Below the pieces are notes generated by a model that searched no databases, was not told the origin of the DNA, and worked only from the letters and a program-made list of their open reading frames with translations. 64,000 nt of DNA. It comes from Halovenus carboxidivorans. GTDB lineage: Archaea > Halobacteriota > Halobacteria > Halobacteriales > Haloarculaceae. The position numbers and the translations under genes are program-made. Positions 1 through 64,000 of this stretch are shown here, piece after piece. Positions within the stretch are counted from its first letter, which is position 1; every line of letters starts with the position of its first letter. The stretch is from positions 40,138 through 104,137 of the forward strand of contig NZ_WUUT01000004.1 in NCBI RefSeq assembly GCF_009831575.1, written 5' to 3'.

Positions 1-497
1 GCCGTTTCGAGCACTTCGAGTTGCCGGCCGGTCAACCGTCCGCGGTTGACGAACACCCTGTCCTCCGGCGTCCCCTCCAGCGGCGGTTGTAACAGTCGCT
101 GCACGTCCACCGGCGGATACCGGTCTCGAAGCTCCCCGACGACAGTCTGCAGGGTATCGAAATCACCCGCGTGAAAGACGAGCGTCAGGCTCCCCTCCTC
201 TGCGATATACCGGTGGACAGGGCAGCCGTGGCGACCGAGACACTCGCAGGGACAACACTCCTCGCCGTCGTGGGTGGTCCGATAGATCGTCTCGGTGCCG
301 TACGAGAAGATCGGTTCGACCCCGGCCGGCGGTTCGATCTCGCTCGGGGCCAGAAACTCGGTCACGCTGTCGGTCCCCTCGAAGCCGACCGAGGTCGACA
401 CCTGATCGATCTGCGTGTCGACCTGTCCGGCCGTCGCCGCGATTGGACAGTCGCCAGGATCTGCGAATGCGATCGTCGCGCGGATACCGGAGGCCAT
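1..497 (-). CDS. bat-type HTH-10 transcriptional regulator (partial, C-terminus off the window)
   Basis: The frame is open from the window edge to an ATG at 497 and gives about 165 residues. It begins MASGIRATIAFADPGDCPIA, the typical start of haloarchaeal bacterio-opsin-activator-like regulators. The visible end reads RLTGRQLEVLETA, the opening of the HTH-10 DNA-binding domain. The middle holds a Cys/His cluster (GEECCPCECLGRHGCPVH) that might bind metal. Its target is unknown. The C-terminal rest of the recognition domain lies outside the window, so I cannot say whether the gene is intact. It is divergent from nothing visible and is followed on the same strand by nothing in this window. Confidence 0.8.
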   Translation of the reverse strand, partial: MASGIRATIAFADPGDCPIAATAGQVDTQIDQVSTSVGFEGTDSVTEFLAPSEIEPPAGVEPIFSYGTETIYRTTHDGEECCPCECLGRHGCPVHRYIAEEGSLTLVFHAGDFDTLQTVVGELRDRYPPVDVQRLLQPPLEGTPEDRVFVNRGRLTGRQLEVLET

Positions 498-558
498 CTA
501 TTGGTTCGGGATTCGCCCCCGCCGGGCTTGAACGTATTGCTCCGAGAACGACTCGCGA

Positions 559-1158
559 TCAGGCGTGCGCCGGATCGGTCCCCTGGTGGGACGATCCGGT
601 ATCGAGCAGACCGAGTCGGCCAGCCAGTAGCCCGACTAACAGGCCCGCGAAGTGTGCGATCAGCGCGACCCCGGGGCTGGCTGTCGCGAGGGTCACGACC
701 GCGGCGATAGCGACGAAGACGAGGAGACTCGCCCAGGTCGGCAGGCGGACGATCCGGGCGAGCGAACTGGACAGCCGGTTGCCCGCGAGCAGATAGCCGA
801 GCAGCGCGAACACCGCGCCGCTGGCCCCGAGAACCCCGCCGGCACTGCTCACGAGAACCTGTGTGACGCCGGCGATGGAGCCGCTGGCGACGACGAACAG
901 GTGAAACCGTACCTTAGTTGTCGCGCGTGCGACCGGCCAGCCGAACACCACCAGCGCGACGGCGTTCGAGAGCAGATGTCCGGGTCCGTTGTGCGCGTAG
1001 ATGCTCGTCACGACCGTCCACGGGTTCTCCGAGACCGGCGCCGAGAGGACGAACAACTCGGCGACGATCCCGGCGAACGCGGTGACGATCTGGAGGAGGT
1101 AGACGAGGAAAAACACGAACAGCAGTTCGAGAACCGCCATCCCCGAGCCTCTCGCCAT
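559..1158 (-). CDS. Rhomboid-family intramembrane serine protease
   Basis: This 199-residue multi-pass membrane protein has the rhomboid landmarks: HLLSNA near residue 61, the catalytic serine in GASGAVF (Ser113), and the catalytic histidine in a late helix (IAHFAGLL, His169). Family knowledge says it would cut single-pass proteins inside the membrane; the substrate is unknown. About six hydrophobic segments are visible, the minimal rhomboid core with no extra domain. A TATA-like GTTATC (complement of 1180-1190) lies about 27 bases ahead of the ATG at 1158, which favours that leaderless start over the internal ATG at 1140. The C-terminal tail is short and polar. Confidence 0.88.
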   Translation of the reverse strand: MARGSGMAVLELLFVFFLVYLLQIVTAFAGIVAELFVLSAPVSENPWTVVTSIYAHNGPGHLLSNAVALVVFGWPVARATTKVRFHLFVVASGSIAGVTQVLVSSAGGVLGASGAVFALLGYLLAGNRLSSSLARIVRLPTWASLLVFVAIAAVVTLATASPGVALIAHFAGLLVGLLAGRLGLLDTGSSHQGTDPAHA

Positions 1159-1245
1159 ACTGTCACTGGGACTGTCTCTGTGATAACTCTGCTGCCCGCG
1201 AGCCGTGAGCGAAAAAGCTAATGCATCAACCGCAGAACACCTGGT

Positions 1246-1329
1246 ATGGACAGTGAACAGATCATCGCGCTGTTTCTCGTCGGGCTGATGGTGCTCTCGA
1301 TGCTGGCGTACAGCGCCACCCTCATCTGA
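1246..1329 (+). CDS. 27-residue single-span membrane protein
   Basis: A small ORF starts MDSEQIIALFLVGLMVLSML and ends AYSATLI, almost entirely one hydrophobic helix with a short acidic N-terminus. An AT-rich TATA-like stretch (about 1216-1224) sits about 26 bases upstream, consistent with a leaderless transcript. It lies between the divergent rhomboid gene and the DUF371 gene. I recall similar tiny membrane proteins in other haloarchaea, but I cannot assign a role. Its size is below most gene-finder cut-offs, so it is easily missed. Confidence 0.6.
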   Translation: MDSEQIIALFLVGLMVLSMLAYSATLI

Positions 1330-1384
1330 GCCCGCGCCGTGCGGATCGCAACATAGTTACTCGCCGTTCACGGAGGAGTGACCG

Positions 1385-1810
1385 ATGAGTGGGCTTCGCG
1401 AACGACTCCGGGCGGTCGGTCACGAGAACGTCAGTGCGGAACACACGAGCACGCTCGAACTGACCAGCGACGACTTTCTCACCCTGGCAGGCGACTGCAT
1501 CATCGGTATCGAGGCCGACCGGGTTCCCGCCGACTTCGACGAGGAGTTCGTCGCGGCCTGTCAGGACGCAGACGCGACGATCAGGATCGAACTCGAAGCG
1601 GCGGGACACACCGCCGTCGTGACCGCCCGCGGTGACCCGGATCTGAGCTTCGAGAGCGAGCGCAGCGCCGTCGTCAGGACCAGCGAGTACGTCGACGACG
1701 ACCGGACGATTGCGGTGGAGGCGACGGCCGCGGCGGCGGATCTCGACCGTGATCTGGTCGAGGCGCTCGCGGACGGGGCGGCCCTGACCGCGACACTCAC
1801 CGTGACGTGA
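1385..1810 (+). CDS. DUF371 family archaeal protein
   Basis: This 141-residue soluble protein opens with the pattern that defines DUF371: GHENVSAEHTSTLELT followed by a GDCIIGIEAD segment (residues about 12-47). The family is widespread in archaea and its biochemical function is not known to me. A good ribosome-binding site (GGAGGAGTGA, 1371-1380) lies just upstream of the ATG and supports this start. The gene ends four bases before the end of the convergent ABC permease gene. Confidence 0.85.
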   Translation: MSGLRERLRAVGHENVSAEHTSTLELTSDDFLTLAGDCIIGIEADRVPADFDEEFVAACQDADATIRIELEAAGHTAVVTARGDPDLSFESERSAVVRTSEYVDDDRTIAVEATAAAADLDRDLVEALADGAALTATLTVT

Positions 1811-1813
1811 CGG

Positions 1814-2908
1814 TCAGAGCGACTCCGGATCGAGGCCGTCGACGTACTGCCGGACCGCGGCGAATCCGATCACCGCGACGACGGCGAGTCCAGCGACGTG
1901 GCCGACGGTGAGCGTCGTCGGACTGTCGACGGCGAGCAAGGCGGCCGTCGAAGCCGGGTGTTCCGGCAGGACGGCAGCGGCGCCGAAAAGCAGTAGTACG
2001 AGCGTCGAGTACAGCAGTTGGGCTTTCTGTCGCGTCCCGGTTACCAGGCCCAAAAAGAGCCCGATGGCGACCGTCAGCGTCGCAACTGCGGTGACGAGCA
2101 ACAGCAACAGCCCCGCGTTCGCGATGGCGATTCCGTTGAGCCACAGCAGGGCGAGCCAGAGAATCGCCTGCAGCGGGGCGATCAGGATCATCCCGATGGC
2201 CTTGCCGTCGACGATCTCCGTCAGCGAGACGGGCGCGACCCGGAGCAGTTCCAGCGTCCCGCGCTCGATCTCCTCGGTCACGGAGTCGACGACGACCGAC
2301 CCGCTGATGAACGGCGGCAGGAACAACAGAAGCGGTAGCAGGATCGTGTACGTGAAGTTGAAATACTGCGTGAAGTCGTCGGTGTTCTCCTGTTCGTCCG
2401 GCATATCCACCGGCGAGAACTCCAGGCTCTCGGCCCGGAACCGCCGCTCCTGCCGCTCGAACTCCAGCAGTAGCTCCCGAACCCGGACGATAATCAGCGT
2501 CGTCTCCAGACTATCGGCCGGCACCTCCACGTCGACCGCGATACGGGTCCCCCGGTCGGTCTGTACTGTCCGGGTGTGTAACACCGCGTTGAGGTTGCGG
2601 TTGTCGAACTCGGACAGCGCCGCCGCTCGGCTCTCGTAGACCGTCGGATCGACGCCCTCCGTCTCCGCCGCGACCCGGGCCAGTTTCTCTCGCTCGTCGC
2701 CGGAGATCCCGACCGCGATCTCGCCTCCCTCGGCGGAGGGGTCGTACAGCGAGGTCAGACCGACGACCAGAAACGAGGAGAACGCCGCGATGAACAGCTG
2801 AATCGCAAGCGCCAGCACGATCGTCTTCTCGCGGCTCAGTGCCGTGATCTCCCGGCCGGCAATCGTGATCCTGCTGTCCGAGGTCAGTGCGCTGAGTTGG
2901 TTACGCAA
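1814..2908 (-). CDS. ABC-2 type transporter permease (NatB/CcmB-like)
   Basis: This 364-residue permease is the last gene of a three-gene export operon. It has one N-terminal membrane helix (about 30-55), a soluble outer region of about 140 residues, then about five helices from residue 185. The loop EEIERGTLELLRVAPVS is typical of ABC-2 exporters related to the sodium exporter NatAB. It would form the membrane channel with the neighbouring permease, powered by the ATPase at 4751-5656. Its start overlaps the end of the upstream permease by eight bases, so the two are translationally coupled. The exported substrate cannot be told from sequence. Confidence 0.85.
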   Translation of the reverse strand: MRNQLSALTSDSRITIAGREITALSREKTIVLALAIQLFIAAFSSFLVVGLTSLYDPSAEGGEIAVGISGDEREKLARVAAETEGVDPTVYESRAAALSEFDNRNLNAVLHTRTVQTDRGTRIAVDVEVPADSLETTLIIVRVRELLLEFERQERRFRAESLEFSPVDMPDEQENTDDFTQYFNFTYTILLPLLLFLPPFISGSVVVDSVTEEIERGTLELLRVAPVSLTEIVDGKAIGMILIAPLQAILWLALLWLNGIAIANAGLLLLLVTAVATLTVAIGLFLGLVTGTRQKAQLLYSTLVLLLFGAAAVLPEHPASTAALLAVDSPTTLTVGHVAGLAVVAVIGFAAVRQYVDGLDPESL

Positions 2909-4754
2909 CGACGTTCACCACCGTTAGGTTGTAGACGAGATGGACGACAATCGCGGCAGCCACCGCGGCGAGATACCGTCGCCGCTTGCCGAGGGCCCCG
3001 ACCGAGGAGATCGTCGCCGTGACGACGTGCAGCGCCAGCGGCGCGAACAGGAACAGCACCACGACCGGCCCCTCGGGGACGTTCCCGCCCTGCAGCGCCT
3101 GTCGGGCGAGATCTAACTCCGAGAGCCCGACTAACTGCCCGAGCAGGGCGATCTTCTCCCCGAGGAAGAAGCCGATCCCGCTCGCGATGCCGAGCACGAC
3201 CGCCACCCGCCTCGTCCGCTCGAAGGTGTTGTGGCTGTGCGCGGCGTAGATGTGCAGGCTCTTTGCGAACTCCTCGACGACCGCGACGACGATCAGGATG
3301 AGCACCTGTCCGATCTCCGGCGAGCCACGGGCAATCGGGAACACGAGCGCGATAGCCAGCAGTTGGCTCACGAAGACGAACGGGATCAGCACGATCGTCA
3401 TGATCCCGACGTGGTACGGCCGGGAGATCGGAACCGCCAGCGCGTCGAGGACCTTCCCCGTGATCGAGCGCTGGTCGAACAGATCTTCCTCGCGGTACAG
3501 CCCCGATCCGAGGCCGAAAAACAGTCCGGCCGTCAGAAACGGCGGCAGCGTCGAGAACGCCACCGCCGACAGCGAGAGGGCCTCGCCCTGCAACTCCCGA
3601 ACCACGAGGGTGAGCGGCGAGATGAGCGCAACCGGGCCGGAGTCGGTGAAAATTGCCGGCACGAACGCGTAACTCGTCAGGACGACCGTTATCGTGACCG
3701 TGATGAACGTCAGTTCCTTGAACGACCGTGCGAACATCGCGCCGAGGAAAGTCGCAGAGAGGAACAGCAGCACGATCGGCGTGATCGCGAACAGCGAAAT
3801 CGCCCCACCGAACCCGCCCTGGGCGATGTAGTACAGCGCCGCGGCGATCACTCCTTCGACGGCTATCGCCCCGGCGAAATACGGCAGCGTCTTTCCGCCG
3901 ATGATGTCGAGCCGCGAGACCGGTGAGACGAGCAGCAACTCCCCGCGTCGGTTGAGCCGTTCGGAGAGCATCGTCGAACCGTAGGCCTGGATCAGGAAGT
4001 TCAGCGGGATCACGAAGACGAAGGCGAGCACGAGCGACTGGAACGGGAACGGGGGGTTGATGTCGGCCGGCGAGCCGCTGATCTCGTCGTCTCCCAGCGG
4101 AGGCGTGGCGCTGCCGACCGCCGACCCGTCGCTCGTTCCGTCGCCGCCGTCGGTCCCGCCGGACGTTCCGCCGTCGGTGCCGTCGCCCGTCCCGCTGTCG
4201 GTGCCGTCTCCGTCGGAGCCGTCGCTGCCGTCGGTCGTTCCGCCGTCGGTGCCATCGCTTCCATCGGTCGTCTCACCGCCTGTCGAGGACCCGTTGTCCC
4301 GTCCGGGGGCGGACTGCTCGCGGAACTCCACGGTCACCTGAATCGGAAAGGCGGCCGTCTGGTTGGACTCCATCGCTAGCTGTTCGTTGTTGTACGCCTG
4401 GATGCTGTCCCGAAACTCCGAGAACGCCGCCGAACCCTTTCGAGTGTCTGCGATGCGGATGGCGCTGCCGTCGATCAGGAGTTCGATCTCGCCGTCTCTG
4501 AGTGCCTGCTCGCCCCCGTCGACGATTCTGAACTTGGGATCGTCGGCCGCGACGCCGTAGTACTGGCTGTCTTCGTCGACGCTCACGCGGTAGATGTCCT
4601 CTTCCAGCCCCGCCCCGCCGGAGGCGATCAGCGGCGAGACCGCTCCGAACAGGACGATCACGGCGACGGTGATCGCGACGGTTCGACGGTCGAGTCCGCC
4701 GGCGTTTTTCTGTACCTCCCAGCGGGCGATGCGGAGCAGTTTGCGCGGGTTCAC
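2901..4754 (-). CDS. ABC-2 permease fused to a PrsW/CPBP-like intramembrane protease domain
   Basis: The 617-residue protein has two parts. Residues 1-about 430 form an ABC-2 permease: helix 1 at about 28-48, an external loop with a Gly/Asp/Ser/Thr-rich low-complexity stretch at about 155-210, then five or more helices with RGELLLVSPVSR. Residues about 440-617 form a second bundle with an EEFAK motif (Glu494, Glu495, Lys498), a later His576 and a terminal HLVYN (His605, Asn609), the pattern of PrsW/CPBP-type membrane proteases. The start overlaps the ATPase stop as ATGA. I infer that the protease part processes something linked to export; this is unproven. Confidence 0.82.
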   Translation of the reverse strand: MNPRKLLRIARWEVQKNAGGLDRRTVAITVAVIVLFGAVSPLIASGGAGLEEDIYRVSVDEDSQYYGVAADDPKFRIVDGGEQALRDGEIELLIDGSAIRIADTRKGSAAFSEFRDSIQAYNNEQLAMESNQTAAFPIQVTVEFREQSAPGRDNGSSTGGETTDGSDGTDGGTTDGSDGSDGDGTDSGTGDGTDGGTSGGTDGGDGTSDGSAVGSATPPLGDDEISGSPADINPPFPFQSLVLAFVFVIPLNFLIQAYGSTMLSERLNRRGELLLVSPVSRLDIIGGKTLPYFAGAIAVEGVIAAALYYIAQGGFGGAISLFAITPIVLLFLSATFLGAMFARSFKELTFITVTITVVLTSYAFVPAIFTDSGPVALISPLTLVVRELQGEALSLSAVAFSTLPPFLTAGLFFGLGSGLYREEDLFDQRSITGKVLDALAVPISRPYHVGIMTIVLIPFVFVSQLLAIALVFPIARGSPEIGQVLILIVVAVVEEFAKSLHIYAAHSHNTFERTRRVAVVLGIASGIGFFLGEKIALLGQLVGLSELDLARQALQGGNVPEGPVVVLFLFAPLALHVVTATISSVGALGKRRRYLAAVAAAIVVHLVYNLTVVNVVA

Positions 4755-5656
4755 TGCGGCTCCTCCCCCTCGACGTACCGGCTCCCGCCCGTCCCGGATT
4801 CCGCGACGTTCAGGAACACCTCTTCGAGGCTGGATTCCTCGGTGCGGATGTCGATCACCTCCCCACCGGCCTCTGCCGCCGACGCGCGGATCTCCTCGAC
4901 GGCGTCCATGCTCTGGACGACGCTCCGGTACCGCCCGTTCTCCCGGACGCTGTCAGCCAGTTCGACGGTCGTGTATACGTGATATGTCGTCTCGCCGTAC
5001 TCCCGTTGGAGTTGGTCGAGATCACCGCGAGCGACGATCTGTCCCTCGTTCATGATCACGACCCGATCACAGATCGACTCGACGTGAAAGAGGTTGTGTG
5101 CGCTGAAAATGATCGTCTTGCCTTCCTCGGCGAGTCGTTCGGTGAACTCGATGATGTAGTTCGTCGTCAGGGGATCGAGCCCGCTGGCCGGTTCGTCGTA
5201 GATCAACACCTCGGGGTCGTTGATCAGCGAGCGCGCGATGGCGACTTTCCGTTTCATCCCCTTGGACATGTCACCGAGTTGGCGGTGCCGGTGCTCCAGC
5301 TGGAGGTCGTCGAGCGTGTCGTGAATCCGCCGTTCGGCCACGTCTCCGTCGACATCGTAGAGGTCCGCGAAAAAGGAGAGATACGAGATCGGCGTCATCT
5401 CCTCGTACAGCGGGGACTCCTCGGGGAGAAAGCCCAGGTGGTGTCGCATCCGCGTTTCGGCCACGTCGTAGCCTGCCACCTCTGCACTCCCACTCGTGGG
5501 ATCGAGTAGGCCGGCGAGCATCTTCAGCGTCGTCGTCTTGCCGGCCCCGTTCGGACCGATCACGCCGAACACCTCTCCGGAGTCGACGCTGAACGTGCTC
5601 CCCTCGACGGCGACGAACCCACCGTACTCCTTGCGAAGCTCCCGCGCCTCGATCAT
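4751..5656 (-). CDS. ABC transporter ATP-binding protein (NatA-type)
   Basis: This 301-residue ATPase powers the two permeases downstream in the same operon. It shows Walker A (GPNGAGKTTT, near residue 35), a Q-loop region around FLPEESPLYEE, an atypical signature MSKGMKRKVAIAR in place of LSGGQ (as in NatA-like exporters), and Walker B LIYDEPASGLDP. The C-terminal 80 residues are the usual extension of exporter ATPases. The operon order is ATPase, protease-fused permease, permease, with stop/start overlaps at both joints. A TATA-like AGATATAC lies about 33 bases upstream of the ATG. Confidence 0.9.
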   Translation of the reverse strand: MIEARELRKEYGGFVAVEGSTFSVDSGEVFGVIGPNGAGKTTTLKMLAGLLDPTSGSAEVAGYDVAETRMRHHLGFLPEESPLYEEMTPISYLSFFADLYDVDGDVAERRIHDTLDDLQLEHRHRQLGDMSKGMKRKVAIARSLINDPEVLIYDEPASGLDPLTTNYIIEFTERLAEEGKTIIFSAHNLFHVESICDRVVIMNEGQIVARGDLDQLQREYGETTYHVYTTVELADSVRENGRYRSVVQSMDAVEEIRASAAEAGGEVIDIRTEESSLEEVFLNVAESGTGGSRYVEGEEPQ

Positions 5657-5752
5657 CTACCCCCGCATTGTGAGTCGACTGTTGTATATCTGGCTCCCCG
5701 ATTATCGCTGACAATATCGTGGGCCGGATCACCAAGACCGAACTCGGTAATA

Positions 5753-5760
5753 ATATTTAA
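5753..5760 (+). promoter_or_regulatory. TATA box of the 74-residue membrane protein
   Basis: The sequence TATTTAAT lies about 29 bases before the ATG at 5786. This is the spacing expected for an archaeal TATA box feeding a leaderless transcript. The surrounding AATAATATTTAATTA is far more AT-rich than the rest of the region. Confidence 0.6.
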
Positions 5761-5785
5761 TTAGATGCCGGTCTGAAGACATAGT

Positions 5786-6010
5786 ATGACAGCACAGTTG
5801 AGTGAATACAGTTTCACGCGACACGACATCTCGCTGGCAGTGATCGGGGGGGTCCTGCTGGTCGGACTCGTGGTCGGGCTTTCGCCGGTCGCGGAGCTCT
5901 CACGGTCGCTGTTTGCCGCCAGCGTCCCCGCGACCGGTGGCATGGTGTACACGTTGTTCTACCGTCCCCCGAACAAACAGCCCGGCGGTCAGCCGCCGGG
6001 AGCGGAGTAA
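5786..6010 (+). CDS. Small two-helix membrane protein, function unknown
   Basis: The 74-residue product has a short polar N-terminus, a strong helix at about 18-37 (SLAVIGGVLLVGLVVGL), a weaker one at about 42-60 and a Pro/Gly-rich cytoplasm-like tail (PPNKQPGGQPP). I do not recognise a named family. It is divergent from the ABC operon, and its stop lies just before the end of the convergent DUF5811-like gene. A clear TATA box supports real transcription. Confidence 0.65.
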   Translation: MTAQLSEYSFTRHDISLAVIGGVLLVGLVVGLSPVAELSRSLFAASVPATGGMVYTLFYRPPNKQPGGQPPGAE

Positions 6011-6020
6011 CGAGACCCAG

Positions 6021-6368
6021 TTATCGCGCGACGGCCGAGCGTTCGCCTTTCTGTGCCTGCTTGACCTGGAGGGCGGCGCTGGCGGCCAGTCCGACGGCGA
6101 GGTCCTCCTGCTGGGTTTCGTCGATTGTCAGTTCGTCAGTGAGCGAGCAGTTCGCGCTGACGATGCCGCCGACCGGCGGCTGGACGGCGACGGTCGCCTG
6201 CGGACCGTTCGAGCCGTCGACGAGTTCGGAGCCGACGACGAACTCGCTCGGGAGCAGGTCACGCGTCCGGTCCGCGACGGTCGAAAGCTCCCGTCGGAGG
6301 TGTTTGCGCTGTTCGGCACTCAGCTCGATATCCGACGACTCCTCGCCAAACGGGGTGTTTCCATACAT
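6021..6368 (-). CDS. DUF5811-like haloarchaeal protein
   Basis: The soluble acidic protein of about 115 residues contains LSAEQRKHLRRELS, LLPSEFVVGSEL and a C-terminal LAVGLAASAALQVKQA helix. I recall this set from the conserved haloarchaeal family DUF5811, whose members begin MYGNTP; that is why I place the start at 6368. In-frame ATG 6380 is an alternative. A TATA element (TTTTATAT, complement of about 6399-6406) lies 30-35 bases upstream. The function is unknown. An open frame continues to 6422 but lacks family support there. Confidence 0.75.
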   Translation of the reverse strand: MYGNTPFGEESSDIELSAEQRKHLRRELSTVADRTRDLLPSEFVVGSELVDGSNGPQATVAVQPPVGGIVSANCSLTDELTIDETQQEDLAVGLAASAALQVKQAQKGERSAVAR

Positions 6369-6668
6369 GTAGTTCTTCATGCCATTGGAGACAGGTGGAT
6401 ATAAAACCGGCGGCCAGTACAAGTGCTGCGAATTGCACGACGACCGACAGGCTCTGTCCGGACTTGACCGGGCTCTCGACGAGGCCTTCTGTTCTCTGAA
6501 CCGACAATCTCCGGTGATCGGGACGCTGTGTCACGCAACTTGATCGCTCTAGTTAGACAACTTGAGATTACGAATAGATTTGACAAAAATACGGGTATAT
6601 ATCCGTCTGTCCGGTACGTATCCGAAATATCAAAACATTTGTCGGTTGTTTCCGTCATCAGACCCGTA
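6369..6668. other. Intergenic region with divergent promoters
   Basis: About 300 bases separate the DUF5811-like gene from the secreted phosphatase gene. The right half (6540-6660) is unusually AT-rich and holds two TATA-like elements on the plus strand: GTATATATCC near 6593 and GAAATATC near 6625. On the minus strand the DUF5811-like TATA box sits near 6400. I see no RNA gene or repeat here. Confidence 0.5.
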
Positions 6669-8846
6669 ATGTGGGATTCACAGCGGTCGACGCAGTCGCG
6701 TCGCGCTCACAGGCGAAGTGTATCGTTAACAGTTGCGCTCGCGTTGGCGGCCCTGGTCCTGCTCGCTACGGTTCCGGGAGCGGCCGCGGGCACAGCAGTG
6801 ACCGGCCCACAGGGCGGGACGTTCGCGGAGGTCGACGACTCCGTCGAACCGACCGACGGCACCAACGTGACGATCATCCAGTACAACGATATTCAGACGG
6901 CGATGTCGGACAACGAGTCAGTCGGGCGGCTGGTCGGTGCGATCAACGACCGCCGGGCGGCGAGTGACGGCCCCGCGTTCGTCGTGGGCGGGGGCGACGA
7001 GGTCAGCCCCAGTTCGCTCTCGGCGGTCTCGGAGTGGCGCGTCCCCGTCGAGGTGCTGAACGTGATGGACCCCGATGCGGAGGTCATCGGCAACCACGAC
7101 CTCGACTACGGCTTCGAGGCCGTCTCGAACTTCAGCGAGCAGTCCGAGTTCCCGTGGCTGCTCGCGAACGTCCGGGCCGAGGACGGCGGTAACGTGCCCG
7201 GCACCCAGAACTACACGACGGTCGAACGCGGCGGCGTCAAGATCGGTATCCTCGGGCTCGTCGACGACGCCATCAAGGGCAAGACGGCGGTCGACTTCGA
7301 GGAGAACGGTTACGAGGTCACCGACTGGTCGAAAGCCGGCCGGCAGGTCGCGACCACGCTCCGCGAGGAGGAAAACGTCGATGTCGTCGTTGCACTCACC
7401 CACACGGGCGTCCCCGAATCCAAGGAGATTGCGAACAACACGGAGAACATCGACGTGATCGTCACCGGTGACGACGAGATTCTCTACGAGCCACAGGTCA
7501 CCTCCGGGACGGTCATCGTCGAAGCCGGCGGCGTCGCCTCGCATATCGGTGAGGTCAACCTCAGCGTCACCGAGGGCGGAGTCGGTTTCAACAGCGGCCG
7601 CCTCTACAGCCTCGAATCCGGGCAGTGGTCGACGAACGAAACCGCCGACAGTATCGTCCAGGAGGGCCGATCGGAGGATCTCTCGCAGGTCGCCGGCGAG
7701 ACGACCGAACCGCTCGACTCGCGGTTCAGCTCCAACTACGCCGACGACACCGGATGGGGACGGATCATCGGCGACGCGTTCCTCGCGGAGACCGGCGCCG
7801 ACGTGGCCATGACTAACGCCGGCGGGATTCGCGGAGATTTCGTCATCGACGAAGGCGAGATCACGTACGACGACGTGTACACGTCGCTGCCGTTCGGAAA
7901 CACGCTCGTGACCAAGGAGATGACTGGTCGCCAGATCGTCGAGTATCTCTCGATGACGGCGACCCCGCCGGACGCGAACTTCGGCGCGCAGGCGGAACTG
8001 CAGGTCAGCGGTATCACCTACGAACTCGTTGACCGACCGAACGCCGAGCAGCGGGCCACCGACGTGTACATCCAAGGTGAGCCGATCGAGATGGACGAGA
8101 CCTACGAGGTGACGGTCAACTCTTATATGGCCGGCGGGGAGTATCTCTCCCAGTTCGAGACGGTCGACAGGACGCTCAAACTGTACGGTACGGCGACCGT
8201 CGAGTACATCGAACAGCAGGGGACGGTGACGCCGCCGGCGGAGGACCGGATCCGCAGAGCGACCCGATCAGTCGGCGCGGGTGAAATCTCGCTGGGCAAC
8301 GAGACCGCGACCCTCGAATACGAGGTCCCCGACGCGGTCGAGTCGATTAACGACTCGTCGTTCGTGCTCATGAACGAAACGTCCGCACGGTTGGGGGTCG
8401 ACCAGGCGGAACTCTCCGGCAACACCCTGACCCTCACCGTCGATCGGTCGGCGCTCGTCTCGCTCTCGCAGGCGAGTGATACCGTCCAGTTCTACGGGAC
8501 GTACGACGACTCCGAGGTCGACAGTGTCCGCAACGGCTACGAGCAGTCCCGGCTCAACGGACAGGCGATGGTCTCCGAGGCGACACTGCTCGAAGCCGAA
8601 CTCTCGGCGGCCAGAAACGAAATCGACGAACTGCGCTCGGAACTCAGCGACCGGGAAGAGGAGATTTCCGAGCTGGAATCTCAGCTCGGCACTCGCGAAC
8701 AGCGGATCAGTGAACTCGAATCCCAGCTCGAATCCGCAAACAGTAGCTCCGAGGACAGCTCCGACGGGAGCGGTCCCGGATTCACGAGCGTCGTCGCCGC
8801 CGTCGCCCTCGTCGCGTTCGCGTTCGTTGCCCGCCGTCGGGCGTAA
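6669..8846 (+). CDS. Secreted 5'-nucleotidase/metallophosphatase-like protein with PGF-CTERM anchor
   Basis: The 725-residue protein begins with a basic signal peptide and a hydrophobic core ending near AAAG. A metallophosphoesterase domain follows (GNHDLDYG, LTHTG), then a 5'-nucleotidase C-terminal domain (MTNAGGIRGD). About 75 residues of heptad coiled coil (ELRSELSDREEEISELESQL region) precede a Ser/Asp stretch and a C-terminal GPGFTSVVAAV helix with RRR, which matches the PGF-CTERM signal processed by archaeosortase. Two classical metal-ligand motifs are altered: DxH reads NDIQ, and the late GHxH position reads GDDE. Enzyme activity is therefore uncertain. The ATG at 6669 was chosen because the signal peptide starts there. 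Confidence 0.82.
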   Translation: MWDSQRSTQSRRAHRRSVSLTVALALAALVLLATVPGAAAGTAVTGPQGGTFAEVDDSVEPTDGTNVTIIQYNDIQTAMSDNESVGRLVGAINDRRAASDGPAFVVGGGDEVSPSSLSAVSEWRVPVEVLNVMDPDAEVIGNHDLDYGFEAVSNFSEQSEFPWLLANVRAEDGGNVPGTQNYTTVERGGVKIGILGLVDDAIKGKTAVDFEENGYEVTDWSKAGRQVATTLREEENVDVVVALTHTGVPESKEIANNTENIDVIVTGDDEILYEPQVTSGTVIVEAGGVASHIGEVNLSVTEGGVGFNSGRLYSLESGQWSTNETADSIVQEGRSEDLSQVAGETTEPLDSRFSSNYADDTGWGRIIGDAFLAETGADVAMTNAGGIRGDFVIDEGEITYDDVYTSLPFGNTLVTKEMTGRQIVEYLSMTATPPDANFGAQAELQVSGITYELVDRPNAEQRATDVYIQGEPIEMDETYEVTVNSYMAGGEYLSQFETVDRTLKLYGTATVEYIEQQGTVTPPAEDRIRRATRSVGAGEISLGNETATLEYEVPDAVESINDSSFVLMNETSARLGVDQAELSGNTLTLTVDRSALVSLSQASDTVQFYGTYDDSEVDSVRNGYEQSRLNGQAMVSEATLLEAELSAARNEIDELRSELSDREEEISELESQLGTREQRISELESQLESANSSSEDSSDGSGPGFTSVVAAVALVAFAFVARRRA

Positions 8847-8857
8847 AACACGGTACC

Positions 8858-8881
8858 GCACTCGCAGTGCCGCTTCTTTTT
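8858..8881 (+). terminator. Intrinsic-like terminator after the phosphatase gene
   Basis: A perfect five-base stem (GCACT-CGC-AGTGC) is followed three bases later by TTCTTTTT, just past the stop at 8846. The T-rich run continues into TATA, so the same bases may also serve as the TATA box for the prenyl synthase gene at 8956. Confidence 0.45.
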
Positions 8882-8955
8882 ATACCGTTTCACCGACGTT
8901 CGCGGTTCGATCCGGTTCGTCACGTACTTGCGACTCAAGTCCCTACTGTGCAGTA

Positions 8956-9798
8956 ATGGAGTATCTGGATCGACGGCGGGACCGCATCGAGCGACGGCTC
9001 GAAGCGGTACTCGCGGAGACCGAGCCGGACGAACTCACCGAGGAGATGCGCCACGTCACCCTCTCTGGTGGGAAACGCGTCCGGCCGACGGTCACTGTCC
9101 TCGTCTGCGATGCGCTCGACGGCGACACTGCGGAAGCGCTCGATTACGCTGTCGGAATCGAACTCGTGCACAACGCCTCGCTCGTGATCGATGACATCAT
9201 CGACGAATCCGAACTGCGCCGGGGAACGCCCGCCGCGTGGACGGCCTTCGGCTACGGCCCCGCCATCACCGCCTCGGACGGACTGATCGGCGAGGCCTTC
9301 GCGCTGTTCTCGGAGAACGAGCGGGCGATGCAGGCCGTCGCGGAGTCGATGGTCGAACTCGGGGAAGGCGAGGCGATGGAACTGGTCAGCGAACCGGTCA
9401 CCGAACAGGAGTACATGGAGTTGGCACGTCGCAAGACCGGTGCGCTCTTTCGCGCGGCGGCCGAACTCGGCGCGATTGCCGCCGATGCCGACCCCTTCAC
9501 CGTCGAGGCGTTCGGCCAGTACGCCGAACGCGTCGGTGTCGCCTTCCAGATGCGCGACGACGTGCTGGACGCGACGGCCGACGCCGAACAACTCGGCAAG
9601 CCGACCGGAACAGACGCGGAGATGGAGCGGCCGTCGCTGGTCGAGGTGACTGATCTGACCCCCGAAGAGGCTACGCAACGAGCGCGCGAGCAATCGAGCA
9701 AGGCTCTGGACTCGCTGGAGGCGGCCGACGTCGCGGACAGCGAGGCCAAGCAGTTCCTGCGGGAGTTCGCCGAGTTCGTCGTCGAGCGCGAAAAATAA
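8956..9798 (+). CDS. idsA: Isoprenyl diphosphate synthase (GGPP/FPP synthase family)
   Basis: The 280-residue enzyme would condense IPP with allylic diphosphates to make the C15-C25 chains used for archaeal lipids and carotenoids. It has GGKRVRP near residue 38, a first aspartate-rich motif DDIIDESELRRG, and a second one in QMRDDVLD. Chain length cannot be read safely from the residues I see. The protein starts MEYLDRRRDRIERRL at the ATG at 8956; the open frame upstream is only an overlap with the previous gene. The NUDIX-eIF2B gene follows after 12 bases, suggesting one operon. Confidence 0.88.
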   Translation: MEYLDRRRDRIERRLEAVLAETEPDELTEEMRHVTLSGGKRVRPTVTVLVCDALDGDTAEALDYAVGIELVHNASLVIDDIIDESELRRGTPAAWTAFGYGPAITASDGLIGEAFALFSENERAMQAVAESMVELGEGEAMELVSEPVTEQEYMELARRKTGALFRAAAELGAIAADADPFTVEAFGQYAERVGVAFQMRDDVLDATADAEQLGKPTGTDAEMERPSLVEVTDLTPEEATQRAREQSSKALDSLEAADVADSEAKQFLREFAEFVVEREK

Positions 9799-9810
9799 CG
9801 GGCGGACACG

Positions 9811-11088
9811 ATGGACGAACGCGAGGTTGTCACCGGATTTCTCCGCAACGACGGAGAGATCCTCCTGCTCCAGCGAAGCGAGGATGTCGGTTCGTACCGA
9901 GGGCGCTGGGGCGGTATCGCGGGACACGTCGAAGACCACGCGGAGGACGAAGATCCGTACCGGGGCGCAATCCGTGCGGAGATCCGCGAGGAGACGGGAC
10001 TCGACCCCGACCTGCTTTCGCTGGTCCGCTCCGGCGACGCCTTTTCGGTCGCGGATTCTGAACTCGATGTCCGCTGGGTCGTGCGTCCGTTTCTGTTCGA
10101 CTGCCCCACCAGAACGGTCGATCTCGACTGGGAGCACACGGCCGCCGAGTGGGTCCCAGCGACGGCGATTCTCGACCGCGAGACGGTGCTTCGGCTCTGG
10201 GACTCGTACGACCGCGTTCGTCCGACCGTCGAAACCGTCGAATCTGACCGCGAACACGGATCAGCGTACCTCTCCGTCCGGGCGCTCGAAGTGCTCCGTG
10301 ACGAGGCCGGCTTGCTGGCACGCGGTGACGACCGCAGCACCGCCGACGACGTTCGCGCCCTCGCCCGGGCGCTTCTCGACGCCCGGCCGTCGATGACCGT
10401 ACTCGCGAACCGGATCAGTCGGGTTACCGATACCGCTGGGATCGAACCAGGGGCCGTCGAGTCGGCGGCAATCGAGGAGATCAGCCGTGCCGTCGCCGCC
10501 GACGAGCGGGCCGCGAAACAGCTCCGACCGCGGCTCGACGGTGCCCGCATCGCCACGCTCTCGCGGTCTGGTACCGTTGTCGAGGCGCTCCAGACCGCCG
10601 ACCCGGCGGCGGTGTTACTGCCGGAATCTCGCCCCGGGCGAGAGGCGATCGAGGTGGCCGAGGCGCTCTCCCCGGATCTCCCGGTAACGCTCACGACCGA
10701 CGCCGCCTTTCCCGGACAGCTAGAGTCGTGGGGCGCAGACGGTCTGGTCGTCGGTGCCGATGCGGTCCTTCCAGACGGCTCCGTCCGGAACAAGGTCGGC
10801 ACCAGACCGGCGGCGGCCGTCGCGGCCCGGGCCGGTATTCCGGTCGTCGTCTGTGCGGCGGTCGATAAGATTGCCCCCTCCAGCAGTGACGAACCCGAAC
10901 CCCGACCGTCCGGGGAACTCTACGACGGTGACCCATCGATCACGGCGCGGAATCCGACCTTCGAGCGTACCCCTCCCGATCTGATCGACGCGTACGCGAC
11001 CGACCGCGGCGACCTCGACACGGCAGAGATTCGCTCACTCGCCGAGGAGTTCGAGAAGCGCCGGACGGACTCGGACGATCCTGACTGA
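9811..11088 (+). CDS. NUDIX hydrolase fused to an eIF2B-like domain
   Basis: The 425-residue protein has two domains. Residues 1-about 140 are a NUDIX fold with a diverged box: the core reads AEIREETGL, so the usual Arg of RE is Ala. Residues about 165-415 match the eIF2B alpha/beta/delta and ribose-1,5-bisphosphate isomerase superfamily, with [19 protein letters not shown] as the key motif. The second domain suggests binding of a sugar phosphate or nucleotide rather than a translation role. I recall such fusions in other haloarchaea. It sits 12 bases after the prenyl synthase gene, so a link to isoprenoid or IPP-type diphosphate clean-up is possible but only inferred. Confidence 0.83.
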
Positions 11089-11102
11089 CTGTTCAGTTTT
11101 TT
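11084..11102 (+). terminator. Hairpin plus T-run terminator
   Basis: The stem ACTGA-CTGT-TCAGT overlaps the stop codon of the NUDIX gene and runs directly into six T residues. This is a compact intrinsic-style terminator between the lipid operon and the transducer gene. Confidence 0.55.
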
Positions 11103-11200
11103 CCACGCCAACTGACGATAACGGTATCTTCTGTGATAACGTGGGGGAAACCCTCTTAATGGGTTGTGAACGACTCACATATATCGGCCGTGAACCAGCC

Positions 11201-12826
11201 ATGTTCGAGCTACTCACCACCACGCTTGCGGCGACCCAGGGCGATCAGACGAGCGCAGTCGACGACTCCTCGGCGTCGACAACCGACGAGCCACGTCGCT
11301 CCGACGATATGCAGGCGCTCGTCCGGAGTATCCTCGACGGGTTGCAGGCACCGACGACCGTCGTCGACGGGGATGGGAAGATCACGCATATCAACTCGCA
11401 GGCGCTCGACCTCTACGATTGCACCGAGGAGGAGGCGGTCGGGCGCCGTCCCGGCGAGTTGCAAAACGAGGACGCCAGCGAGGTAGTCGCGACCGCGCTC
11501 GAACGAGGCGAGGACATCCAACAGCGCGAGGAGACGATTCGCGTCGGCAACGAGGAGACGCCGGTCGAACGGACAGTCACGCTGTTGTACGACGACGACG
11601 GCCGACTCATCGGGGCGATGCTGGTCGACCGCGACGTGTCCGAGCGGAACCGACAGCGCCGCAAGAAGCAGTACCTCGAACAGTACCAGGACGCGGTCAC
11701 GGACGACCTCCAGCGGAAAGTCGAGCGACTGGCCGACGGCGACCTGACGATCGACCCGACTGTCGATCCGCCGACGGAGGAGTACGAAGAGGCCCACCAG
11801 ATCTACGAGGAGTTCACCGAACTGAACCAGAACCTGGTGGCCGCAGTCGAGAACATCCGGGCGGTGATCGAACAGTTGACCGCCGACGCCGACGAACTCG
11901 CCGACGCCGGCGACGATCTGACGGCCAACAGCGAGGAGGTGACCAGCGCGGTCGACCAGATAGACGCTTCCTCGACGGAGATGGCCCGCGGGGCCGACGA
12001 TCTGGCCGAACAGACCCAGCGGGCCAGCGAGAACGTCGACTCGCTGTCCGCCTCCATCGAGGAGGTCACCGCCTCCGTCCAGCAGATCGACGAGCAGTCG
12101 GCGGAGGTCGCGGACCTCGCGGCAGACGGCGTCGAGGAGGCGAGTGCGGCCGGCACGCAGATCCGTCAGGCGACCGACGCCACCTCGACGGTTGCGCGCC
12201 GGATCGACTCCTTGGAGGAGAGCATGGCGGAGGTCAACGAGATCGTCGACATCATCGCCGACATCGCCGAACAGACCAACATGCTCGCACTTAACGCGAA
12301 CATCGAGGCCGCGCGCGCAGGCGAGGCCGGCGAGGGCTTTGCCGTCGTCGCCAACGAGGTGAAGTCGTTAGCCGAGGAATCCCAGGAGTCGGCGGCCGAA
12401 ATTGCCGACATCATCGAGAACGTCCAGAACCAGACCGACGACCTGGTCGAGAGCATCCACGAGGCGAACAGCGAGGTCGAGAGCGGGGCCGACGTCGTCG
12501 ACGACCTCGTCGACCGACTCGAACAGATCGACGAGCGCGCCGAGCTGACCAGCGAGGGGCTGGACGAGATCAGCGACGCCGTCGAGTCACAGGCGAAAAA
12601 CACCGAGGAGGTCAGCGGCGTTCTCGACGACGCGGCCGGACTGACCGAGGAGATGACCGCCGCGATCCAGGAGATCTCGAACGGCCTCAACGAGCAGGCC
12701 GAGGCGACCGACAACGTCGCTCGCCGGGCCGAGCGGATCAGCCACATGGGCGACGAACTCTACGAGGCCGTCGACGCGTTCAAAACCGACGCCGACGAGA
12801 GCGCAGACATCGAGGCGGAACTCTGA
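11201..12826 (+). CDS. Soluble methyl-accepting transducer with PAS domain
   Basis: This 541-residue protein has no membrane helix, so it would sense a cytoplasmic cue. Order: a polar lead of about 40 residues, a PAS domain (about 45-150, ending [15 protein letters not shown]), a HAMP-like linker ([18 protein letters not shown]) and a long methyl-accepting helical hairpin. The hairpin has the conserved tip [20 protein letters not shown], which contacts CheA and CheW. It belongs with the haloarchaeal Htr transducers that steer the archaellum. The ATG at 11201 is preferred over upstream starts; a TATA-like CTTAAT near 11155 supports it. The ligand is unknown. No che genes are in the window. Confidence 0.85.
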
Positions 12827-12856
12827 TGCGGTGACGGCTGTTGGCGGTTGCTGTCC

Positions 12857-12876
12857 GGCCGGAGCGGCCCGTTTTT
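12857..12876 (+). terminator. Hairpin plus T5 terminator after the transducer gene
   Basis: The sequence GGCCG-GAG-CGGCC forms a perfect five-base stem and is followed by CG and TTTTT. It sits between the transducer stop and the rpl39e promoter (TATA-like CATTTATG near 12897). Confidence 0.5.
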
Positions 12877-12929
12877 GCTCCGGGGAAAGGGACACACATT
12901 TATGCCGGCACGGGATAGAAACGGGTACT

Positions 12930-13082
12930 ATGAGCAAGAAATCGAAGGCGAAAAAGAAGCGACTGGCGAAACTGGAGAACCAGAACAGCCGCGTTCCGGC
13001 GTGGGTCATGGTCAAGACCGACCGCGACGTGATGCGCAACCCGCAGCGACGACACTGGCGGCGGAGTGATACGGACGAATGA
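12930..13082 (+). CDS. rpl39e: 50S ribosomal protein L39e
   Basis: The 50-residue, very basic product starts [19 protein letters not shown] and contains [10 protein letters not shown] and a WRRSDTDE end, the full-length L39e pattern. L39e lines the ribosome exit tunnel in archaea and eukaryotes. The ATG at 12930 gives the family length; the frame upstream adds Cys-rich sequence with no support. Its last four bases overlap the start of rpl31e (ATGA), so the pair is translationally coupled. Confidence 0.96.
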
Positions 13083-13357
13083 GCGCGAGTGATTTCGAGG
13101 AGCGGGTCGTCACCGTCCCGCTTCGCGACGCCAAGCGCGGATCGAACACCGACGCCGCCGACAAGGCGCTGTCGATCGTCCGCGAACACCTCGCACAGCA
13201 CTTCTCCGTCGAGGAGGAAGTCGTCCGACTCGACCCCTCGATCAACGAGGAGATCTGGTCGAACGGCCGGAGTTCGCCGCCGAGTTCGATCCGGATCCGT
13301 GCGGCCCGGTTCGAGGAAGAGGGCGAGGTCGCAGTCGAAGCGGAAGTCGCAGAGTAA
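13079..13357 (+). CDS. rpl31e: 50S ribosomal protein L31e
   Basis: The 92-residue product contains [14 protein letters not shown] and [20 protein letters not shown], the signature of L31e, a large-subunit surface protein near the exit tunnel. It is acidic at both ends, as usual in halophiles. It lies between rpl39e and eif6 in a tight three-gene operon, with an overlap upstream and a two-base gap downstream. Confidence 0.96.
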
Positions 13358-13359
13358 CG

Positions 13360-14028
13360 GTGCTCCGCGCGGCATTCTCCGGGTCGCCGTACATCGGCGT
13401 GTTCGCCCGGGCGACCAACGACAGTCTGCTCGTTCGCCCCGACATCGACGACGATCTCGTCACCGACTGCGGCGACGAACTCTCGGTCCCGGTCGTGGAA
13501 ACGACGATCGGCGGCTCCGGCACCGTCGGTTCGCTCGTCGCGGGCAACTCGAACGGGTTGCTCGTCAGCAACCGCGCCACCGACCGCGAGATCGAGCGCA
13601 TCGAGGCGGCCGTCGATCTCCCGGTCACGGAGCTACCCGGCCGGATCAACGCGGCCGGCAACGTCGTCCTCGTCAACGACACCGGCGCGTACGTCCATCC
13701 GGATCTCCCACGTGAGGCGATCCAGCGGATCAAAGACGGTCTCGACGTACCCGTCGAACGCGGGGATATCGCGGGCGTCAAGACCGTCGGGACCGCCGCC
13801 GTCACGACCGGTCGCGGCGTCCTCTGTCACCCCAAGGCCACCGACGAGGAACTCGACCGGATCGAGGAGCATCTCGGCGTGCCGGCCGACATCGGGACGA
13901 TCAACTACGGCGGCCCGCTCGTCGGCTCGGGGCTGATCGCAAACGACTACGGCTACATCGTCGGCTCGGAGACGACCGGCCCCGAACTCGGCCGGATCGA
14001 CTCCGCGCTGGGGTACGCGACTGATTGA
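13360..14028 (+). CDS. eif6: Translation initiation factor aIF-6
   Basis: The 222-residue protein keeps 50S subunits from joining 30S too early. It shows the five-fold repeat pattern of IF6: [30 protein letters not shown] (split across about residues 48-69), and later [12 protein letters not shown]. The start is a GTG at 13360, two bases after the rpl31e stop. In many haloarchaea the operon continues with LX, prefoldin alpha and ftsY; none follows here, and crtB comes after 130 bases. Confidence 0.95.
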
Positions 14029-14160
14029 TCTGACATCTTCTTCCCGGTCCGCCTGACGGCGCTCACACTCCCAACGGCGTGGACTCGCTGGCCGGCAAAC
14101 CGGAAAAATTTACTTCAATACAACAACCAACTTTAACTTTGACAGGCCCAATACGATATT

Positions 14161-15108
14161 GTGAACACAACTCAGCGCGATAGGGGCAAGGCCATCCACC
14201 GCGAGACGGGCCAGACCTTCTATTACGCGACACGGCTGCTTCCCGAGCGGATCCGGGAGCAGACCTACGTGCTCTACGGATTTTTCCGCGTCGCAGACGA
14301 GGTGGTCGACGACGGTTCGGAGCAGTCCCCAGACCGCCAGCGCGAGCGGTTAGAGGAGATTCGTGCGGCCGCACTCGGTGACGCGCCGGCGGAGGAGCCG
14401 GTGATCGAGGCGTTTTCGGAGATCAGAGCGGAGGAAGGAATCGCCGACGAGGAGGTCGATGAGTTCATCGACGCGATGTGTGCGGATATCGAGACGGATC
14501 GATACGAGACCTACGAGGATCTAAAAGGGTATATGCGAGGATCCGCGGCGGCGGTCGGCAACATGATGACGACGATCATGAACGCCGACAACCCGGAGAA
14601 GGCCCGCCCACACGCGATGGCGCTGGGGGAGGCCTTCCAGTTGACGAACTTCCTCAGAGACGTTCGTGAGGACATCCGCGAACTCGACCGGATCTATCTC
14701 CCGATGGAGACCCTCGACCGCTACGGCGTCTCCCCCGAGCAGATCGAACGCGAGGAACCGAGCCCCGAGTTCCGCCGCGCCATCCAGTCCGAACTCAGAC
14801 GCGCCGAGCAGCGGTATCGCGAGGGGGTCGCCGGAATCGAGTATCTCCCTGAGGACTGCCAGTTCGCGGTCGTCCTGGCGGCGGTGCTGTACGCCGAACA
14901 CCACCGACTGATCCGCAAACAGGATTACGACGTGCTCTCGACGCGTCCGGAACTGTCGAAACCGCGGAAACTGTATCTCGTCGCCAAGACGTGGTGGAAC
15001 TGGCGGCGCTACGAGGATCCTGTCACCGTCTTCCGCCGGGTCAGTGCCGTCCCGGCCGACGAGACGACCTCCGACGACGCCGAACACGGCGTGCCGTCGG
15101 TCAAATAG
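14161..15108 (+). CDS. crtB: Phytoene synthase
   Basis: The 315-residue enzyme joins two geranylgeranyl diphosphates to phytoene, the first step of carotenoid synthesis. It has the squalene/phytoene synthase marks YGFFRVADEVVDD (first Asp-rich motif, near residue 40) and NFLRDVREDIRELDRIYLP (second, near 165). It starts with GTG at 14161. An AT-rich stretch with TTTACTTC and ACTTTAACTTT lies 20-50 bases upstream and probably holds the promoter. The other carotenoid genes lie on the opposite strand 1-4 kb away, with a Tat hydrolase gene in between. Confidence 0.94.
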   Translation: MNTTQRDRGKAIHRETGQTFYYATRLLPERIREQTYVLYGFFRVADEVVDDGSEQSPDRQRERLEEIRAAALGDAPAEEPVIEAFSEIRAEEGIADEEVDEFIDAMCADIETDRYETYEDLKGYMRGSAAAVGNMMTTIMNADNPEKARPHAMALGEAFQLTNFLRDVREDIRELDRIYLPMETLDRYGVSPEQIEREEPSPEFRRAIQSELRRAEQRYREGVAGIEYLPEDCQFAVVLAAVLYAEHHRLIRKQDYDVLSTRPELSKPRKLYLVAKTWWNWRRYEDPVTVFRRVSAVPADETTSDDAEHGVPSVK

Positions 15109-15111
15109 CGG

Positions 15112-16101
15112 TCACCACTTCTCGACGACCTGCGGGATACAGCCCACGTCCCGGATGTAGTAGTCGTAGTGAGTTGGCACGATATCCCCGACATCGTGGT
15201 CCGTGTAATTCGCCGGCTCCGGACCGTCACAGCCCTTCTCGCCGGCAGCGTCCTCGAACTCCCGCGTCTCGTAGATCCACTCCAGCACCTCGTCGCCGTC
15301 GTCGTAGAAGTTGTCACACTGTTCGGCCGCGTACTCGATATACTGACCGTACTCGCTGTCGAACCAGCCTGCGTCCGTCGATACGTCGTCCTCCTCGACC
15401 GCAGCGCCGAGCAAGGAAACGGACTCGACGGCGTTCGCCTGATCGTAGTCCTCCGTCAGCGACTGCAGTGCGAACAGCACGACCCGTGCCCCGAGAGAGT
15501 GCGCAATCCACCGGATATCGACGCCGTAGGTGTTCGTGTACCACTGCGTGAAGTTGGCGAGTTTGCGACCGTTTTTCTCCGCGATTGTCTTCCCGTCGGC
15601 CCACCCGAGGTCGAGGCTGTCGCCCTTGTCGGCGTCCCACGTGAACACGGCCGTGTCGCCGGTGTAGCCGTTCGCCTCCAGGGCGAGTTGGCACTCGTAC
15701 CCCGAGTCGATATCGTCGTCGTCCTCGTCGGAGCTTTTGAACCCGTGGATCAGAAGCGTCAGCGTCTCCTCGCCCCAGGAGTCCGGTAACGATCCCTCGA
15801 CGTCGTAGCTGTACGCCGTCTCGCCGTTGATCAGGTTCCCGTCGCTGTCGAAGTGATCCCGCGTCGACACGCGTTGATAGTCGCTCGGAGCGGCGGCCTT
15901 CTCGCCTTCCCCGTCGGTCAGTCCGCCCGCGGCGGCCGTTCCGCTCGCCCCCACGAGCGTCCCACAACTGACCGCAGCGACCGCACTTCGCCGCAGAAAC
16001 GACCGCCGACCGAAGCGGCCTCCGGCGGTCTCCTCCTGGTCTGTCTCTGCTGGCCTCCCAGCCGTTCGATTCCCCCACTGTGATGGCCCTGTCGGTGCCA
16101 T
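15112..16101 (-). CDS. Tat-exported alpha/beta hydrolase
   Basis: The 329-residue protein has a long polar lead and then a twin-arginine signal (RRSFLRR, residues 32-38) with a hydrophobic core ending near AAAGG, so it should be exported folded. The mature part looks like an alpha/beta hydrolase: LTLLIHGF near 114-121 and the nucleophile elbow IAHSLGARV with Ser202. Four cysteines after the signal could form disulfides outside the cell. The substrate is unknown. It ends four bases after crtB on the opposite strand and is upstream of nothing in its own direction. A role in carotenoid metabolism is possible only by position. Confidence 0.75.
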   Translation of the reverse strand: MAPTGPSQWGNRTAGRPAETDQEETAGGRFGRRSFLRRSAVAAVSCGTLVGASGTAAAGGLTDGEGEKAAAPSDYQRVSTRDHFDSDGNLINGETAYSYDVEGSLPDSWGEETLTLLIHGFKSSDEDDDDIDSGYECQLALEANGYTGDTAVFTWDADKGDSLDLGWADGKTIAEKNGRKLANFTQWYTNTYGVDIRWIAHSLGARVVLFALQSLTEDYDQANAVESVSLLGAAVEEDDVSTDAGWFDSEYGQYIEYAAEQCDNFYDDGDEVLEWIYETREFEDAAGEKGCDGPEPANYTDHDVGDIVPTHYDYYIRDVGCIPQVVEKW

Positions 16102-16182
16102 ACCGTGTCAGCGACTCACTCCCACATAGTGTTTGCGGAGTACTAACAACTACCGTCACTCGCCCCTCCGACCCCGGTACAA

Positions 16183-17061
16183 TCAGCGTCCGGGGACGAG
16201 TTGCCCGACGGGGAAGTCGAACCGATCCAGCCGGTACAGCGCCGCGCCGAAACACGCGGCGATCACCACGGGCACCCACGCGCCGTAGAAGGCGCTGATA
16301 GATCCCCACAAGAGCACGAAACTCACCATGTCGTCGAGCACGTACTCGCAGTCACCGATCCGCTCGATGAGTTCCGTTCGGCCGAAGGCCAGATCGATCA
16401 GCGCGGTTGCGACGACCGAACTCAGCACCCACCCGGCGTAGTTGAGCGCCGGGACGCCGTAGTAGGCCCCGGCTTCGTACTCCCAGAAGCCGAGCGCCAC
16501 GGCGCCGGGGTCGAGGACGAGATCGATTGCGACGACCATCGCGGCGACGACGGGGAGACGGACGGCCGCCGAGCGCGCTCGCTCGCCGAACAGCAGCACA
16601 CAGAGCAGGTAGCTGTTCAGTACCAGCGGGATGAAAAACAGCGGCAGCGCCCACGGGATCGTCCCGAACAGCATCGGGCCGAGCGAGACCTCGTAGCTGA
16701 ACTCGCCGTAGGGCAACCCGGTCGTCGCACCGAGGTACTCGATCCCGTAGGTGTACGCGACGAGCAGTCCCAGCGCGATTCCGGCCCGCCGGTCGACCAG
16801 CGGCGCGAGCCCGCCGATCAGCGGCAGTCGCATCACCGCGACGCCACAGAGGACCAGCCAGGGGTTGAACGCGAGCGGGTCGGGGAGCAGTCCCTCTGCG
16901 CTCGCCAGGAGCATCACCGCGCCGACGACGGGGAAGACGACGGCAATCGTCACCCGGTTGTCCCCGATCAGCCTGTCGAGGCTGTGCTCGAAGGCGCGCC
17001 GATCCGAGAGCGCGCGCCGGAGAACTTCTCGGGTCGTCGACTCGCCTTCCGGCTCAGGCAT
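16183..17061 (-). CDS. cruF: Bisanhydrobacterioruberin hydratase (CruF, DUF422)
   Basis: The 292-residue membrane protein has about seven hydrophobic helices and the family segments IEYLGATTGLPYGEFSY and DLVLDPGAVALGFWEY. In Haloarcula japonica the same gene hydrates bisanhydrobacterioruberin to bacterioruberin, the last step of the C50 red pigment. It overlaps the end of lyeJ by eight bases. The conserved order crtD-lyeJ-cruF strongly supports the call. Confidence 0.92.
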   Translation of the reverse strand: MPEPEGESTTREVLRRALSDRRAFEHSLDRLIGDNRVTIAVVFPVVGAVMLLASAEGLLPDPLAFNPWLVLCGVAVMRLPLIGGLAPLVDRRAGIALGLLVAYTYGIEYLGATTGLPYGEFSYEVSLGPMLFGTIPWALPLFFIPLVLNSYLLCVLLFGERARSAAVRLPVVAAMVVAIDLVLDPGAVALGFWEYEAGAYYGVPALNYAGWVLSSVVATALIDLAFGRTELIERIGDCEYVLDDMVSFVLLWGSISAFYGAWVPVVIAACFGAALYRLDRFDFPVGQLVPGR

Positions 17062-17938
17062 AGGTGAGCCTCCAGACTGCGGCCATCGTCAGCAGTGCAC
17101 CGGCGACCGTGTTGAGCACCGGGAACCACCAGTACGCCCGGTCGATGTCGACGGAGGCGAGGACGATTCCGACGACGAAGAGCGGATAGATAGCCAGTAC
17201 CGCCGCGAAGAAGGGGTGGACGACGCCCATCGCGCCCGCCGCCGCGAGCCAGCATCCGGCGCAGTACGCCAGCGTCCGGTCCCGACCCAGTACCGTCGCC
17301 GTGGTCTGGATTCCGGCCGCCCGGTCCGGTTCGATGTCCGGAATCGCCGAGAAGGTGTGCATCCCCATCGTCCAGAGCCACCCGCCGACGATCACGAGCG
17401 TCGGGGGGAGTTCGCCCGCCAGCGCCGCGTACGCGACCAGTCCCGGCATGATGTACAGCCCGTTCGAGATCGAATCGAGAAGCGGTGTCGTCTTGAACCG
17501 GACCGGCGGTGCGCTGTAGGTCGTCCCGAGGAGCAGAAAGCCTGCGAGAGCCGCGACCCCGACCGTCGGCAGCGCGGGCACGAAGACGACGGCGGCAAGT
17601 GCGGAGCAGACGACGATGACCGTCACCGACCTGCTGCCGCGGTACTGGACCTCTCGGCCCTCGTCTGACTTCTTGGGGTTCACCTCGTCGATGTCGGCGT
17701 CGAACAGATCGTTGATCCCGTACAGGAAGACGTTCGCGGGGACGAGGAAGTACGCGAACAGCGCGACCGTCAGCGGCGTGAAGTACTCCGCCGTCGAGGA
17801 GGCGCCGTAGGCGACACCGACGACCACCGGGCCGGCGAGATAGAACCAAAAGCGGGGCCGGGAGAGCCAGAAGAGATACCCCACCAGCGTCTGCTCGGAG
17901 GGCGCGAGCGCGCTCAGACGGTCGCTGACGTCTATCAC
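17054..17938 (-). CDS. lyeJ: Lycopene elongase/1,2-hydratase (UbiA family)
   Basis: The 294-residue membrane prenyltransferase adds C5 units and water to lycopene on the way to bacterioruberin. It has both UbiA aspartate motifs: NDLFDADIDEVNPKK near residue 76 and AIPDIEPDRAAGIQT near 200. About eight helices are visible. It lies between crtD (39-base gap) and cruF (overlap). Its start MIDVSDRLSALAPSEQTL fits close relatives. Confidence 0.92.
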   Translation of the reverse strand: MIDVSDRLSALAPSEQTLVGYLFWLSRPRFWFYLAGPVVVGVAYGASSTAEYFTPLTVALFAYFLVPANVFLYGINDLFDADIDEVNPKKSDEGREVQYRGSRSVTVIVVCSALAAVVFVPALPTVGVAALAGFLLLGTTYSAPPVRFKTTPLLDSISNGLYIMPGLVAYAALAGELPPTLVIVGGWLWTMGMHTFSAIPDIEPDRAAGIQTTATVLGRDRTLAYCAGCWLAAAGAMGVVHPFFAAVLAIYPLFVVGIVLASVDIDRAYWWFPVLNTVAGALLTMAAVWRLTYA

Positions 17939-17977
17939 GGTACTGTTTCGGTCGTCGGTTCTCTTTAATGTGGCCGA

Positions 17978-19480
17978 TCACTGCGTGACGGCGGCAGCGT
18001 CCTCGACCAGCGCCTCGGCGGCGTGTTGGCCGCTGATCAGACACATCGGCACGCCGATTCCCGGCGTGGTGAACGAGCCGGTGAAGTACAGCCCGTCGAC
18101 CGCGGACGACCGGTTCGAGGGGCGAAGCAGTGCGGTCTGTCGGAGCGTGTGTGCGAGTCCGAGCGCTGTGCCCTCCGTCGCGTTGTACCGGTCGACGAAA
18201 TCCGACACCGCGAACTGCTCTTCGACGACGGTTCGGTCGTGTAACTCGACGCCGGTGTGTTCGGCGATGTCGTCGAGGATCTTCTCCCGGTACTGGTCGC
18301 GGATGCTGTCGCCGTCGGCCAGCCCGGGGGCGATGGGAACGAGGACGAAGAGGTTGCTGTGCCCCTCCGGCGCGACGCTGTCGTCTGTCTTCGAGGGCAC
18401 GCAGATGTAGTAGGCTGGCTCGTCCGGCCAGGTGGGATCGTCGAAGATCTGCTCGAAGTGTGGGTCCCAGTCCTCGGGCAGCACCAGGGTGTGATGTTCG
18501 AGTGGCTCTACGTCGCCCTCGACGCCCATGTACAGCAGATACGCCGAGGGGGCGTAGGTCCGCTCCTCCCAGTACTCCTCGTCGTACTGGCGTTCGTGCT
18601 CCGGGAGTAGCTCCTGCTCGGCGTGTCTGTAATCTGCGTTGACGACGACGTTGTCTGGTTCGAGCACGCGAGCGCCGTCCTCGACCTCGACGATGAAGTT
18701 GTCCCGCCCCTTGGTGAGGCTGGTCACTTCGCTTCCCGTCTCGTAAGTGACGCCGAGTTCCTCGCCGAGTTCGACGACGCCGTCGACGACCGCACCGAGG
18801 CCGCCGTCGGGGTAGTAGACGCCGAGGTTGAAATCGACGTGGCTCATGATGTTGTACAGCGCCGGCGTGTTCTTCGGCGCGCCGCCGAGAAAGACCAGCG
18901 AGTACTGCATAATCTGCTTCAGTTTGGGGTTGTCGAAGTACTCGTCGACGTAGTCCTGCATCGAGCCCGTGAGTTGCAGTCCGATGGGCGCGGCTTTCAT
19001 GACCTCGGGATCGACCCAGTCTCGCAGCCGCGAGCGATCCTCGTAGACGAACTTCTCCATGGCCGTCTCGTAATGTGTTCTGCTCGTGTCCAGATACTCC
19101 TCGAAGGCGTCTCCCGCCCCCTCCTCGTAGGACTCGAACAGCTCGCGCATCTCCTCGCGGTCGCCGCGGATGTCGATCTGATCGCCGTCCTTGAAGAAGA
19201 TCCGGTAGTGGGGATCGAGATGTTCGAGGTCGTAGTAGTCCGCGGGTTCGTGGCCGAAGTACGCGAAAAACCGCTCGAAGACGTCGGGCATGAGATACCA
19301 CGACGGCCCCATGTCGAACTTGAAGCCGTCGCGTTCGAGTCGGCTCGCCCGGCCGCCGAGCTGGTCGTTCTTTTCGAGCAGCCGTACGTCAGCGCCCGCG
19401 TCGGCGAGATAGCAGGCCGCCGAAAGCCCGCCGAATCCCCCGCCGACGACGGCGACCGTCCGTCCGGACAACGATGACAT
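17978..19480 (-). CDS. crtD: Carotenoid 3,4-desaturase (CrtI/CrtD family)
   Basis: The 500-residue FAD enzyme starts with the dinucleotide motif VVGGGFGGLSAACYLADAG and a GGRAS segment, and ends with the family C-terminus FTGSFTTPGIGVPMCLISGQ. The family covers phytoene desaturase and 3,4-desaturase. Position as first gene of crtD-lyeJ-cruF matches the Haloarcula japonica 3,4-desaturase, so I call crtD; a phytoene desaturase (crtI) role cannot be excluded. No separate crtI is seen in this window. Confidence 0.88.
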   Translation of the reverse strand: MSSLSGRTVAVVGGGFGGLSAACYLADAGADVRLLEKNDQLGGRASRLERDGFKFDMGPSWYLMPDVFERFFAYFGHEPADYYDLEHLDPHYRIFFKDGDQIDIRGDREEMRELFESYEEGAGDAFEEYLDTSRTHYETAMEKFVYEDRSRLRDWVDPEVMKAAPIGLQLTGSMQDYVDEYFDNPKLKQIMQYSLVFLGGAPKNTPALYNIMSHVDFNLGVYYPDGGLGAVVDGVVELGEELGVTYETGSEVTSLTKGRDNFIVEVEDGARVLEPDNVVVNADYRHAEQELLPEHERQYDEEYWEERTYAPSAYLLYMGVEGDVEPLEHHTLVLPEDWDPHFEQIFDDPTWPDEPAYYICVPSKTDDSVAPEGHSNLFVLVPIAPGLADGDSIRDQYREKILDDIAEHTGVELHDRTVVEEQFAVSDFVDRYNATEGTALGLAHTLRQTALLRPSNRSSAVDGLYFTGSFTTPGIGVPMCLISGQHAAEALVEDAAAVTQ

Positions 19481-19541
19481 TGCCAGTCATTACGACGGGA
19501 CCGGCATAAAGGACCGCCTTCCTCGCGTTGCTGCCGGCATC

Positions 19542-20444
19542 TCAGAACGGATCGGAGAGATACGCCTTCGGGACCGCCTCTCGAACGGTCACGAGCGGAT
19601 CGACGACCTGGCTGATCTCCAGGTCGGCGGTGAGACTCGACAGCATGTACGCCTCCGTCGAGTCGATGTCGTGCTCGCTGGCCAGCAACTCGATTGCGTC
19701 CTTGTTGACCAGTCTGCAGGCCTCCTCCAGCGTCTCGGCGCTCGCCAGCGGTTTCCAGTGCTCCGCTGTCTCGACGACGGGCCGTTCGATTTCGGTCGCC
19801 GGGTCGTCGATCACCGACAGCGTCACGTCGATTTCGGTCGCAATCTCAGAGCCCGTGCCGCACATCTCGCCGTCTGCCATCGCCGCCTTGCAGTCGCCCA
19901 TCGCCAGCATCGCCCCCTCCTGGAAGACCGGGAAATACGCCGTCGATCCGGCGGTCATGTCAGTCGTGTCGAGGTTGCCACCGTGGTCGTGCGGCGTCAG
20001 CGTGGTATAAGTGTCCGATTCGGGGGCGACACCGATGGTCCCGATACAGGGGTCGACCGGCACGTCGATCCCCTCGAAGGAGAGGGTGCCGTCCTCGTCG
20101 GGGGTCATCCGGGTCTCCGGCGCTTCGATTTCGGGCTCGCCGTCGAGCAGTCCGAACCCGTCGATGGTGATAACCCGACCGGCCTCCTCCGCCAGTCGGA
20201 TCTCCTCGATTTCGACGGCCAGTACGTCGCCGGGTTCGGCGCCTTCGACCGCGATTGGTCCCGTGGCGGCGTTGACCTCCTCGGGAATCTCTTCGATCAC
20301 GTCTTCCTCCGATTGGACCGCGCCGTCGAGGCTGTCGCGGGTCTCGACGGTCACTGTCGCGTCCGACTCGACTGTCGCCACGGGCTCTAACTCGGGTGTG
20401 AACTCGTAGATTGCGCCGTCTTCGTGAGACACTCGATCTGCCAT
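19542..20444 (-). CDS. Acetamidase/formamidase family protein
   Basis: The 300-residue protein matches the FmdA/AmdA family, which releases ammonia from formamide or acetamide. Visible marks are GPIAVEGAEPGDVLAVEI, PHDHGGNLDTTDMTAGSTAY and EGAMLAMGDCKAAMADGEMCGTG (shown in pieces, residues about 62-200). The product is soluble and acidic. The start is set at MADRVSHEDGAIYEF (20444); an in-frame ATG exists seven codons upstream. It is divergent from a small zinc-ribbon gene and not in an operon. The real amide substrate is unknown. Confidence 0.85.
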   Translation of the reverse strand: MADRVSHEDGAIYEFTPELEPVATVESDATVTVETRDSLDGAVQSEEDVIEEIPEEVNAATGPIAVEGAEPGDVLAVEIEEIRLAEEAGRVITIDGFGLLDGEPEIEAPETRMTPDEDGTLSFEGIDVPVDPCIGTIGVAPESDTYTTLTPHDHGGNLDTTDMTAGSTAYFPVFQEGAMLAMGDCKAAMADGEMCGTGSEIATEIDVTLSVIDDPATEIERPVVETAEHWKPLASAETLEEACRLVNKDAIELLASEHDIDSTEAYMLSSLTADLEISQVVDPLVTVREAVPKAYLSDPF

Positions 20445-20520
20445 ATCTCTCCCTGTGGCTGGCACGCCCCTAAAAGTATCTCCGGGTGGGAACTATGAGT
20501 CTCCGGGCCTTCCTGTCGGT

Positions 20521-20679
20521 ATGCTCGGCCTTCGGTACGTCGCCTGCGAGCAGTGTGAGACAGTCTTTGCCCTGCCGGAGTCGCCGCCACGGTGTGGCCG
20601 GTGTGGCTCTCCGCGCCTGATCGAACTCGACAGTGAGGACGGTGCGGCGGCGTATTTTTCCCCGTCGGCGGGCGGCTGA
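20521..20679 (+). CDS. Small zinc-ribbon protein
   Basis: The 52-residue product starts MLGLRYVACEQCETVFALP and has two CxxC knuckles (CEQC and CGRC), so it should bind one zinc. The tail is acidic and ends YFSPSAGG. Small rubredoxin/ribbon proteins like this are common in haloarchaea and may act in protein or nucleic-acid contacts; the role is unknown. A TAAAAG element near 20471 could be its TATA box. The frame is open 22 codons further upstream without family support. Confidence 0.7.
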   Translation: MLGLRYVACEQCETVFALPESPPRCGRCGSPRLIELDSEDGAAAYFSPSAGG

Positions 20680-20720
20680 CTCCCAACTTACTTGTGTTCC
20701 GTGGGAGTTCCCAATGCACA

Positions 20721-21962
20721 ATGGCGGAGTTAGACGACATTCAGCAGGCGGTGGCCACCGCTCCGGAGCCGGCGGCGGAGTTCGGGAGACTCTCTCGAGA
20801 GCGCAAGCGAGAGGTGTTCTTTCGCTTTCCGGAGTCGCTGCAACGGCGGGTGGTCTCCGATATGGACACCGAGCAGCTACGCGAGTTCGTCCGTCGGCTC
20901 GACCCCGACGAACTGACCGACGTACTCGCCCTCGCCGAGGACGAGCGCCGCGAGGCCGTCCTCCAGCGACTCGACGAGGACCGCCGCGAGAAGGTCGAGT
21001 ATCTGCTCGGCTTCGAGGCCGAGAGCGCGGCCGGATTGATGCGGTTGAACTACGTCACCGTCGACGCGAGCCGCGATCTCGAAACCGTCGCAGAGCGCGT
21101 CCGCAGCCACGAAGCCCGGACCGGGGAGGTCCCGACGATTCTGGTCACCGACGACGGCGACCTCCTCGGTGAACTCCCGGGACAGGTACTGGCGATGACC
21201 GACGAGGAGGTCGATCTCGCCGAGCGCGTCCAGTCGATCCCCTCCGTGCCGTACAACGCGGCGGATACGACCGTCGCGGACGTGTTCCGGGAGAACCCGG
21301 AAAGCTCCGTCGTCGTGCTGGACGAGGACGGGGGAATCATCGGCGTCATCTACGCGGAGGATCTGCTGCGGATCGTCGAGGAGGAAGCCACTGGCACGCT
21401 GTACGAGTTTACGGGTGTCAAAGAGGAGGAGAGCATCCTCGACGGCCCGTTTACGAAGGTGAAATACCGATACCGCTGGCTGATCATCAACCTCGGCACG
21501 GCGTTTCTCGCCGCAGCCATGGTCGGTCTCTTCGAGGACACGATTGCCGCGTTCACGCTGCTTGCGGTGTACATGCCGGTCGTCGCCGGGATGGGCGGCA
21601 ACGCCGGCACGCAGTCGATGGCCGTCACGGTCCGGGGGATTGCGCTCGACCAGATCACGCTCGCAACCGGTGGTCGGGCGGTCGTCAACGAGGTGATCGC
21701 GGGCGCGGCGAACGGCCTGATCACGGGCGTGCTCGTTGCCCTCATCGCGTCGGTGTTCAACCAGAGCCCGCTGTTGGGGCTCGTTCTCGGGGTCTCGATG
21801 GTGTTGAACCTCGTCATCGCCGGCTTCTTCGGAACGATCATCCCCCTGTTACTCGATAAGATCGGGAAGGACCCGGCCACCTCGGCGACGATTTTCATCA
21901 CGACGATGACCGATGTCCTCGGGTTTTTCATCTTCCTCGGGCTGGCACAGGTGGTCCTCTGA
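20721..21962 (+). CDS. mgtE: Magnesium transporter MgtE
   Basis: The 413-residue protein has the full MgtE layout: an N-domain of charged helices (1-about 115), two CBS domains (about 120-245) that act as the magnesium sensor, and five membrane helices. The pore signature PVVAGMGGNAGTQSMAV lies near 290. It would import Mg2+ (or Co2+) down the potential and close when cytoplasmic Mg2+ is high. The ATG at 20721 follows a short leader; the nine codons before it are unsupported. Confidence 0.93.
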   Translation: MAELDDIQQAVATAPEPAAEFGRLSRERKREVFFRFPESLQRRVVSDMDTEQLREFVRRLDPDELTDVLALAEDERREAVLQRLDEDRREKVEYLLGFEAESAAGLMRLNYVTVDASRDLETVAERVRSHEARTGEVPTILVTDDGDLLGELPGQVLAMTDEEVDLAERVQSIPSVPYNAADTTVADVFRENPESSVVVLDEDGGIIGVIYAEDLLRIVEEEATGTLYEFTGVKEEESILDGPFTKVKYRYRWLIINLGTAFLAAAMVGLFEDTIAAFTLLAVYMPVVAGMGGNAGTQSMAVTVRGIALDQITLATGGRAVVNEVIAGAANGLITGVLVALIASVFNQSPLLGLVLGVSMVLNLVIAGFFGTIIPLLLDKIGKDPATSATIFITTMTDVLGFFIFLGLAQVVL

Positions 21963-22068
21963 CCGCCGGATGTACCGGTTTGTCACAGCTGATCCGAGAC
22001 ATAACGTTGATTACCGTTTCGAGAGTCCGATAGGGTATGCCTGAGTGGTCTCCTGGAGGTGAGCCGCC

Positions 22069-24459
22069 GTGAGTGGCGACGAGGAACTCGCGAAGGACCT
22101 CGGCCTCTTTGCGGCGCTGGCAATCGGGATCGGAACGATGATCGGTGCCGGTATTTTCGTCCTCCCCGGGACTGCCGTCGCCCGGGCCGGGCCGCTCGCG
22201 GCTGGTACCTTCGTTCTCGGCGGCGTGATCGCAATCTTCACCGCTCTCTCGGCGTCGGAACTCGGCACGGCAATGCCCAAATCCGGCGGTGCGTACTTCT
22301 ACGTCAACCGCGCGCTCGGCCCGCTGTTCGGGACGATCACCGGCTGGGCGAACTGGCTCGGACTGGCCTTTGCCTCCGCCTTCTACATGTACGGTCTCGG
22401 CGAGTATATCAACACGCTGATTGGTCTCGGGCCGGTCGGTGGCGGTCCGTTCTCGCTCGAAGCCGCACAGGTCATCGGGCTGATCGGCGCGCTGTTTTTC
22501 ATCTCGGTGAACTACCTCGGCGCCAAGGAGACCGGCGGACTCCAGATCGCTATCGTCGCGATTCTCGTCGCAATTCTCACCACCTTCATGCTCGTGGGGC
22601 TGTTCAACGCCGACCTCCGAAGCCTCCGCCCACTTGCACCGCCGGGTGCATTACAGGAGGTACTGCCGGTGACGGCGGTCGTCTTCGTCTCGTATCTGGG
22701 ATTCGTCCAGATTACCTCCGTCGCGGAGGAGATCAAAAATCCCGGCCGGAACCTGCCGATCGCCGTCATCGGAAGCGTACTCATCGTAACGACAATCTAT
22801 GCGCTGTTTCTGATCGTCCTGTTGGCGGCGGTCCCGAACGAACTCGTCAGAGACAACAGCACAGCCGTCGTCGACGCCGCGCAACTGCTCTTTTCGCAGT
22901 ACGGCTTTTCGGGTTTGTCTCTCTTCGGCCAACTGAGTCTGCCCGCTTTCACCTTCGGCGTCGTCGGTACGGGAATGTTGCTGTTCGGCGGCTTGCTGGC
23001 CACGGCATCCTCCGCGAACGCTTCGATTCTTTCGTCGTCACGCATCAACTTCGCGATGGGTCGAGAGAAGATCATCACGCCGAAACTGAACACAATCCAC
23101 CCGCGATTCGGGACGCCTTACCGCGCAATCGCGCTCACCGGCTCTCTGATCCTCGTGTTTCTCATATTCGGGAATCTCGAACTGCTGGCGACTGCCGGTT
23201 CCGTCCTCCATCTGGTCGTCTACGGTCTGCTTAATCTCGCGCTGATCGTCATGCGCGAGGCGGAACCCGAGGGGTACGATCCGGACTACGAGATTCCGCT
23301 GTATCCGGTCGTTCCGATCGTCGGCGCGATTGCCTCGTTCGCGTTGATCTACTTCATCGAACCGGTCGTGATCGTCCTGTGTGCGGCGCTCGTGGTTTTC
23401 GCCGTTCTCTGGTATTTCCTGTACGCACGCCAGCGCGTCGAGAGTGCGGGCGTCCTCGCCGACTGGGTGCTCTCGCGGTCCGAGGAGTTGCCGGACGCGG
23501 CCGTATCGGCGGCGACCTCCGTCCAGCCGGAGGCCAACGACTTCCGGGTGATGGTCCCGCTCGCGAACCCCGCCCACGAGAAAGACCTCATTCGACTCGG
23601 TGCCGCGCTGGCCCGCGAACGCGAGGGGACCGTCGTCGCAGTCAACATCGTCGACGTGCCCGACCAGACGCCGCTCGAAGGCGCGCGCGATCAGGAGGAG
23701 TACGAGGCCGCACACCACCTGATCGAACAGGCGGAGAAAGACGTCCAGTTCTACGGCGCGGACATCGAGACCCACGTCGTTCTCTCGCACGAGCCCTTCG
23801 AGGAGATTTTCACGGCGGCGCGGCGCTACGGCGCAGATATGACGCTGATGGGATGGGGGCCGAACTCCCACGCGGCCGGCCCGTCGACGGGGATTGTCGA
23901 CGAACTCGCACACTCACTGCCCTGTGATTTCCTGGTTCTGCGCGACCGGGACTTCGATCCCTCGCGGATCCTGCTCCCGACCGCTGGCGGCCCGGACTCC
24001 GACCTCGCCGCGGCGGTCGCCCGGGCGCTGTCCGACCAGACCGGTGCCGACGTGACGCTCCTCCACGTCGCCGACGACGAGGAGAAGGGTCGACAGTTCC
24101 TGCGCTCGTGGGCTGTCGATCACAACCTCTCCGACGCGGAGATACGCGTCGACACCGGCGACGTGCAGGCCGGCATTGCCCGTGCCGCGGAGGAGGCCAC
24201 GCTGTTGATAATCGGCGCGACCGAGAAGGGACTGCTCTCCCGTCTCGCGAGAGGGTCGCTCGTCCTGGATGTTCTCCAGGAAGTCGAGTGTTCGGTGCTG
24301 CTGGCGGAGAAACGTCACGAACGGACGCTCCGCGAACGGCTGTTCGGCACCAAAGGGGGGCCGGACTACGACACGACCGGCGTCGAACCGGACCCTTCGA
24401 CTCCCGACATCGACGACGAGGCCCCGCTGGACGACCCCGACGACTCCCCGACCGACTGA
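22069..24459 (+). CDS. APC-type amino-acid transporter fused to two UspA domains
   Basis: Residues 1-about 445 form a 12-helix APC permease ([19 protein letters not shown] near residue 15, SADL-like inner loops). Residues about 480-620 and 625-760 are two universal-stress-protein folds, with ATP-loop-like pieces [10 protein letters not shown] and [10 protein letters not shown]. The fusion is known in haloarchaeal cationic amino-acid transporters, where the cytoplasmic domains probably gate transport by nucleotide binding. The start is a GTG at 22069, chosen because a strong ribosome-binding site (GGAGGTGA, 22055-22062) precedes it. The substrate is not resolved. Confidence 0.88.
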
Positions 24460-24507
24460 CGGCCGTACGCAAGTCTTATGTACATCTCTGTGCATTAGTG
24501 TTCAGTA

Positions 24508-25272
24508 ATGACCGATACTGGTGGCATCGCGCCGGCCGTCGAGTCGATTCTCGCGACGGCACGACAGCGCGGTGGCGGCGACGAGCGAGTGAGCGTCGAT
24601 CCGCGCCCCCTGCCGGCGGCGATCCAGCGTGCGGAGGCGGCGGGTCGGGTACCGATCATCGCGGAGATCAAACCGACGTCCCCGACGACCGACGGCGAGC
24701 GCCGCGACGATCCGGTCGAGTTGGCCGAGCAGATGGTCGACGGCGGCGCGACGGCGCTGTCGGTGCTGACCGAACCCGAGCATTTCGGCGGGTCGCCGGA
24801 GACGCTGCGGGCGGTGCGCGAGGCGGTCGACGTCCCCGTTCTCCGGAAGGATTTCATCCTTCGGGAGGACCAACTCGACACCGTCGAGGCGGATCTGATT
24901 CTCCTGATCGCTCGCTTCGTCGACGACCTCGACGAACTCGTCACCGCGGCGCGCGAGCGGGGATTCCAGGTGCTCGTCGAGACCCACACAGAGGCGGAGG
25001 TCGAGACGGCACTCGACGCGGGTGCGGAGATCATCGGGGTCAACAACCGCGACCTGGCTCGACTGGACGTCGACCTCTCGACGTTCGAGTCCGTCGCACC
25101 GAGCGGTTCCGAGGACGTGACGCTGATCGCCGAGAGCGGGATCAGCACGCAGGGGGATGTCGAGCGGATGCGAGCGGCCGGTGCCGACGCGTTGCTGGTC
25201 GGTTCGGCCATCATGGACGGCGACGTGGCGGCGAACACCCGAAGGCTAACGACCACAGAGACGGAGCAATAA
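24508..25272 (+). CDS. trpC: Indole-3-glycerol phosphate synthase
   Basis: The 254-residue TIM-barrel enzyme closes the indole ring in tryptophan synthesis. Landmarks are [12 protein letters not shown] (first beta strand, Lys), [15 protein letters not shown], and [13 protein letters not shown], with phosphate-binding LIAESGIS near the end. It is first in the trpCBA operon, with three bases between its stop and trpB. A TATA-like CTTATG lies near 24475. No tryptophan-rich leader ORF is present ahead of it. Confidence 0.95.
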
Positions 25273-25275
25273 CCA

Positions 25276-26526
25276 ATGAGTACCGATAGCAAGTTTGGCG
25301 AGTACGGCGGACAGTACGTGCCGGAGGCGTTGATGCCGGCAATCGAGGAACTGACGGATGCATACGAGCGGTACGTCCTGGACAACGAGGACGGCTTCAT
25401 GGACGAATTCCGCGAGCGGATGGCGGATTTCGGCGGCCGGCCGCTGCCGCTGCAGCGGGCCGATCAGCTCTCACAGCGGTACGACACCGAGGTCTATCTC
25501 AAGCGGGAGGATCTGCTGCACGGCGGCGCACACAAACTGAACAACGCCCTCGGCCAGGTGCTGCTGGCGAAGTACATGGGCAAAGAGCGGATCATCGCGG
25601 AGACCGGCGCGGGCCAGCACGGCACCGCGACGGCGATGGCCGCCGCCCACCTCGACATGCCCTGTGAGATCTACATGGGCGAGACGGATATCGCTCGCCA
25701 GCGCCCCAACGTCTTCCGGATGCGAACCAACGGGGCGGAGGTCAACCCCGTAACGACCGGCCGCGGGACGCTCAAGGAGGCGATCAGCGAGACGATGCGC
25801 GACTGGGCGCGAACGGTCGAGAACACTCACTACGTGATCGGGTCCGTCGTCGGCCCCCATCCGTTCCCGTCGATGGTCCGGGATTTCCAGGCACTCATCT
25901 CCGAGGAGGCCCGCGAGCAGATCCAGGAGAAAACCAGCGACCTGCCGGATAGCGTCCTCGCGTGTGCCGGCGGGGGATCGAACACGATGGGCATGTTCCA
26001 CAACTTCGTCGAGGACGAGACCGTCGACCTCTACGCGGTCGAGGCCGGCGGCTCCTCGCTGTCGGTCGACGAGGAGGAGGGGGTCGCGCCCAACTCCGCC
26101 TCGCTGTCGACCGGCGAGGAGGGAGTGCTCCACGGCGCGCGGACGAAACTCCTGCAGGACAGCGACGGCCAGATCATGGAGTCACACTCCGTCTCGGCGG
26201 GGCTGGACTACGCCGGCGTCGGACCGGAACTCGCCCATCTCGTCGACGAGGGCCGTGTCGAACCTGTCAACGTCGACGACGATACCGCGCTCGAAGCCTT
26301 CCACCGCCTCTCTCAGGACGAGGGAATCATCCCGGCGCTGGAGACCGCCCACGCCTTCGGCTATCTCGAAGAACACCACGACGGCCTCGGTGAGACGGTG
26401 ATCGTCAACGTCTCCGGGCGCGGCGACAAGGATCTCGAAACCGTCATCGAGGAGACTGGCAACCGCGATCTGGACAACGCGCCCGACATGAGCATCTTCC
26501 GGGAGATCGGAGGTGGGATGCTGTGA
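25276..26526 (+). CDS. trpB: Tryptophan synthase beta chain
   Basis: The 416-residue PLP enzyme turns indole and serine into tryptophan. The PLP lysine is Lys87 in [13 protein letters not shown], and the phosphate loop is [10 protein letters not shown] near residue 230. It is the standard TrpB1 type that pairs with TrpA, as shown by its operon position and length. The stop overlaps the trpA start by four bases (GTGA), so the two subunits are made together. Confidence 0.96.
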
Positions 26527-27338
26527 GCCTCGAAGCGGCCTTCGCGGACGAACCCGCCTTCGTCCCGTATCTCGCGGCTGGTGATCCGAGCTACGAGGCC
26601 TCGATCGAGTACGTCGAAGCGCTCGCCCGCGGCGGCGCGGACGCGATCGAACTCGGCCTCCCCTTCTCCGAACCCATCGCCGAGGGAACGACGATTCAGG
26701 AGGCAATCGTCCGGGCACTCGACGCCGGCATGACCCCGGACCGGTATCTCGAGTTCGTCCGCGAGGTCGACGTAGACGTGCCGCTGGTCTGTATGACCTA
26801 CTACAATCTGATCTACCAGTACGGCGAGAGCGACGGCCCGCGGTCGTTCGTCGAGGCCGCCGCCGAGGCGGGTATCGAGGGCTTCGTCGTCCCCGACCTC
26901 CCGGCCGAGGAGGCGGGACCGCTCCGGGCGGCCTGTGACGAGTTCGGGCTGGATCTCGTGTTCATCGTCGCGCCGACGACCGAGGGCGACCGCCTCGAAA
27001 CGATGAAAGAGCAGGTGTCGGGCTACGTCTACGTCCAGGCGCGCCTCGGCACGACGGGTGCCCGCGACGAGGTGTCCGATTACACGGAGCGCTCGCTCGC
27101 TCGGATCGCCGACTGGGACGTGCCCAAAGCCGTCGGCTTCGGGATCAAGACCGGCGACCACGCCGAGCGGATCGTTCGAGCGGGCGCGGACGGGATCATC
27201 GTCGGCTCCGCCCTGGTCGATATCGTCGCCGAAGGGTACGAAAACGGCGATTCGACCGAGGTGGTCGCCGACCGACTGGAGGCGAAAGCCCGGGAGCTAA
27301 AAGAGGGGGCGCTCGCCGGCGCGCCCGTCGAGCAGTAA
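26523..27338 (+). CDS. trpA: Tryptophan synthase alpha chain
   Basis: The 271-residue TIM barrel splits indole-3-glycerol phosphate and passes indole to TrpB. The catalytic Glu is in [10 protein letters not shown]. The usual PFSDPxADG loop reads PFSEPIAEG, so the position equal to Asp60 of the Salmonella enzyme is Glu. The phosphate site [12 protein letters not shown] and a [11 protein letters not shown] strand are intact. The start is GTG at 26523 inside the trpB stop. The next gene of the shikimate route follows after 46 bases. Confidence 0.94.
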
Positions 27339-27384
27339 CCCGCAACCGGAACTAACATATTCGCTTATGCCAGAGGGTGACACG

Positions 27385-28191
27385 ATGACCGCAGGGAAGT
27401 CCGCACGACTCGACCGCATCGGGACAGGTGGGAAACACCTGATCGTCCCGATGGATCACGGAATCACACTCGGCGCAGTCAGCGGGCTGGCCGAGATCGA
27501 ATCGACAATCGACGCCGTCACGCGCGGCGGCGCGGACGCCGTGCTCACGCAGAAGGGGATCGCGCCACGGGTCCACGAGAGCAAAAACGACGCGGGGTAC
27601 ATCGTCCATCTCAACGGCTCCACCTCCATCGGCCCGGACGAGCGGGACAAGCGACCGACCGGCACGGTCAAAGACGCCATCCGAGCCGGCGCCGACGCCG
27701 TCTCTTTCCACATCAACGTCGGCAGCGAGTACGAACCCGAGCAGATCTCGCAACTCGGTGAACTGACCAGCACGGCCGAGGAGTACGGCATGCCGGTGCT
27801 GGCGATGACCTACGCCCGGGGTCACGACGTGCGCGACCAGAGCAACCCCGAAGGCTACGCCGAGGATCTGGCACACGCCACCCGACTCGGCGAGGAACTC
27901 GGCGCGGATCTGATCAAGACCGCCTACTCCGGCGACCCCGAGAGCTTCCAGCGCGTCGTCGAGGCGACGCGGCTGCCGGTCGTCATCGCCGGCGGAAGCA
28001 AGGGGACCGACACGGAGACGCTGTCGATGGTCCGCGGCGCAATCGACGCCGGTGCGGCCGGCGTCTCGATGGGACGGTCTATCTTCCAGCACGAGACCCC
28101 CGAGGCGATCACCGAGGCAATCGCGTCTGTCATCCACGACGGCGCGAACCCGGAAGACGCCGCCCGACAGGCCGGACTCGTCGAACACTGA
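27385..28191 (+). CDS. 2-amino-3,7-dideoxy-D-threo-hept-6-ulosonate synthase (class I aldolase family)
   Basis: The 268-residue aldolase-type barrel has HLIVPMDHGITLG near its start, a Schiff-base lysine candidate in GADLIKTAYSGD, and VIAGGSKGTDTETL. In archaea that lack DAHP synthase, this enzyme and DHQ synthase II make 3-dehydroquinate for aromatic amino acids. Its place right after trpA supports that role over fructose-bisphosphate aldolase. The ATG at 27385 is preferred because GAGGGTGA lies just upstream of it. The partner DHQ synthase II gene is not next door. Confidence 0.87.
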   Translation: MTAGKSARLDRIGTGGKHLIVPMDHGITLGAVSGLAEIESTIDAVTRGGADAVLTQKGIAPRVHESKNDAGYIVHLNGSTSIGPDERDKRPTGTVKDAIRAGADAVSFHINVGSEYEPEQISQLGELTSTAEEYGMPVLAMTYARGHDVRDQSNPEGYAEDLAHATRLGEELGADLIKTAYSGDPESFQRVVEATRLPVVIAGGSKGTDTETLSMVRGAIDAGAAGVSMGRSIFQHETPEAITEAIASVIHDGANPEDAARQAGLVEH

Positions 28192-28397
28192 TCGTAGCGG
28201 GCGGCTCACCGGCACCGTTTTCTCCCCGAGGAACGCGCCACTGCGGCCCGTCGAACGAACTGTGAACGCACGTCTGGGGACGTTCCGCCTCGGTTCCCGT
28301 GGGCGGGTGTCCCGACAGTTCTGTTCGTACCGTTGCGGAATCCTTTTGCCCGTGCTTGTGCATTCAATGGCCAACGGATGGTCGGGAGCACGCAGCT

Positions 28398-29948
28398 ATG
28401 ACGATGGAAGACCGAATCAACGAACTACGGGAGAAACGTGAACAGGCGCGCAAAGGCGGGGGCGAGGAGCGCATCGAGTCCCAGCACGAGAAGGGGAAAC
28501 TCACCGCCCGCGAACGCATCGATTACTTCCTCGACGACGGGACGTTCACCGAGTTCGATCAGTTTCGGACGCATCGGACTCACACCTTCGACATGCAGGA
28601 GAAGACGTACCCCGGTGACGGGGTGGTGACGGGCTACGGCGAGGTCAACGGCCGCACTGTCTTCGTCTTCGCGCACGACTTCACCGTTCTCGGTGGCTCG
28701 CTGGGCGAGGTCTTCGCCGAGAAGGTCACCAAGGTGATGGACAAGGCGATGGAGACGGGCGCGCCGGTGATCGGACTGAACGACTCCGCCGGCGCCCGAA
28801 TCCAGGAAGGAATCGACTCGCTGGCCGGTTACGCGGAGATTTTCCACCGCAACCAGCAGGCCAGCGGCTACATCCCCCAGATCTCGGCGATCATGGGTCC
28901 CTGCGCGGGCGGGGCCGTCTACTCGCCGGCGATCACGGACTTCATCATGATGGTCGAGGACACCAGTCACATGTTCATCACCGGGCCGGACGTGATCGAG
29001 ACGGTCACGGGCGAGCAGGTCGGGTTCGACGAACTCGGGGGCGCGAGCACACACGCCTCCGAATCCGGCGTCGCGCAGTTCACCGCCGCCGACGAGAAGG
29101 AAGCGCTCGACGATATCCGGTATCTCCTCTCCTATCTCCCACAGAACAACCTCGAAGATCCGCCGCGGCTCGATCCGTGGGACGACCCCGACCGCGAGGA
29201 CGAACAACTCCGCGAGATCGTCCCAGACGAACCCCGCAAGCCATACGACATCGTCGACGTGATCGACAGCGTCGTCGACGAGGGCTCGTTCTTCGAGGTC
29301 GCCGATTCCTTCGCCCGCAACATCGTCACCGGCTTCGGTCGACTCGACGGCCACTCTATCGGCATCGTCGCCAACCAGCCCCGGGTCAACGCCGGCACGC
29401 TCGATATCAAATCCTCGCGGAAGGCCGCCCGGTTCGTGCGATTCTGTGACGCCTTCAACATCCCGATCCTGACGTTCGTCGACGTGCCCGGGTTCATGCC
29501 CGGGACCGATCAGGAACACAACGGGATCATCGTCCACGGCGCGAAACTGCTCTACGCGTTCTCCGAGGCCACGGTGCCGCTGATGACGGTCATCACGCGG
29601 AAGGCCTACGGCGGCGCCTACGACGTGATGGCCTCGAAGCACATCGGCGCGGATGTCAACTACGCCTGGCCGACCGCCGAGGTGGCGGTGATGGGGCCGA
29701 AGGGCGCGGTCAACGTGCTGTACAGCGACGAACTCGAAGCGGCCGACGACCCGGAGGCTCGCCGCAAGGAACTCATCGACGAGTACCGCGATCAGTTCGC
29801 AAACCCCTACACCGCCGCGGACCGCGGGTTCGTCGACGCGGTGATCGAACCGGAGAAAACTCGGCCACAACTCATCAGCGACCTGGAGATGCTCCGCTCG
29901 AAGCGAAAGTCACAACCGGAGAAGAAACACGGGAACATCCCACTTTGA
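28398..29948 (+). CDS. pccB: Acyl-CoA (propionyl-CoA) carboxylase, carboxyltransferase subunit
   Basis: The 516-residue subunit moves CO2 from carboxybiotin to acyl-CoA. It has the two crotonase-like halves of the family: the first with [12 protein letters not shown] and [12 protein letters not shown], the second with [13 protein letters not shown] and [15 protein letters not shown]. Propionyl-CoA is the likely main substrate, as in Haloferax mediterranei, but acetyl-CoA use is possible. The start ATG is at 28398; the open frame upstream is Cys-rich and unsupported. It begins the pccB-pccX-pccA operon. Confidence 0.92.
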
Positions 29949-29964
29949 TATGGGGGGGACGAGT

Positions 29965-30255
29965 ATGGACGAGGAGATGCAGTCGGTACAGATCGACGGT
30001 CACCGGGTAACGATCCCGCCGGACGCGTCCGCCTCGGAAGCGGCGGCCATCTCGGCGGCTATGGGGGCACATATCAGGGATCAGCAGGCGGCCGCGGCGG
30101 CGGCCGACGAGGAGGAACCCGACGACGAGGACTGGGAGGGCGAGCGGTTCGCCTTCGCCGGTCGTCTGGAGGGAGTCGGGATCGGCACCCGCCGCGTCCC
30201 GCGAGAGGTACCGACCGACAGGTGGACAGCAGCAGGACGAGCAGACAGATACTAA
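29965..30255 (+). CDS. pccX: Small third subunit of acyl-CoA carboxylase (PccX-like)
   Basis: The 96-residue acidic protein sits between the two catalytic subunit genes, 16 bases after pccB and three before pccA. It starts [20 protein letters not shown], continues with an Ala-rich helix and ends [11 protein letters not shown]. The WxxxGR end recalls small acyl-CoA carboxylase epsilon subunits of actinobacteria. Haloferax mediterranei has a like-placed pccX. Its job is probably assembly of the complex. The run of seven G just upstream (29952-29958) acts as ribosome-binding site for the ATG at 29965. Confidence 0.8.
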
Positions 30256-30258
30256 CAC

Positions 30259-32124
30259 ATGACAGGAGACACATTCGACAAGGTACTGGTCGCGAACCGC
30301 GGTGAGATCGCGGTTCGGGTCATGCGCGCGTGTGAGGATCTCGGAATCGATACCGTCGCGGTCTACAGCGAAGCGGACAAACACGCCGGACACGTCCGGT
30401 ACGCCGACGAGGCTTACAACGTCGGCCCGGCGCGGGCGGCGGACTCGTATCTCGACCACGAGGCGATCATCGACGCCGCCAAACGCTCCGGCGCGGACGC
30501 GATCCATCCCGGCTACGGATTTCTCGCGGAGAATGCGGTCTTCGCCGGCAAGGTCGAGGAGACCGAGGGGGTGACGTGGATCGGTCCGTCCAGCGAAGGA
30601 ATGGAGCAACTCGGCGAGAAGACGAAGGCTCGGACGATCATGGACGAAGCGGGCGTTCCCATCGTCCCCGGGACGACCGACCCGGTGACCGAACCGGAGG
30701 AAGTGACGGAGTTCGGCGAGGAGTACGGCTTCCCCGTGGCGATCAAGGCGGAGGGGGGCGGCGGCGGCCGGGGGATGACCGTCGTCCGCGGCGAAGAGGA
30801 GGTCGAGGACAAACTCGATACCGCCAAACGCGAGGGCGAGGCGTACTTCGACAACGACTCGGTCTACCTGGAGCGCTACCTCGAAAACCCGCGCCACGTC
30901 GAGGTGCAGATCATCGCCGACCACCACGGAAACGTCCGTCACCTCGGTGAGCGGGACTGCTCGCTGCAGCGCCGTCACCAGAAGGTCATCGAGGAGGGGC
31001 CCTCGCCCGCGCTGTCGGACGAACTCCGCGAGGAGATCGGTGAAGCCGCCCGCCAGGGCGTCCAGGAGGCCGATTACGTCAACGCGGGCACCGTCGAGTT
31101 CCTCGTCGAGGAGGATCCCGACCGCGACCCGGACGACCTGCTCGGCCCGGAGACGGACTTCTACTTCCTCGAAGTCAACACCCGGATCCAGGTCGAACAC
31201 TGCGTCACCGAGGAGATCACGGGCATCGACATCGTCAAGTGGCAACTGCGGGTCGCACAGGGCGAGGAACTGTCCTTCTCGCAGGACGACGTGGACATCG
31301 AGGGCCACGCCTTCGAGTTCCGAATCAACGCCGAGAACGCCGCGAACGAGTTCGCGCCCGCCACCGGCGGCACGCTGGAGACGTACGACCCACCGGGCGG
31401 CGTCGGCGTCCGGATGGACGACGCGCTCCGGCAGGGCGACGACCTCGTGACGGATTACGACTCGATGGTCGCGAAACTGATCGTCAGCGGCGAGGACCGA
31501 ACCGAGTCCATCGCCCGCGCCAAACGCGCCCTCGCGGAGTACGAGATCGAGGGCATCGTCACGATCATCCCGTTCCATCGGATGATGCTCGACGACCAGC
31601 GTTTCGTCGACGGCCTCCACACGACGAAGTACCTCGACGAACACATGGACCACTCCCGCATCGAGGAGGCCCAAAAGCGGTGGGGAACGGAGACCTCGAC
31701 CGCCGAGAGCGACGAGGAGGTCACTCAGCGGGAGTTCACCGTCGAAGTCGACGGCAAGCGCTTCGAGGTCGAACTCGAAGAACGGGGCGCACCGCCGATT
31801 CAGGCCCCGAGCGGCGGCGACAGCGGTGGCGGGGGCGGCGGCCAGTCCCAGCGACCCGACCGCGCCGGACCCGGCGACGACGACTCCGGATCCACCAGCG
31901 TCAGCGCCGACGGCGAGACCGTCTCCGCGGAGATGCAGGGAACGATCCTCGAAATCAACGTCAGCGAGGGCGACGAAGTCGCCGCCGGTGACGTGCTCTG
32001 CGTCCTCGAAGCGATGAAGATGGAAAACGACATCGTCGCAGAATACGGCGGAACCGTCGCCGAGGTCGCGATCAGCGAGGGCGACAGCGTCGACATGGGC
32101 GATCCGATGTTCGTCATCGAATAG
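30259..32124 (+). CDS. pccA: Acyl-CoA carboxylase, biotin carboxylase plus biotin carrier subunit
   Basis: The 621-residue protein joins a biotin carboxylase (1-about 450; [20 protein letters not shown], glycine loop [10 protein letters not shown], and ATP-grasp [10 protein letters not shown]) to a carrier domain at the end. A Gly/Ser-rich linker lies at about 513-535. The biotin lysine is Lys587 in VLEAMKMEN. It charges biotin with bicarbonate and ATP, and PccB then carboxylates the acyl-CoA. Route: propionyl-CoA to methylmalonyl-CoA. It is third in its operon. Confidence 0.95.
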
Positions 32125-32210
32125 CGCCCCGCGCCGAAATCTGTTCCTACCGCGTCAGTAGCCGTCGCTTTCGCCGATACTGTTAATTCATCCGAGGACT
32201 ATGAGTGTGC

Positions 32211-33419
32211 ATGGCATTCGCACGGCACGAGTCCGGACTCCGGGCGGAGATTGCGGCCCTTCTCTCCCAGGTCCACCCGGTCTTTATGATTCCGCCCCTG
32301 GCGGCCTCGTGGTTCGGTGCGGTCGTCGCCGGCGGGGTCACGATGTCCCACGGAGCAATCCACATGGCCGCGATGTTCTTCGCGGTCTACACCGCCCACG
32401 TCAAGGACGGCTACATCGACTTCTACGAACGGGGCGAGGACGAGGATCACCCGCTGACGAGGTGGGGCTGTCGGACGGCGCTGCTCGCCGCTGGCGTCGG
32501 ATTCGCTGCCTGTACGCTCGCGCTGGGTGTTCTCGTCGGTTCCGGTGCGGCGCTGATCACGCTGCCGACGTGGTTCATCGGCTATCTCCACGCCCCGCAA
32601 CTGGACACCAACCCGGTGACGACGACGCTGGGGTATCCGACCGGCATCGCACTGGCGATACTCGGCGGTTTCGTCGTCCAGACCGGCACACTGACCCCCG
32701 CCATCCTCGGCTTCGCGCTGGTCTTTCTGACGACGCTGGCGGGAGTGAAGATCATCGACGACGAACAGGATTACGAGTACGACCGCTCTATCGACAAGCG
32801 AACGGTCTCGGTGCTGGTCGGGCGGTCGCCGGGCCGAACCATCGCCGTCTCGTTGCTCGCGCTCGGACTCGTCGGGGTGCTCTGGGGGACGATCAGCGGC
32901 CTGTTCCCTCCTTCGTCGCCCGTCGCTGCTCTCGCCTTCGGCTCCGTCGCGCTCGTCGCCCGCCGCGCTCGGCCGACGATTGCGACGATGCTTCTGATCC
33001 GCGGCGCGTACGTCTTCCTCGCGCTCCTGCTGGTCGCGGTCTGGTTCCGACCGCTCTCCGGGGCCACCCTTCCGGACATCACGGTTCTCGGTCCCTACAC
33101 CTACCTGGCGACCGAGCTCGTCTTCGGAGCAGTCGCGTTCGGGCTGCTCTATTACGCCGGTTCGCTCCGCTCGGCCGCACGGACTATCGCCGCCGTCTAT
33201 CCGATCGCGTACCTCTGGGACTGGTACACCCTGGAGGTCGGCGTCTTCGAGATCGTGATGCGCTCGGGCTACGACCTGTTCGGCATCCCGGTCGAGGAGC
33301 ACATCTTCATGATCGTCGTCCCGGCGCTGGTGCTCGGCTTTCACGAGGCGATGGGTGCTATCGCGGAGCCGTCGCCCGCCACCGAGACGACGAGCACTCG
33401 CCCCGTAGACGACGATTAG
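32211..33419 (+). CDS. UbiA-type prenyltransferase fused to a carotenoid (lycopene) cyclase half-domain
   Basis: Residues 1-about 270 form a UbiA membrane prenyltransferase with both Asp-rich motifs: VKDGYIDFYERGED near 66 and IDDEQDYEYDRSIDKRT near 183. Residues about 290-395 hold three helices with the CarR/CrtYcd cyclase pattern: a WDWYTLEVGVFE helix, then LFGIPVEEHIFM. Archaeal lycopene cyclases normally carry two such halves; here there is one. The pairing mirrors CrtEb with CrtYe/f, which make cyclic C50 carotenoids in actinobacteria. The product is not known. TATA (GTTAATTC, about 32182-32189) lies 26 bases before ATG 32211, so a leaderless start is chosen. Confidence 0.8.
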   Translation: MAFARHESGLRAEIAALLSQVHPVFMIPPLAASWFGAVVAGGVTMSHGAIHMAAMFFAVYTAHVKDGYIDFYERGEDEDHPLTRWGCRTALLAAGVGFAACTLALGVLVGSGAALITLPTWFIGYLHAPQLDTNPVTTTLGYPTGIALAILGGFVVQTGTLTPAILGFALVFLTTLAGVKIIDDEQDYEYDRSIDKRTVSVLVGRSPGRTIAVSLLALGLVGVLWGTISGLFPPSSPVAALAFGSVALVARRARPTIATMLLIRGAYVFLALLLVAVWFRPLSGATLPDITVLGPYTYLATELVFGAVAFGLLYYAGSLRSAARTIAAVYPIAYLWDWYTLEVGVFEIVMRSGYDLFGIPVEEHIFMIVVPALVLGFHEAMGAIAEPSPATETTSTRPVDDD

Positions 33420-33464
33420 TTCCGGGAGCGAAACAGGGAGGTGCCTCGGCGCTAACCCCCGTCC

Positions 33465-33656
33465 ATGAGCGAGGAGTTCCCCGACGACCTCCCCGACGGA
33501 ATCCCCGAGGAACACGCCGAACGCGCCCGCGAACTCCAGATGCAGCTGCTCGCGTTGCGCGCTCAACTCGAATCGGCCAACTTCGAGAACAAGGAGGCCT
33601 ACCGCCGGAAGATCAACGAGAAAGAGGGGGAACTCGAAGCGCTGAAACGGTCCTGA
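33465..33656 (+). CDS. Small coiled-coil protein
   Basis: The 63-residue product starts MSEEFPDDLPDGIPEEHAER and then runs as a charged helix rich in Leu/Glu (RELQMQLLALRAQLE) to the end. It looks like a short coiled coil with no catalytic residues. I do not know its function. It lies 45 bases after the UbiA-cyclase gene in the same direction and may be co-transcribed. The opposing membrane-protein gene ends 79 bases further on. Confidence 0.65.
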   Translation: MSEEFPDDLPDGIPEEHAERARELQMQLLALRAQLESANFENKEAYRRKINEKEGELEALKRS

Positions 33657-33734
33657 GATGTCAGTTCAGTCGTGGGTCGTATCGGCTTCTCACGCGAGTC
33701 TCGCGGGTCGACTGGTGGGACAGTCGAGTGCTCG

Positions 33735-34442
33735 TCAGTCGGAGTCCTGTGTGCCGTTGTCAGGAGACGACCAGCCACAACGCTGGCACTCCTCTGCATC
33801 CGCGCCGATGTATCTATTACAGTCCGGGCACCGCCGTGATCCAGACTCTTCGAGCGTGTCTGCCTCGATCCAACGCTGTCGCTGTCGCCGTCTGCGTCTG
33901 ATCAGACCGCCAACGGCCAGTCCGACTGCGATACCGAGGCCTACGACAGAGACGAGTGCCGAGAGAATGTTGGCCTGTACGTTCCCCGTGTACTGTGCTG
34001 TTAGCTCGTAACACTCCGACTCGTACTGGATCTCGTTTATATTCTGAGTCGTATCCAGCAGCAGGTCGAACTCCTCGGGGTGTCTGCGCGTGACGTACAC
34101 CTCACCCGCTCGGGACGCTTCCAGCGCCGAGCGGAACACGTCCTGCGCTTCCGGCGATAGCTCGCTGTATCGGGTCTCCGCAGTCATCGTACGGTTGTCC
34201 GTCCCGTTCTCTCCGCCGCGGTCCGGACACTGCTCGACGGTGTACTCGATTTTCTCGCCGTTCGCATCGATCACTCCGGCACCGAGGAGCGTAACCACCG
34301 CGACTGCAACACCCAGCAGGATGTACAGTAGATAGACGGGGAGCGTTCCCTTGGATGTCAAGTAGACCGCGATAGCCCCGCCAACGAGACAGACCGGTGC
34401 GGCGATCAGCAACAACACGTTGACTGTCGGCACCGGGGCCAT
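33735..34442 (-). CDS. Membrane protein with C-terminal zinc ribbon
   Basis: The 235-residue protein has two N-terminal helices (about 5-50), an outer domain of about 100 residues with two cysteines (EQCPDRG and ESECYEL), a third helix at about 168-190, a run of arginines (RRRRRQRQR) and a CPDC...CQRC ribbon that should bind zinc in the cytoplasm. The layout suggests a signalling or assembly role but I do not know the family function. A TATA-like CTTATTC is about 27 bases upstream of the ATG at 34442, which decides the start. Confidence 0.68.
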   Translation of the reverse strand: MAPVPTVNVLLLIAAPVCLVGGAIAVYLTSKGTLPVYLLYILLGVAVAVVTLLGAGVIDANGEKIEYTVEQCPDRGGENGTDNRTMTAETRYSELSPEAQDVFRSALEASRAGEVYVTRRHPEEFDLLLDTTQNINEIQYESECYELTAQYTGNVQANILSALVSVVGLGIAVGLAVGGLIRRRRRQRQRWIEADTLEESGSRRCPDCNRYIGADAEECQRCGWSSPDNGTQDSD

Positions 34443-34569
34443 ACGACAGACCTGTTCCAATTTCGGAATAAGTTTTGTGACTCCGTGTCACGTTTTCCGA
34501 CGCTGGTCGGTGCTATCCAGTACCGGCGAACGCAGGGGCGGGAAACTCGCACGCAGAACGCCGACTCTC

Positions 34570-35313
34570 TCAGGACCAGTCCCGTGAAACCTTCGTCTCG
34601 CTGGCGTTGATTTCCTCGAGTAACCACGCGGCCGCGCCGTCGAGTGCGTCTTGGTCGGTCGCGGTGATCTTCAGCCGGTTGTGTCCTTCCTCGCGGTCGG
34701 GGTAACAGCCCACGGACACGTCGAACTCCGACTGGACCTCGTCGAGCGCCCAGACGATGTTGCCCTCCGGCTCGACGGTGTACAGGAAGGTCGACCGGCT
34801 CTCGCCGTCGAAAGCTTCGGCGACAGTCTCGAACATCGCCTTCAGTTCGTCCGGGATGCCCGGCATGACGTAGACGTTCTCGATGACACAGCCGGGTGCG
34901 AGCCCCTCGGGATTCGACAGTGGACGACTCCCGGCCGGCAGGGACGCCTCCGCCTCCATGTCGATGTCGAGTTCGAGTTCGGGCCGGGCCTCCTCGTACC
35001 GTCTGATCTTCTCCTCGATCGTTTCGAGGACGGGTTCCCGGACGACCATCTCGCGGTCGAAGGCGTCCGAGACGGCTTCCATCGTCACGTCGTCCGGCGT
35101 TCCCCCCGTCCCGCCGGTCACGAGGACGGCGTCGAACTCGTCGTTGTAGGCCCGCACTCGGTCGGCAATCACCGCGCGGTCGTCGGGGAGTGCGAGCACG
35201 CGCTCGACGGTCGCACCTCGGTCTGTGATCTGGTCGGCCAGCCACGTCGCGTTGCTGTTTACCGTATCCCCCGCCAGCAGTTCGTCCCCGACCGTGATGA
35301 TTGCGACTTCCAT
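34570..35313 (-). CDS. CinA-like molybdopterin-binding domain protein
   Basis: The 247-residue protein starts MEVAIITVGDELLAGDTVN and contains VLVTGGTGGTPDD, the core of the MoCF-binding/CinA N-terminal fold. Bacterial CinA domains act as ADP-ribose pyrophosphatases or bind molybdopterin; the archaeal form lacks the deamidase half. Its true substrate is open. The ATG at 35313 matches family starts; an open frame continues 17 codons upstream. It is next to the tRNA locus, reading away from it. Confidence 0.85.
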   Translation of the reverse strand: MEVAIITVGDELLAGDTVNSNATWLADQITDRGATVERVLALPDDRAVIADRVRAYNDEFDAVLVTGGTGGTPDDVTMEAVSDAFDREMVVREPVLETIEEKIRRYEEARPELELDIDMEAEASLPAGSRPLSNPEGLAPGCVIENVYVMPGIPDELKAMFETVAEAFDGESRSTFLYTVEPEGNIVWALDEVQSEFDVSVGCYPDREEGHNRLKITATDQDALDGAAAWLLEEINASETKVSRDWS

Positions 35314-35390
35314 TACAGAAGCCTTTGCCGTCGAGAAAAATAGGCTTTCGTTCCGCCCCGTCACCGGGACGTGAGCGTATCTCGGACGGA

Positions 35391-35417
35391 GTAGCGGGCG
35401 GTGGATTTGAACCCCGG
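35391..35417 (-). repeat. Decayed copy of the initiator tRNA 3' end
   Basis: Over 27 bases this site matches the 3' end of the neighbouring tRNA gene (35506-35532) at 24 positions, in the same orientation and 115 bases away. It covers the T arm and acceptor 3' strand only; the T stem no longer pairs fully, so it is not a working tRNA. Such copies are typical of attachment-site scars from elements that integrate at tRNA 3' ends. No integrase is nearby. Confidence 0.6.
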
Positions 35418-35507
35418 TCGTTTCGGTCCCCTCCCTCGTCCAAATCCAGTCAGGAACTTTGATTCACAGACGACTCGCTTCGCTCGTCGTGTGGTTCATC
35501 AGAAAGT

Positions 35508-35581
<74 letters not shown>

Positions 35582-35693
35582 ATCAGTTCATAACCTCGGT
35601 CACCGCTTAAGGATTGTGTTTCGGTTGCCGTCTGTGAGATTCACCCACGATGGCGTCGAAAGGAACAGGACACTCCCACCCCTCGATTCGGGT

Positions 35694-36083
35694 ATGGCTG
35701 ACTCCGAGTACACCTATCACTGCATCGACCCCGAGGAACTTCCGTCGACTCCGGAGTATCCCTGTGACCGCCGCTCGGTCAGCGACGACGCTGATCTCGG
35801 ACTGCTCGCTGCCGCCGTCTACGAACTCGCCCCGGGCGAACAACTCCCCCGGAGCTACCATTACCACGAACAGCGCGAAGAACTGTTCTCCGTCCGCGAA
35901 GGACAACTCACCGTCGAGACCCCCGACGGCGAGTACGAGGTCGAGGCCGGCGAACTCTTCGTTGCCCACCCGGAGAGTCCCCACCGTGCGTACAATCCCG
36001 ACACGGCCGACGAACCCGTCGTCGTCCTCGGCGTCGGAGCACCCTCGACCGACATCGCACACCCCTACGATCCCGACGAGTAA
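35694..36083 (+). CDS. Cupin-fold protein
   Basis: The 129-residue protein has one cupin barrel with metal-ligand-like residues in SYHYHEQREELFSV and HPESPHRAYN (about residues 57-105). It is small and acidic, with no extra domain. Single-domain cupins of this type may be isomerases, dioxygenases or sugar sensors, so the activity is open. The ATG at 35694 starts MADSEYTYHCIDPEELP; sequence upstream overlaps the tRNA region and is not coding. Confidence 0.8.
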   Translation: MADSEYTYHCIDPEELPSTPEYPCDRRSVSDDADLGLLAAAVYELAPGEQLPRSYHYHEQREELFSVREGQLTVETPDGEYEVEAGELFVAHPESPHRAYNPDTADEPVVVLGVGAPSTDIAHPYDPDE

Positions 36084-36136
36084 CGCCCGATCGGAGCGGT
36101 CGTACAGCCTTAAGACGCTCCCGTCCCGCTGTTGTG

Positions 36137-37771
36137 ATGATGAGCGACGTTCTCGGCATCGACGAGACGATTCTTCGAGTCGGCAGTCTGGCCGTGCTCG
36201 CGGTCGCACTCCTCGTCTCCGTGTCTGTCCTCTCTCGTATCGAGGGTCGGTCTCGACTGTTCGCTGGCCCCCGCGAACGGTTCGTCTTCGGGATTCCGTG
36301 GGGGACGGCTCTCGTCGTCGTCTCCGTGGTCGCCGTCTACTATCTGGTCCAGGGCGGCGGCAAACCGGGCGGCCCAATCGTCTCCGGGTTTCGCTCGTGG
36401 TCGCTGTGGTATCCACAGGGGATCCTGTTCTCCTCGTTTGCACACTTCAACGACGCCCACCTCACCGGCAATATGGTCGGGACCGTTGCCTTCGCCCCGG
36501 TCGCGGAGTACGTCTGGCGGCACTACCCCGATGATCCGGACCTGTCGGGCTGGCGAGGGAATCCCCACGCCCGGATCGGGGTGTTCGTGGCCGCCGTCGT
36601 CTCGGTCGGCGTACTCGGGAGCGTCGTCGTTCCCGGCGCAGTGATCGGATTCTCCGGCGTAGTGTTCGCCTTTGCAGGCTTTACGATCGTCACCGCGCCA
36701 ATCGAGACCGTATTTGCCATCGTCGCCATCCAGGTCGTTCGTCTCCTGCACAGCGCCGTCACGGACCCGTTCGTCGTCGCACAGGCACAGGAACAGTTCG
36801 TCCGGCCGTCGTGGGCCAACATCGCGGTCCAGGGCCACCTCTATGGACTGGTTGTCGGGGTCCTTCTCGGCGTCGCGTTGCTCCGGTACCGCGACCGCGA
36901 ACCGAACCTGTTCGCCGTCTTCGGCGCCGCTCTCGTCTTCGCGGTCAGTCGCTCGCTGCAGTCGGTCTACTGGTTTCTGGGCAACGAGACCTACGTGCTG
37001 TTTACTGCGATCGGTGCGGCCGGCGTGTTCGTCCTCGCGACGATCATCGCCGTCGCCGCCTGCAACCCCGGCGACTCGTCGCTCCCGGTGTTCGATGTCT
37101 CCGGAGCCAGGGCGGCGACCGGCATCCTCGTCGCACTTCTCCTCGGCCTCGCGGTCATCGGTATCCCGTACAACCTCGTTCCGGTCGATGGGGGACCCGC
37201 GACGGCCGACGGCAGTGGGATCGAGGTCCGTGACTACACCCTCACCTACGCCGAGAACGTCGACGACCAGTATATCGGTGCACTCGAGATCCCCGGCGTC
37301 TGGGAGCCGTCGGTGAGCAGAAGCGGTGTCATCGTCACGAGTACACAGCGAAACAGCTGGGGGGTTGCCATCTCCGCACAGGAACTCGCGACCCGGCGGT
37401 CGGCCACTGTCGCTCTCGGCGACGCCACCTGGCGCGAGACGGTCGAGATCTCTCGAACTGGATGGGAGGTGGCCGGATCGAACAGCACCTACAAGGTGTA
37501 CGCTAACCGGGGTGACGGGTGGCAGGAACTGTACGCCGCCGATCCCGTCACGGCGAATCTTCTCATCAACGACAGCACGATCACGATCCGTCCGGCCGAT
37601 GAGTTCTACGAACTCGTGGTGGAACGCGACGGCGAGCGGATCGGCGTCGAGCAGATTCCCGGCCCGGGCGGCAAAACCACGATCGGATCGATTCAGTTCA
37701 GCCGGAACGGCTCGGCTCTGCTGGCCCGCCACGAGGGAACCGTCGTCCAGATCGCCGCGTTTCGGTCGTGA
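36137..37771 (+). CDS. Rhomboid-family protease with C-terminal extracellular domain
   Basis: The 544-residue protein holds a large rhomboid core: a HFNDAHLTGNM segment near 104-113, catalytic Ser about 173 in GFSGVVFAF and His about 234 in QGHLYGLVVG. Two further helices follow (about 275-355). Residues about 365-544 are a predicted beta-rich domain outside the cell with no Cys. Whether this domain presents substrate is unknown. TATA-like CTTAAGA (36108) lies 26-29 bases ahead of the tandem ATGs, so I use 36137; the next ATG at 36140 is equally possible. Confidence 0.8.
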   Translation: MMSDVLGIDETILRVGSLAVLAVALLVSVSVLSRIEGRSRLFAGPRERFVFGIPWGTALVVVSVVAVYYLVQGGGKPGGPIVSGFRSWSLWYPQGILFSSFAHFNDAHLTGNMVGTVAFAPVAEYVWRHYPDDPDLSGWRGNPHARIGVFVAAVVSVGVLGSVVVPGAVIGFSGVVFAFAGFTIVTAPIETVFAIVAIQVVRLLHSAVTDPFVVAQAQEQFVRPSWANIAVQGHLYGLVVGVLLGVALLRYRDREPNLFAVFGAALVFAVSRSLQSVYWFLGNETYVLFTAIGAAGVFVLATIIAVAACNPGDSSLPVFDVSGARAATGILVALLLGLAVIGIPYNLVPVDGGPATADGSGIEVRDYTLTYAENVDDQYIGALEIPGVWEPSVSRSGVIVTSTQRNSWGVAISAQELATRRSATVALGDATWRETVEISRTGWEVAGSNSTYKVYANRGDGWQELYAADPVTANLLINDSTITIRPADEFYELVVERDGERIGVEQIPGPGGKTTIGSIQFSRNGSALLARHEGTVVQIAAFRS

Positions 37772-37780
37772 CCTCTGCGC

Positions 37781-38251
37781 CTACCCCGCCTCGGCGGTGA
37801 CCGTGTTGACGTTCATCTGGTCCCCGGTGAAGATGACCGTGATCTTGGTCACGTCTGCTGTCACCTCGATAGTCGCGCCGAACCGTCCGCCACCCGGCTG
37901 GCCGTCGCTGCTCTCGTTTGCCGACCCGCTCGTTTCTGACCCGGCCCGGGGTTCCGTCTCGTTCTGACTGCCGCGGACATCGATCTCGAACGAGCCGACC
38001 ACATCGAACCGCGTCGTCGAATCGGGCCGGGGGAGTTCGTCTTCGTACTGGTCCGACCCGCTCGCCTCTATTGCGCCGGTCTTTTCGACCTCTTCGATCG
38101 TCACGTCGTAATCGACCGGCACTGTCGACGCGTTGCTCACGGTGACGTCGATTTCCTCGCGCTCACTGCTATCGAGACAACCAGCAAATGATGCCGCGAA
38201 AACGGCGCCGACAGAGGACAGCAGTCCACGGCGAGACGGGCGGCCCGACAT
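37781..38251 (-). CDS. Tat lipoprotein, function unknown
   Basis: The 156-residue product starts MSGRPSRRGLLSSVGAVFAA and has a lipobox ending SFAGC, so Cys25 would carry the lipid after Tat export. The mature part has a beta-sandwich look (IDVTVSNASTVPVDYDVTI) with a Ser/Gly/Asn-rich loop near residues 103-122. I do not recognise a named family. It is convergent with the rhomboid gene (nine bases apart) and follows the DUF418 gene on its own strand. Confidence 0.7.
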   Translation of the reverse strand: MSGRPSRRGLLSSVGAVFAASFAGCLDSSEREEIDVTVSNASTVPVDYDVTIEEVEKTGAIEASGSDQYEDELPRPDSTTRFDVVGSFEIDVRGSQNETEPRAGSETSGSANESSDGQPGGGRFGATIEVTADVTKITVIFTGDQMNVNTVTAEAG

Positions 38252-38295
38252 ACCTCATGGACTGTCACACCGGCTGATAAATAGTTCGGTCCGCC

Positions 38296-39519
38296 TCACC
38301 GCCAGTCCCCGTACGTGCCGCGCCGCCAGAGCCACTCGACGGGACCGTACTCGAACCGCCGGAGCCACACGACGGAGAGTATCGCTTGGACGACCCAGAT
38401 GGCGACGACGACGCCGAGCTGTTCGACTCGATTGAGCTGTCCGAACAGCCCGAGGCCGTACCCGTAGAAAATCGTCGTCGCGACGACGGTCTGGAACAGG
38501 TAGTTGCTGAGCGCCGTCCGCCCGACCGCCTGGCAGACGGTGATGAGCAGGCCGCTGGAGCGACCCTTGCAGTAGTACATCACGAGACTCGCGTAGGCGA
38601 GCGCCACGAACAACGCTCCGATGTTGTTCAGCGACCAGTTGAGCACACCCGCACCGCCGGCCCAGTCGTAACTGAACACGATCCAGAGCCCTGCTCCGAC
38701 GAAGGCGAACCCGACCGCGGCACCGAGGAGGATCAGCCGCCGGTAGGTTCGACGCGACCAGTCGTTGGTCAACAGCCCCGACTTGTACATTGCCATCCCC
38801 CACAGCATCAGCCCGGTGTACCGCCACGCGGTCGAGGTGAGCAGTTGTGTCGTGTGTGCCTGTATCGCTTCCTCGCGCCGCTGCTCGAAGCCGTCGAGCC
38901 ACGACCCCTGGTAGGCTTCGATCTCGGCCTGAATCGCCCCGTCGGCGGCCGTCCAGGCGTCGTGAGTGGCCGATAGCCCGATCCGAAACGCCGCGTCGAT
39001 GCTGAGGACGGTCGGAATCGCGATCAGGACGGCTCCGATAGCGAGCAACTGCTTCGGGCTTTCCTCCCAGAACAGCACCGCCAGGGAGCCACACACCGCG
39101 TAGACGACCAGAATGTCTCCGTCCCAGAACAGGTAGGCGTGGGCCAGTCCGATCAACAGCAAGACGGCCGTCCGACGGTAGTGGAGCACGATTGCCGACC
39201 GTTCGGCGTCCTGCTTCGACTGCATGAAGAGGACGATCCCCGCGCCGAACAGCACCGAAAACAGCGCGATGAACTTCTGCTCGAAGAAGACGTGGCTGCC
39301 GAGCCAGACCCACAGGTCGGCGCCGCTGAAATAGCTGTACTCGGTCGGGTTGACCCGGGCGATCGAGGGCAGCGAGAACGACTGGATGTTGATGATCAGA
39401 ATCCCGAAAATCGCGATGCCCCGGAGCACGTCGAGGCTGACGATCCGCTCGTCCGGCGCAGTCGGTCTCGGCTCCGGGTCGTCCGCACGGTCATCGCCGA
39501 CGGTATCGGCTGCTGTCAC
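38296..39519 (-). CDS. DUF418-type multi-pass membrane protein
   Basis: The 407-residue protein starts with an acidic tail and then SLDVLRGIAIFGILIINI, the opening of the DUF418 (YeiB-like) family related to acyltransferase-type membrane proteins. About ten helices follow, and the end TALSNYLFQTVVATTIFYGYGLG is the family C-terminal core. The role in archaea is unknown. The start is a GTG at 39519; a TATA element (ATTTATTGG, about 39546) lies 27 bases upstream, indicating a leaderless transcript. Confidence 0.82.
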   Translation of the reverse strand: MTAADTVGDDRADDPEPRPTAPDERIVSLDVLRGIAIFGILIINIQSFSLPSIARVNPTEYSYFSGADLWVWLGSHVFFEQKFIALFSVLFGAGIVLFMQSKQDAERSAIVLHYRRTAVLLLIGLAHAYLFWDGDILVVYAVCGSLAVLFWEESPKQLLAIGAVLIAIPTVLSIDAAFRIGLSATHDAWTAADGAIQAEIEAYQGSWLDGFEQRREEAIQAHTTQLLTSTAWRYTGLMLWGMAMYKSGLLTNDWSRRTYRRLILLGAAVGFAFVGAGLWIVFSYDWAGGAGVLNWSLNNIGALFVALAYASLVMYYCKGRSSGLLITVCQAVGRTALSNYLFQTVVATTIFYGYGLGLFGQLNRVEQLGVVVAIWVVQAILSVVWLRRFEYGPVEWLWRRGTYGDWR

Positions 39520-39565
39520 GTCTGGTGTGTGTGGCTATGCCCCAATAAATCCGGTCTTCTCCCGG

Positions 39566-40186
39566 TCACCACTCGATACGAAACAGCTCCACGTCGATCG
39601 TCTTTGACTCCGCCGAGTGGTGCTCGAACGTCTTCGGAAGGTCGAACTCCGCGCTGTAGGCGTGGGTCATCTCCCCGCCGTGGTCGGCCGCGAACGATTC
39701 CACGAACTCGGAGCTTCCCGCGTTGTGGATCGAGTACGAGACGCTCGCGATCTCTGCGGTCGTCTCCAGAAACGCCCGGTCGGCGTGTTCGTTGCCGTCC
39801 TGTGCGCCGAACGGCGGGTTCATCACGACCGTCGTCTCCTCGTCGGGAGCGAGCGGAACCTGGGTCGCGTCCGCCTGCACCCACGAGACGGAGCTTTTCG
39901 CGGCGATTCGGCCGCGGTTCTCCTGTGCGGTGTGTAACGCGGCGGCGTCGATATCGACGCCGATGACCCGCCGGGGGCCACGTAGCGTCGCCGCCAGCCC
40001 GAGCATGCCAGTGCCACAGCCGAGATCGACCACCGTCCGGTCCTCGATATCGCCCTGCAGGTCGGCCACGTGAACGAGATAGGAGGCAAGCTCTGGCGGC
40101 GTCCGGTACTGCTCCAGGTCGACCCGCGGATCGTCGAACCCCGCGACGACCCCGAGCTGCTGGGTCAGTTGACTCCGTGTCGACAT
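39566..40186 (-). CDS. METTL5-type rRNA adenine-N6 methyltransferase
   Basis: The 206-residue Rossmann methylase has VVDLGCGTGMLGLAA as the SAM site and NPPFGAQDGNEHAD as the catalytic motif of adenine-N6 enzymes. An N-terminal LEQYRTPPELASYL segment is typical of METTL5. The eukaryotic homologue methylates one adenine of 18S rRNA, so a 16S rRNA target is likely here. An AT-rich promoter (TTTTAGTATTAAC) lies about 20-30 bases upstream. Confidence 0.86.
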   Translation of the reverse strand: MSTRSQLTQQLGVVAGFDDPRVDLEQYRTPPELASYLVHVADLQGDIEDRTVVDLGCGTGMLGLAATLRGPRRVIGVDIDAAALHTAQENRGRIAAKSSVSWVQADATQVPLAPDEETTVVMNPPFGAQDGNEHADRAFLETTAEIASVSYSIHNAGSSEFVESFAADHGGEMTHAYSAEFDLPKTFEHHSAESKTIDVELFRIEW

Positions 40187-40240
40187 CTACACGGAAATAC
40201 CGCTGTTAATACTAAAAGACTTCCGAATAACTATAGGTAA

Positions 40241-40795
40241 TTACTTGTGCCCGACGAGAGCGAACGTCTCCGAGCGGGTCGCCGCCACCTCGATTTCGAA
40301 GCCGGCCTCGGAGAGGAGCGTCCGGGCTTGATCGAGGTCGTATCGCTCCGAGAGCGGCGGGCCGGACTCGCCGTCGCCCGAGGCGGTCCAGTCGACGATG
40401 ACCACCTGTCCGTCGGGGGCGAGCACGCGGTACAACTCGCTGACCGACTGCTCGGTCGCGCTCTCGTGAAACGTCATCGTCGAGAACGCGCCGTCGAATG
40501 TGTTAGCGGAGAACGGGAGTCGCCCGGCGTCCGCGGTCACCGGGCCGACGGTCTCCGGCAGGCCTCGTTCACGGTAGCGCTCGTGCATCACAGCCTGGAC
40601 ATCGAGCGCGACGACGCTTCCCACGAACGGAGCCACTTCGTCCGTGTAGAAGCCGGTTCCACTGCCGATGTCGAGTATTCTGCTGTCGGCTCCCGTCGGG
40701 AGCCACTGGAGCAACTCCTCTCGTGAACAGAACCGAAACCGCGTCGGCTCTTCGAGTCGGTCGGCCATCTCCGGGTCGAACGTGTGAAATCCCAT
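40241..40795 (-). CDS. Class I SAM-dependent methyltransferase
   Basis: The 184-residue protein has a UbiE-like methylase fold: ILDIGSGTGFYTDEVAP for SAM binding, ADAGRLPFSANTFDGAF, and VLAPDGQVVIVDW. The N-terminus starts MGFHTFDPEMADRLEEP. Substrate unknown; small-molecule, arsenite and quinone methylases share this pattern. No cysteine pair typical of arsenite methylases is visible. It stands alone between Dph2 and METTL5 genes on the same strand. Confidence 0.8.
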   Translation of the reverse strand: MGFHTFDPEMADRLEEPTRFRFCSREELLQWLPTGADSRILDIGSGTGFYTDEVAPFVGSVVALDVQAVMHERYRERGLPETVGPVTADAGRLPFSANTFDGAFSTMTFHESATEQSVSELYRVLAPDGQVVIVDWTASGDGESGPPLSERYDLDQARTLLSEAGFEIEVAATRSETFALVGHK

Positions 40796-40843
40796 CGGCG
40801 GGACTACGTGCGGCGCAGATAAGTAGGGTCGGAACCGGCGGCG

Positions 40844-41899
40844 TTACCACGTGCCGTGGAACGTGTCGAATTCGAGGCTGTCAAGCGGCTTCTCGCCGAT
40901 CGCGATCTCGTACTCGCCGGGGGTGAGCATCGGCTTGTTGAACTGCGGACCGTCGTCGGTCGTGATTCGCGGACAGCCAGTGTTCACGTAAGCGTCGAGT
41001 CCGAAGTTTCGCAGCCGATCCGGGGTGACCTCGTCCATCGTAATCAGGTAGGCGTCGTCGTTGTTCTCGACGATCTCCTGGGCCTGCTCCCAGCGACCCT
41101 GTCCGATCTTCGTACAGAAGATCACGCCCCACGTGTCGGCGTCCATCGCCTTGTGGACCGTCGCGTAGCGCTGTTTCATGAACTTCTCGTTGTCGGCGAC
41201 GGAGACGGCGTTGTTGACCGGATCAGCGATGACGACGTGTTTCTCGGGGTGTTCCATCGCCAGCCCGAGGGGGTGGAACTTCCCGCCGCCGACGTACAGC
41301 ATCTGGTCGGCGTCGACGTCCGCGGAGGCGTAGTTACAGCCGAGCACCTGACCCTCGTGGGTCAGCCGTTCGTCGCCCCGCCGAGTGTGGACCGTGTACC
41401 CCTCGTCTTCGAGATACTCGCGCATCTCGTCGAACTTGTTCATGTGCTGGGCCGTCGTGACCAGCCCCACGTCCGGATCCTCCTCGGGCGGTGCGAGTTC
41501 CTCGTCGAGTGCCCGGTCGATGATCGGGAAGACATCGACGTTCGAGAACAGCGGGACGTAGATGATGCGGTCGGACTCTTTCATCGGGGAGTGACCGAAG
41601 TGGACGAACACGTCGGTCCGTTTCATCAGGTAGGTGTCGAGATCACAGGCCCCGTAACAGGGCTGTCCGGAGATCATCACCGACACGTCGTCTGGAAGTA
41701 GTTCGCGCAGATCGCTGGCGACGCCCGGACCGCGGCGTTTGAGTCCTTCCGGGAACTGCAGGCCGACGGTCTCGGCGTCGCGTTCGGCAACGGCGTCGAC
41801 GATCCGGTCGAGTTCGTAATCCCACTCGCGGTCGTGCCGCAGAGACATACCGGTGTTACGCAGATCGCCGTCGGGCCGCTCGCTCGTTTCCTGGCTCAT
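40844..41899 (-). CDS. dph2: Diphthamide synthase subunit Dph2
   Basis: The 351-residue enzyme starts diphthamide formation on elongation factor 2 by moving an aminocarboxypropyl group from SAM to a histidine, using a [4Fe-4S] cluster. The three cluster cysteines are visible: Cys81 (QPCYGACDL), Cys188 (LGCNYAS) and Cys309 (NTGCPRIT). The archaeal enzyme works as a homodimer. The N-terminal 17 residues before a second ATG (41848) may be an extension. It is divergent from the Hsp20-like gene. Confidence 0.93.
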   Translation of the reverse strand: MSQETSERPDGDLRNTGMSLRHDREWDYELDRIVDAVAERDAETVGLQFPEGLKRRGPGVASDLRELLPDDVSVMISGQPCYGACDLDTYLMKRTDVFVHFGHSPMKESDRIIYVPLFSNVDVFPIIDRALDEELAPPEEDPDVGLVTTAQHMNKFDEMREYLEDEGYTVHTRRGDERLTHEGQVLGCNYASADVDADQMLYVGGGKFHPLGLAMEHPEKHVVIADPVNNAVSVADNEKFMKQRYATVHKAMDADTWGVIFCTKIGQGRWEQAQEIVENNDDAYLITMDEVTPDRLRNFGLDAYVNTGCPRITTDDGPQFNKPMLTPGEYEIAIGEKPLDSLEFDTFHGTW

Positions 41900-41989
41900 T
41901 ACACTCTTCTATCCGCTCAGTCCGTAAAACGACGGCGTTCCTCTGCCGAGACCGGGGGGTTTACGATTGTTCCGTCCATACGGCCGGAT

Positions 41990-42346
41990 ATGTCAGCGCT
42001 GCGCGATGCGTTGCGTGATCTCCCAGAGGCCGTGTTCGCCGATATCCTGGAAGGGGAAGATAGCTATCTCCTCGTGATCGACCTTCCGGGAGCGACTGCC
42101 GAGACCATCGACATCAGCGCCGAGAGCAACCGGCTGCGCATCGAAGCCCGGCGCAGCAAGGACGTCTCCCGCGAGTTCCGGTTCCTCTCCGAGGAGCGCT
42201 CGCTGTTTCTCGATGTCGACCTCCCGCTGCCGCCGGACGCCGATCCGACGGCGGCGGAGGCGACCGTCGAGCGCGGCGTCCTCGAACTCACCGTCCCGAA
42301 ACACGCCGTCACGGAGGAGACACGGATTCCGGTCGACGAGGCCTGA
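41990..42346 (+). CDS. Hsp20/alpha-crystallin-like small protein
   Basis: The 118-residue protein starts MSALRDALRDLPEAVFADI and has an alpha-crystallin-like beta sandwich (LLVIDLPGATAETIDISAES, FLDVDLPLPPDAD, RGVLELTVPK). Both flanking arms are shorter than in true small heat-shock proteins and no I-x-I tail is seen, so oligomer formation is doubtful. A TTTACG element about 29 bases upstream may be the TATA box. It lies 18 bases before the UbiB-type gene and may share its transcript. Confidence 0.78.
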   Translation: MSALRDALRDLPEAVFADILEGEDSYLLVIDLPGATAETIDISAESNRLRIEARRSKDVSREFRFLSEERSLFLDVDLPLPPDADPTAAEATVERGVLELTVPKHAVTEETRIPVDEA

Positions 42347-42364
42347 CTTCGAGGTGTCGTCGTA

Positions 42365-44179
42365 GTGAATCTCCGTGCATACTGGCGGTTCGTTATCGTT
42401 ATCTGGCAGTTCTTCCCCCTGACCGTCGCCTACCTCCGGGATCGACGCCGATTCCTGATCGTCGGGGGCCCCCGCGAGGTGTCCAGCGCGACGCGTCGCC
42501 GCCGGGCCGAAAAGTTGCTGAACTCCCTTCTGACCCTCGGTCCGACCTTCATCAAACTCGGCCAACTGCTCTCGACGCGGCCGGACATCCTCCCGCCGGA
42601 GTACATCGCCGAGTTCTCGAAACTCCAGGACGACGTGCCCGCCGCCGAGTGGGCCGAGGCCGAACGGGTGATCGAGGCGGAACTCGGCCCGGTCTCCGAG
42701 TGGTTCGCGGAGTTCGACCGGGACCCGATCAGCGGAGCCAGCCTCGGGCAGGTCTACCGCGCGCAGATCGACGGGCAGGATGTCGCGGTCAAGGTCCGTC
42801 GACCCGGCGTGGAGGACCTGGTCGAGGCCGACCTCCGGGTGATCCGGTGGCTGCTCCCGGTTCTCATGCGGTTTGTCGACGACGCGCGGTCGTTCTCACT
42901 CGAAACACTCGCAGACGAGTTCGAGCGGACGATCCGCCAGGAGATGGACTACGAGCGCGAAGGCGAGATGCTCCAGCGCATCCGTCAGAACTTCGCGGGC
43001 AACGACGACATCCGTATCCCGCGGTTGATCGAGTCTCACTCCGGGCGGCGCGTGCTGACGATGGAGTACGTCGAGGGGACGAAGATCAACGACCTCAACC
43101 GACTGGACGAGAAACGCCTCGACCGCTCGGAGCTAGCGACCACGCTCCAGGAGACGTACCTCCAGATGATCGTCGAGGACGGCGTCTTCCACGCCGACCC
43201 CCATCCCGGAAACCTCGCCGTCGCCGACGACGGGACGCTCATCTTCTATGACTTCGGGATGAGCGGGTTCGTCGACCCGTTCGTCCAGGACAAGATCATC
43301 GACTTCTACACCGCCGTCGCCAGACAGGACATCGACGCCATTCTGGATACGCTGATCGAGATGGGAACACTCTCGCCGGAGGCCGACCGCGATGTCATGG
43401 CCGACGTGATGGAAGTCGCAATCGCGGACGTCCGCGGCGAGGAGGTCGAACAGTACCGCGTCCAGCAGATCATCGAACAGGTGGAGGACACCATCTACGA
43501 GTTCCCGCTCAGGTTGCCGTCGAATCTCGCGCTCGTTCTCCGCGTCGCGACGGTCGTCGAGGGTGTCTGTGTCACGCTCGACCCGGAGTTCGATTTCATC
43601 TCGGTCGCGACGGACTACCTTCGCGAACAGGGCTATCTCGAACGCGGTATCCGGGAGTACGCGACCGAGCGCGTTCAGGAGGTCGGTGACGCGGCCAGTT
43701 CCGTGATCCGCGTTCCGCCGAAACTGGAGTCGACGCTGGACCGGATGCAACGGGACGACCTCCGGGTGAAGGCGGAACTCGAAGAGGACAACGACTTTTT
43801 CGATCGGCTGGCGAAACGGATGATTCTCGGGATGGTTTTCACGGGTGGCCTCGTCTCCACGACGCTTCTGTACGTCTTCGAGAGCATCGAGGCGACGGCG
43901 GTCGCCGCCGTCCCGACGCTGATCGTCGGCCTGTTACTCTATCGCTCGTTCACGAAAGACCGCGGGTTCAGCGGTCAGCCACAGTTCACCAGACAACGGA
44001 TGCGCCAGCGCGAGGACGAGGACGCGGTCGGTCTCGGTGAGGCTCTCGGCGGGTCCGCGAGCGACTCGATGGACTCGCAGTCGGACTCGGACGACTCCGC
44101 TCCGGAGGGGGACTCTCCCGGCGGCGGCCAGTCGATTGCCGTCGAAGAGCGCCCCCCCGACCGCGACGGGAACCGCTGA
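42365..44179 (+). CDS. ABC1/UbiB (AarF/COQ8) family atypical kinase
   Basis: The 604-residue protein has the family KxGQ region FIKLGQLLSTRPDILPPEY, the nucleotide loop SGASLGQVY, VKVRRPGVED, HADPHPGN and YDFGMSG. Two helices near residues 500-535 anchor it to the membrane. The tail (about 565-604) is Ser/Asp-rich and disordered. COQ8 proteins support quinone synthesis through ATPase activity; the same role with menaquinone is likely. The start is a GTG at 42365, preceded by GAGGTG at 42351. Confidence 0.88.
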   Translation: MNLRAYWRFVIVIWQFFPLTVAYLRDRRRFLIVGGPREVSSATRRRRAEKLLNSLLTLGPTFIKLGQLLSTRPDILPPEYIAEFSKLQDDVPAAEWAEAERVIEAELGPVSEWFAEFDRDPISGASLGQVYRAQIDGQDVAVKVRRPGVEDLVEADLRVIRWLLPVLMRFVDDARSFSLETLADEFERTIRQEMDYEREGEMLQRIRQNFAGNDDIRIPRLIESHSGRRVLTMEYVEGTKINDLNRLDEKRLDRSELATTLQETYLQMIVEDGVFHADPHPGNLAVADDGTLIFYDFGMSGFVDPFVQDKIIDFYTAVARQDIDAILDTLIEMGTLSPEADRDVMADVMEVAIADVRGEEVEQYRVQQIIEQVEDTIYEFPLRLPSNLALVLRVATVVEGVCVTLDPEFDFISVATDYLREQGYLERGIREYATERVQEVGDAASSVIRVPPKLESTLDRMQRDDLRVKAELEEDNDFFDRLAKRMILGMVFTGGLVSTTLLYVFESIEATAVAAVPTLIVGLLLYRSFTKDRGFSGQPQFTRQRMRQREDEDAVGLGEALGGSASDSMDSQSDSDDSAPEGDSPGGGQSIAVEERPPDRDGNR

Positions 44180-44220
44180 GCTCGCAGCCGTGAGACCGCC
44201 TCCGGTTCGATTCCAAACCG

Positions 44221-44228
44221 TTTATACT
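44221..44228 (+). promoter_or_regulatory. TATA box of the aIF-5A gene
   Basis: TTTATACT lies 26 bases (centre to start) ahead of the ATG at 44251, with purine-rich BRE-like bases before it. The spacing predicts a leaderless mRNA. Confidence 0.7.
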
Positions 44229-44250
44229 CACACGTAGACAACGACTGGAC

Positions 44251-44622
44251 ATGGCAAAGCAGCAGACCGAAGTTCGCGAACTCGACGAAGGAAGTTACGT
44301 CCTCATCGAGGACACACCGTGTAAGATCACCTCCTACAGTACGGCGAAGCCGGGCAAGCACGGCAGCGCCAAGGCCCGAATCGACGCCGAGGGGGTCTTC
44401 GACGGTCAGAAACGCTCGCTCTCACAGCCCGTCGACGCGAAGGTCTGGGTCCCGATCATCAACCGCAAGCAGGGCCAGGTCATCGACGTTCGCTCCGACG
44501 AGATCCAGGTGATGGATCTTGAGACCTACGACAACTTCGTCATGAAAGCCGGCGACGAGGACCTGTCCGCCGACGACGAGATCGAGTTCCTCGAATTCGA
44601 GGGCCAGCGCAAGATCGTCTGA
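44251..44622 (+). CDS. eif5A: Translation factor aIF-5A (hypusine protein)
   Basis: The 123-residue factor helps ribosomes through stalls. The modified lysine is Lys36 in [11 protein letters not shown]; the OB-fold half follows ([20 protein letters not shown]). In haloarchaea the lysine is thought to be modified using agmatine, and the next gene is an agmatinase whose start overlaps the stop by one base. This coupling is consistent with hypusine formation through agmatine. Confidence 0.96.
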
Positions 44623-45416
44623 TGTTTCCGGGGGCCGTGGCCGACCGCGACGAGGGCTCGTTCGCAGTTGTGGGGGCCCCGCTCGATGCGAGCACGAGTT
44701 TCCGGCCGGGAACTCGGTTCGGTCCGCGGGAGCTGCGCCACGCCGCCCATCCGTTCGAGGATTACGACCAGTCGACGGATTCCTGTTTTACCGACTGTGC
44801 GGTCTACGACCACGGAGATATCCACCCGACGGACGACGTGAGCGAGTATCTCGACTTCCTCTCCGGCACGCTCGCTGAACTCGCCGGAGAGGGGCTGACG
44901 CCGCTGGTACTCGGTGGCGAACACACCGTTACCATCGCTGCACTCCGCGCGCTCGACCCGGACGTGTACGTCTGTCTCGACGCCCATCTGGATCTCCGCG
45001 AGTCCTATGCCGGGAACCCTCTCAGCCACGCGACAGTGACACACCACGCCCTCGATATCGTCGACGAAGCGATCATCCTGGGCGCTCGCTCCGGATCGAA
45101 AGCCGAGTACGAACGCGCCGAGGTGGCCGACGTGACGCTCGTCGAACCGGCCGACGTTCCATCTTGGGAGTTCGACCGGTCCGGTGATCTCTACCTGAGC
45201 GTCGACATCGACGCCGCTGACCCCGGATTCGCGCCGGGGACCGGGACACCGGAGCCGTTCGGCCTCGAACCGCCGACGATGCACGACGTGGTGCGTACCG
45301 TCGCGCCGGAGGCGGTCGGATTCGACGTAGTGGAGGTAAACGACCGCGACGACGGCCAGACAGCGGCTCTCGGCGCGAAACTCCTCCGGGCGTTCGTGTA
45401 CGAAAACGGACAATAA
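44622..45416 (+). CDS. speB: Agmatinase (ureohydrolase family)
   Basis: The 264-residue enzyme splits agmatine, or agmatinyl adducts, to urea and the aminobutyl form. The manganese ligands are present: GGEHT, DAHLDLRES and SVDIDAADPGFAPGTGTPEP. Haloferax has a like-placed essential agmatinase needed for the deoxyhypusine on aIF-5A. The ATG shares one base with the aIF-5A stop, so the pair is translated together. Arginase activity is not excluded but is less likely in this context. Confidence 0.92.
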   Translation: MFPGAVADRDEGSFAVVGAPLDASTSFRPGTRFGPRELRHAAHPFEDYDQSTDSCFTDCAVYDHGDIHPTDDVSEYLDFLSGTLAELAGEGLTPLVLGGEHTVTIAALRALDPDVYVCLDAHLDLRESYAGNPLSHATVTHHALDIVDEAIILGARSGSKAEYERAEVADVTLVEPADVPSWEFDRSGDLYLSVDIDAADPGFAPGTGTPEPFGLEPPTMHDVVRTVAPEAVGFDVVEVNDRDDGQTAALGAKLLRAFVYENGQ

Positions 45417-45457
45417 CAGTCGCTGGCTTTTTGACCTGATGGACCCCTCGTAGCCAC

Positions 45458-47533
45458 ATGGACCATCTTTCATCGTGTTACTTCTGTGGGGCGGCGCTGG
45501 ACGAGCCCCTCGGGGTGTACACGGTCGAGGCCTCCGGCGGGGAGCGTTCGGTCACGCTCTGTGCGAGCTGTCGGCACAAGTTGGACCGACTGCTCGACGC
45601 CTCCGGTGTCGGGGAGACTCGGCCCGCGGACGCGGACACCTCCGCCGAGGAGGACCGCCAGACCGGTGACCCCGTCGCGACTGCTTCCGCAGATCTCACG
45701 CCGGAAGACGACGAGCGAGCCGCCGAACCGTCGGCTGACGAAGCCACTCCCGCGGGTCTGCTCGGAGAGCCGGACACAGACGGCGACGAGACGGCCGACA
45801 CCGCGGAGTCGGGCGGCCGCCGAATCGACGACATGATGGAGGCGGCGGGTAGCCGGACGGAAGATATCAGCCCGGAGCCGGTCACCACGGATCCCGACGC
45901 ACTCCCGGACGACGAGGAGATCAAGGTCGTCCCCGGGCTGGCAGTCGACGAAGCCGACGACGCCGAACAGACCGACATCCAGGCGGAGATGCAACCCGAC
46001 GTCCCCGACGAGTTCGCGGAGCCGGGGGGAGACGCCCAATCGGAGGATGCTGACTCCCAAGCCGAGGGAGGTAGGTCGGCCGATTCCGCGGACACCACCA
46101 CTGACACAGATCTCGACCTCGCTTCCGGGTCCGACGACGCCGAAGCGGACCCGTCCGGACCCGACGACACTGAGCCAGCCGAGGCTGACGACGGCGATTC
46201 CGAAGGGGACGAGACCGAGGGCGATGTCGAACTCGGAGACACAGAACCGCCGACGGCGGAAGGAGAGGCGGACGTGCCGGCCGAATCTGATGCCGAGAGA
46301 GAGGACGAACCCGGCCTGGAGGGCGAAGAGGAATCGGAGGGTCTCGATCTCGGGGACAGCGAGGGGAAAGCCGCGGGCGTGACCGATGGGGTCGAAGAGT
46401 TCGAGGCGGACTCCTCCGATCGGGGACTGGGCGATTCCGACCCGGATGACGAGGATGGGGCGACGACTCCCGAGGGCGAAGAGATCGATCCGAGTATCCT
46501 GCAGGCCGACGAGATTGCGACCGGTAACGCCGACATCGAGGAGGTACTGGACGGCGAAATAGAGATACCCGAGGAACTCAACGCCGAGCTACAACGCTCC
46601 GCCGAGGGCGAGACGCCCGGCGAGGGTGAGCCGCCGGCCCGGCCCGAGGAAAACGGCGACCGGGCGGAGGTGAACGACACGACCGACCTGTCGGAAGACG
46701 ATACGACGGACCTCGAACCGGCAGACGACGACTCGTTCGATCTCGACACCGGGACAGAGGAATCCGGCGCGATCGAGTCGACCGAGCCCGACGAGGATTC
46801 GGACGACGGCGGGTTCGACTTCGACAACGACCCGGGGACCACGGTCCCGGACGATGACGACGAGCTACAGTCCGAGATGGAACCGGACGTTCCGGACGAA
46901 CTTCGAAACGACCCTCTCGCGGGCGGTGACGAGTCGGAACAGAGCGATCCGGATCGGCGCGACGAGTCCGAGACGACCGACCAACCGGACGACAGGCAGA
47001 GTCTCGCCGACTCCGCCGAAGAAATCGCCTTCGGCGGCGACTCTGAGGACGACTCCGACGACATCGCGGATGAGTCGGCGGACGAGCCCGACTCCGCGGA
47101 CGATTCCGGACTGGGGGACGACCTTGATCTCGCGGACGATTCCGGATCAGCGGACGAGTCTGATCTCACGGAAGATGACCCCGGATCGGCGGATCCAGCT
47201 CCGGAGCTGTCCGGTGGCCGCGAGGTCGGCGGTTCCGACGACCCTTCACCGGAGTCGGGGGTCCCAGAAAGCGACGGCGCACTCGGCGGGCGAGGTACAG
47301 AAGACGATGGCAGAGACGAGTCCGAGCACAGGCGTTCGATCTCGGCGCTGGAGTACAACAAGGTCATGCGTCTCCTCCAGAACCGCGAGTTCCCTGTCGA
47401 CAAGACAGAGCTGATGGCGGTCGCAGCCAGCACCTACGACCTCTCGGAGGCCGACTGCGCGGAGGTCATCAGCATCGCCGTCGACCGCGGACTGCTGGCC
47501 GAGGACGGGAACAAACTGGTCAAACCCGACTAG
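45458..47533 (+). CDS. Large acidic protein with N-terminal zinc finger and C-terminal helical domain
   Basis: The 691-residue protein has three parts. Residues 1-about 45 carry two CxxC pairs (CYFCG and CASCR) for zinc. About 50-620 is a very acidic, Ser/Asp/Glu-rich disordered stretch. The last 70 residues form a helical domain ([20 protein letters not shown] to [13 protein letters not shown]). A ten-residue motif occurs twice in the linker: [10 protein letters not shown] near 174 and [10 protein letters not shown] near 470. I do not know a function. The layout suggests a scaffold with binding ends. It ends convergently with leuB, overlapping by four bases. Confidence 0.75.
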
Positions 47534-48510
47534 AGTTCGTCGACGACCGCCTCGGTCATCTCCTCGGTGGAGGCGGAACCGCCGAGGTCGGGCGTGCGCG
47601 GCCCCGAGTCGAGCACGCTCTCGACCGCCGCGCGGACGGTTTCGGCCTCCTCCGGATATTCGAGATGGTCGAGCATCATCGCCGCCGAGAGAATCATCGC
47701 CGAGGGATTGGCGACGCCCTCGCCCGCGATGTCGGGAGCGGAGCCGTGGACGGGCTCGAACAGCGCGTTCTCCTCGCCGATGTTCGCAGAGGGAAGCAGC
47801 CCCAGTCCCCCGACCAGACCGGCCGCCAGGTCCGAGAGCATGTCGCCCGCGAGGTTCGGGCAGATGACGACGCCGTACTCCTCCGGAGTCATGGCCAGGT
47901 GCATCGCCAGCGCGTCCATCAGCGCGGTGTCGTACTCCGCGCCGCGTTCCTCGGCGACGCGCTCCGCGGTGTCGAGAAAGAGCCCGTCGGTCTCGCGCAT
48001 CACGTTCGCCTTGTGGGCGATGGTCACGTCGTCGTAGCCGTTGCGTTTCGCGTACTGGAAGCCGTACTCGGCAATTTTCTCGGAGGCGTCTTCTGTGATG
48101 ACCCGAGTCAGCGTCCGCACCCCTTCGGTGATCTCGTCTTCGATGCCGGAGTAGACCCCCTCGGTGTTCTCCCGGATGAACACCAGATCGGTCTCGGGCT
48201 GGAGCGCGTCGAGTCCCGGATACGCCCGGGCGGGGCGGACGTTCGCGAAAGAGCCGACGATCGACCGGAGCGGGAGAATCACGTCCGCGGCCGTCTCGCC
48301 TGCCGCGCCGAACAGCGTCGCGTCCGCGTCGGCCGCAATTTCTGCCGTCTCCTCGGGCAGTGCCGTCCCGGTCTCTGCTTTCGTCTCGTCGCCTGCCTCG
48401 GCGTGCACGAACTCGAAATCGATGTTCAGTTCCCCGAGCACGTCGACCGCCGCGGGCGTCACTTCCTGTCCGATCCCGTCGCCGGGAATGACCGCGATCT
48501 CGTGAGTCAT
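47530..48510 (-). CDS. leuB: 3-isopropylmalate dehydrogenase
   Basis: The 326-residue enzyme oxidises 3-isopropylmalate to the leucine precursor 2-oxoisocaproate. It has [24 protein letters not shown], the catalytic tyrosine/lysine region and [15 protein letters not shown], then [10 protein letters not shown]. It is clearly the decarboxylating dehydrogenase family; leucine context favours LeuB over isocitrate dehydrogenase. Unlike in Haloferax, leuB does not follow leuD directly: an opposite-strand CBS gene lies between. The ATG at 48510 matches family starts. Confidence 0.93.
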
Positions 48511-48643
48511 GCCCGTAGTTCCACGTGGGGCGGAAAAGAGGATGTCGATACCCGAGCCGTTCTCTCCGGGAGAGTCGTCACTGGTGTGGGCAAGATCGAC
48601 CAGGACCGACACTGCTTAGGGTCACGGACTATCAGGAACTTTC

Positions 48644-49078
48644 ATGGAAGACATCTTCGTCGGACGGCTCATGTCCTCGGATGTTGTGACAGTGACGCCC
48701 GGAGAGAGTGTGGAGTTCGCCGCGGAACTGCTCCGCGACAACAACATCGGCTCGGTCGTCGTCGTCGACGAGAACGAGAAGCTTCGGGGGATTCTCACGA
48801 GCACGGACTTCGTTCACATCGTCGCGGAGAACGACCCCAAAGACGAGAGTTCCGTCATGGATTACATGACGACCGATGTCGTCACGATCGGCGTACAGGA
48901 CTCGGTGCAGGAGGCCGCAGACCGCCTCATCACCTACGACGTTCATCACCTCCCGGTCGTCGACGACGAGGAACACGTCGTCGGCATGCTCTCGACGACC
49001 GATCTGGCGGCGTATCTCTCGGGGGTCGAGGATCCGACGCCGACCTACAGCGACCCGAAACAGGCCGGGTCCTCGTAA
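48644..49078 (+). CDS. CBS-domain pair protein
   Basis: The 144-residue protein consists of two CBS domains (about 5-60 and 70-125): LMSSDVVTVTPGESVEFAAE and VIGV-type second copy with TYDVHHLPVVDDEEHVVGML. Such pairs bind AMP, ATP or SAM and often regulate enzymes. It lies alone on the plus strand between leuD and leuB. A TATA-like CTTAGG about 30 bases upstream suggests its own promoter. A regulatory link to leucine synthesis is possible but unproven. Confidence 0.88.
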   Translation: MEDIFVGRLMSSDVVTVTPGESVEFAAELLRDNNIGSVVVVDENEKLRGILTSTDFVHIVAENDPKDESSVMDYMTTDVVTIGVQDSVQEAADRLITYDVHHLPVVDDEEHVVGMLSTTDLAAYLSGVEDPTPTYSDPKQAGSS

Positions 49079-49201
49079 TCGGACGGTCCGATTCTCGTTT
49101 CCTCGCACGCCCGCCAGTGGCGACGCCGCGCGGAGTTCCCGCCCGGTTCGTCGCTGTGATCTCGCAGAACTACGGCGAAAACAGGCCGGAGAGTCGGCCG
49201 A

Positions 49202-49804
49202 TCAGGCTTCTTCGACGTACGGCAACTTCGACGCCGTCTCCTCGACCTTCGAGAGGTTCGAGTACATCAGTTGGGTCGTGTCCCAGATGCCGTCGATCAG
49301 GGCTTCTTTCATCGCGTCGTCGATGTTGCCCTCGATGACGGTATCGCCGTAGGTGACCGTCTCGGCCTCGACGTCGATTTCGATCTCCCCGTCGGGGTTG
49401 TCTTCGATCCACTCCTGCAGCGCCGAGACCTCCTCGTGTGAGGCCGTGATCGCCGGGATACCCAGCGACTTGCAGTTGTCCCGGAAAATCTCGGCGAAGG
49501 ACTCGCCGACGACCCCGTCGACGCCCCAGCGCATCATCGCCTGCGGCGCGTGCTCCCGGGAGGAGCCACAGCCGAAGTTGGAGTTGACGACGGCAATCGA
49601 TGCCCCGTCGAATCGGTTGAGCGGGTGGTCGTTGAACTCGCCGTCGTCGTCGCGGCGGGCGTCGTAGAACAGGTAATCCGCCATGTTGTCGAAGGTGACC
49701 TCCTTCATAAAGCGCGCCGGGAGGATCTGGTCGGTGTCGATGTCGTCGCCCGGAATCGGGACGCCGGTGCCGCCGACCTCGCTGATCTCGATATCGTCGG
49801 CCAT
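49202..49804 (-). CDS. leuD: 3-isopropylmalate dehydratase small subunit
   Basis: The 200-residue swivel subunit completes the LeuCD isomerase. Marks are GDDIDTDQILPARFMKEV near the start and NSNFGCGSSREHAPQAMM. The start codon at 49804 overlaps the leuC stop (ATGA). It ends the ilvBNC-orf-leuCD run; about 125 bases of non-coding sequence separate it from the opposite CBS gene. Confidence 0.95.
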   Translation of the reverse strand: MADDIEISEVGGTGVPIPGDDIDTDQILPARFMKEVTFDNMADYLFYDARRDDDGEFNDHPLNRFDGASIAVVNSNFGCGSSREHAPQAMMRWGVDGVVGESFAEIFRDNCKSLGIPAITASHEEVSALQEWIEDNPDGEIEIDVEAETVTYGDTVIEGNIDDAMKEALIDGIWDTTQLMYSNLSKVEETASKLPYVEEA

Positions 49805-51264
49805 CAGTCGGCCACCTCCTCTGCGCGGTTCGTTCCGCTCGGCAACTCGGTGTCGAAGTGATCGCGCACGTCGACGACCTCGCCCTCGACGGCCGCGGCG
49901 GCGACCATCGCCGGACTCATCAGCACCGTCCGGCCGTCCTTGCTGCCCTGTCGCCCGATGAAGTTGCGGTTCGAGGAGGACGCACAGACCTCGTCGCCCT
50001 CCAGCGAATCGTCGTTCATCGCCAGACACATCGAACAGCCGGCCTGTCGCCACTGGAAGCCGGCCTCGATGAACGTCTGGTCGATGCCGCGCCGCTCGCA
50101 CTCCTTGCGAACGGACTCCGATCCGGGGACCGCCAGCGCGCGCACGTCGGGGTCGACCTGCCGGCCTTCGAGCACCGTCGCCGCGACCTCGAAGTCCTTG
50201 ACGCGGCCGTTCGTACAGGTGCCCAGGAAGGCAACGTCCACGTCGTAGCCTTCCATCGTGTCGCCGGGCGAGTGATCCATGTGTTCGAGCGCCTTCTCCG
50301 CGGCCTCGCGGTCGGTCCGGGCCTCGAACTCCTCCGGGGCCGGGATCGGGTCGTCGATTTCGATGACCTGTCCGGGGTTGATCCCCCAGGTGACCATCGG
50401 CGCGATGCCGTCGGCGTCGATTTCGACGACGTCGTCGTACTCGGCGTCCTCGTCCGACCGAATGGACTCCCAGTACTGTTTGAGTTCCTCGAACTCCTCG
50501 CCTTCGGGAACGTATTCGCGGCCCTTCAGGTACTCGTAGGTGGTCTCGTCGGGGTTGATGTAGCCCGCGCGAGCGCCGCCCTCGATGGACATGTTACAGA
50601 TGGCGAGTCGGCCCTCCATGTCCAGGTCGCGGACCGCGGAGCCGCCGTACTCGTAGACGTGGCCGACGCCGCCGTCGACGCCCAGTTCCTGGATGATCTT
50701 CAGGATGATGTCCTTCGCGTAGACGCCCTCCCCGAGTTCGCCGTTGACCTCGACGCGGCGGACGTTCTGCTTCTCGGCGGCGATACAGCCGGTCGAGAGC
50801 ACGTCCCGGATCTGGGAGGTGCCGATGCCGACGCCGATGGAGCCGAAGGCACCGTGGGTCGCCGTGTGGCTGTCGCCGCAGGCGACGGTCATCCCCGGCT
50901 GGCTCAGTCCGAGTTCCGGCGCGACGACGTGGGTGATCCCCTGCTTGCCCGACTCCAGGCCGAAGAAGGTGATGCCGTTCTCGTCGACGTTCTCCTCGAG
51001 CGCGGAGAGCATCTCCTCGGCTTCGGGGTCGTTCAGCGGTCGCTCCCGGCCCTCCGGGGTCGTCGGGACGATGTGATCCGTCGTCGCGAACGTGCGCTCG
51101 GGGAAGGCGACCTCGTGGCCGCGCTCCTCCAGCATGTGGAAGGCCTGCGGGCTCGTCACCTCGTGGACGAGATGGAGGCCGATGAACAGTTGGTCCTGTC
51201 CGTTCGGCAGTTCGGTTACCTTGTGCTTCTCCCAGACCTTGTCGTACAGTGTTCCCTGGCTCAT
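49804..51264 (-). CDS. leuC: 3-isopropylmalate dehydratase large subunit
   Basis: The 486-residue aconitase-family subunit carries the [4Fe-4S] cluster that isomerises isopropylmalate. The cluster cysteines lie in FLGTCTNGR and in AGCSMCLAMN; SNRNFIGRQGS follows. The start overlaps the end of the 66-residue ORF by four bases. It is the standard bacterial-length LeuC rather than the longer aconitase. It works with LeuD next in the operon. Confidence 0.95.
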   Translation of the reverse strand: MSQGTLYDKVWEKHKVTELPNGQDQLFIGLHLVHEVTSPQAFHMLEERGHEVAFPERTFATTDHIVPTTPEGRERPLNDPEAEEMLSALEENVDENGITFFGLESGKQGITHVVAPELGLSQPGMTVACGDSHTATHGAFGSIGVGIGTSQIRDVLSTGCIAAEKQNVRRVEVNGELGEGVYAKDIILKIIQELGVDGGVGHVYEYGGSAVRDLDMEGRLAICNMSIEGGARAGYINPDETTYEYLKGREYVPEGEEFEELKQYWESIRSDEDAEYDDVVEIDADGIAPMVTWGINPGQVIEIDDPIPAPEEFEARTDREAAEKALEHMDHSPGDTMEGYDVDVAFLGTCTNGRVKDFEVAATVLEGRQVDPDVRALAVPGSESVRKECERRGIDQTFIEAGFQWRQAGCSMCLAMNDDSLEGDEVCASSSNRNFIGRQGSKDGRTVLMSPAMVAAAAVEGEVVDVRDHFDTELPSGTNRAEEVAD

Positions 51265-51461
51265 ACTGACCTCTCACGTCCTTCTGTGCCCCGCTCGAAG
51301 GCGCGCGTCGCGCCCTCTGCCGGTTCGTGGTCGACGTCTTCCATCGTCTCTTCGTCCGTTTCGCGGCCGCCGTCGGTGGCGACAGCGCCCGCGTCGTAGT
51401 AGTTCCGTCCGAACGCGGTGCCCGTGTGCGGGTGCGTGTGATCGATATCTTGCATCTTCAT
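51261..51461 (-). CDS. Small conserved protein inside the ilv-leu operon
   Basis: The 66-residue acidic protein starts [20 protein letters not shown] and has four histidines near its N-terminus, then a charged tail. It overlaps ilvC upstream and leuC downstream by four bases each, so it is translated with them. I recall a small ORF at the same place in Haloferax. Function unknown; the position suggests an accessory role for a pathway enzyme. The His-rich start could bind metal. Confidence 0.75.
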
Positions 51462-52456
51462 TCCTGCTCACCCCACTCGAACAGCTCTCGGAGGCGTTCG
51501 CCGACCTCCTCGATCTGGTGGTTCTGTTCGGCGCCGCGGTACTGCCTGTAGGCCGGCCGGTTGGCCTGGTTCTCCGAGATCCACTCCCGGGCGAACTCGC
51601 CGCTCTGGACGCCTTCGAGGATCTCCTCCATCCCTTCACGGTCGATGACATCCTCACCTCGCGTCAGGCCACCGTATTCCGCGGTATCGGAGACGGAGTT
51701 CCACATCTCCATGTGCCCGCCTTCGTACATCAGATCGACGATCAGTTTGAGTTCGTTCAGACACTCGAAGTAGGCCATCTCCGGGGCGTAGCCCGCGTCC
51801 ACGAGCGTCTCGAAGCCGGCTTTGACCATCTCGGTCACGCCGCCACAGAGCACCGCCTGCTCGCCGAACAGGTCCGTCTCCGTCTCCTCGCGGAAGGTCG
51901 TCTCGATGACGCCTGCCCGCGTGCAGCCGATCGCTTCGGCGTAGGCCAGCCCTTCCTCGTGTGCCTGGCCGGTCGCGTCCTGGTAGACCGCCAGCAAACC
52001 GGGCGTGCCCTCGCCGCGCTTGTAGGTTCGGCGGACCAGATGACCCGGCGACTTCGGCGCGACCATCGTCACGTCGACGTGCTCCGGCGGTTCGATCTGC
52101 CCGTAGTGGATGTTGAACCCGTGTGCGAACTGCAGGGTGTCACCCTCGTCCAGTCCGTCCTTGATCGCCTCGTAGACGGCGGGCTGGACCGTGTCCGGGA
52201 TCAGCATCACGACGGTGTCGGCCTGCTCGGTCGCGACGTCCGGCGTCGCGACTTCGAGGCCGTCGGCTTCGGCCTCCGGACGGGAGGACGACCCCTCCCG
52301 CAGGCCGACGATCACGTCGACGCCGCTGTCGTCGAGATTCTGTGCGTGGGCGTGGCCCTGGCTGCCGTAGCCCAGGACCGCGACCGTCTTGTCTTCGATG
52401 TACGATTCCTCAGCGTCCTCGTCGTAGTAGACTGTCGTCGTAAACTCGTCTGTCAT
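51458..52456 (-). CDS. ilvC: Ketol-acid reductoisomerase
   Basis: The 332-residue enzyme converts acetolactate to dihydroxyisovalerate with NAD(P)H and magnesium. It has the nucleotide loop [15 protein letters not shown], the [10 protein letters not shown] region, [12 protein letters not shown], and the metal-binding [12 protein letters not shown] and [13 protein letters not shown] segments. It is the class I (short) type. Two bases separate it from ilvN; it overlaps the following small ORF. Confidence 0.96.
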
Positions 52457-52458
52457 GG

Positions 52459-53118
52459 TTAGTCGTCTGCGCGCTCTTCTGTTGCGACCTGCGCTTCGGT
52501 CGGTGCTTGGTTCGGCTGTGTCACCTGTGCAGTCGGTGCTTCGCCGCGTGCGAGGGCGGCGTAGCCGGTCCGGGCAATCTCACGGATACCGAACTGCTCG
52601 TAGGCGTCGATTGCGTCGTCGATCTTCTGCTCGTTGCCGGTGATCTCGACGGTGATCGTCCGCGGTCCGGCGTCCAGCGTCTGGCCGTCGTACATGTCGG
52701 TGATGGCGTTGACCTTGTCGGGTTCGCGGCCGTTGACCTTCACGATGACCAGTTCTCGCTGGACGGCGTCGGCGTCGAGTTCCCGCACCGAGATCACGGG
52801 GATCAACTTTTCGAGCTGTTTTTTCGCCTGATCGACGCCGGGTTCGGGCTCTTCGATGACGATTGTCATCCGGGCCAGGTCGTCGTCGACGGTCGGGCCG
52901 ACGGTCAGCGACTCGATGTTGAACTGGCGCCGGCTGAACAGCCCGGAGACTTCCGCCAGCACGCCGGGTTCGTGTTTGACCAGCGCCGACAGCACGGCGC
53001 GCTGCGGCGGGTGCTCTGCCTCTGCCTCGGGATCGATCCTGATCCCCTGACTGTTCCGTCGTCCCTCCGGATGCATCCGCTCGTCCGGGCCGGGACCGGG
53101 GAGTTCGCCTTTCGTCAT
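52459..53118 (-). CDS. ilvN: Acetolactate synthase regulatory subunit
   Basis: The 219-residue subunit has a disordered lead of about 40 residues, an ACT domain ([21 protein letters not shown], pieces at 41-115) and a second ACT-like half to about 190. It confers valine feedback on IlvB. The start at 53118 overlaps the ilvB stop (ATGA). The N-terminal extension and the Gln/Thr-rich tail ([20 protein letters not shown]) are longer than in bacteria, as is common in haloarchaea. Confidence 0.93.
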
Positions 53119-54869
53119 AGTTGCTCCAGGTGTTCTTCGTTCAGTGCGAAGCGGGCGTTGTCGCCGCCGCTCGGCACCATCGGGTAGACGTTCTCTGCGG
53201 GATCGATGATCGCATCGATCACCGACGGTCCCTCGTACTCGCGGGCCTGCTGGATCGTCTCCTCGACGTTGTCGGGGTCCTCGACGCGGAGCCCCTGTGC
53301 GCCGAAGGCCTCCGCGAGTTTGTCGAACTCGGGCACCCACGGGTACTCCGAAGCCATCCGTCGGCCCTCGAAGAAGCCGTCCTGCCACTGCCGGACCATC
53401 CCGACGGCCTCGTTGTTCAGGACGACGATGGTGATGTTCAACTGCTCGCGGACCGCGACGGAGAGTTCCTGTGCGGTCATCAGGAAGGAGCCGTCGCCGT
53501 CGAAGGCGACGACCTCCTTCTCGGGTGCCGCGATCTTCGCGCCGATGGCCGCGGGCACCGCGTACCCCATCGTCCCCAGACCATGGGAGGTGACCCACGT
53601 CCGGGGCTCCTTCCAGGTCCAGAACTGCCAGGCCCACATCTGGTGCTGGCCGACCCCCGCCGCGACGATGGTGTCGTCCGGCGTCAGTTCGTCGTACTTC
53701 TCGACGACGTACTGCGGTTTCAGCGGCTCGTCCTCAGGCATCTCGTAATCAAGCGGGTACTCCTCCTTCCAGGTCTGGCACTGCTCGCGCCACTGCTCGG
53801 CCGGCGGAGCGCCCGCCATTGCGTCGTCGAGCTGTTCGAGCACCCGCTCGGCGTCGCCGACCAGCGGGTAGTCGGCCTCGACGTTTTTCGAGATCTCCGC
53901 CGGATCGATGTCGATGTGGACGATCTCCGCGTCGGGCGCGAAGGTCTCGATGTCGCCGGTCAGCCGGTCGTCGAAGCGGGTGCCGACACCGACCAGCACG
54001 TCACAGTTCGAGATCGCCAGGTTCGCGTAACCGGTGCCGTGCATCCCGGCGATCCCCTGCGAGAGCGGATCGTCCTCGGGATAGGCACCGGTCCCGGGCA
54101 TCGTCGTCAGCACGGGAATCTCGTACTCGCGTGCGAACGCGCGCAGTTCGTCACAGGCCTCGCCCTTGATGACGCCACCGCCGGCGAGAATCGCCGGCCG
54201 CTCGGCCTCGCTGAGCGCCTGCGCCGCCTCCTCGACGATGACCTCGTCGGCCTCCGTCGGCGGGTCGTACGTCTCCGGCGTCTCCGGGACGGCCGGTTCG
54301 CTGTCGGTCTCGCCGTTGGTCACGTCTTTGGGCAGGTCGACGAGCGTCGGCCCCTGTCGTCCCTCGTTGGCCAGCGCCCACGCCTCGCCGACGTCCTTCC
54401 CGACGGTGTCGGAGTCGTCGGCGAAGATGTTGTACTTCGTGATCGGCTGGGTGACGCCGATGGTGTCGGTCTCCTGGAAGGCGTCGTTCCCGACGAAATC
54501 CGTCGGGACCTGACCCGTCAGCGCGATCAGGGGGTCCGAATCCATGTTGGCGTCGGCGATGCCGGTGATGAGATTCGTCGCGCCCGGGCCGGAGGTGGCC
54601 ATGCAGACGCCGGGGTCGCCGGTCACGATGCCGTAGGCGTCTGCGGCGTGGACCGCGCCCTGCTCGTGGGCCATCGTGTAGTGGTCCATCTCCTCGTGTT
54701 CGTACAGGGCGTCGTAGACGGGCATGATCGCCCCGCCCTGCACGCCGAAGAGACTCTCGACGCCGGCGTTTTCCAACGCCGCGACGGTCGCGTCCGCGCC
54801 CGTCTCGATGTCGGTTGTCGTCGCCTGTTCCTCTGGCTCCTCTTTCGGGACTGATGCACGCTCGCTCAT
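53115..54869 (-). CDS. ilvB: Acetolactate synthase large subunit
   Basis: The 584-residue thiamine-diphosphate enzyme starts branched-chain amino-acid synthesis. Marks are FGVQGGAIMPVYDAL with the catalytic Glu in AHEQGAVHAADAYG, and VAFDGDGSFLMTAQEL for cofactor binding. Two in-frame starts are possible. The ATG at 54869 lies six bases after a run of six G (complement of 54876-54881), a good ribosome-binding site, whereas ATG 54875 touches it. A long leader with an upstream ORF precedes it (see 54973-55068). Confidence 0.95.
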   Translation of the reverse strand: MSERASVPKEEPEEQATTTDIETGADATVAALENAGVESLFGVQGGAIMPVYDALYEHEEMDHYTMAHEQGAVHAADAYGIVTGDPGVCMATSGPGATNLITGIADANMDSDPLIALTGQVPTDFVGNDAFQETDTIGVTQPITKYNIFADDSDTVGKDVGEAWALANEGRQGPTLVDLPKDVTNGETDSEPAVPETPETYDPPTEADEVIVEEAAQALSEAERPAILAGGGVIKGEACDELRAFAREYEIPVLTTMPGTGAYPEDDPLSQGIAGMHGTGYANLAISNCDVLVGVGTRFDDRLTGDIETFAPDAEIVHIDIDPAEISKNVEADYPLVGDAERVLEQLDDAMAGAPPAEQWREQCQTWKEEYPLDYEMPEDEPLKPQYVVEKYDELTPDDTIVAAGVGQHQMWAWQFWTWKEPRTWVTSHGLGTMGYAVPAAIGAKIAAPEKEVVAFDGDGSFLMTAQELSVAVREQLNITIVVLNNEAVGMVRQWQDGFFEGRRMASEYPWVPEFDKLAEAFGAQGLRVEDPDNVEETIQQAREYEGPSVIDAIIDPAENVYPMVPSGGDNARFALNEEHLEQL

Positions 54870-54901
54870 GTGCATCCCCCCTGTGGGTGTGTCTGTGTCA
54901 T
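54866..54901 (-). CDS. Mini-ORF overlapping the ilvB start
   Basis: The 11-codon ORF reads MTQTHPQGGCT and its TGA overlaps the ilvB ATG as ATGA. It contains the ilvB ribosome-binding site. Termination here could feed ribosomes straight into ilvB. It may be chance, but the exact overlap matches the coupling seen between the other genes of this operon. No ribosome-binding site of its own is obvious. Confidence 0.3.
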   Translation of the reverse strand: MTQTHPQGGCT

Positions 54902-54967
54902 TGTCTGTCGTCTGCGCAGCACGGCTGGAGTACGATACGAACCGGAAAACTGGAGAATGGAATGCTG

Positions 54968-54985
54968 AGGGGCTATACCGCCCCT
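54968..54985 (-). promoter_or_regulatory. Hairpin at the leader-ORF stop codon
   Basis: On the RNA strand AGGGGC-GGTATA-GCCCCT forms a perfect six-base stem with a six-base loop. The stop codon of the upstream ORF begins in this loop. Ribosomes reading or stalled at the last codons would cover the 5' arm. A TTTT run lies about 20 bases beyond, so it may act as a weak terminator. Confidence 0.5.
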
Positions 54986-55068
54986 ACAATACGGCCGATG
55001 ACGGGCTGTCCCCGCCGGGAGCTGCTGCTGGCAACGGTCGGCCATCGGTTGCCAGCGTGCTGTCGCAT
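54973..55068 (-). CDS. Candidate regulatory leader peptide of ilvBNC
   Basis: The 31-codon ORF starts about 30 bases after the centre of a TATA box, so its mRNA would be nearly leaderless. The product begins MRQHAGNRWPTV and ends PVIGRIVGAV; five of the last nine residues are Val or Ile, the products of the operon it precedes. It stops inside the loop of one hairpin and contains another. This resembles bacterial ilv leader peptides. Leu codons are absent. I infer a stalling-based control; the sequence alone cannot prove translation. Confidence 0.5.
   Translation of the reverse strand: MRQHAGNRWPTVASSSSRRGQPVIGRIVGAV
55027..55056 (-). promoter_or_regulatory. Perfect nine-base hairpin inside the leader ORF
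   Basis: GCTGGCAAC and GTTGCCAGC pair perfectly around a 12-base loop. The loop contains GGCCGA (complement of 55038-55043), which can pair with TCGGCC (complement of 54993-54998) further down, over the Ile and Gly codons of the ORF. This would make a pseudoknot that a moving or stalled ribosome could break. Confidence 0.5.
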
Positions 55069-55093
55069 CAGTACGTACCTCTGTTCGGGGTGG

Positions 55094-55102
55094 ATAATAA
55101 AC
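55094..55102 (-). promoter_or_regulatory. TATA box of the ilvBNC operon
   Basis: GTTTATTAT on the minus strand, about 92 bases after the leuA stop, is the best TATA box in the 325-base gap. It predicts a transcript start near 55072 and so a leader of about 200 bases before ilvB. Confidence 0.6.
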
Positions 55103-55193
55103 GTTCCGTGACAGAGCGCGACAGCAGGCGCCGCTGCTCGGTGGTCGCTGTGCGGCTGCTCGTCGACTCTGGAACGCCGAAGGGGTCATGGGG

Positions 55194-56433
55194 TCAGGCC
55201 CGAACCTCCCCTTCCCTGTTGCGGTCGACACCGACCTCGCGGGCGAACTTCTCCAGTTCGGACATCGTCACCCGCTGGGCTTCCGCGCCGAAGTCCTTGA
55301 CTCGGCGCGTGACCTCGGTGACCTCCTCGTCGGTCGGGTCGAAGCCGGCCTCGATCAGCCGCTCCCGGACCGAGTGGGTACCGGTGTGTTTCCCGAGCAC
55401 CAGCTCCCGCTCGGCACCGACCATCTCGGGGGTCATCACGCCCGGCTCGAAGGTGTCGGAGTTCTCGATCACGCCGGCCGCGTGAATCCCGCTCTCGTGG
55501 GAGAAGGCGTTCGAGCCGACGACGGGCTTGTTGCCCGGTACCGGAACGTCTGATTTCTCCTCAACGGTCCGGGATAGCTCCGTGATCGCCGTCGTGTCGA
55601 TACCGGTGTCGACGTTGTACAGCGACTCTAAGGCCATCACGACCTCCTCGTAGGCGGCGTTGCCGGCCCGCTCGCCGATGCCGTTGACCGACACCTGCGC
55701 CTGGCTCGCGCCGGCCTCGTAGCCGGACAGCGCGTTGGCGGCCGCCAGCCCGAAGTCGTCGTGGGTGTGCACGTCGACGCGTGCGCCGCCAGCGTCGGCC
55801 ACCTCGACGACCTTGCCGACCATCTTCTGGAAGCGGGTCGGCGTCGCGACCCCAGTCGTGTCGGGGATGTTAATCCAGTCCGCGCCGGCGTCGACGGTCT
55901 GCTCGACGATATCGAGCAGGAACGCCTCGTCGGTGCGTGTCGCATCCATCGGCGAGAACATGCACTCGACGCCGGCTTCTTTCACGCGCTCGACAGACTC
56001 GACGGCACGCTCGGCCGCGTCCTGGCGGGTCGCGTGCATGGAATCTTCGAGCTGGACGTCGCTGGTCGAGACGAACACGTGGACCATATCGACGCCACTG
56101 TCGAGCGCGGCCTCTACATCCTCCTCGACAACACGCGCCAGTCCGCAGATCGTCGTCGTACTCGTGTCGACGATGTCACGGACGGCCTCGAACTCCGCGT
56201 CGCTGTTAACGGGGAACCCGGCCTCGATGACGTGGGTTCCCATCTCGTCGAGCAGCGCCGCTATCTCACGTTTGTCCTCGTAGGAAAACGATGTTCGCGG
56301 CGTCTGCTCTCCGTCGCGGAGCGTGGTGTCGAAAATTCGTGCGTCTGTGATTTCAGACGTACTGTCCAGTGTGCCCTGGAAGAACTCGATCCGCCGGGGA
56401 TTCCGACGTATCCTCGTTGTTGGACATAAGCAT
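55194..56433 (-). CDS. leuA: 2-isopropylmalate/citramalate synthase with a frameshift near its start
   Basis: About 400 residues match the LeuA/CimA family: TTLRDGEQTPRTSFSYEDK, VHTHDDFGLAAANAL, NGIGERAGNAAYEE and SHESGIHAAGV. The large C-terminal leucine-binding domain of bacterial LeuA is missing, so a citramalate role is possible. The reading frame has no ATG, GTG or TTG start near its beginning. The expected start, ATG 56433 (or 56427), lies 24 bases after a TATA box but is one frame off: it reads MLMSNNEDTSES and then shifts at a CCCC run (complement of 56396-56399). Removing one base joins it to RRIEFFQGTLDS. Sequencing error or true mutation cannot be told apart here. Confidence 0.85.
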
Positions 56434-56454
56434 TCTACAAAGAACGAGCCAGCC

Positions 56455-56461
56455 TTATATA
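56455..56461 (-). promoter_or_regulatory. TATA box of leuA
   Basis: ATATAAGG on the minus strand lies about 24 bases before the ATG at 56433 and supports a leaderless leuA start in the shifted frame. Confidence 0.6.
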
Positions 56462-56548
56462 TCTGTCTACCTCCGTCGCGACCCCGCGACGAGCGGACGG
56501 CTGACGGTGGCGGCCGGTTTACCCCCCAAAATCGACTCTCAGAGGCGG

Positions 56549-57922
56549 TTACTCCGAAATTCGCTTTGTAGTGATCTGGAGCCGGCTGCTGTCTTCCGGG
56601 AAGCTCACGGTTCCGTAGCCGCTCTCGATGATCCACTTCGCGAGCCAGAGATCCAGACCGGTCCCGTGTTTCAACTGTGTCTCGGTTCCGCGTTCGAGTG
56701 CGTCGCGGTCGGTAGCCGGAATGAGCGGTCGCTCCGCCTCGATGCTGATCGCGACGTTCTCCGGAGCGACTGGTTCGCAACTGATCGTTATCGCGGTGGG
56801 TTCTTCGGGTTCGCTCTGGACGATCGCGCTCAGCAACCGCACCAACGCCTCCCCGAAGGCGTTGCTGGTCGCTATCTGCACGTCTGTTTCGCCCTCGACG
56901 TTTAGAGTGGCGTCCGGATACTGATCGGTGACCTCCGCGACGACCTTCCGGAGCAGCGCCCTCAGGTCGAAGGAGTTGATCGTGGTCCGTTCGAGCGTCT
57001 GCTGAACGTACCGGGACTTTTCGGCGATTTCACAGACTCTACTGACGTGTTCGATCGCGTCGGCGAGTCGCTGTTGATCCTCCTCGCTCAGCGCGGCGCT
57101 CTCGCTGACGAGTTCGATGTTTCCGGTCACGACGTTCAGGTCGTTCCGGATGTTGTGCCGCAACACCCGACTGACGACTTCGAGCCGCTGTTCGCGCTGT
57201 TTCAGCTGTCGCTGTGTCCGCGCCAGATCGTAGGTCTGGTTGAGCATGAGCTTCGCGTCCAGCGCCACGTCGGTGTCGGCGGTGAACTCCTCCGGGGGGA
57301 TGTAGTATGGATTGTCACACAACGTGTACTGGTAGATGAGTTGGTCGTGTGTCCACAGCGCCTTCGCCGCGGACTCGCGGCTGAACCGCGCGAGGTCGTA
57401 CTGACACAGCGCCGTCACCGGGACATCCCCGCAGGCGTCGTCGAACTCGGATTCGAAGCTCAGAATCTGCTCGAACGGGACGTCGGTGTGGAAACACCAC
57501 GTGTTCTCGCCGGCCGCGCACAGTCCGTCGTATCCTTCCTCGACGCTCTCTTCCGCGGCGGCTTCCAGCGTCGAAATCATCCGGTCGGAGTCGAACTCCG
57601 GGTCCAGGTAGGCCTCCGTCGCGTCTGTGATCGTGAGATCGCCGTCGGCGATTCGCTGGTCGACATCGATTCCGGCGTCTCGGAGCGACTGTCTGATCGC
57701 CTCGGGTCCGTTGCTCTCCGGGAAGTACAGACACTTCTTGCCCGACATCAGCCCGTAACAGAGATAGATCGTCGCAACCTCCAGTTGCACGTCCTGATCC
57801 TCGTAGAACAGCGCGAGATGTCGCGATAGATCCGCGCGGTCGAGTTCCGCGAACAGTTGCTCTTTCTGCCCGTCACCGGTGAACAGCCTGCTCGATTCCT
57901 CGTGCCTTGCCATCCTCCCCAT
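56549..57922 (-). CDS. MEDS-domain sensor histidine kinase
   Basis: The 457-residue cytoplasmic protein has a MEDS/DcmR-like sensor (about 25-205; HLALFYEDQDVQLEVA, then CLYFPESNG), a coiled linker, a dimerisation helix with the phospho-acceptor in RVLRHNIRNDLNVV, and a kinase core. In the core the G-box TGLDLWLAKWIIESGYG is clear, but the N-box segment EALVRLLSAIVQ lacks the usual Asn, so ATP use may be impaired. No response regulator is adjacent. The start is uncertain among ATGs 57922 and 57913; a TATATAAT element lies just upstream. Confidence 0.8.
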   Translation of the reverse strand: MGRMARHEESSRLFTGDGQKEQLFAELDRADLSRHLALFYEDQDVQLEVATIYLCYGLMSGKKCLYFPESNGPEAIRQSLRDAGIDVDQRIADGDLTITDATEAYLDPEFDSDRMISTLEAAAEESVEEGYDGLCAAGENTWCFHTDVPFEQILSFESEFDDACGDVPVTALCQYDLARFSRESAAKALWTHDQLIYQYTLCDNPYYIPPEEFTADTDVALDAKLMLNQTYDLARTQRQLKQREQRLEVVSRVLRHNIRNDLNVVTGNIELVSESAALSEEDQQRLADAIEHVSRVCEIAEKSRYVQQTLERTTINSFDLRALLRKVVAEVTDQYPDATLNVEGETDVQIATSNAFGEALVRLLSAIVQSEPEEPTAITISCEPVAPENVAISIEAERPLIPATDRDALERGTETQLKHGTGLDLWLAKWIIESGYGTVSFPEDSSRLQITTKRISE

Positions 57923-58036
57923 GATATTATATACCACGGAATTCTAACCATATGAAGCTATTGAATTCGAAGCCAACGAGGCCAATTTGAGGGGTTTCAG
58001 AGCCTTAGGGCCGAACTGAGCAGACCGCCGTCGCCG

Positions 58037-58996
58037 CTACCGGTCGGCGGTCGGCAACGTCACTTCCTCGCCGTCCGCGTAGACCGTCGGCTCCGTCAGA
58101 ATACCGTCGAGGTGGATCGGAACCTCGATATCCCCGCCGATTCCGTGGTCGTCCCCGATTGCGATGTGGACGGTACCGCCGGCCTTCTCGTCCAGCAGGA
58201 CCGACCCGACGAGGTCGGCCACGGCGACGTTCGTCCCGATCCCGAGTTCGGCGAGGTTGTATGCGTCGTCGCCCGCCTCCGCCGCCGCGGCCTCGACCTC
58301 CTCCCGGAGGCCCTCGTCCTCGATACTGGTCACCGTCCCGTCTTCGACGGCAAACTCGACGGTGTGGCCGTCTTCGAGCTGGCCGTGGGGCATCATGGTC
58401 CCGTCGACGACGACCGTCCCGTCCGCGGTTTCGGGGCTGACGAACACCTCCCCCGCCGGCAGGTTCGAGAACTCGCCGGCCTCGTGGACGATGCCCGTGT
58501 CTTCGATCCACTCTCGGTCGCCCGGAACGAACGTGATGTCGGTGCCCTGCGGGGACGTCACGCGGATCTCCTCGGCGTCCTCGACCTGCGCGAGCACGTT
58601 CGCACACTCCTCGCGGATGCGCTCGTAGTCGGCGTCCAGTCCCATCAGGAAGACGCCGTCGGTGATGCCCGGCAGCGTCGCCATCCGCGCGCCGGCCTCG
58701 ATCGCTTCGACTCGTGCGGTCGTGTGGCTGAGACTCTTCGTCGTCGGTGCGAGAACGACGTCGCTGTGTTTGATCGCCGCCGCGATTGGCTCCGGCGGTT
58801 CCTCGCCGTGCTGGTCGCCCGGCGGATACCTGAGTAGTACCGCGTCGTCGGTGATTTCGGAGGCAACGGCGTACAGCGCCTCCCCGATTGCCTGGCGGTT
58901 GTCGTCGGTGACGATTGCACACGATTCGGTCGGTTGGAGGTTCATACACTGTTCGACGGCCGTCCGTGCCGGCGCGTCGAGCGAACTGTTGGTCAT
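58037..58996 (-). CDS. M29-like aminopeptidase family protein
   Basis: The 319-residue protein starts MTNSSLDAPARTAVEQCM. Its C-terminal part carries AGEFSNLPAGEVFVSPE and NLAELGIGTN with LLDEKAGGTVHIAIGDD, which resembles the M29 aminopeptidase and NicX dioxygenase group. These use a metal bound by Glu/His residues; the exact activity is open. It is single, with its own gap on each side, and is divergent from the Gly/Met-rich gene. The ATG at 58996 matches family length. Confidence 0.75.
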   Translation of the reverse strand: MTNSSLDAPARTAVEQCMNLQPTESCAIVTDDNRQAIGEALYAVASEITDDAVLLRYPPGDQHGEEPPEPIAAAIKHSDVVLAPTTKSLSHTTARVEAIEAGARMATLPGITDGVFLMGLDADYERIREECANVLAQVEDAEEIRVTSPQGTDITFVPGDREWIEDTGIVHEAGEFSNLPAGEVFVSPETADGTVVVDGTMMPHGQLEDGHTVEFAVEDGTVTSIEDEGLREEVEAAAAEAGDDAYNLAELGIGTNVAVADLVGSVLLDEKAGGTVHIAIGDDHGIGGDIEVPIHLDGILTEPTVYADGEEVTLPTADR

Positions 58997-59097
58997 GCAC
59001 AGGTCAAGGGGTGGAACTCGGATAGTCGTTACCCATCCTCGCGACGGGCCACAGAAGTGACGACACCCTTTTCCCGCGGGCAACAAAAAGCGGTACT

Positions 59098-59523
59098 ATG
59101 TCCGACCAACCTGCAGACGACGATTCCACAGCCGAGGAGAGCGAATCCGAAAACGCCGACGGTGAGGAGAAATCCTTCCGCGAGCGGGTCGAAGAGATCC
59201 GACAGCGCCGCGCCGAGGAAGGCGAGGGCGACGGCGAGGAGGGCGACCGCGCACCCCCCGAGGAGATGATGGGCGGAATGGGTGGCGGTGGCATGGGCGG
59301 CGGCAACCCCTTCGCGCAGATGATGGGCGGCATGATGGGCGGCGGCCCCGGCGGTATGGGCGGCATGGGCGGCGGTCCCGGCGGCCCCGGCGGTCGACCC
59401 GGACAGGACGAGGGTGACTCCGACAACGAGGAACTCGCCCGCGAGATGCGGAAACTGCGCGACGAGGTCCACGATATGCGGCGCTCGCTCGACCGGATCG
59501 CCGACGCGCTCGAAGACAACTAA
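59098..59523 (+). CDS. Gly/Met-rich low-complexity protein
   Basis: The 141-residue protein has an acidic N-terminus, a helical ERVEEIRQRRAEEG piece, a central MGG/GGPGG repeat stretch (about residues 58-103) and a C-terminal coiled coil (ELAREMRKLRDEVHDMRRSL). The Gly/Met core is probably flexible and could drive self-association. I recall relatives in other haloarchaea, but no function. Transcription probably starts close upstream (CAAAAAGC region near 59085). Confidence 0.7.
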   Translation: MSDQPADDDSTAEESESENADGEEKSFRERVEEIRQRRAEEGEGDGEEGDRAPPEEMMGGMGGGGMGGGNPFAQMMGGMMGGGPGGMGGMGGGPGGPGGRPGQDEGDSDNEELAREMRKLRDEVHDMRRSLDRIADALEDN

Positions 59524-59606
59524 CACACCACTCCGTTTCTGCGTTCGAGTCACCTACCGGGAGCTACCGGACCGAGCGAGTACGAAAACTCCCGGGGATC
59601 GCTACG

Positions 59607-59957
59607 TCACTCCTCGTAGGCGAGGTTCATGACCCACTGCGAGAAGGCGTCGCTCTGCTCGTCGATCTCCTCGTCACCGATAAACGGCGAGAGCATGTCA
59701 CCGGCCATCAGAAGCGAGAAATCGAGGTCGGCGGCCGTCGGCGACAGGTAGTAGGTGTTGTGTCCCTCGTGGACGGTCTCCTCGCGGTCGATCAGGTCCT
59801 TCTCGACGAGCGACTCGACGATCCGACTCCCCTTTCGCGAGGAGACATCCAGTTCCTTCCAGAAGTTGCTCTGGTGGATGCCGCCGGTCTCGCGGATCAG
59901 TGCGAGCCCCCGGCGTTCGTCCTCGGACAGCTCGTCCTCGGCAGTCTGCGTGCTCAT
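59607..59957 (-). CDS. Winged-helix transcriptional regulator
   Basis: The 116-residue protein has one winged helix (about 12-75; GGIHQSNFWKELDVSSRKGS as recognition region, then LIDREETVHEGHNTYYL) and a C-terminal tail that may dimerise. Target unknown. A TATA element ATTTATCC lies about 26 bases upstream of the ATG at 59957, so a leaderless start is likely. It is convergent with the Gly/Met-rich gene. Confidence 0.8.
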   Translation of the reverse strand: MSTQTAEDELSEDERRGLALIRETGGIHQSNFWKELDVSSRKGSRIVESLVEKDLIDREETVHEGHNTYYLSPTAADLDFSLLMAGDMLSPFIGDEEIDEQSDAFSQWVMNLAYEE

Positions 59958-60009
59958 GTTCCTACCAACATATGTGAGCCGGATAAATTTGACCTTCGAT
60001 TGACTCCGG

Positions 60010-60753
60010 TCACGCGAACGGCACCTCGACCGGCTCGAACGCCGTCTCGCAGGGCGGCCCGTCGGCGTACCGGTACCGGGTCTCCGCCTCACCGACGTAC
60101 AGCAGCGACGACGACCGCGTTCCGAACTGCTCACGGTGGATGCAGACGCCGTACTCGTGATCTCCGACCACCGTCGCGGCCCGGTCCAGCCACTCCTCGC
60201 CGGACTCGCCCGGCTCCGGCCGGAGCGCGGTGCGCACGGCGTCGGCGTTGCTGGCCTGCTGGGTCCCGTCGGCCTCCCGCCGTGCGGGAATGTCGTAGTT
60301 CCCGTCCGCGCCGACGTTGACGACGACGTGGACGCCGGGATCGAGCGTCGAGATCCGTCGGTTCCCGTCGTACTCGGCCAGCAGCGCGCTCGTGCTGTCC
60401 GCCACGACGAGATTGAACCCCTCGTAGGCGCGCTCGTCGAGTTCCCGCTCGACCAACCGCATCGCCTCGTCGGCGCTGGACTCCCCGAGCGCGTCCCGGA
60501 CGAGCAGGCCGCGGGACCGGTCACCGTCGATCTGAGACGGCGTCCACCGGTTCGTGATCGCGACGAGCACTCCCGCGTCGTTGTAGCCGATCCACGTTCC
60601 CGCCGCCTCCTTGTCCTGGGGTGCGATCACCTGTCGACCCCAGTCCCGCGGGGCAGGCGGCTCGGACGGGCGGTCGAGAAACTCGTCGCGGTTGGCCGCG
60701 ACGATCAACGGCGCTTCCTCGAAACACTGCCAGGCGAGCGTAATCGTACACAC
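60010..60753 (-). CDS. NRDE/TANGO2-like protein
   Basis: The 247-residue protein starts MCTITLAWQ (GTG start at 60753) with a Cys at position 2 and the family NRDE motif in LIVAANRDEFLDRP. TANGO2-type proteins share an Ntn-hydrolase-like fold; eukaryotic members are linked to haem or lipid handling. Activity here is unknown. The open frame continues well upstream antisense to the cyclase gene but has no family support there. Confidence 0.85.
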   Translation of the reverse strand: MCTITLAWQCFEEAPLIVAANRDEFLDRPSEPPAPRDWGRQVIAPQDKEAAGTWIGYNDAGVLVAITNRWTPSQIDGDRSRGLLVRDALGESSADEAMRLVERELDERAYEGFNLVVADSTSALLAEYDGNRRISTLDPGVHVVVNVGADGNYDIPARREADGTQQASNADAVRTALRPEPGESGEEWLDRAATVVGDHEYGVCIHREQFGTRSSSLLYVGEAETRYRYADGPPCETAFEPVEVPFA

Positions 60754-60837
60754 GGGACGTGGTAGGTGATCCTCGGTAAAAAGCGGGTGGACTCTCCCGG
60801 GCGAACAGTTACAACGGTGGCCGCCGCTGCTGTGTGT

Positions 60838-61635
60838 ATGTTCACCGACTGGACTGTGATCGATCTCAGCATCGGGATCGAGGACGGGCCGGCCAGCGAA
60901 CCGTATCCGGCGAACATCGAGCGAATGGATCATCGGGCCGGAGCGGAATCGCTCGCCGAAACGCTTCGGGAGCAGGACATCGACGTGACCGCCGACGACT
61001 TCCCCGACGGGACGGCCCTCGCCTGGGAAGAGATTGAAGCGATCACCCACACCGGCACACACATGGACGCACCGTACCACTACGGCCCGGAGAGCGAGGG
61101 CGAACCCGCGCGCCGCATCGACGACGTGCCGCTCGAGTGGTGTCTCGGCGAGGCAGTCGTCCTCGACGTGCGCCACCTCGATGCGGGCGAGGAGATCGGT
61201 GTCGACGACGTCGAGGACGCCGTGGACGCGCTCGATTACGACCTGACCGGCGACGAGATCGTCCTGCTCCAGACCGGTGCCGACGAACGCTGGGGGGAGG
61301 CGAGCTACCTGACGGAGTTCCCCGGGATGGGGAGGGATGCGACGAGATATCTCGTCGAGCAGGGGATTCGCGTGATCGGTACCGACGCCTACGGCTTCGA
61401 TAAACCCTTCGCGGAGATGGGTCGACGGTTCGAGCGGACCGGCGACGCCGGGGAGTTGTGGCCGGCCCACCTCGCCGGTCGCGAGGGCGAGTACTGCCAG
61501 ATCGAGAAGATGGCCAACCTCGACGCCCTGCCCCGGAAGACCGAGGTCCCGCTGATCGCACAGCCGATCAAGGTCGAGGACGGCAGCGCCGGGTGGGTGC
61601 GTCCGCTGGCGGTGTTTCCGGAGGTGGGCGCATGA
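60838..61635 (+). CDS. Cyclase family (kynurenine-formamidase-like) hydrolase
   Basis: The 265-residue protein has the family motif THTGTHMDAPYHY for binding metal, near residue 71, and starts MFTDWTVIDLSIGIEDGP. Members hydrolyse N-formylkynurenine, isatin or act on polyketides. It overlaps the following FAH-type gene by four bases. A GTTACAA element about 28 bases upstream suggests a leaderless start. The pair may form a short catabolic route, maybe for tryptophan or another aromatic compound. Confidence 0.85.
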   Translation: MFTDWTVIDLSIGIEDGPASEPYPANIERMDHRAGAESLAETLREQDIDVTADDFPDGTALAWEEIEAITHTGTHMDAPYHYGPESEGEPARRIDDVPLEWCLGEAVVLDVRHLDAGEEIGVDDVEDAVDALDYDLTGDEIVLLQTGADERWGEASYLTEFPGMGRDATRYLVEQGIRVIGTDAYGFDKPFAEMGRRFERTGDAGELWPAHLAGREGEYCQIEKMANLDALPRKTEVPLIAQPIKVEDGSAGWVRPLAVFPEVGA

Positions 61636-62591
61636 AACTCGCCAGTTTCGCGGTCGACACTCCTGTCGGGCCACAGCGACGGGTCGGGGCGGTCGACGGC
61701 GACGACCTCGTGGACGTGACGACGGCGTACGCGGCCGCGCTCGCGGCCGACGGCGATGCCGACCCGGTGACTATCGCACAAGCGCACGCTCCGCCGGAGA
61801 TGGTTGCCTTTCTCCGGCGCGGCGACCGGGCTCTGGAGGCCGCACAGACGGCAAAGACCTACGCCGCCGAGACGGACGACGAGACCGGACCCAACGGTGG
61901 CCGCCTCGTCTTCCCCGAGGAGGACGTGGATCTGCTCGCGCCGGTCCCGCGGCCGAACTCTCTGCGCGATTTCATGGTCTACGAGGAACACGTCAAAAAC
62001 GCCATGGGCGAGGACCCGCCCGACGTGTGGTACGAGATGCCGGTCTACTACAAGTCAAACGCCGACAGCGTGGTCGGGCCGGGCGTCGAGGTCGAGTGGC
62101 CGGCGTACTCCGATCTGATGGACTACGAACTGGAGATTGCGGCGGTCATCGGCAAGGAGGGGAGAGATATTCCCGCGGAGGAGGCAGAGGAGTACGTCGC
62201 CGGCTACACCATCTTCAACGACTTCAGCGCCCGAGACATCCAGGGCGAGGAGATGGAGGCCCGTCTCGGGCCGGCGAAGGGGAAAGACTTCGCCAACGCC
62301 TTCGGCCCGTATCTGGTGACGGCGGACGCCTTCGATCCGGAAGCGGCGACGATGCGTGCGAAAGTCGACGGCGAGACGTGGTCCGAGGGGACCCCCGGCG
62401 AGATGTACCACTCCTTTGCCGACATCATCGAACACGTCTCCCAGAGCGAGACGCTCCATCCCGGCGACGTGCTCGGGAGCGGGACCGTGGGCGAAGGATG
62501 TGGTCTCGAACTCGGCAAGTTCCTCGAATCGGGGAACACTGTCACGCTTGAAGTCGACGGCATCGGGGCCCTCGAAAACACCGTCAGGTGA
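61632..62591 (+). CDS. Fumarylacetoacetate hydrolase family protein
   Basis: The 319-residue protein has an N-terminal cap and the FAH core: RDFMVYEEHVKNAM, DYELEIAAVIGKEGRDI with metal-binding acidic residues, and FNDFSARDIQGEEM. Family members open or decarboxylate C-C bonds in acyl pyruvates. It starts inside the stop of the cyclase gene (ATGA), so the two are co-translated. The exact substrate is not clear. Confidence 0.88.
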   Translation: MKLASFAVDTPVGPQRRVGAVDGDDLVDVTTAYAAALAADGDADPVTIAQAHAPPEMVAFLRRGDRALEAAQTAKTYAAETDDETGPNGGRLVFPEEDVDLLAPVPRPNSLRDFMVYEEHVKNAMGEDPPDVWYEMPVYYKSNADSVVGPGVEVEWPAYSDLMDYELEIAAVIGKEGRDIPAEEAEEYVAGYTIFNDFSARDIQGEEMEARLGPAKGKDFANAFGPYLVTADAFDPEAATMRAKVDGETWSEGTPGEMYHSFADIIEHVSQSETLHPGDVLGSGTVGEGCGLELGKFLESGNTVTLEVDGIGALENTVR

Positions 62592-62672
62592 CCGCCACGG
62601 CACTCCTTACCCCGTTCTCACAAACGATACTCGGGGGGTATTGCTTAAACCGATTGACTGCCCAGTTCGGGT

Positions 62673-62828
62673 ATGGGTCAGGGAAGACTTGGGGACGTCT
62701 CTTCGGAGACCACCGACTCCGAAGCGGGGGCGACAGCGACGGATACGTACATTTCACCGCTCGCTGACTTCCTGCTGTTCTTTACGCTGACAGTCGTCGC
62801 TGCGGCCGCGATGGTCGTGTTGCTGTAG
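62673..62828 (+). CDS. 51-residue single-span membrane protein
   Basis: The ORF reads MGQGRLGDVSSETTDSEAGA, a Ser/Thr-rich polar lead, then one helix (SPLADFLLFFTLTVVAAAAM) to the end. A TTGCTTAAAC element about 27 bases upstream is a good TATA match and predicts a leaderless mRNA. Function unknown. It is just after the cyclase/FAH pair and before another membrane protein. Confidence 0.6.
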   Translation: MGQGRLGDVSSETTDSEAGATATDTYISPLADFLLFFTLTVVAAAAMVVLL

Positions 62829-62864
62829 CGAACACTTTAGTTGGACTGCGAACAACGTCCTGCC

Positions 62865-63194
62865 GTGTCGGGGAACACGGGAGTCGTCGCCGCTGCTATC
62901 GATAACCAGCCCGCACTCTGGGTTCTCGCGGTCGTCCTGTACGGGATCGGTGATACCGTGACGACGTTGCTCGGTCTCCACAGCGAGGGGGTGACAGAAG
63001 GCGGGCCGGTCGCCCTGTTCGTCTTCGGACAGGGCGGAGTCCCTGGGTTCCTGCTGTTGAAGATCGGGTTCGTCGGCACCTGCTTTCTGGTCTGGTATCT
63101 CGTTCGGACGCCGGGACGCGTGGCGATTCCGCTCGCGCTCGCCGTCGTCGGGGCGGTCGTGACCTGCTGGAACCTGTTCGTGATTCTCTCCTGA
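62865..63194 (+). CDS. Small three-helix membrane protein
   Basis: The 109-residue product starts with GTG at 62865 (MSGNTGVVAAAIDNQPALWV), about 28 bases after a TTTAG element. It has three hydrophobic helices and a GDTVTTLLGLHSEGVTEGGP loop with acidic residues between the first two, a pattern I associate with small haloarchaeal membrane proteins of unknown role. A TTG at 62841 is a less likely start. Confidence 0.65.
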   Translation: MSGNTGVVAAAIDNQPALWVLAVVLYGIGDTVTTLLGLHSEGVTEGGPVALFVFGQGGVPGFLLLKIGFVGTCFLVWYLVRTPGRVAIPLALAVVGAVVTCWNLFVILS

Positions 63195-63238
63195 CCGTGA
63201 CCCTCCCGTTCATGAGGGTGGCGGCCAACAGTATCGGT

Positions 63239-63994
63239 ATGCCACGAGACACGGCGTTCACGATCGACTGTCCGGAGATTGCTCCCGGACAGACGTTGCT
63301 CGTCGGGCTCGCTTCGCCGGGCATGGCGAGTCTGACGGCGGCCACGCATATCGTCGAGGAACACGAGGCGACAGAGATCGGTCACGTCGCGCCGGCGGAA
63401 CTCCCCGCTATCACCCCCTTCGAGGACGGCACTCCCCGCCATCACACCCGACTGTACGACATCGACGGCGAGAGTATCGTCGTCCTGTTGAGCGAGTTGT
63501 TCGTCCCGCCGTGGGCCGCCCGGCCGTTCGTCGAGGAGGTGCTCGACTGGGCGACGGACAGTCAGATCGCCGAGATTGCGATGCTCCACCCCGTCGCGTA
63601 CGAGCACGCCCCCGACGATCACCAGGTCTTCTACGTCGCCACCGAGGAGTACGAAACCGAGCGCCTCGACGGCGACGTCCCGCCGATGTCCGGCGGCGTG
63701 CTCGACGGGGTTCCAAGCGAGTTCCTGAGCCACAGTCTCCGCGGCGAAGGGCCGCCGACCGGGATCTACGTGACTCCCGCTCATCCCCCTGGGCCCGATA
63801 TCGACGGTGCGTTGCTGTTTCTCGATGCCGTCGAATCGACCTACGACCTCGATATCGACCGGTCGGAACTCGAGGACTTCTCGCGGGAGATCAAACAGCA
63901 CTACGAGACGCTGGCCGAGCGGATGGCCACGCTCGACGAGGCCGAGCAGTCCCGCGACGACCGCGAGTTCTACGCGGATCGGATGTACATGTAA
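63239..63994 (+). CDS. PAC2 family (proteasome-assembly-chaperone-like) protein
   Basis: The 251-residue protein starts MPRDTAFTIDCPEIAPGQTL and contains LVGLASPGMASLTAATHIVEE (in part), IGHVAPAELPAITPF and PAHPPGPDIDGALLFLDAV, the PAC2 pattern. In eukaryotes the family helps build proteasomes; in archaea its role is less clear, perhaps ATP-grasp-linked. The C-terminus is a long charged helix ending FYADRMYM. It is the last complete gene of the window; 44 bases separate its start from the previous stop. Confidence 0.85.
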   Translation: MPRDTAFTIDCPEIAPGQTLLVGLASPGMASLTAATHIVEEHEATEIGHVAPAELPAITPFEDGTPRHHTRLYDIDGESIVVLLSELFVPPWAARPFVEEVLDWATDSQIAEIAMLHPVAYEHAPDDHQVFYVATEEYETERLDGDVPPMSGGVLDGVPSEFLSHSLRGEGPPTGIYVTPAHPPGPDIDGALLFLDAVESTYDLDIDRSELEDFSREIKQHYETLAERMATLDEAEQSRDDREFYADRMYM

Positions 63995-64000
63995 CGACGG

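Follow-up and report, generated by a model that had tools for sequence, protein, structure and literature searches.

The locus and its parts

The window (the whole stretch of 64,000 nucleotides from Halovenus carboxidivorans analyzed here) contains an unbroken reading frame, coding at 32211-33416 (+) with the stop at 33417-33419, whose product of 402 amino acids combines an N-terminal UbiA-type prenyltransferase with a single C-terminal CarR/CrtYcd half. The ATG at 32211 is the start common to orthologs (M-A-x-A-R-H), and an alternative in-frame GTG start is possible at 32205. The features of this gene, and two carotenoid genes located ~14 kb from it, are as follows:

32211..33419 (+), including the stop: UbiA–CarR-half fusion gene, 402 aa
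32211..33062 (+): UbiA-fold prenyltransferase module, residues 1-284 (Pfam/NCBIfam, fold match)
32406..32453 (+): atypical acidic motif 1, D66GYID70FYERGE76DEDHP81 (conservation in orthologs, MenA-like spacing)
32757..32804 (+): acidic motif 2, D183DEQD187YEYD191RSIDKRT198 (ortholog alignment)
33063..33359 (+): single CarR/CrtYcd half, three helices, residues 285-383 (TIGR03462, structure models)
33216..33248 (+): W336-D337-WYTLEVGVF346, equivalent to the WD of the CrtY N-half (alignment with 19 CrtY proteins)
33282..33302 (+): GIP360VE362E363H364, equivalent to the PxEE of the CrtY C-half (alignment with 19 CrtY proteins)
33360..33416 (+): C-terminal tail, variable among orthologs and of low confidence (pLDDT 55-77)
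17054..17938 (-): Lye, lycopene elongase of the UbiA type (PRK12875, 445 bits)
16183..17061 (-): CruF, bisanhydrobacterioruberin hydratase (NF041333, 427 bits)

Directly upstream of the fusion gene, at 28299-32124 (+), lie biotin-dependent carboxylase genes (carboxyltransferase, small subunit, and biotin carboxylase/carrier), read from sequence.

The earlier note had described a UbiA prenyltransferase fused to one CarR half, with only one cyclase half present, in a cell with bacterioruberin genes. Domain profile searches, an AlphaFold2 model and the orthologs confirm the fusion and the solitary half, and the presence of Lye and CruF within the window bears out the rest. In a Pfam search with the single protein, PF01040 matches with E 1.1e-7 and 31.8 bits versus a gathering score of 34.2, while in the profile search of the genome the UbiA domain reaches 34.4 bits, above the cut-off. 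Likewise, TIGR03462, the profile match on which the CarR assignment was to stand or fall, gives 35.9 bits (E 8.1e-9) in the single-protein search and 40.3 bits for the CarR half in the genome search, with the cut-off at 39.4; PF18916 gives 17.8 bits, under its cut-off. The domain scores thus straddle the cut-offs, but dozens of orthologs with 53-83% identity, together with standalone copies of the modules, exclude a chance match. The AlphaFold2 model (pLDDT 89.9, pTM 0.73) comprises the UbiA fold in residues 9-284, followed by three more helices, which are predicted in both structure models and correspond to the C-terminal three-helix CarR pattern noticed previously.

The UbiA module

The fold and the two acidic motifs, of which the first is a conserved variant, place the N-terminal module in the UbiA superfamily. 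Its fold matches those of DGGGP synthase (6m31) and UBIAD1 (8djk) with Z 24.0 over 263-267 residues (rmsd 3.3-3.4), the identity to the window protein being 13-16%, and this similarity leaves the substrate unfixed. Motif 2 is canonical (D187-x3-D191, with KRT), as expected from the earlier claim of both UbiA Asp motifs; motif 1 departs from it, exhibiting D66-x3-D70-x5-E76 with the spacing of MenA instead of the canonical NxxxDxxxD, i.e. with D in place of N and no third Asp in the usual position. The motif 1 residues are invariant or nearly so across 28 orthologs, and both modules are intact and conserved in every arrangement found (fused, adjacent, or separate).

The proposal that the UbiA part is an elongase is not supported. 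At E<=1 neither the Lye profile (PRK12875) nor PRK13105 matches the window protein, only 5 of the 28 family members match the Lye profile, weakly (best 1e-3), and neither the window protein nor the family reaches the PRK12875 cut-off. Lye, a member of the same superfamily encoded in the same genome, has the canonical NxxxDxxxD. MenA (DHNA polyprenyltransferase) profiles, the best recurring NCBIfam matches, are found for 28/28 members (best 1.7e-11), PRK12884 matches 27/28, and the hhalign probability is 35.7% for MenA vs 4.6% for Lye. The family shares with MenA the D-x3-D-x5-E and DxxxD-KRT spacing, but it has N replaced by D, and all its MenA scores are far under the family cut-offs, with TIGR00751 at 18.5-20 bits vs the equivalog cut-off of 102. 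In the tree of the UbiA family it groups with MenA on long branches and with weak support (89/76), and the AU test does not reject placing it with Lye (p 0.18). We therefore favour, from profiles and motif layout, a module more MenA-like than elongase-like, with the tree leaving the kinship unsettled.

True MenA, separate from the fusion family, is present in 19/21 genomes tested and Lye in 385/391, which makes the UbiA of the pair an additional enzyme. As a discriminator between genomes the presence of Lye is uninformative, being near-universal.

Several other UbiA proteins were encountered. Among genomes of the window's genus, 13/13 lack a canonical DGGGP synthase, their best PRK12882 score being 63 bits against a cut-off of 296; five genomes from other families exceed 300 bits with this profile. 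A candidate for the second archaeol ether in the window genome is a 290-aa UbiA protein at C1:808387-809001 (+). In the same genome, C6:145974-146711 (-) encodes a CtaB-like UbiA domain in a 473-aa frame with an upstream CtaA-like part, as read from sequence, and the layout is similar in L192. Halobacteriaceae-type genomes contain a divergent UbiA paralog (~40% identical) with no adjacent CarR half (L132:8180-9055, L133:7901-8821), which adjoins an AMP-ligase-like gene and a probable regulator gene.

The CarR half

The profile match and the core residues assign the C-terminal module to the CarR/CrtYcd family. D337, G344, P360, E363 and F366 of the window protein are common to both halves of the CrtYcd-type CrtY of haloarchaea; D337, P360, E362 and E363 are invariant in UbiA-linked CarR halves, and E302, H364, H378 and E379 are invariants specific to their clade. 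In CrtY the signatures are divided between two divergent halves, with WD in the N-half and PxEE in the C-half, whereas the UbiA-linked half holds both, and in a tree of 60 halves based on few columns it forms a third group beside the CrtY N and C halves. A CrtYcd lycopene cyclase consists of two halves in one chain or in a heterodimer, and the fusion protein has one half only; a homodimer, which would supply both the WD and PxEE signatures, is a natural inference. Neither sequence search nor fold search revealed solved structural relatives of the CarR half. CruF gives a weak TIGR03462 echo (E 0.1), but hhalign does not support a distant relationship between CruF and the CarR half.

Distribution and co-occurrence of the two modules

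The UbiA + CarR-half pair is present in 315 of 391 species of the class Halobacteria, about four in five, as a single fused gene, as adjacent genes, or at two separate loci. Outside this class we found only generic UbiA matches elsewhere in the phylum (best E 5e-7). The fused form occurs in Halorubrum, Halobellus, Halobaculum, Natronomonas and some Haloferax; in the split form, UbiA (~284 aa) and the CarR half (~103 aa) are individual genes, which adjoin each other in Halegenticoccus and Halogranum, are neighbours in divergent orientation in Halosimplex, and lie at distant loci in Haloarcula-like genomes. The UbiA tree shows three or more switches between the fused and the separate state on branches with good support. 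The nearest relative of the window protein in the tree comes from a Halovenus MAG (81% identical), and the window gene clusters with fused genes of Halorubrum and Natronomonas; since these belong to other families, the grouping suggests lateral transfer.

The number of CarR domains was determined for each of the 391 genomes surveyed for the pair. An odd count occurs in 307 genomes, all of them pair-positive (307/307), which are not independent cases because related species share descent; the pair-negative genomes (76/76) have an even count of 0, 2 or 4, i.e. whole CrtY proteins. Eight pair-positive genomes are exceptions to the odd-count rule: as read from listings, five seem to carry only a distant UbiA paralog, one (G411) has an even count explicable by an extra copy, and one (G403) is fragmented, while the last (G021) has UbiA alone, without a CarR domain. 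In G021 (L134) a polyprenyl-synthase-like gene lies directly downstream on the opposite strand (7730-8560 and 8569-9429). Several genera (g21, g54, g10 and g46) mix carriers and non-carriers, and in the non-carriers both modules are missing together. The presence of one module goes hand in hand with that of the other.

The UbiA-linked half is the sole CarR domain in 125 genomes. Provided that the profile detects all CarR relatives, no heterodimer of the CrtYc/CrtYd or LbtA/LbtB type is possible there, and the CarR half must do without a second half encoded by another gene. The window genome itself has a complete two-half CrtY (C2:32341-33018), with which the half of the fusion protein could in principle pair.

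Among the loci compared, no informative functional gene neighbourhood of the pair was found. An aminotransferase gene upstream of UbiA (22 loci), the most frequent neighbour, was rejected as a functional link; as 40/40 genomes tested have this gene whether or not they carry the pair, the conserved order was probably inherited from an ancestor. A CBS-domain gene divergent from the split CarR gene (13 loci) was taken as a positional neighbour only.

Functional interpretation

The pair is a conserved, lineage-specific two-module isoprenoid enzyme with a putative activity suggested by its sequence families. We regard it as quite possible, though short of probable, that it is a self-contained enzyme that transfers a prenyl chain to an acceptor and then closes a ring in the product, yielding an undescribed cyclic isoprenoid lipid. 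The UbiA module, with Mg2+ and its two acidic motifs, would ionise a polyprenyl diphosphate and hand the chain to an acceptor, for which the MenA-like family resemblance makes a quinol-like or other lipid-soluble molecule more likely than lycopene. CrtYcd closes a ring on the psi-end of lycopene; the CarR half, paired with a second copy of itself or working against the UbiA module, may protonate a terminal isoprene double bond and close a ring in a similar manner. Prenyl transfer would thus precede proton-initiated cyclisation, and the product would be a cyclic isoprenoid lipid dispensable for bacterioruberin and retinal. The fuller version, in which the solitary CarR half is a complete cyclase and, jointly with a MenA-like prenyltransferase, acts on a lipid other than a carotenoid, so that most haloarchaea make an unseen cyclic prenyl lipid, appears to us rather unlikely. 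Two points weigh against the reading of transfer plus cyclisation as such: to our knowledge, all characterised CarR-family enzymes act on carotenoids, and we know of no cyclic quinone or meroterpenoid from haloarchaea. End-cyclised polyprenyl quinones do occur in Nocardia, namely MK-8(H4 cyclo) (PMC3621993), and by this analogy ring closure on a non-carotenoid would not be far-fetched.

The main rival to a non-carotenoid lipid is a cyclic C45/C50 carotenoid. Dietzia sp. CQ4 makes C50 carotenoids with LbtBC, whose single cyclase half is fused to an elongase and pairs with LbtA (PMC6393565). The likeness is close, a UbiA protein being joined in frame to one CarR-type cyclase half in both cases, and it was omitted from the earlier note, which had placed elongase and cyclase in one chain; the single CarR half of that picture holds, the elongase label is not supported. 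Judging from its name, LbtBC appears to have the cyclase half first, while the haloarchaeal fusion has UbiA first. With this precedent the architecture alone is not new, and the carotenoid reading is kept alive: in an archaeal counterpart the UbiA module would extend lycopene or a C45 intermediate by C5 units and the CarR half would close end rings, giving a minor cyclic C45/C50 carotenoid. Those CarR homologs whose function is known cyclise carotenoids, the near-universal Lye makes a substrate available, and the window gene is not far from lye and cruF. However, LbtC is a true lycopene elongase inside a carotenoid operon, whereas the fusion has no such operon, its UbiA part is not elongase-like in profile or motif spacing, and the cell already has a true Lye. 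Moreover, LbtBC requires LbtA, and the 125 genomes mentioned above have no second half. On balance, we consider a cyclic carotenoid unlikely.

UbiA-type terpene cyclases are known, among them fungal ones (PMC9835599). In an acceptor-free terpenoid synthase, GGPP or a longer diphosphate would be ionised by UbiA, and the CarR half would join in ring closure to release a cyclic terpene or polyprenol. Such a synthase would agree with the conservation of both acidic motifs and with the altered motif 1, but transfer plus cyclisation suits two separate modules better, and we find this reading improbable. We give slightly less weight still to a role of the CarR half other than cyclisation, as a hydratase or as a subunit that supports the prenyltransferase structurally or channels its substrate. 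Its clade-specific invariants, which suggest altered chemistry, and the persistence of the UbiA-only lineage G021 speak for such a role; against it, D337, P360, E362 and E363 are invariant, the G021 UbiA forms a long branch, as after relaxed constraint, and hhalign finds no relation to CruF.

Implications

In the open literature searched we found no published account of a UbiA–CarR-half protein. What the analysis adds to the earlier note is the existence of split and adjacent forms, the close coupling of the two modules and the 125 genomes with no partner half. Haloferax volcanii, a genetic model in which a control search gave no CarR match at E<=0.001, offers a clean host background. Haloferax larsenii and Halorubrum saccharovorum are native carriers, and lipid features of unidentified nature reportedly distinguish Hf. 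larsenii from two further Haloferax strains (PMC10704169), which is a mere lead as regards this gene. If the proposed transfer and cyclisation are true, ~80% of the sampled haloarchaeal species make a cyclic isoprenoid undescribed in the literature searched, and one CarR half suffices for cyclisation, which would reveal the role of each half of CrtYcd.
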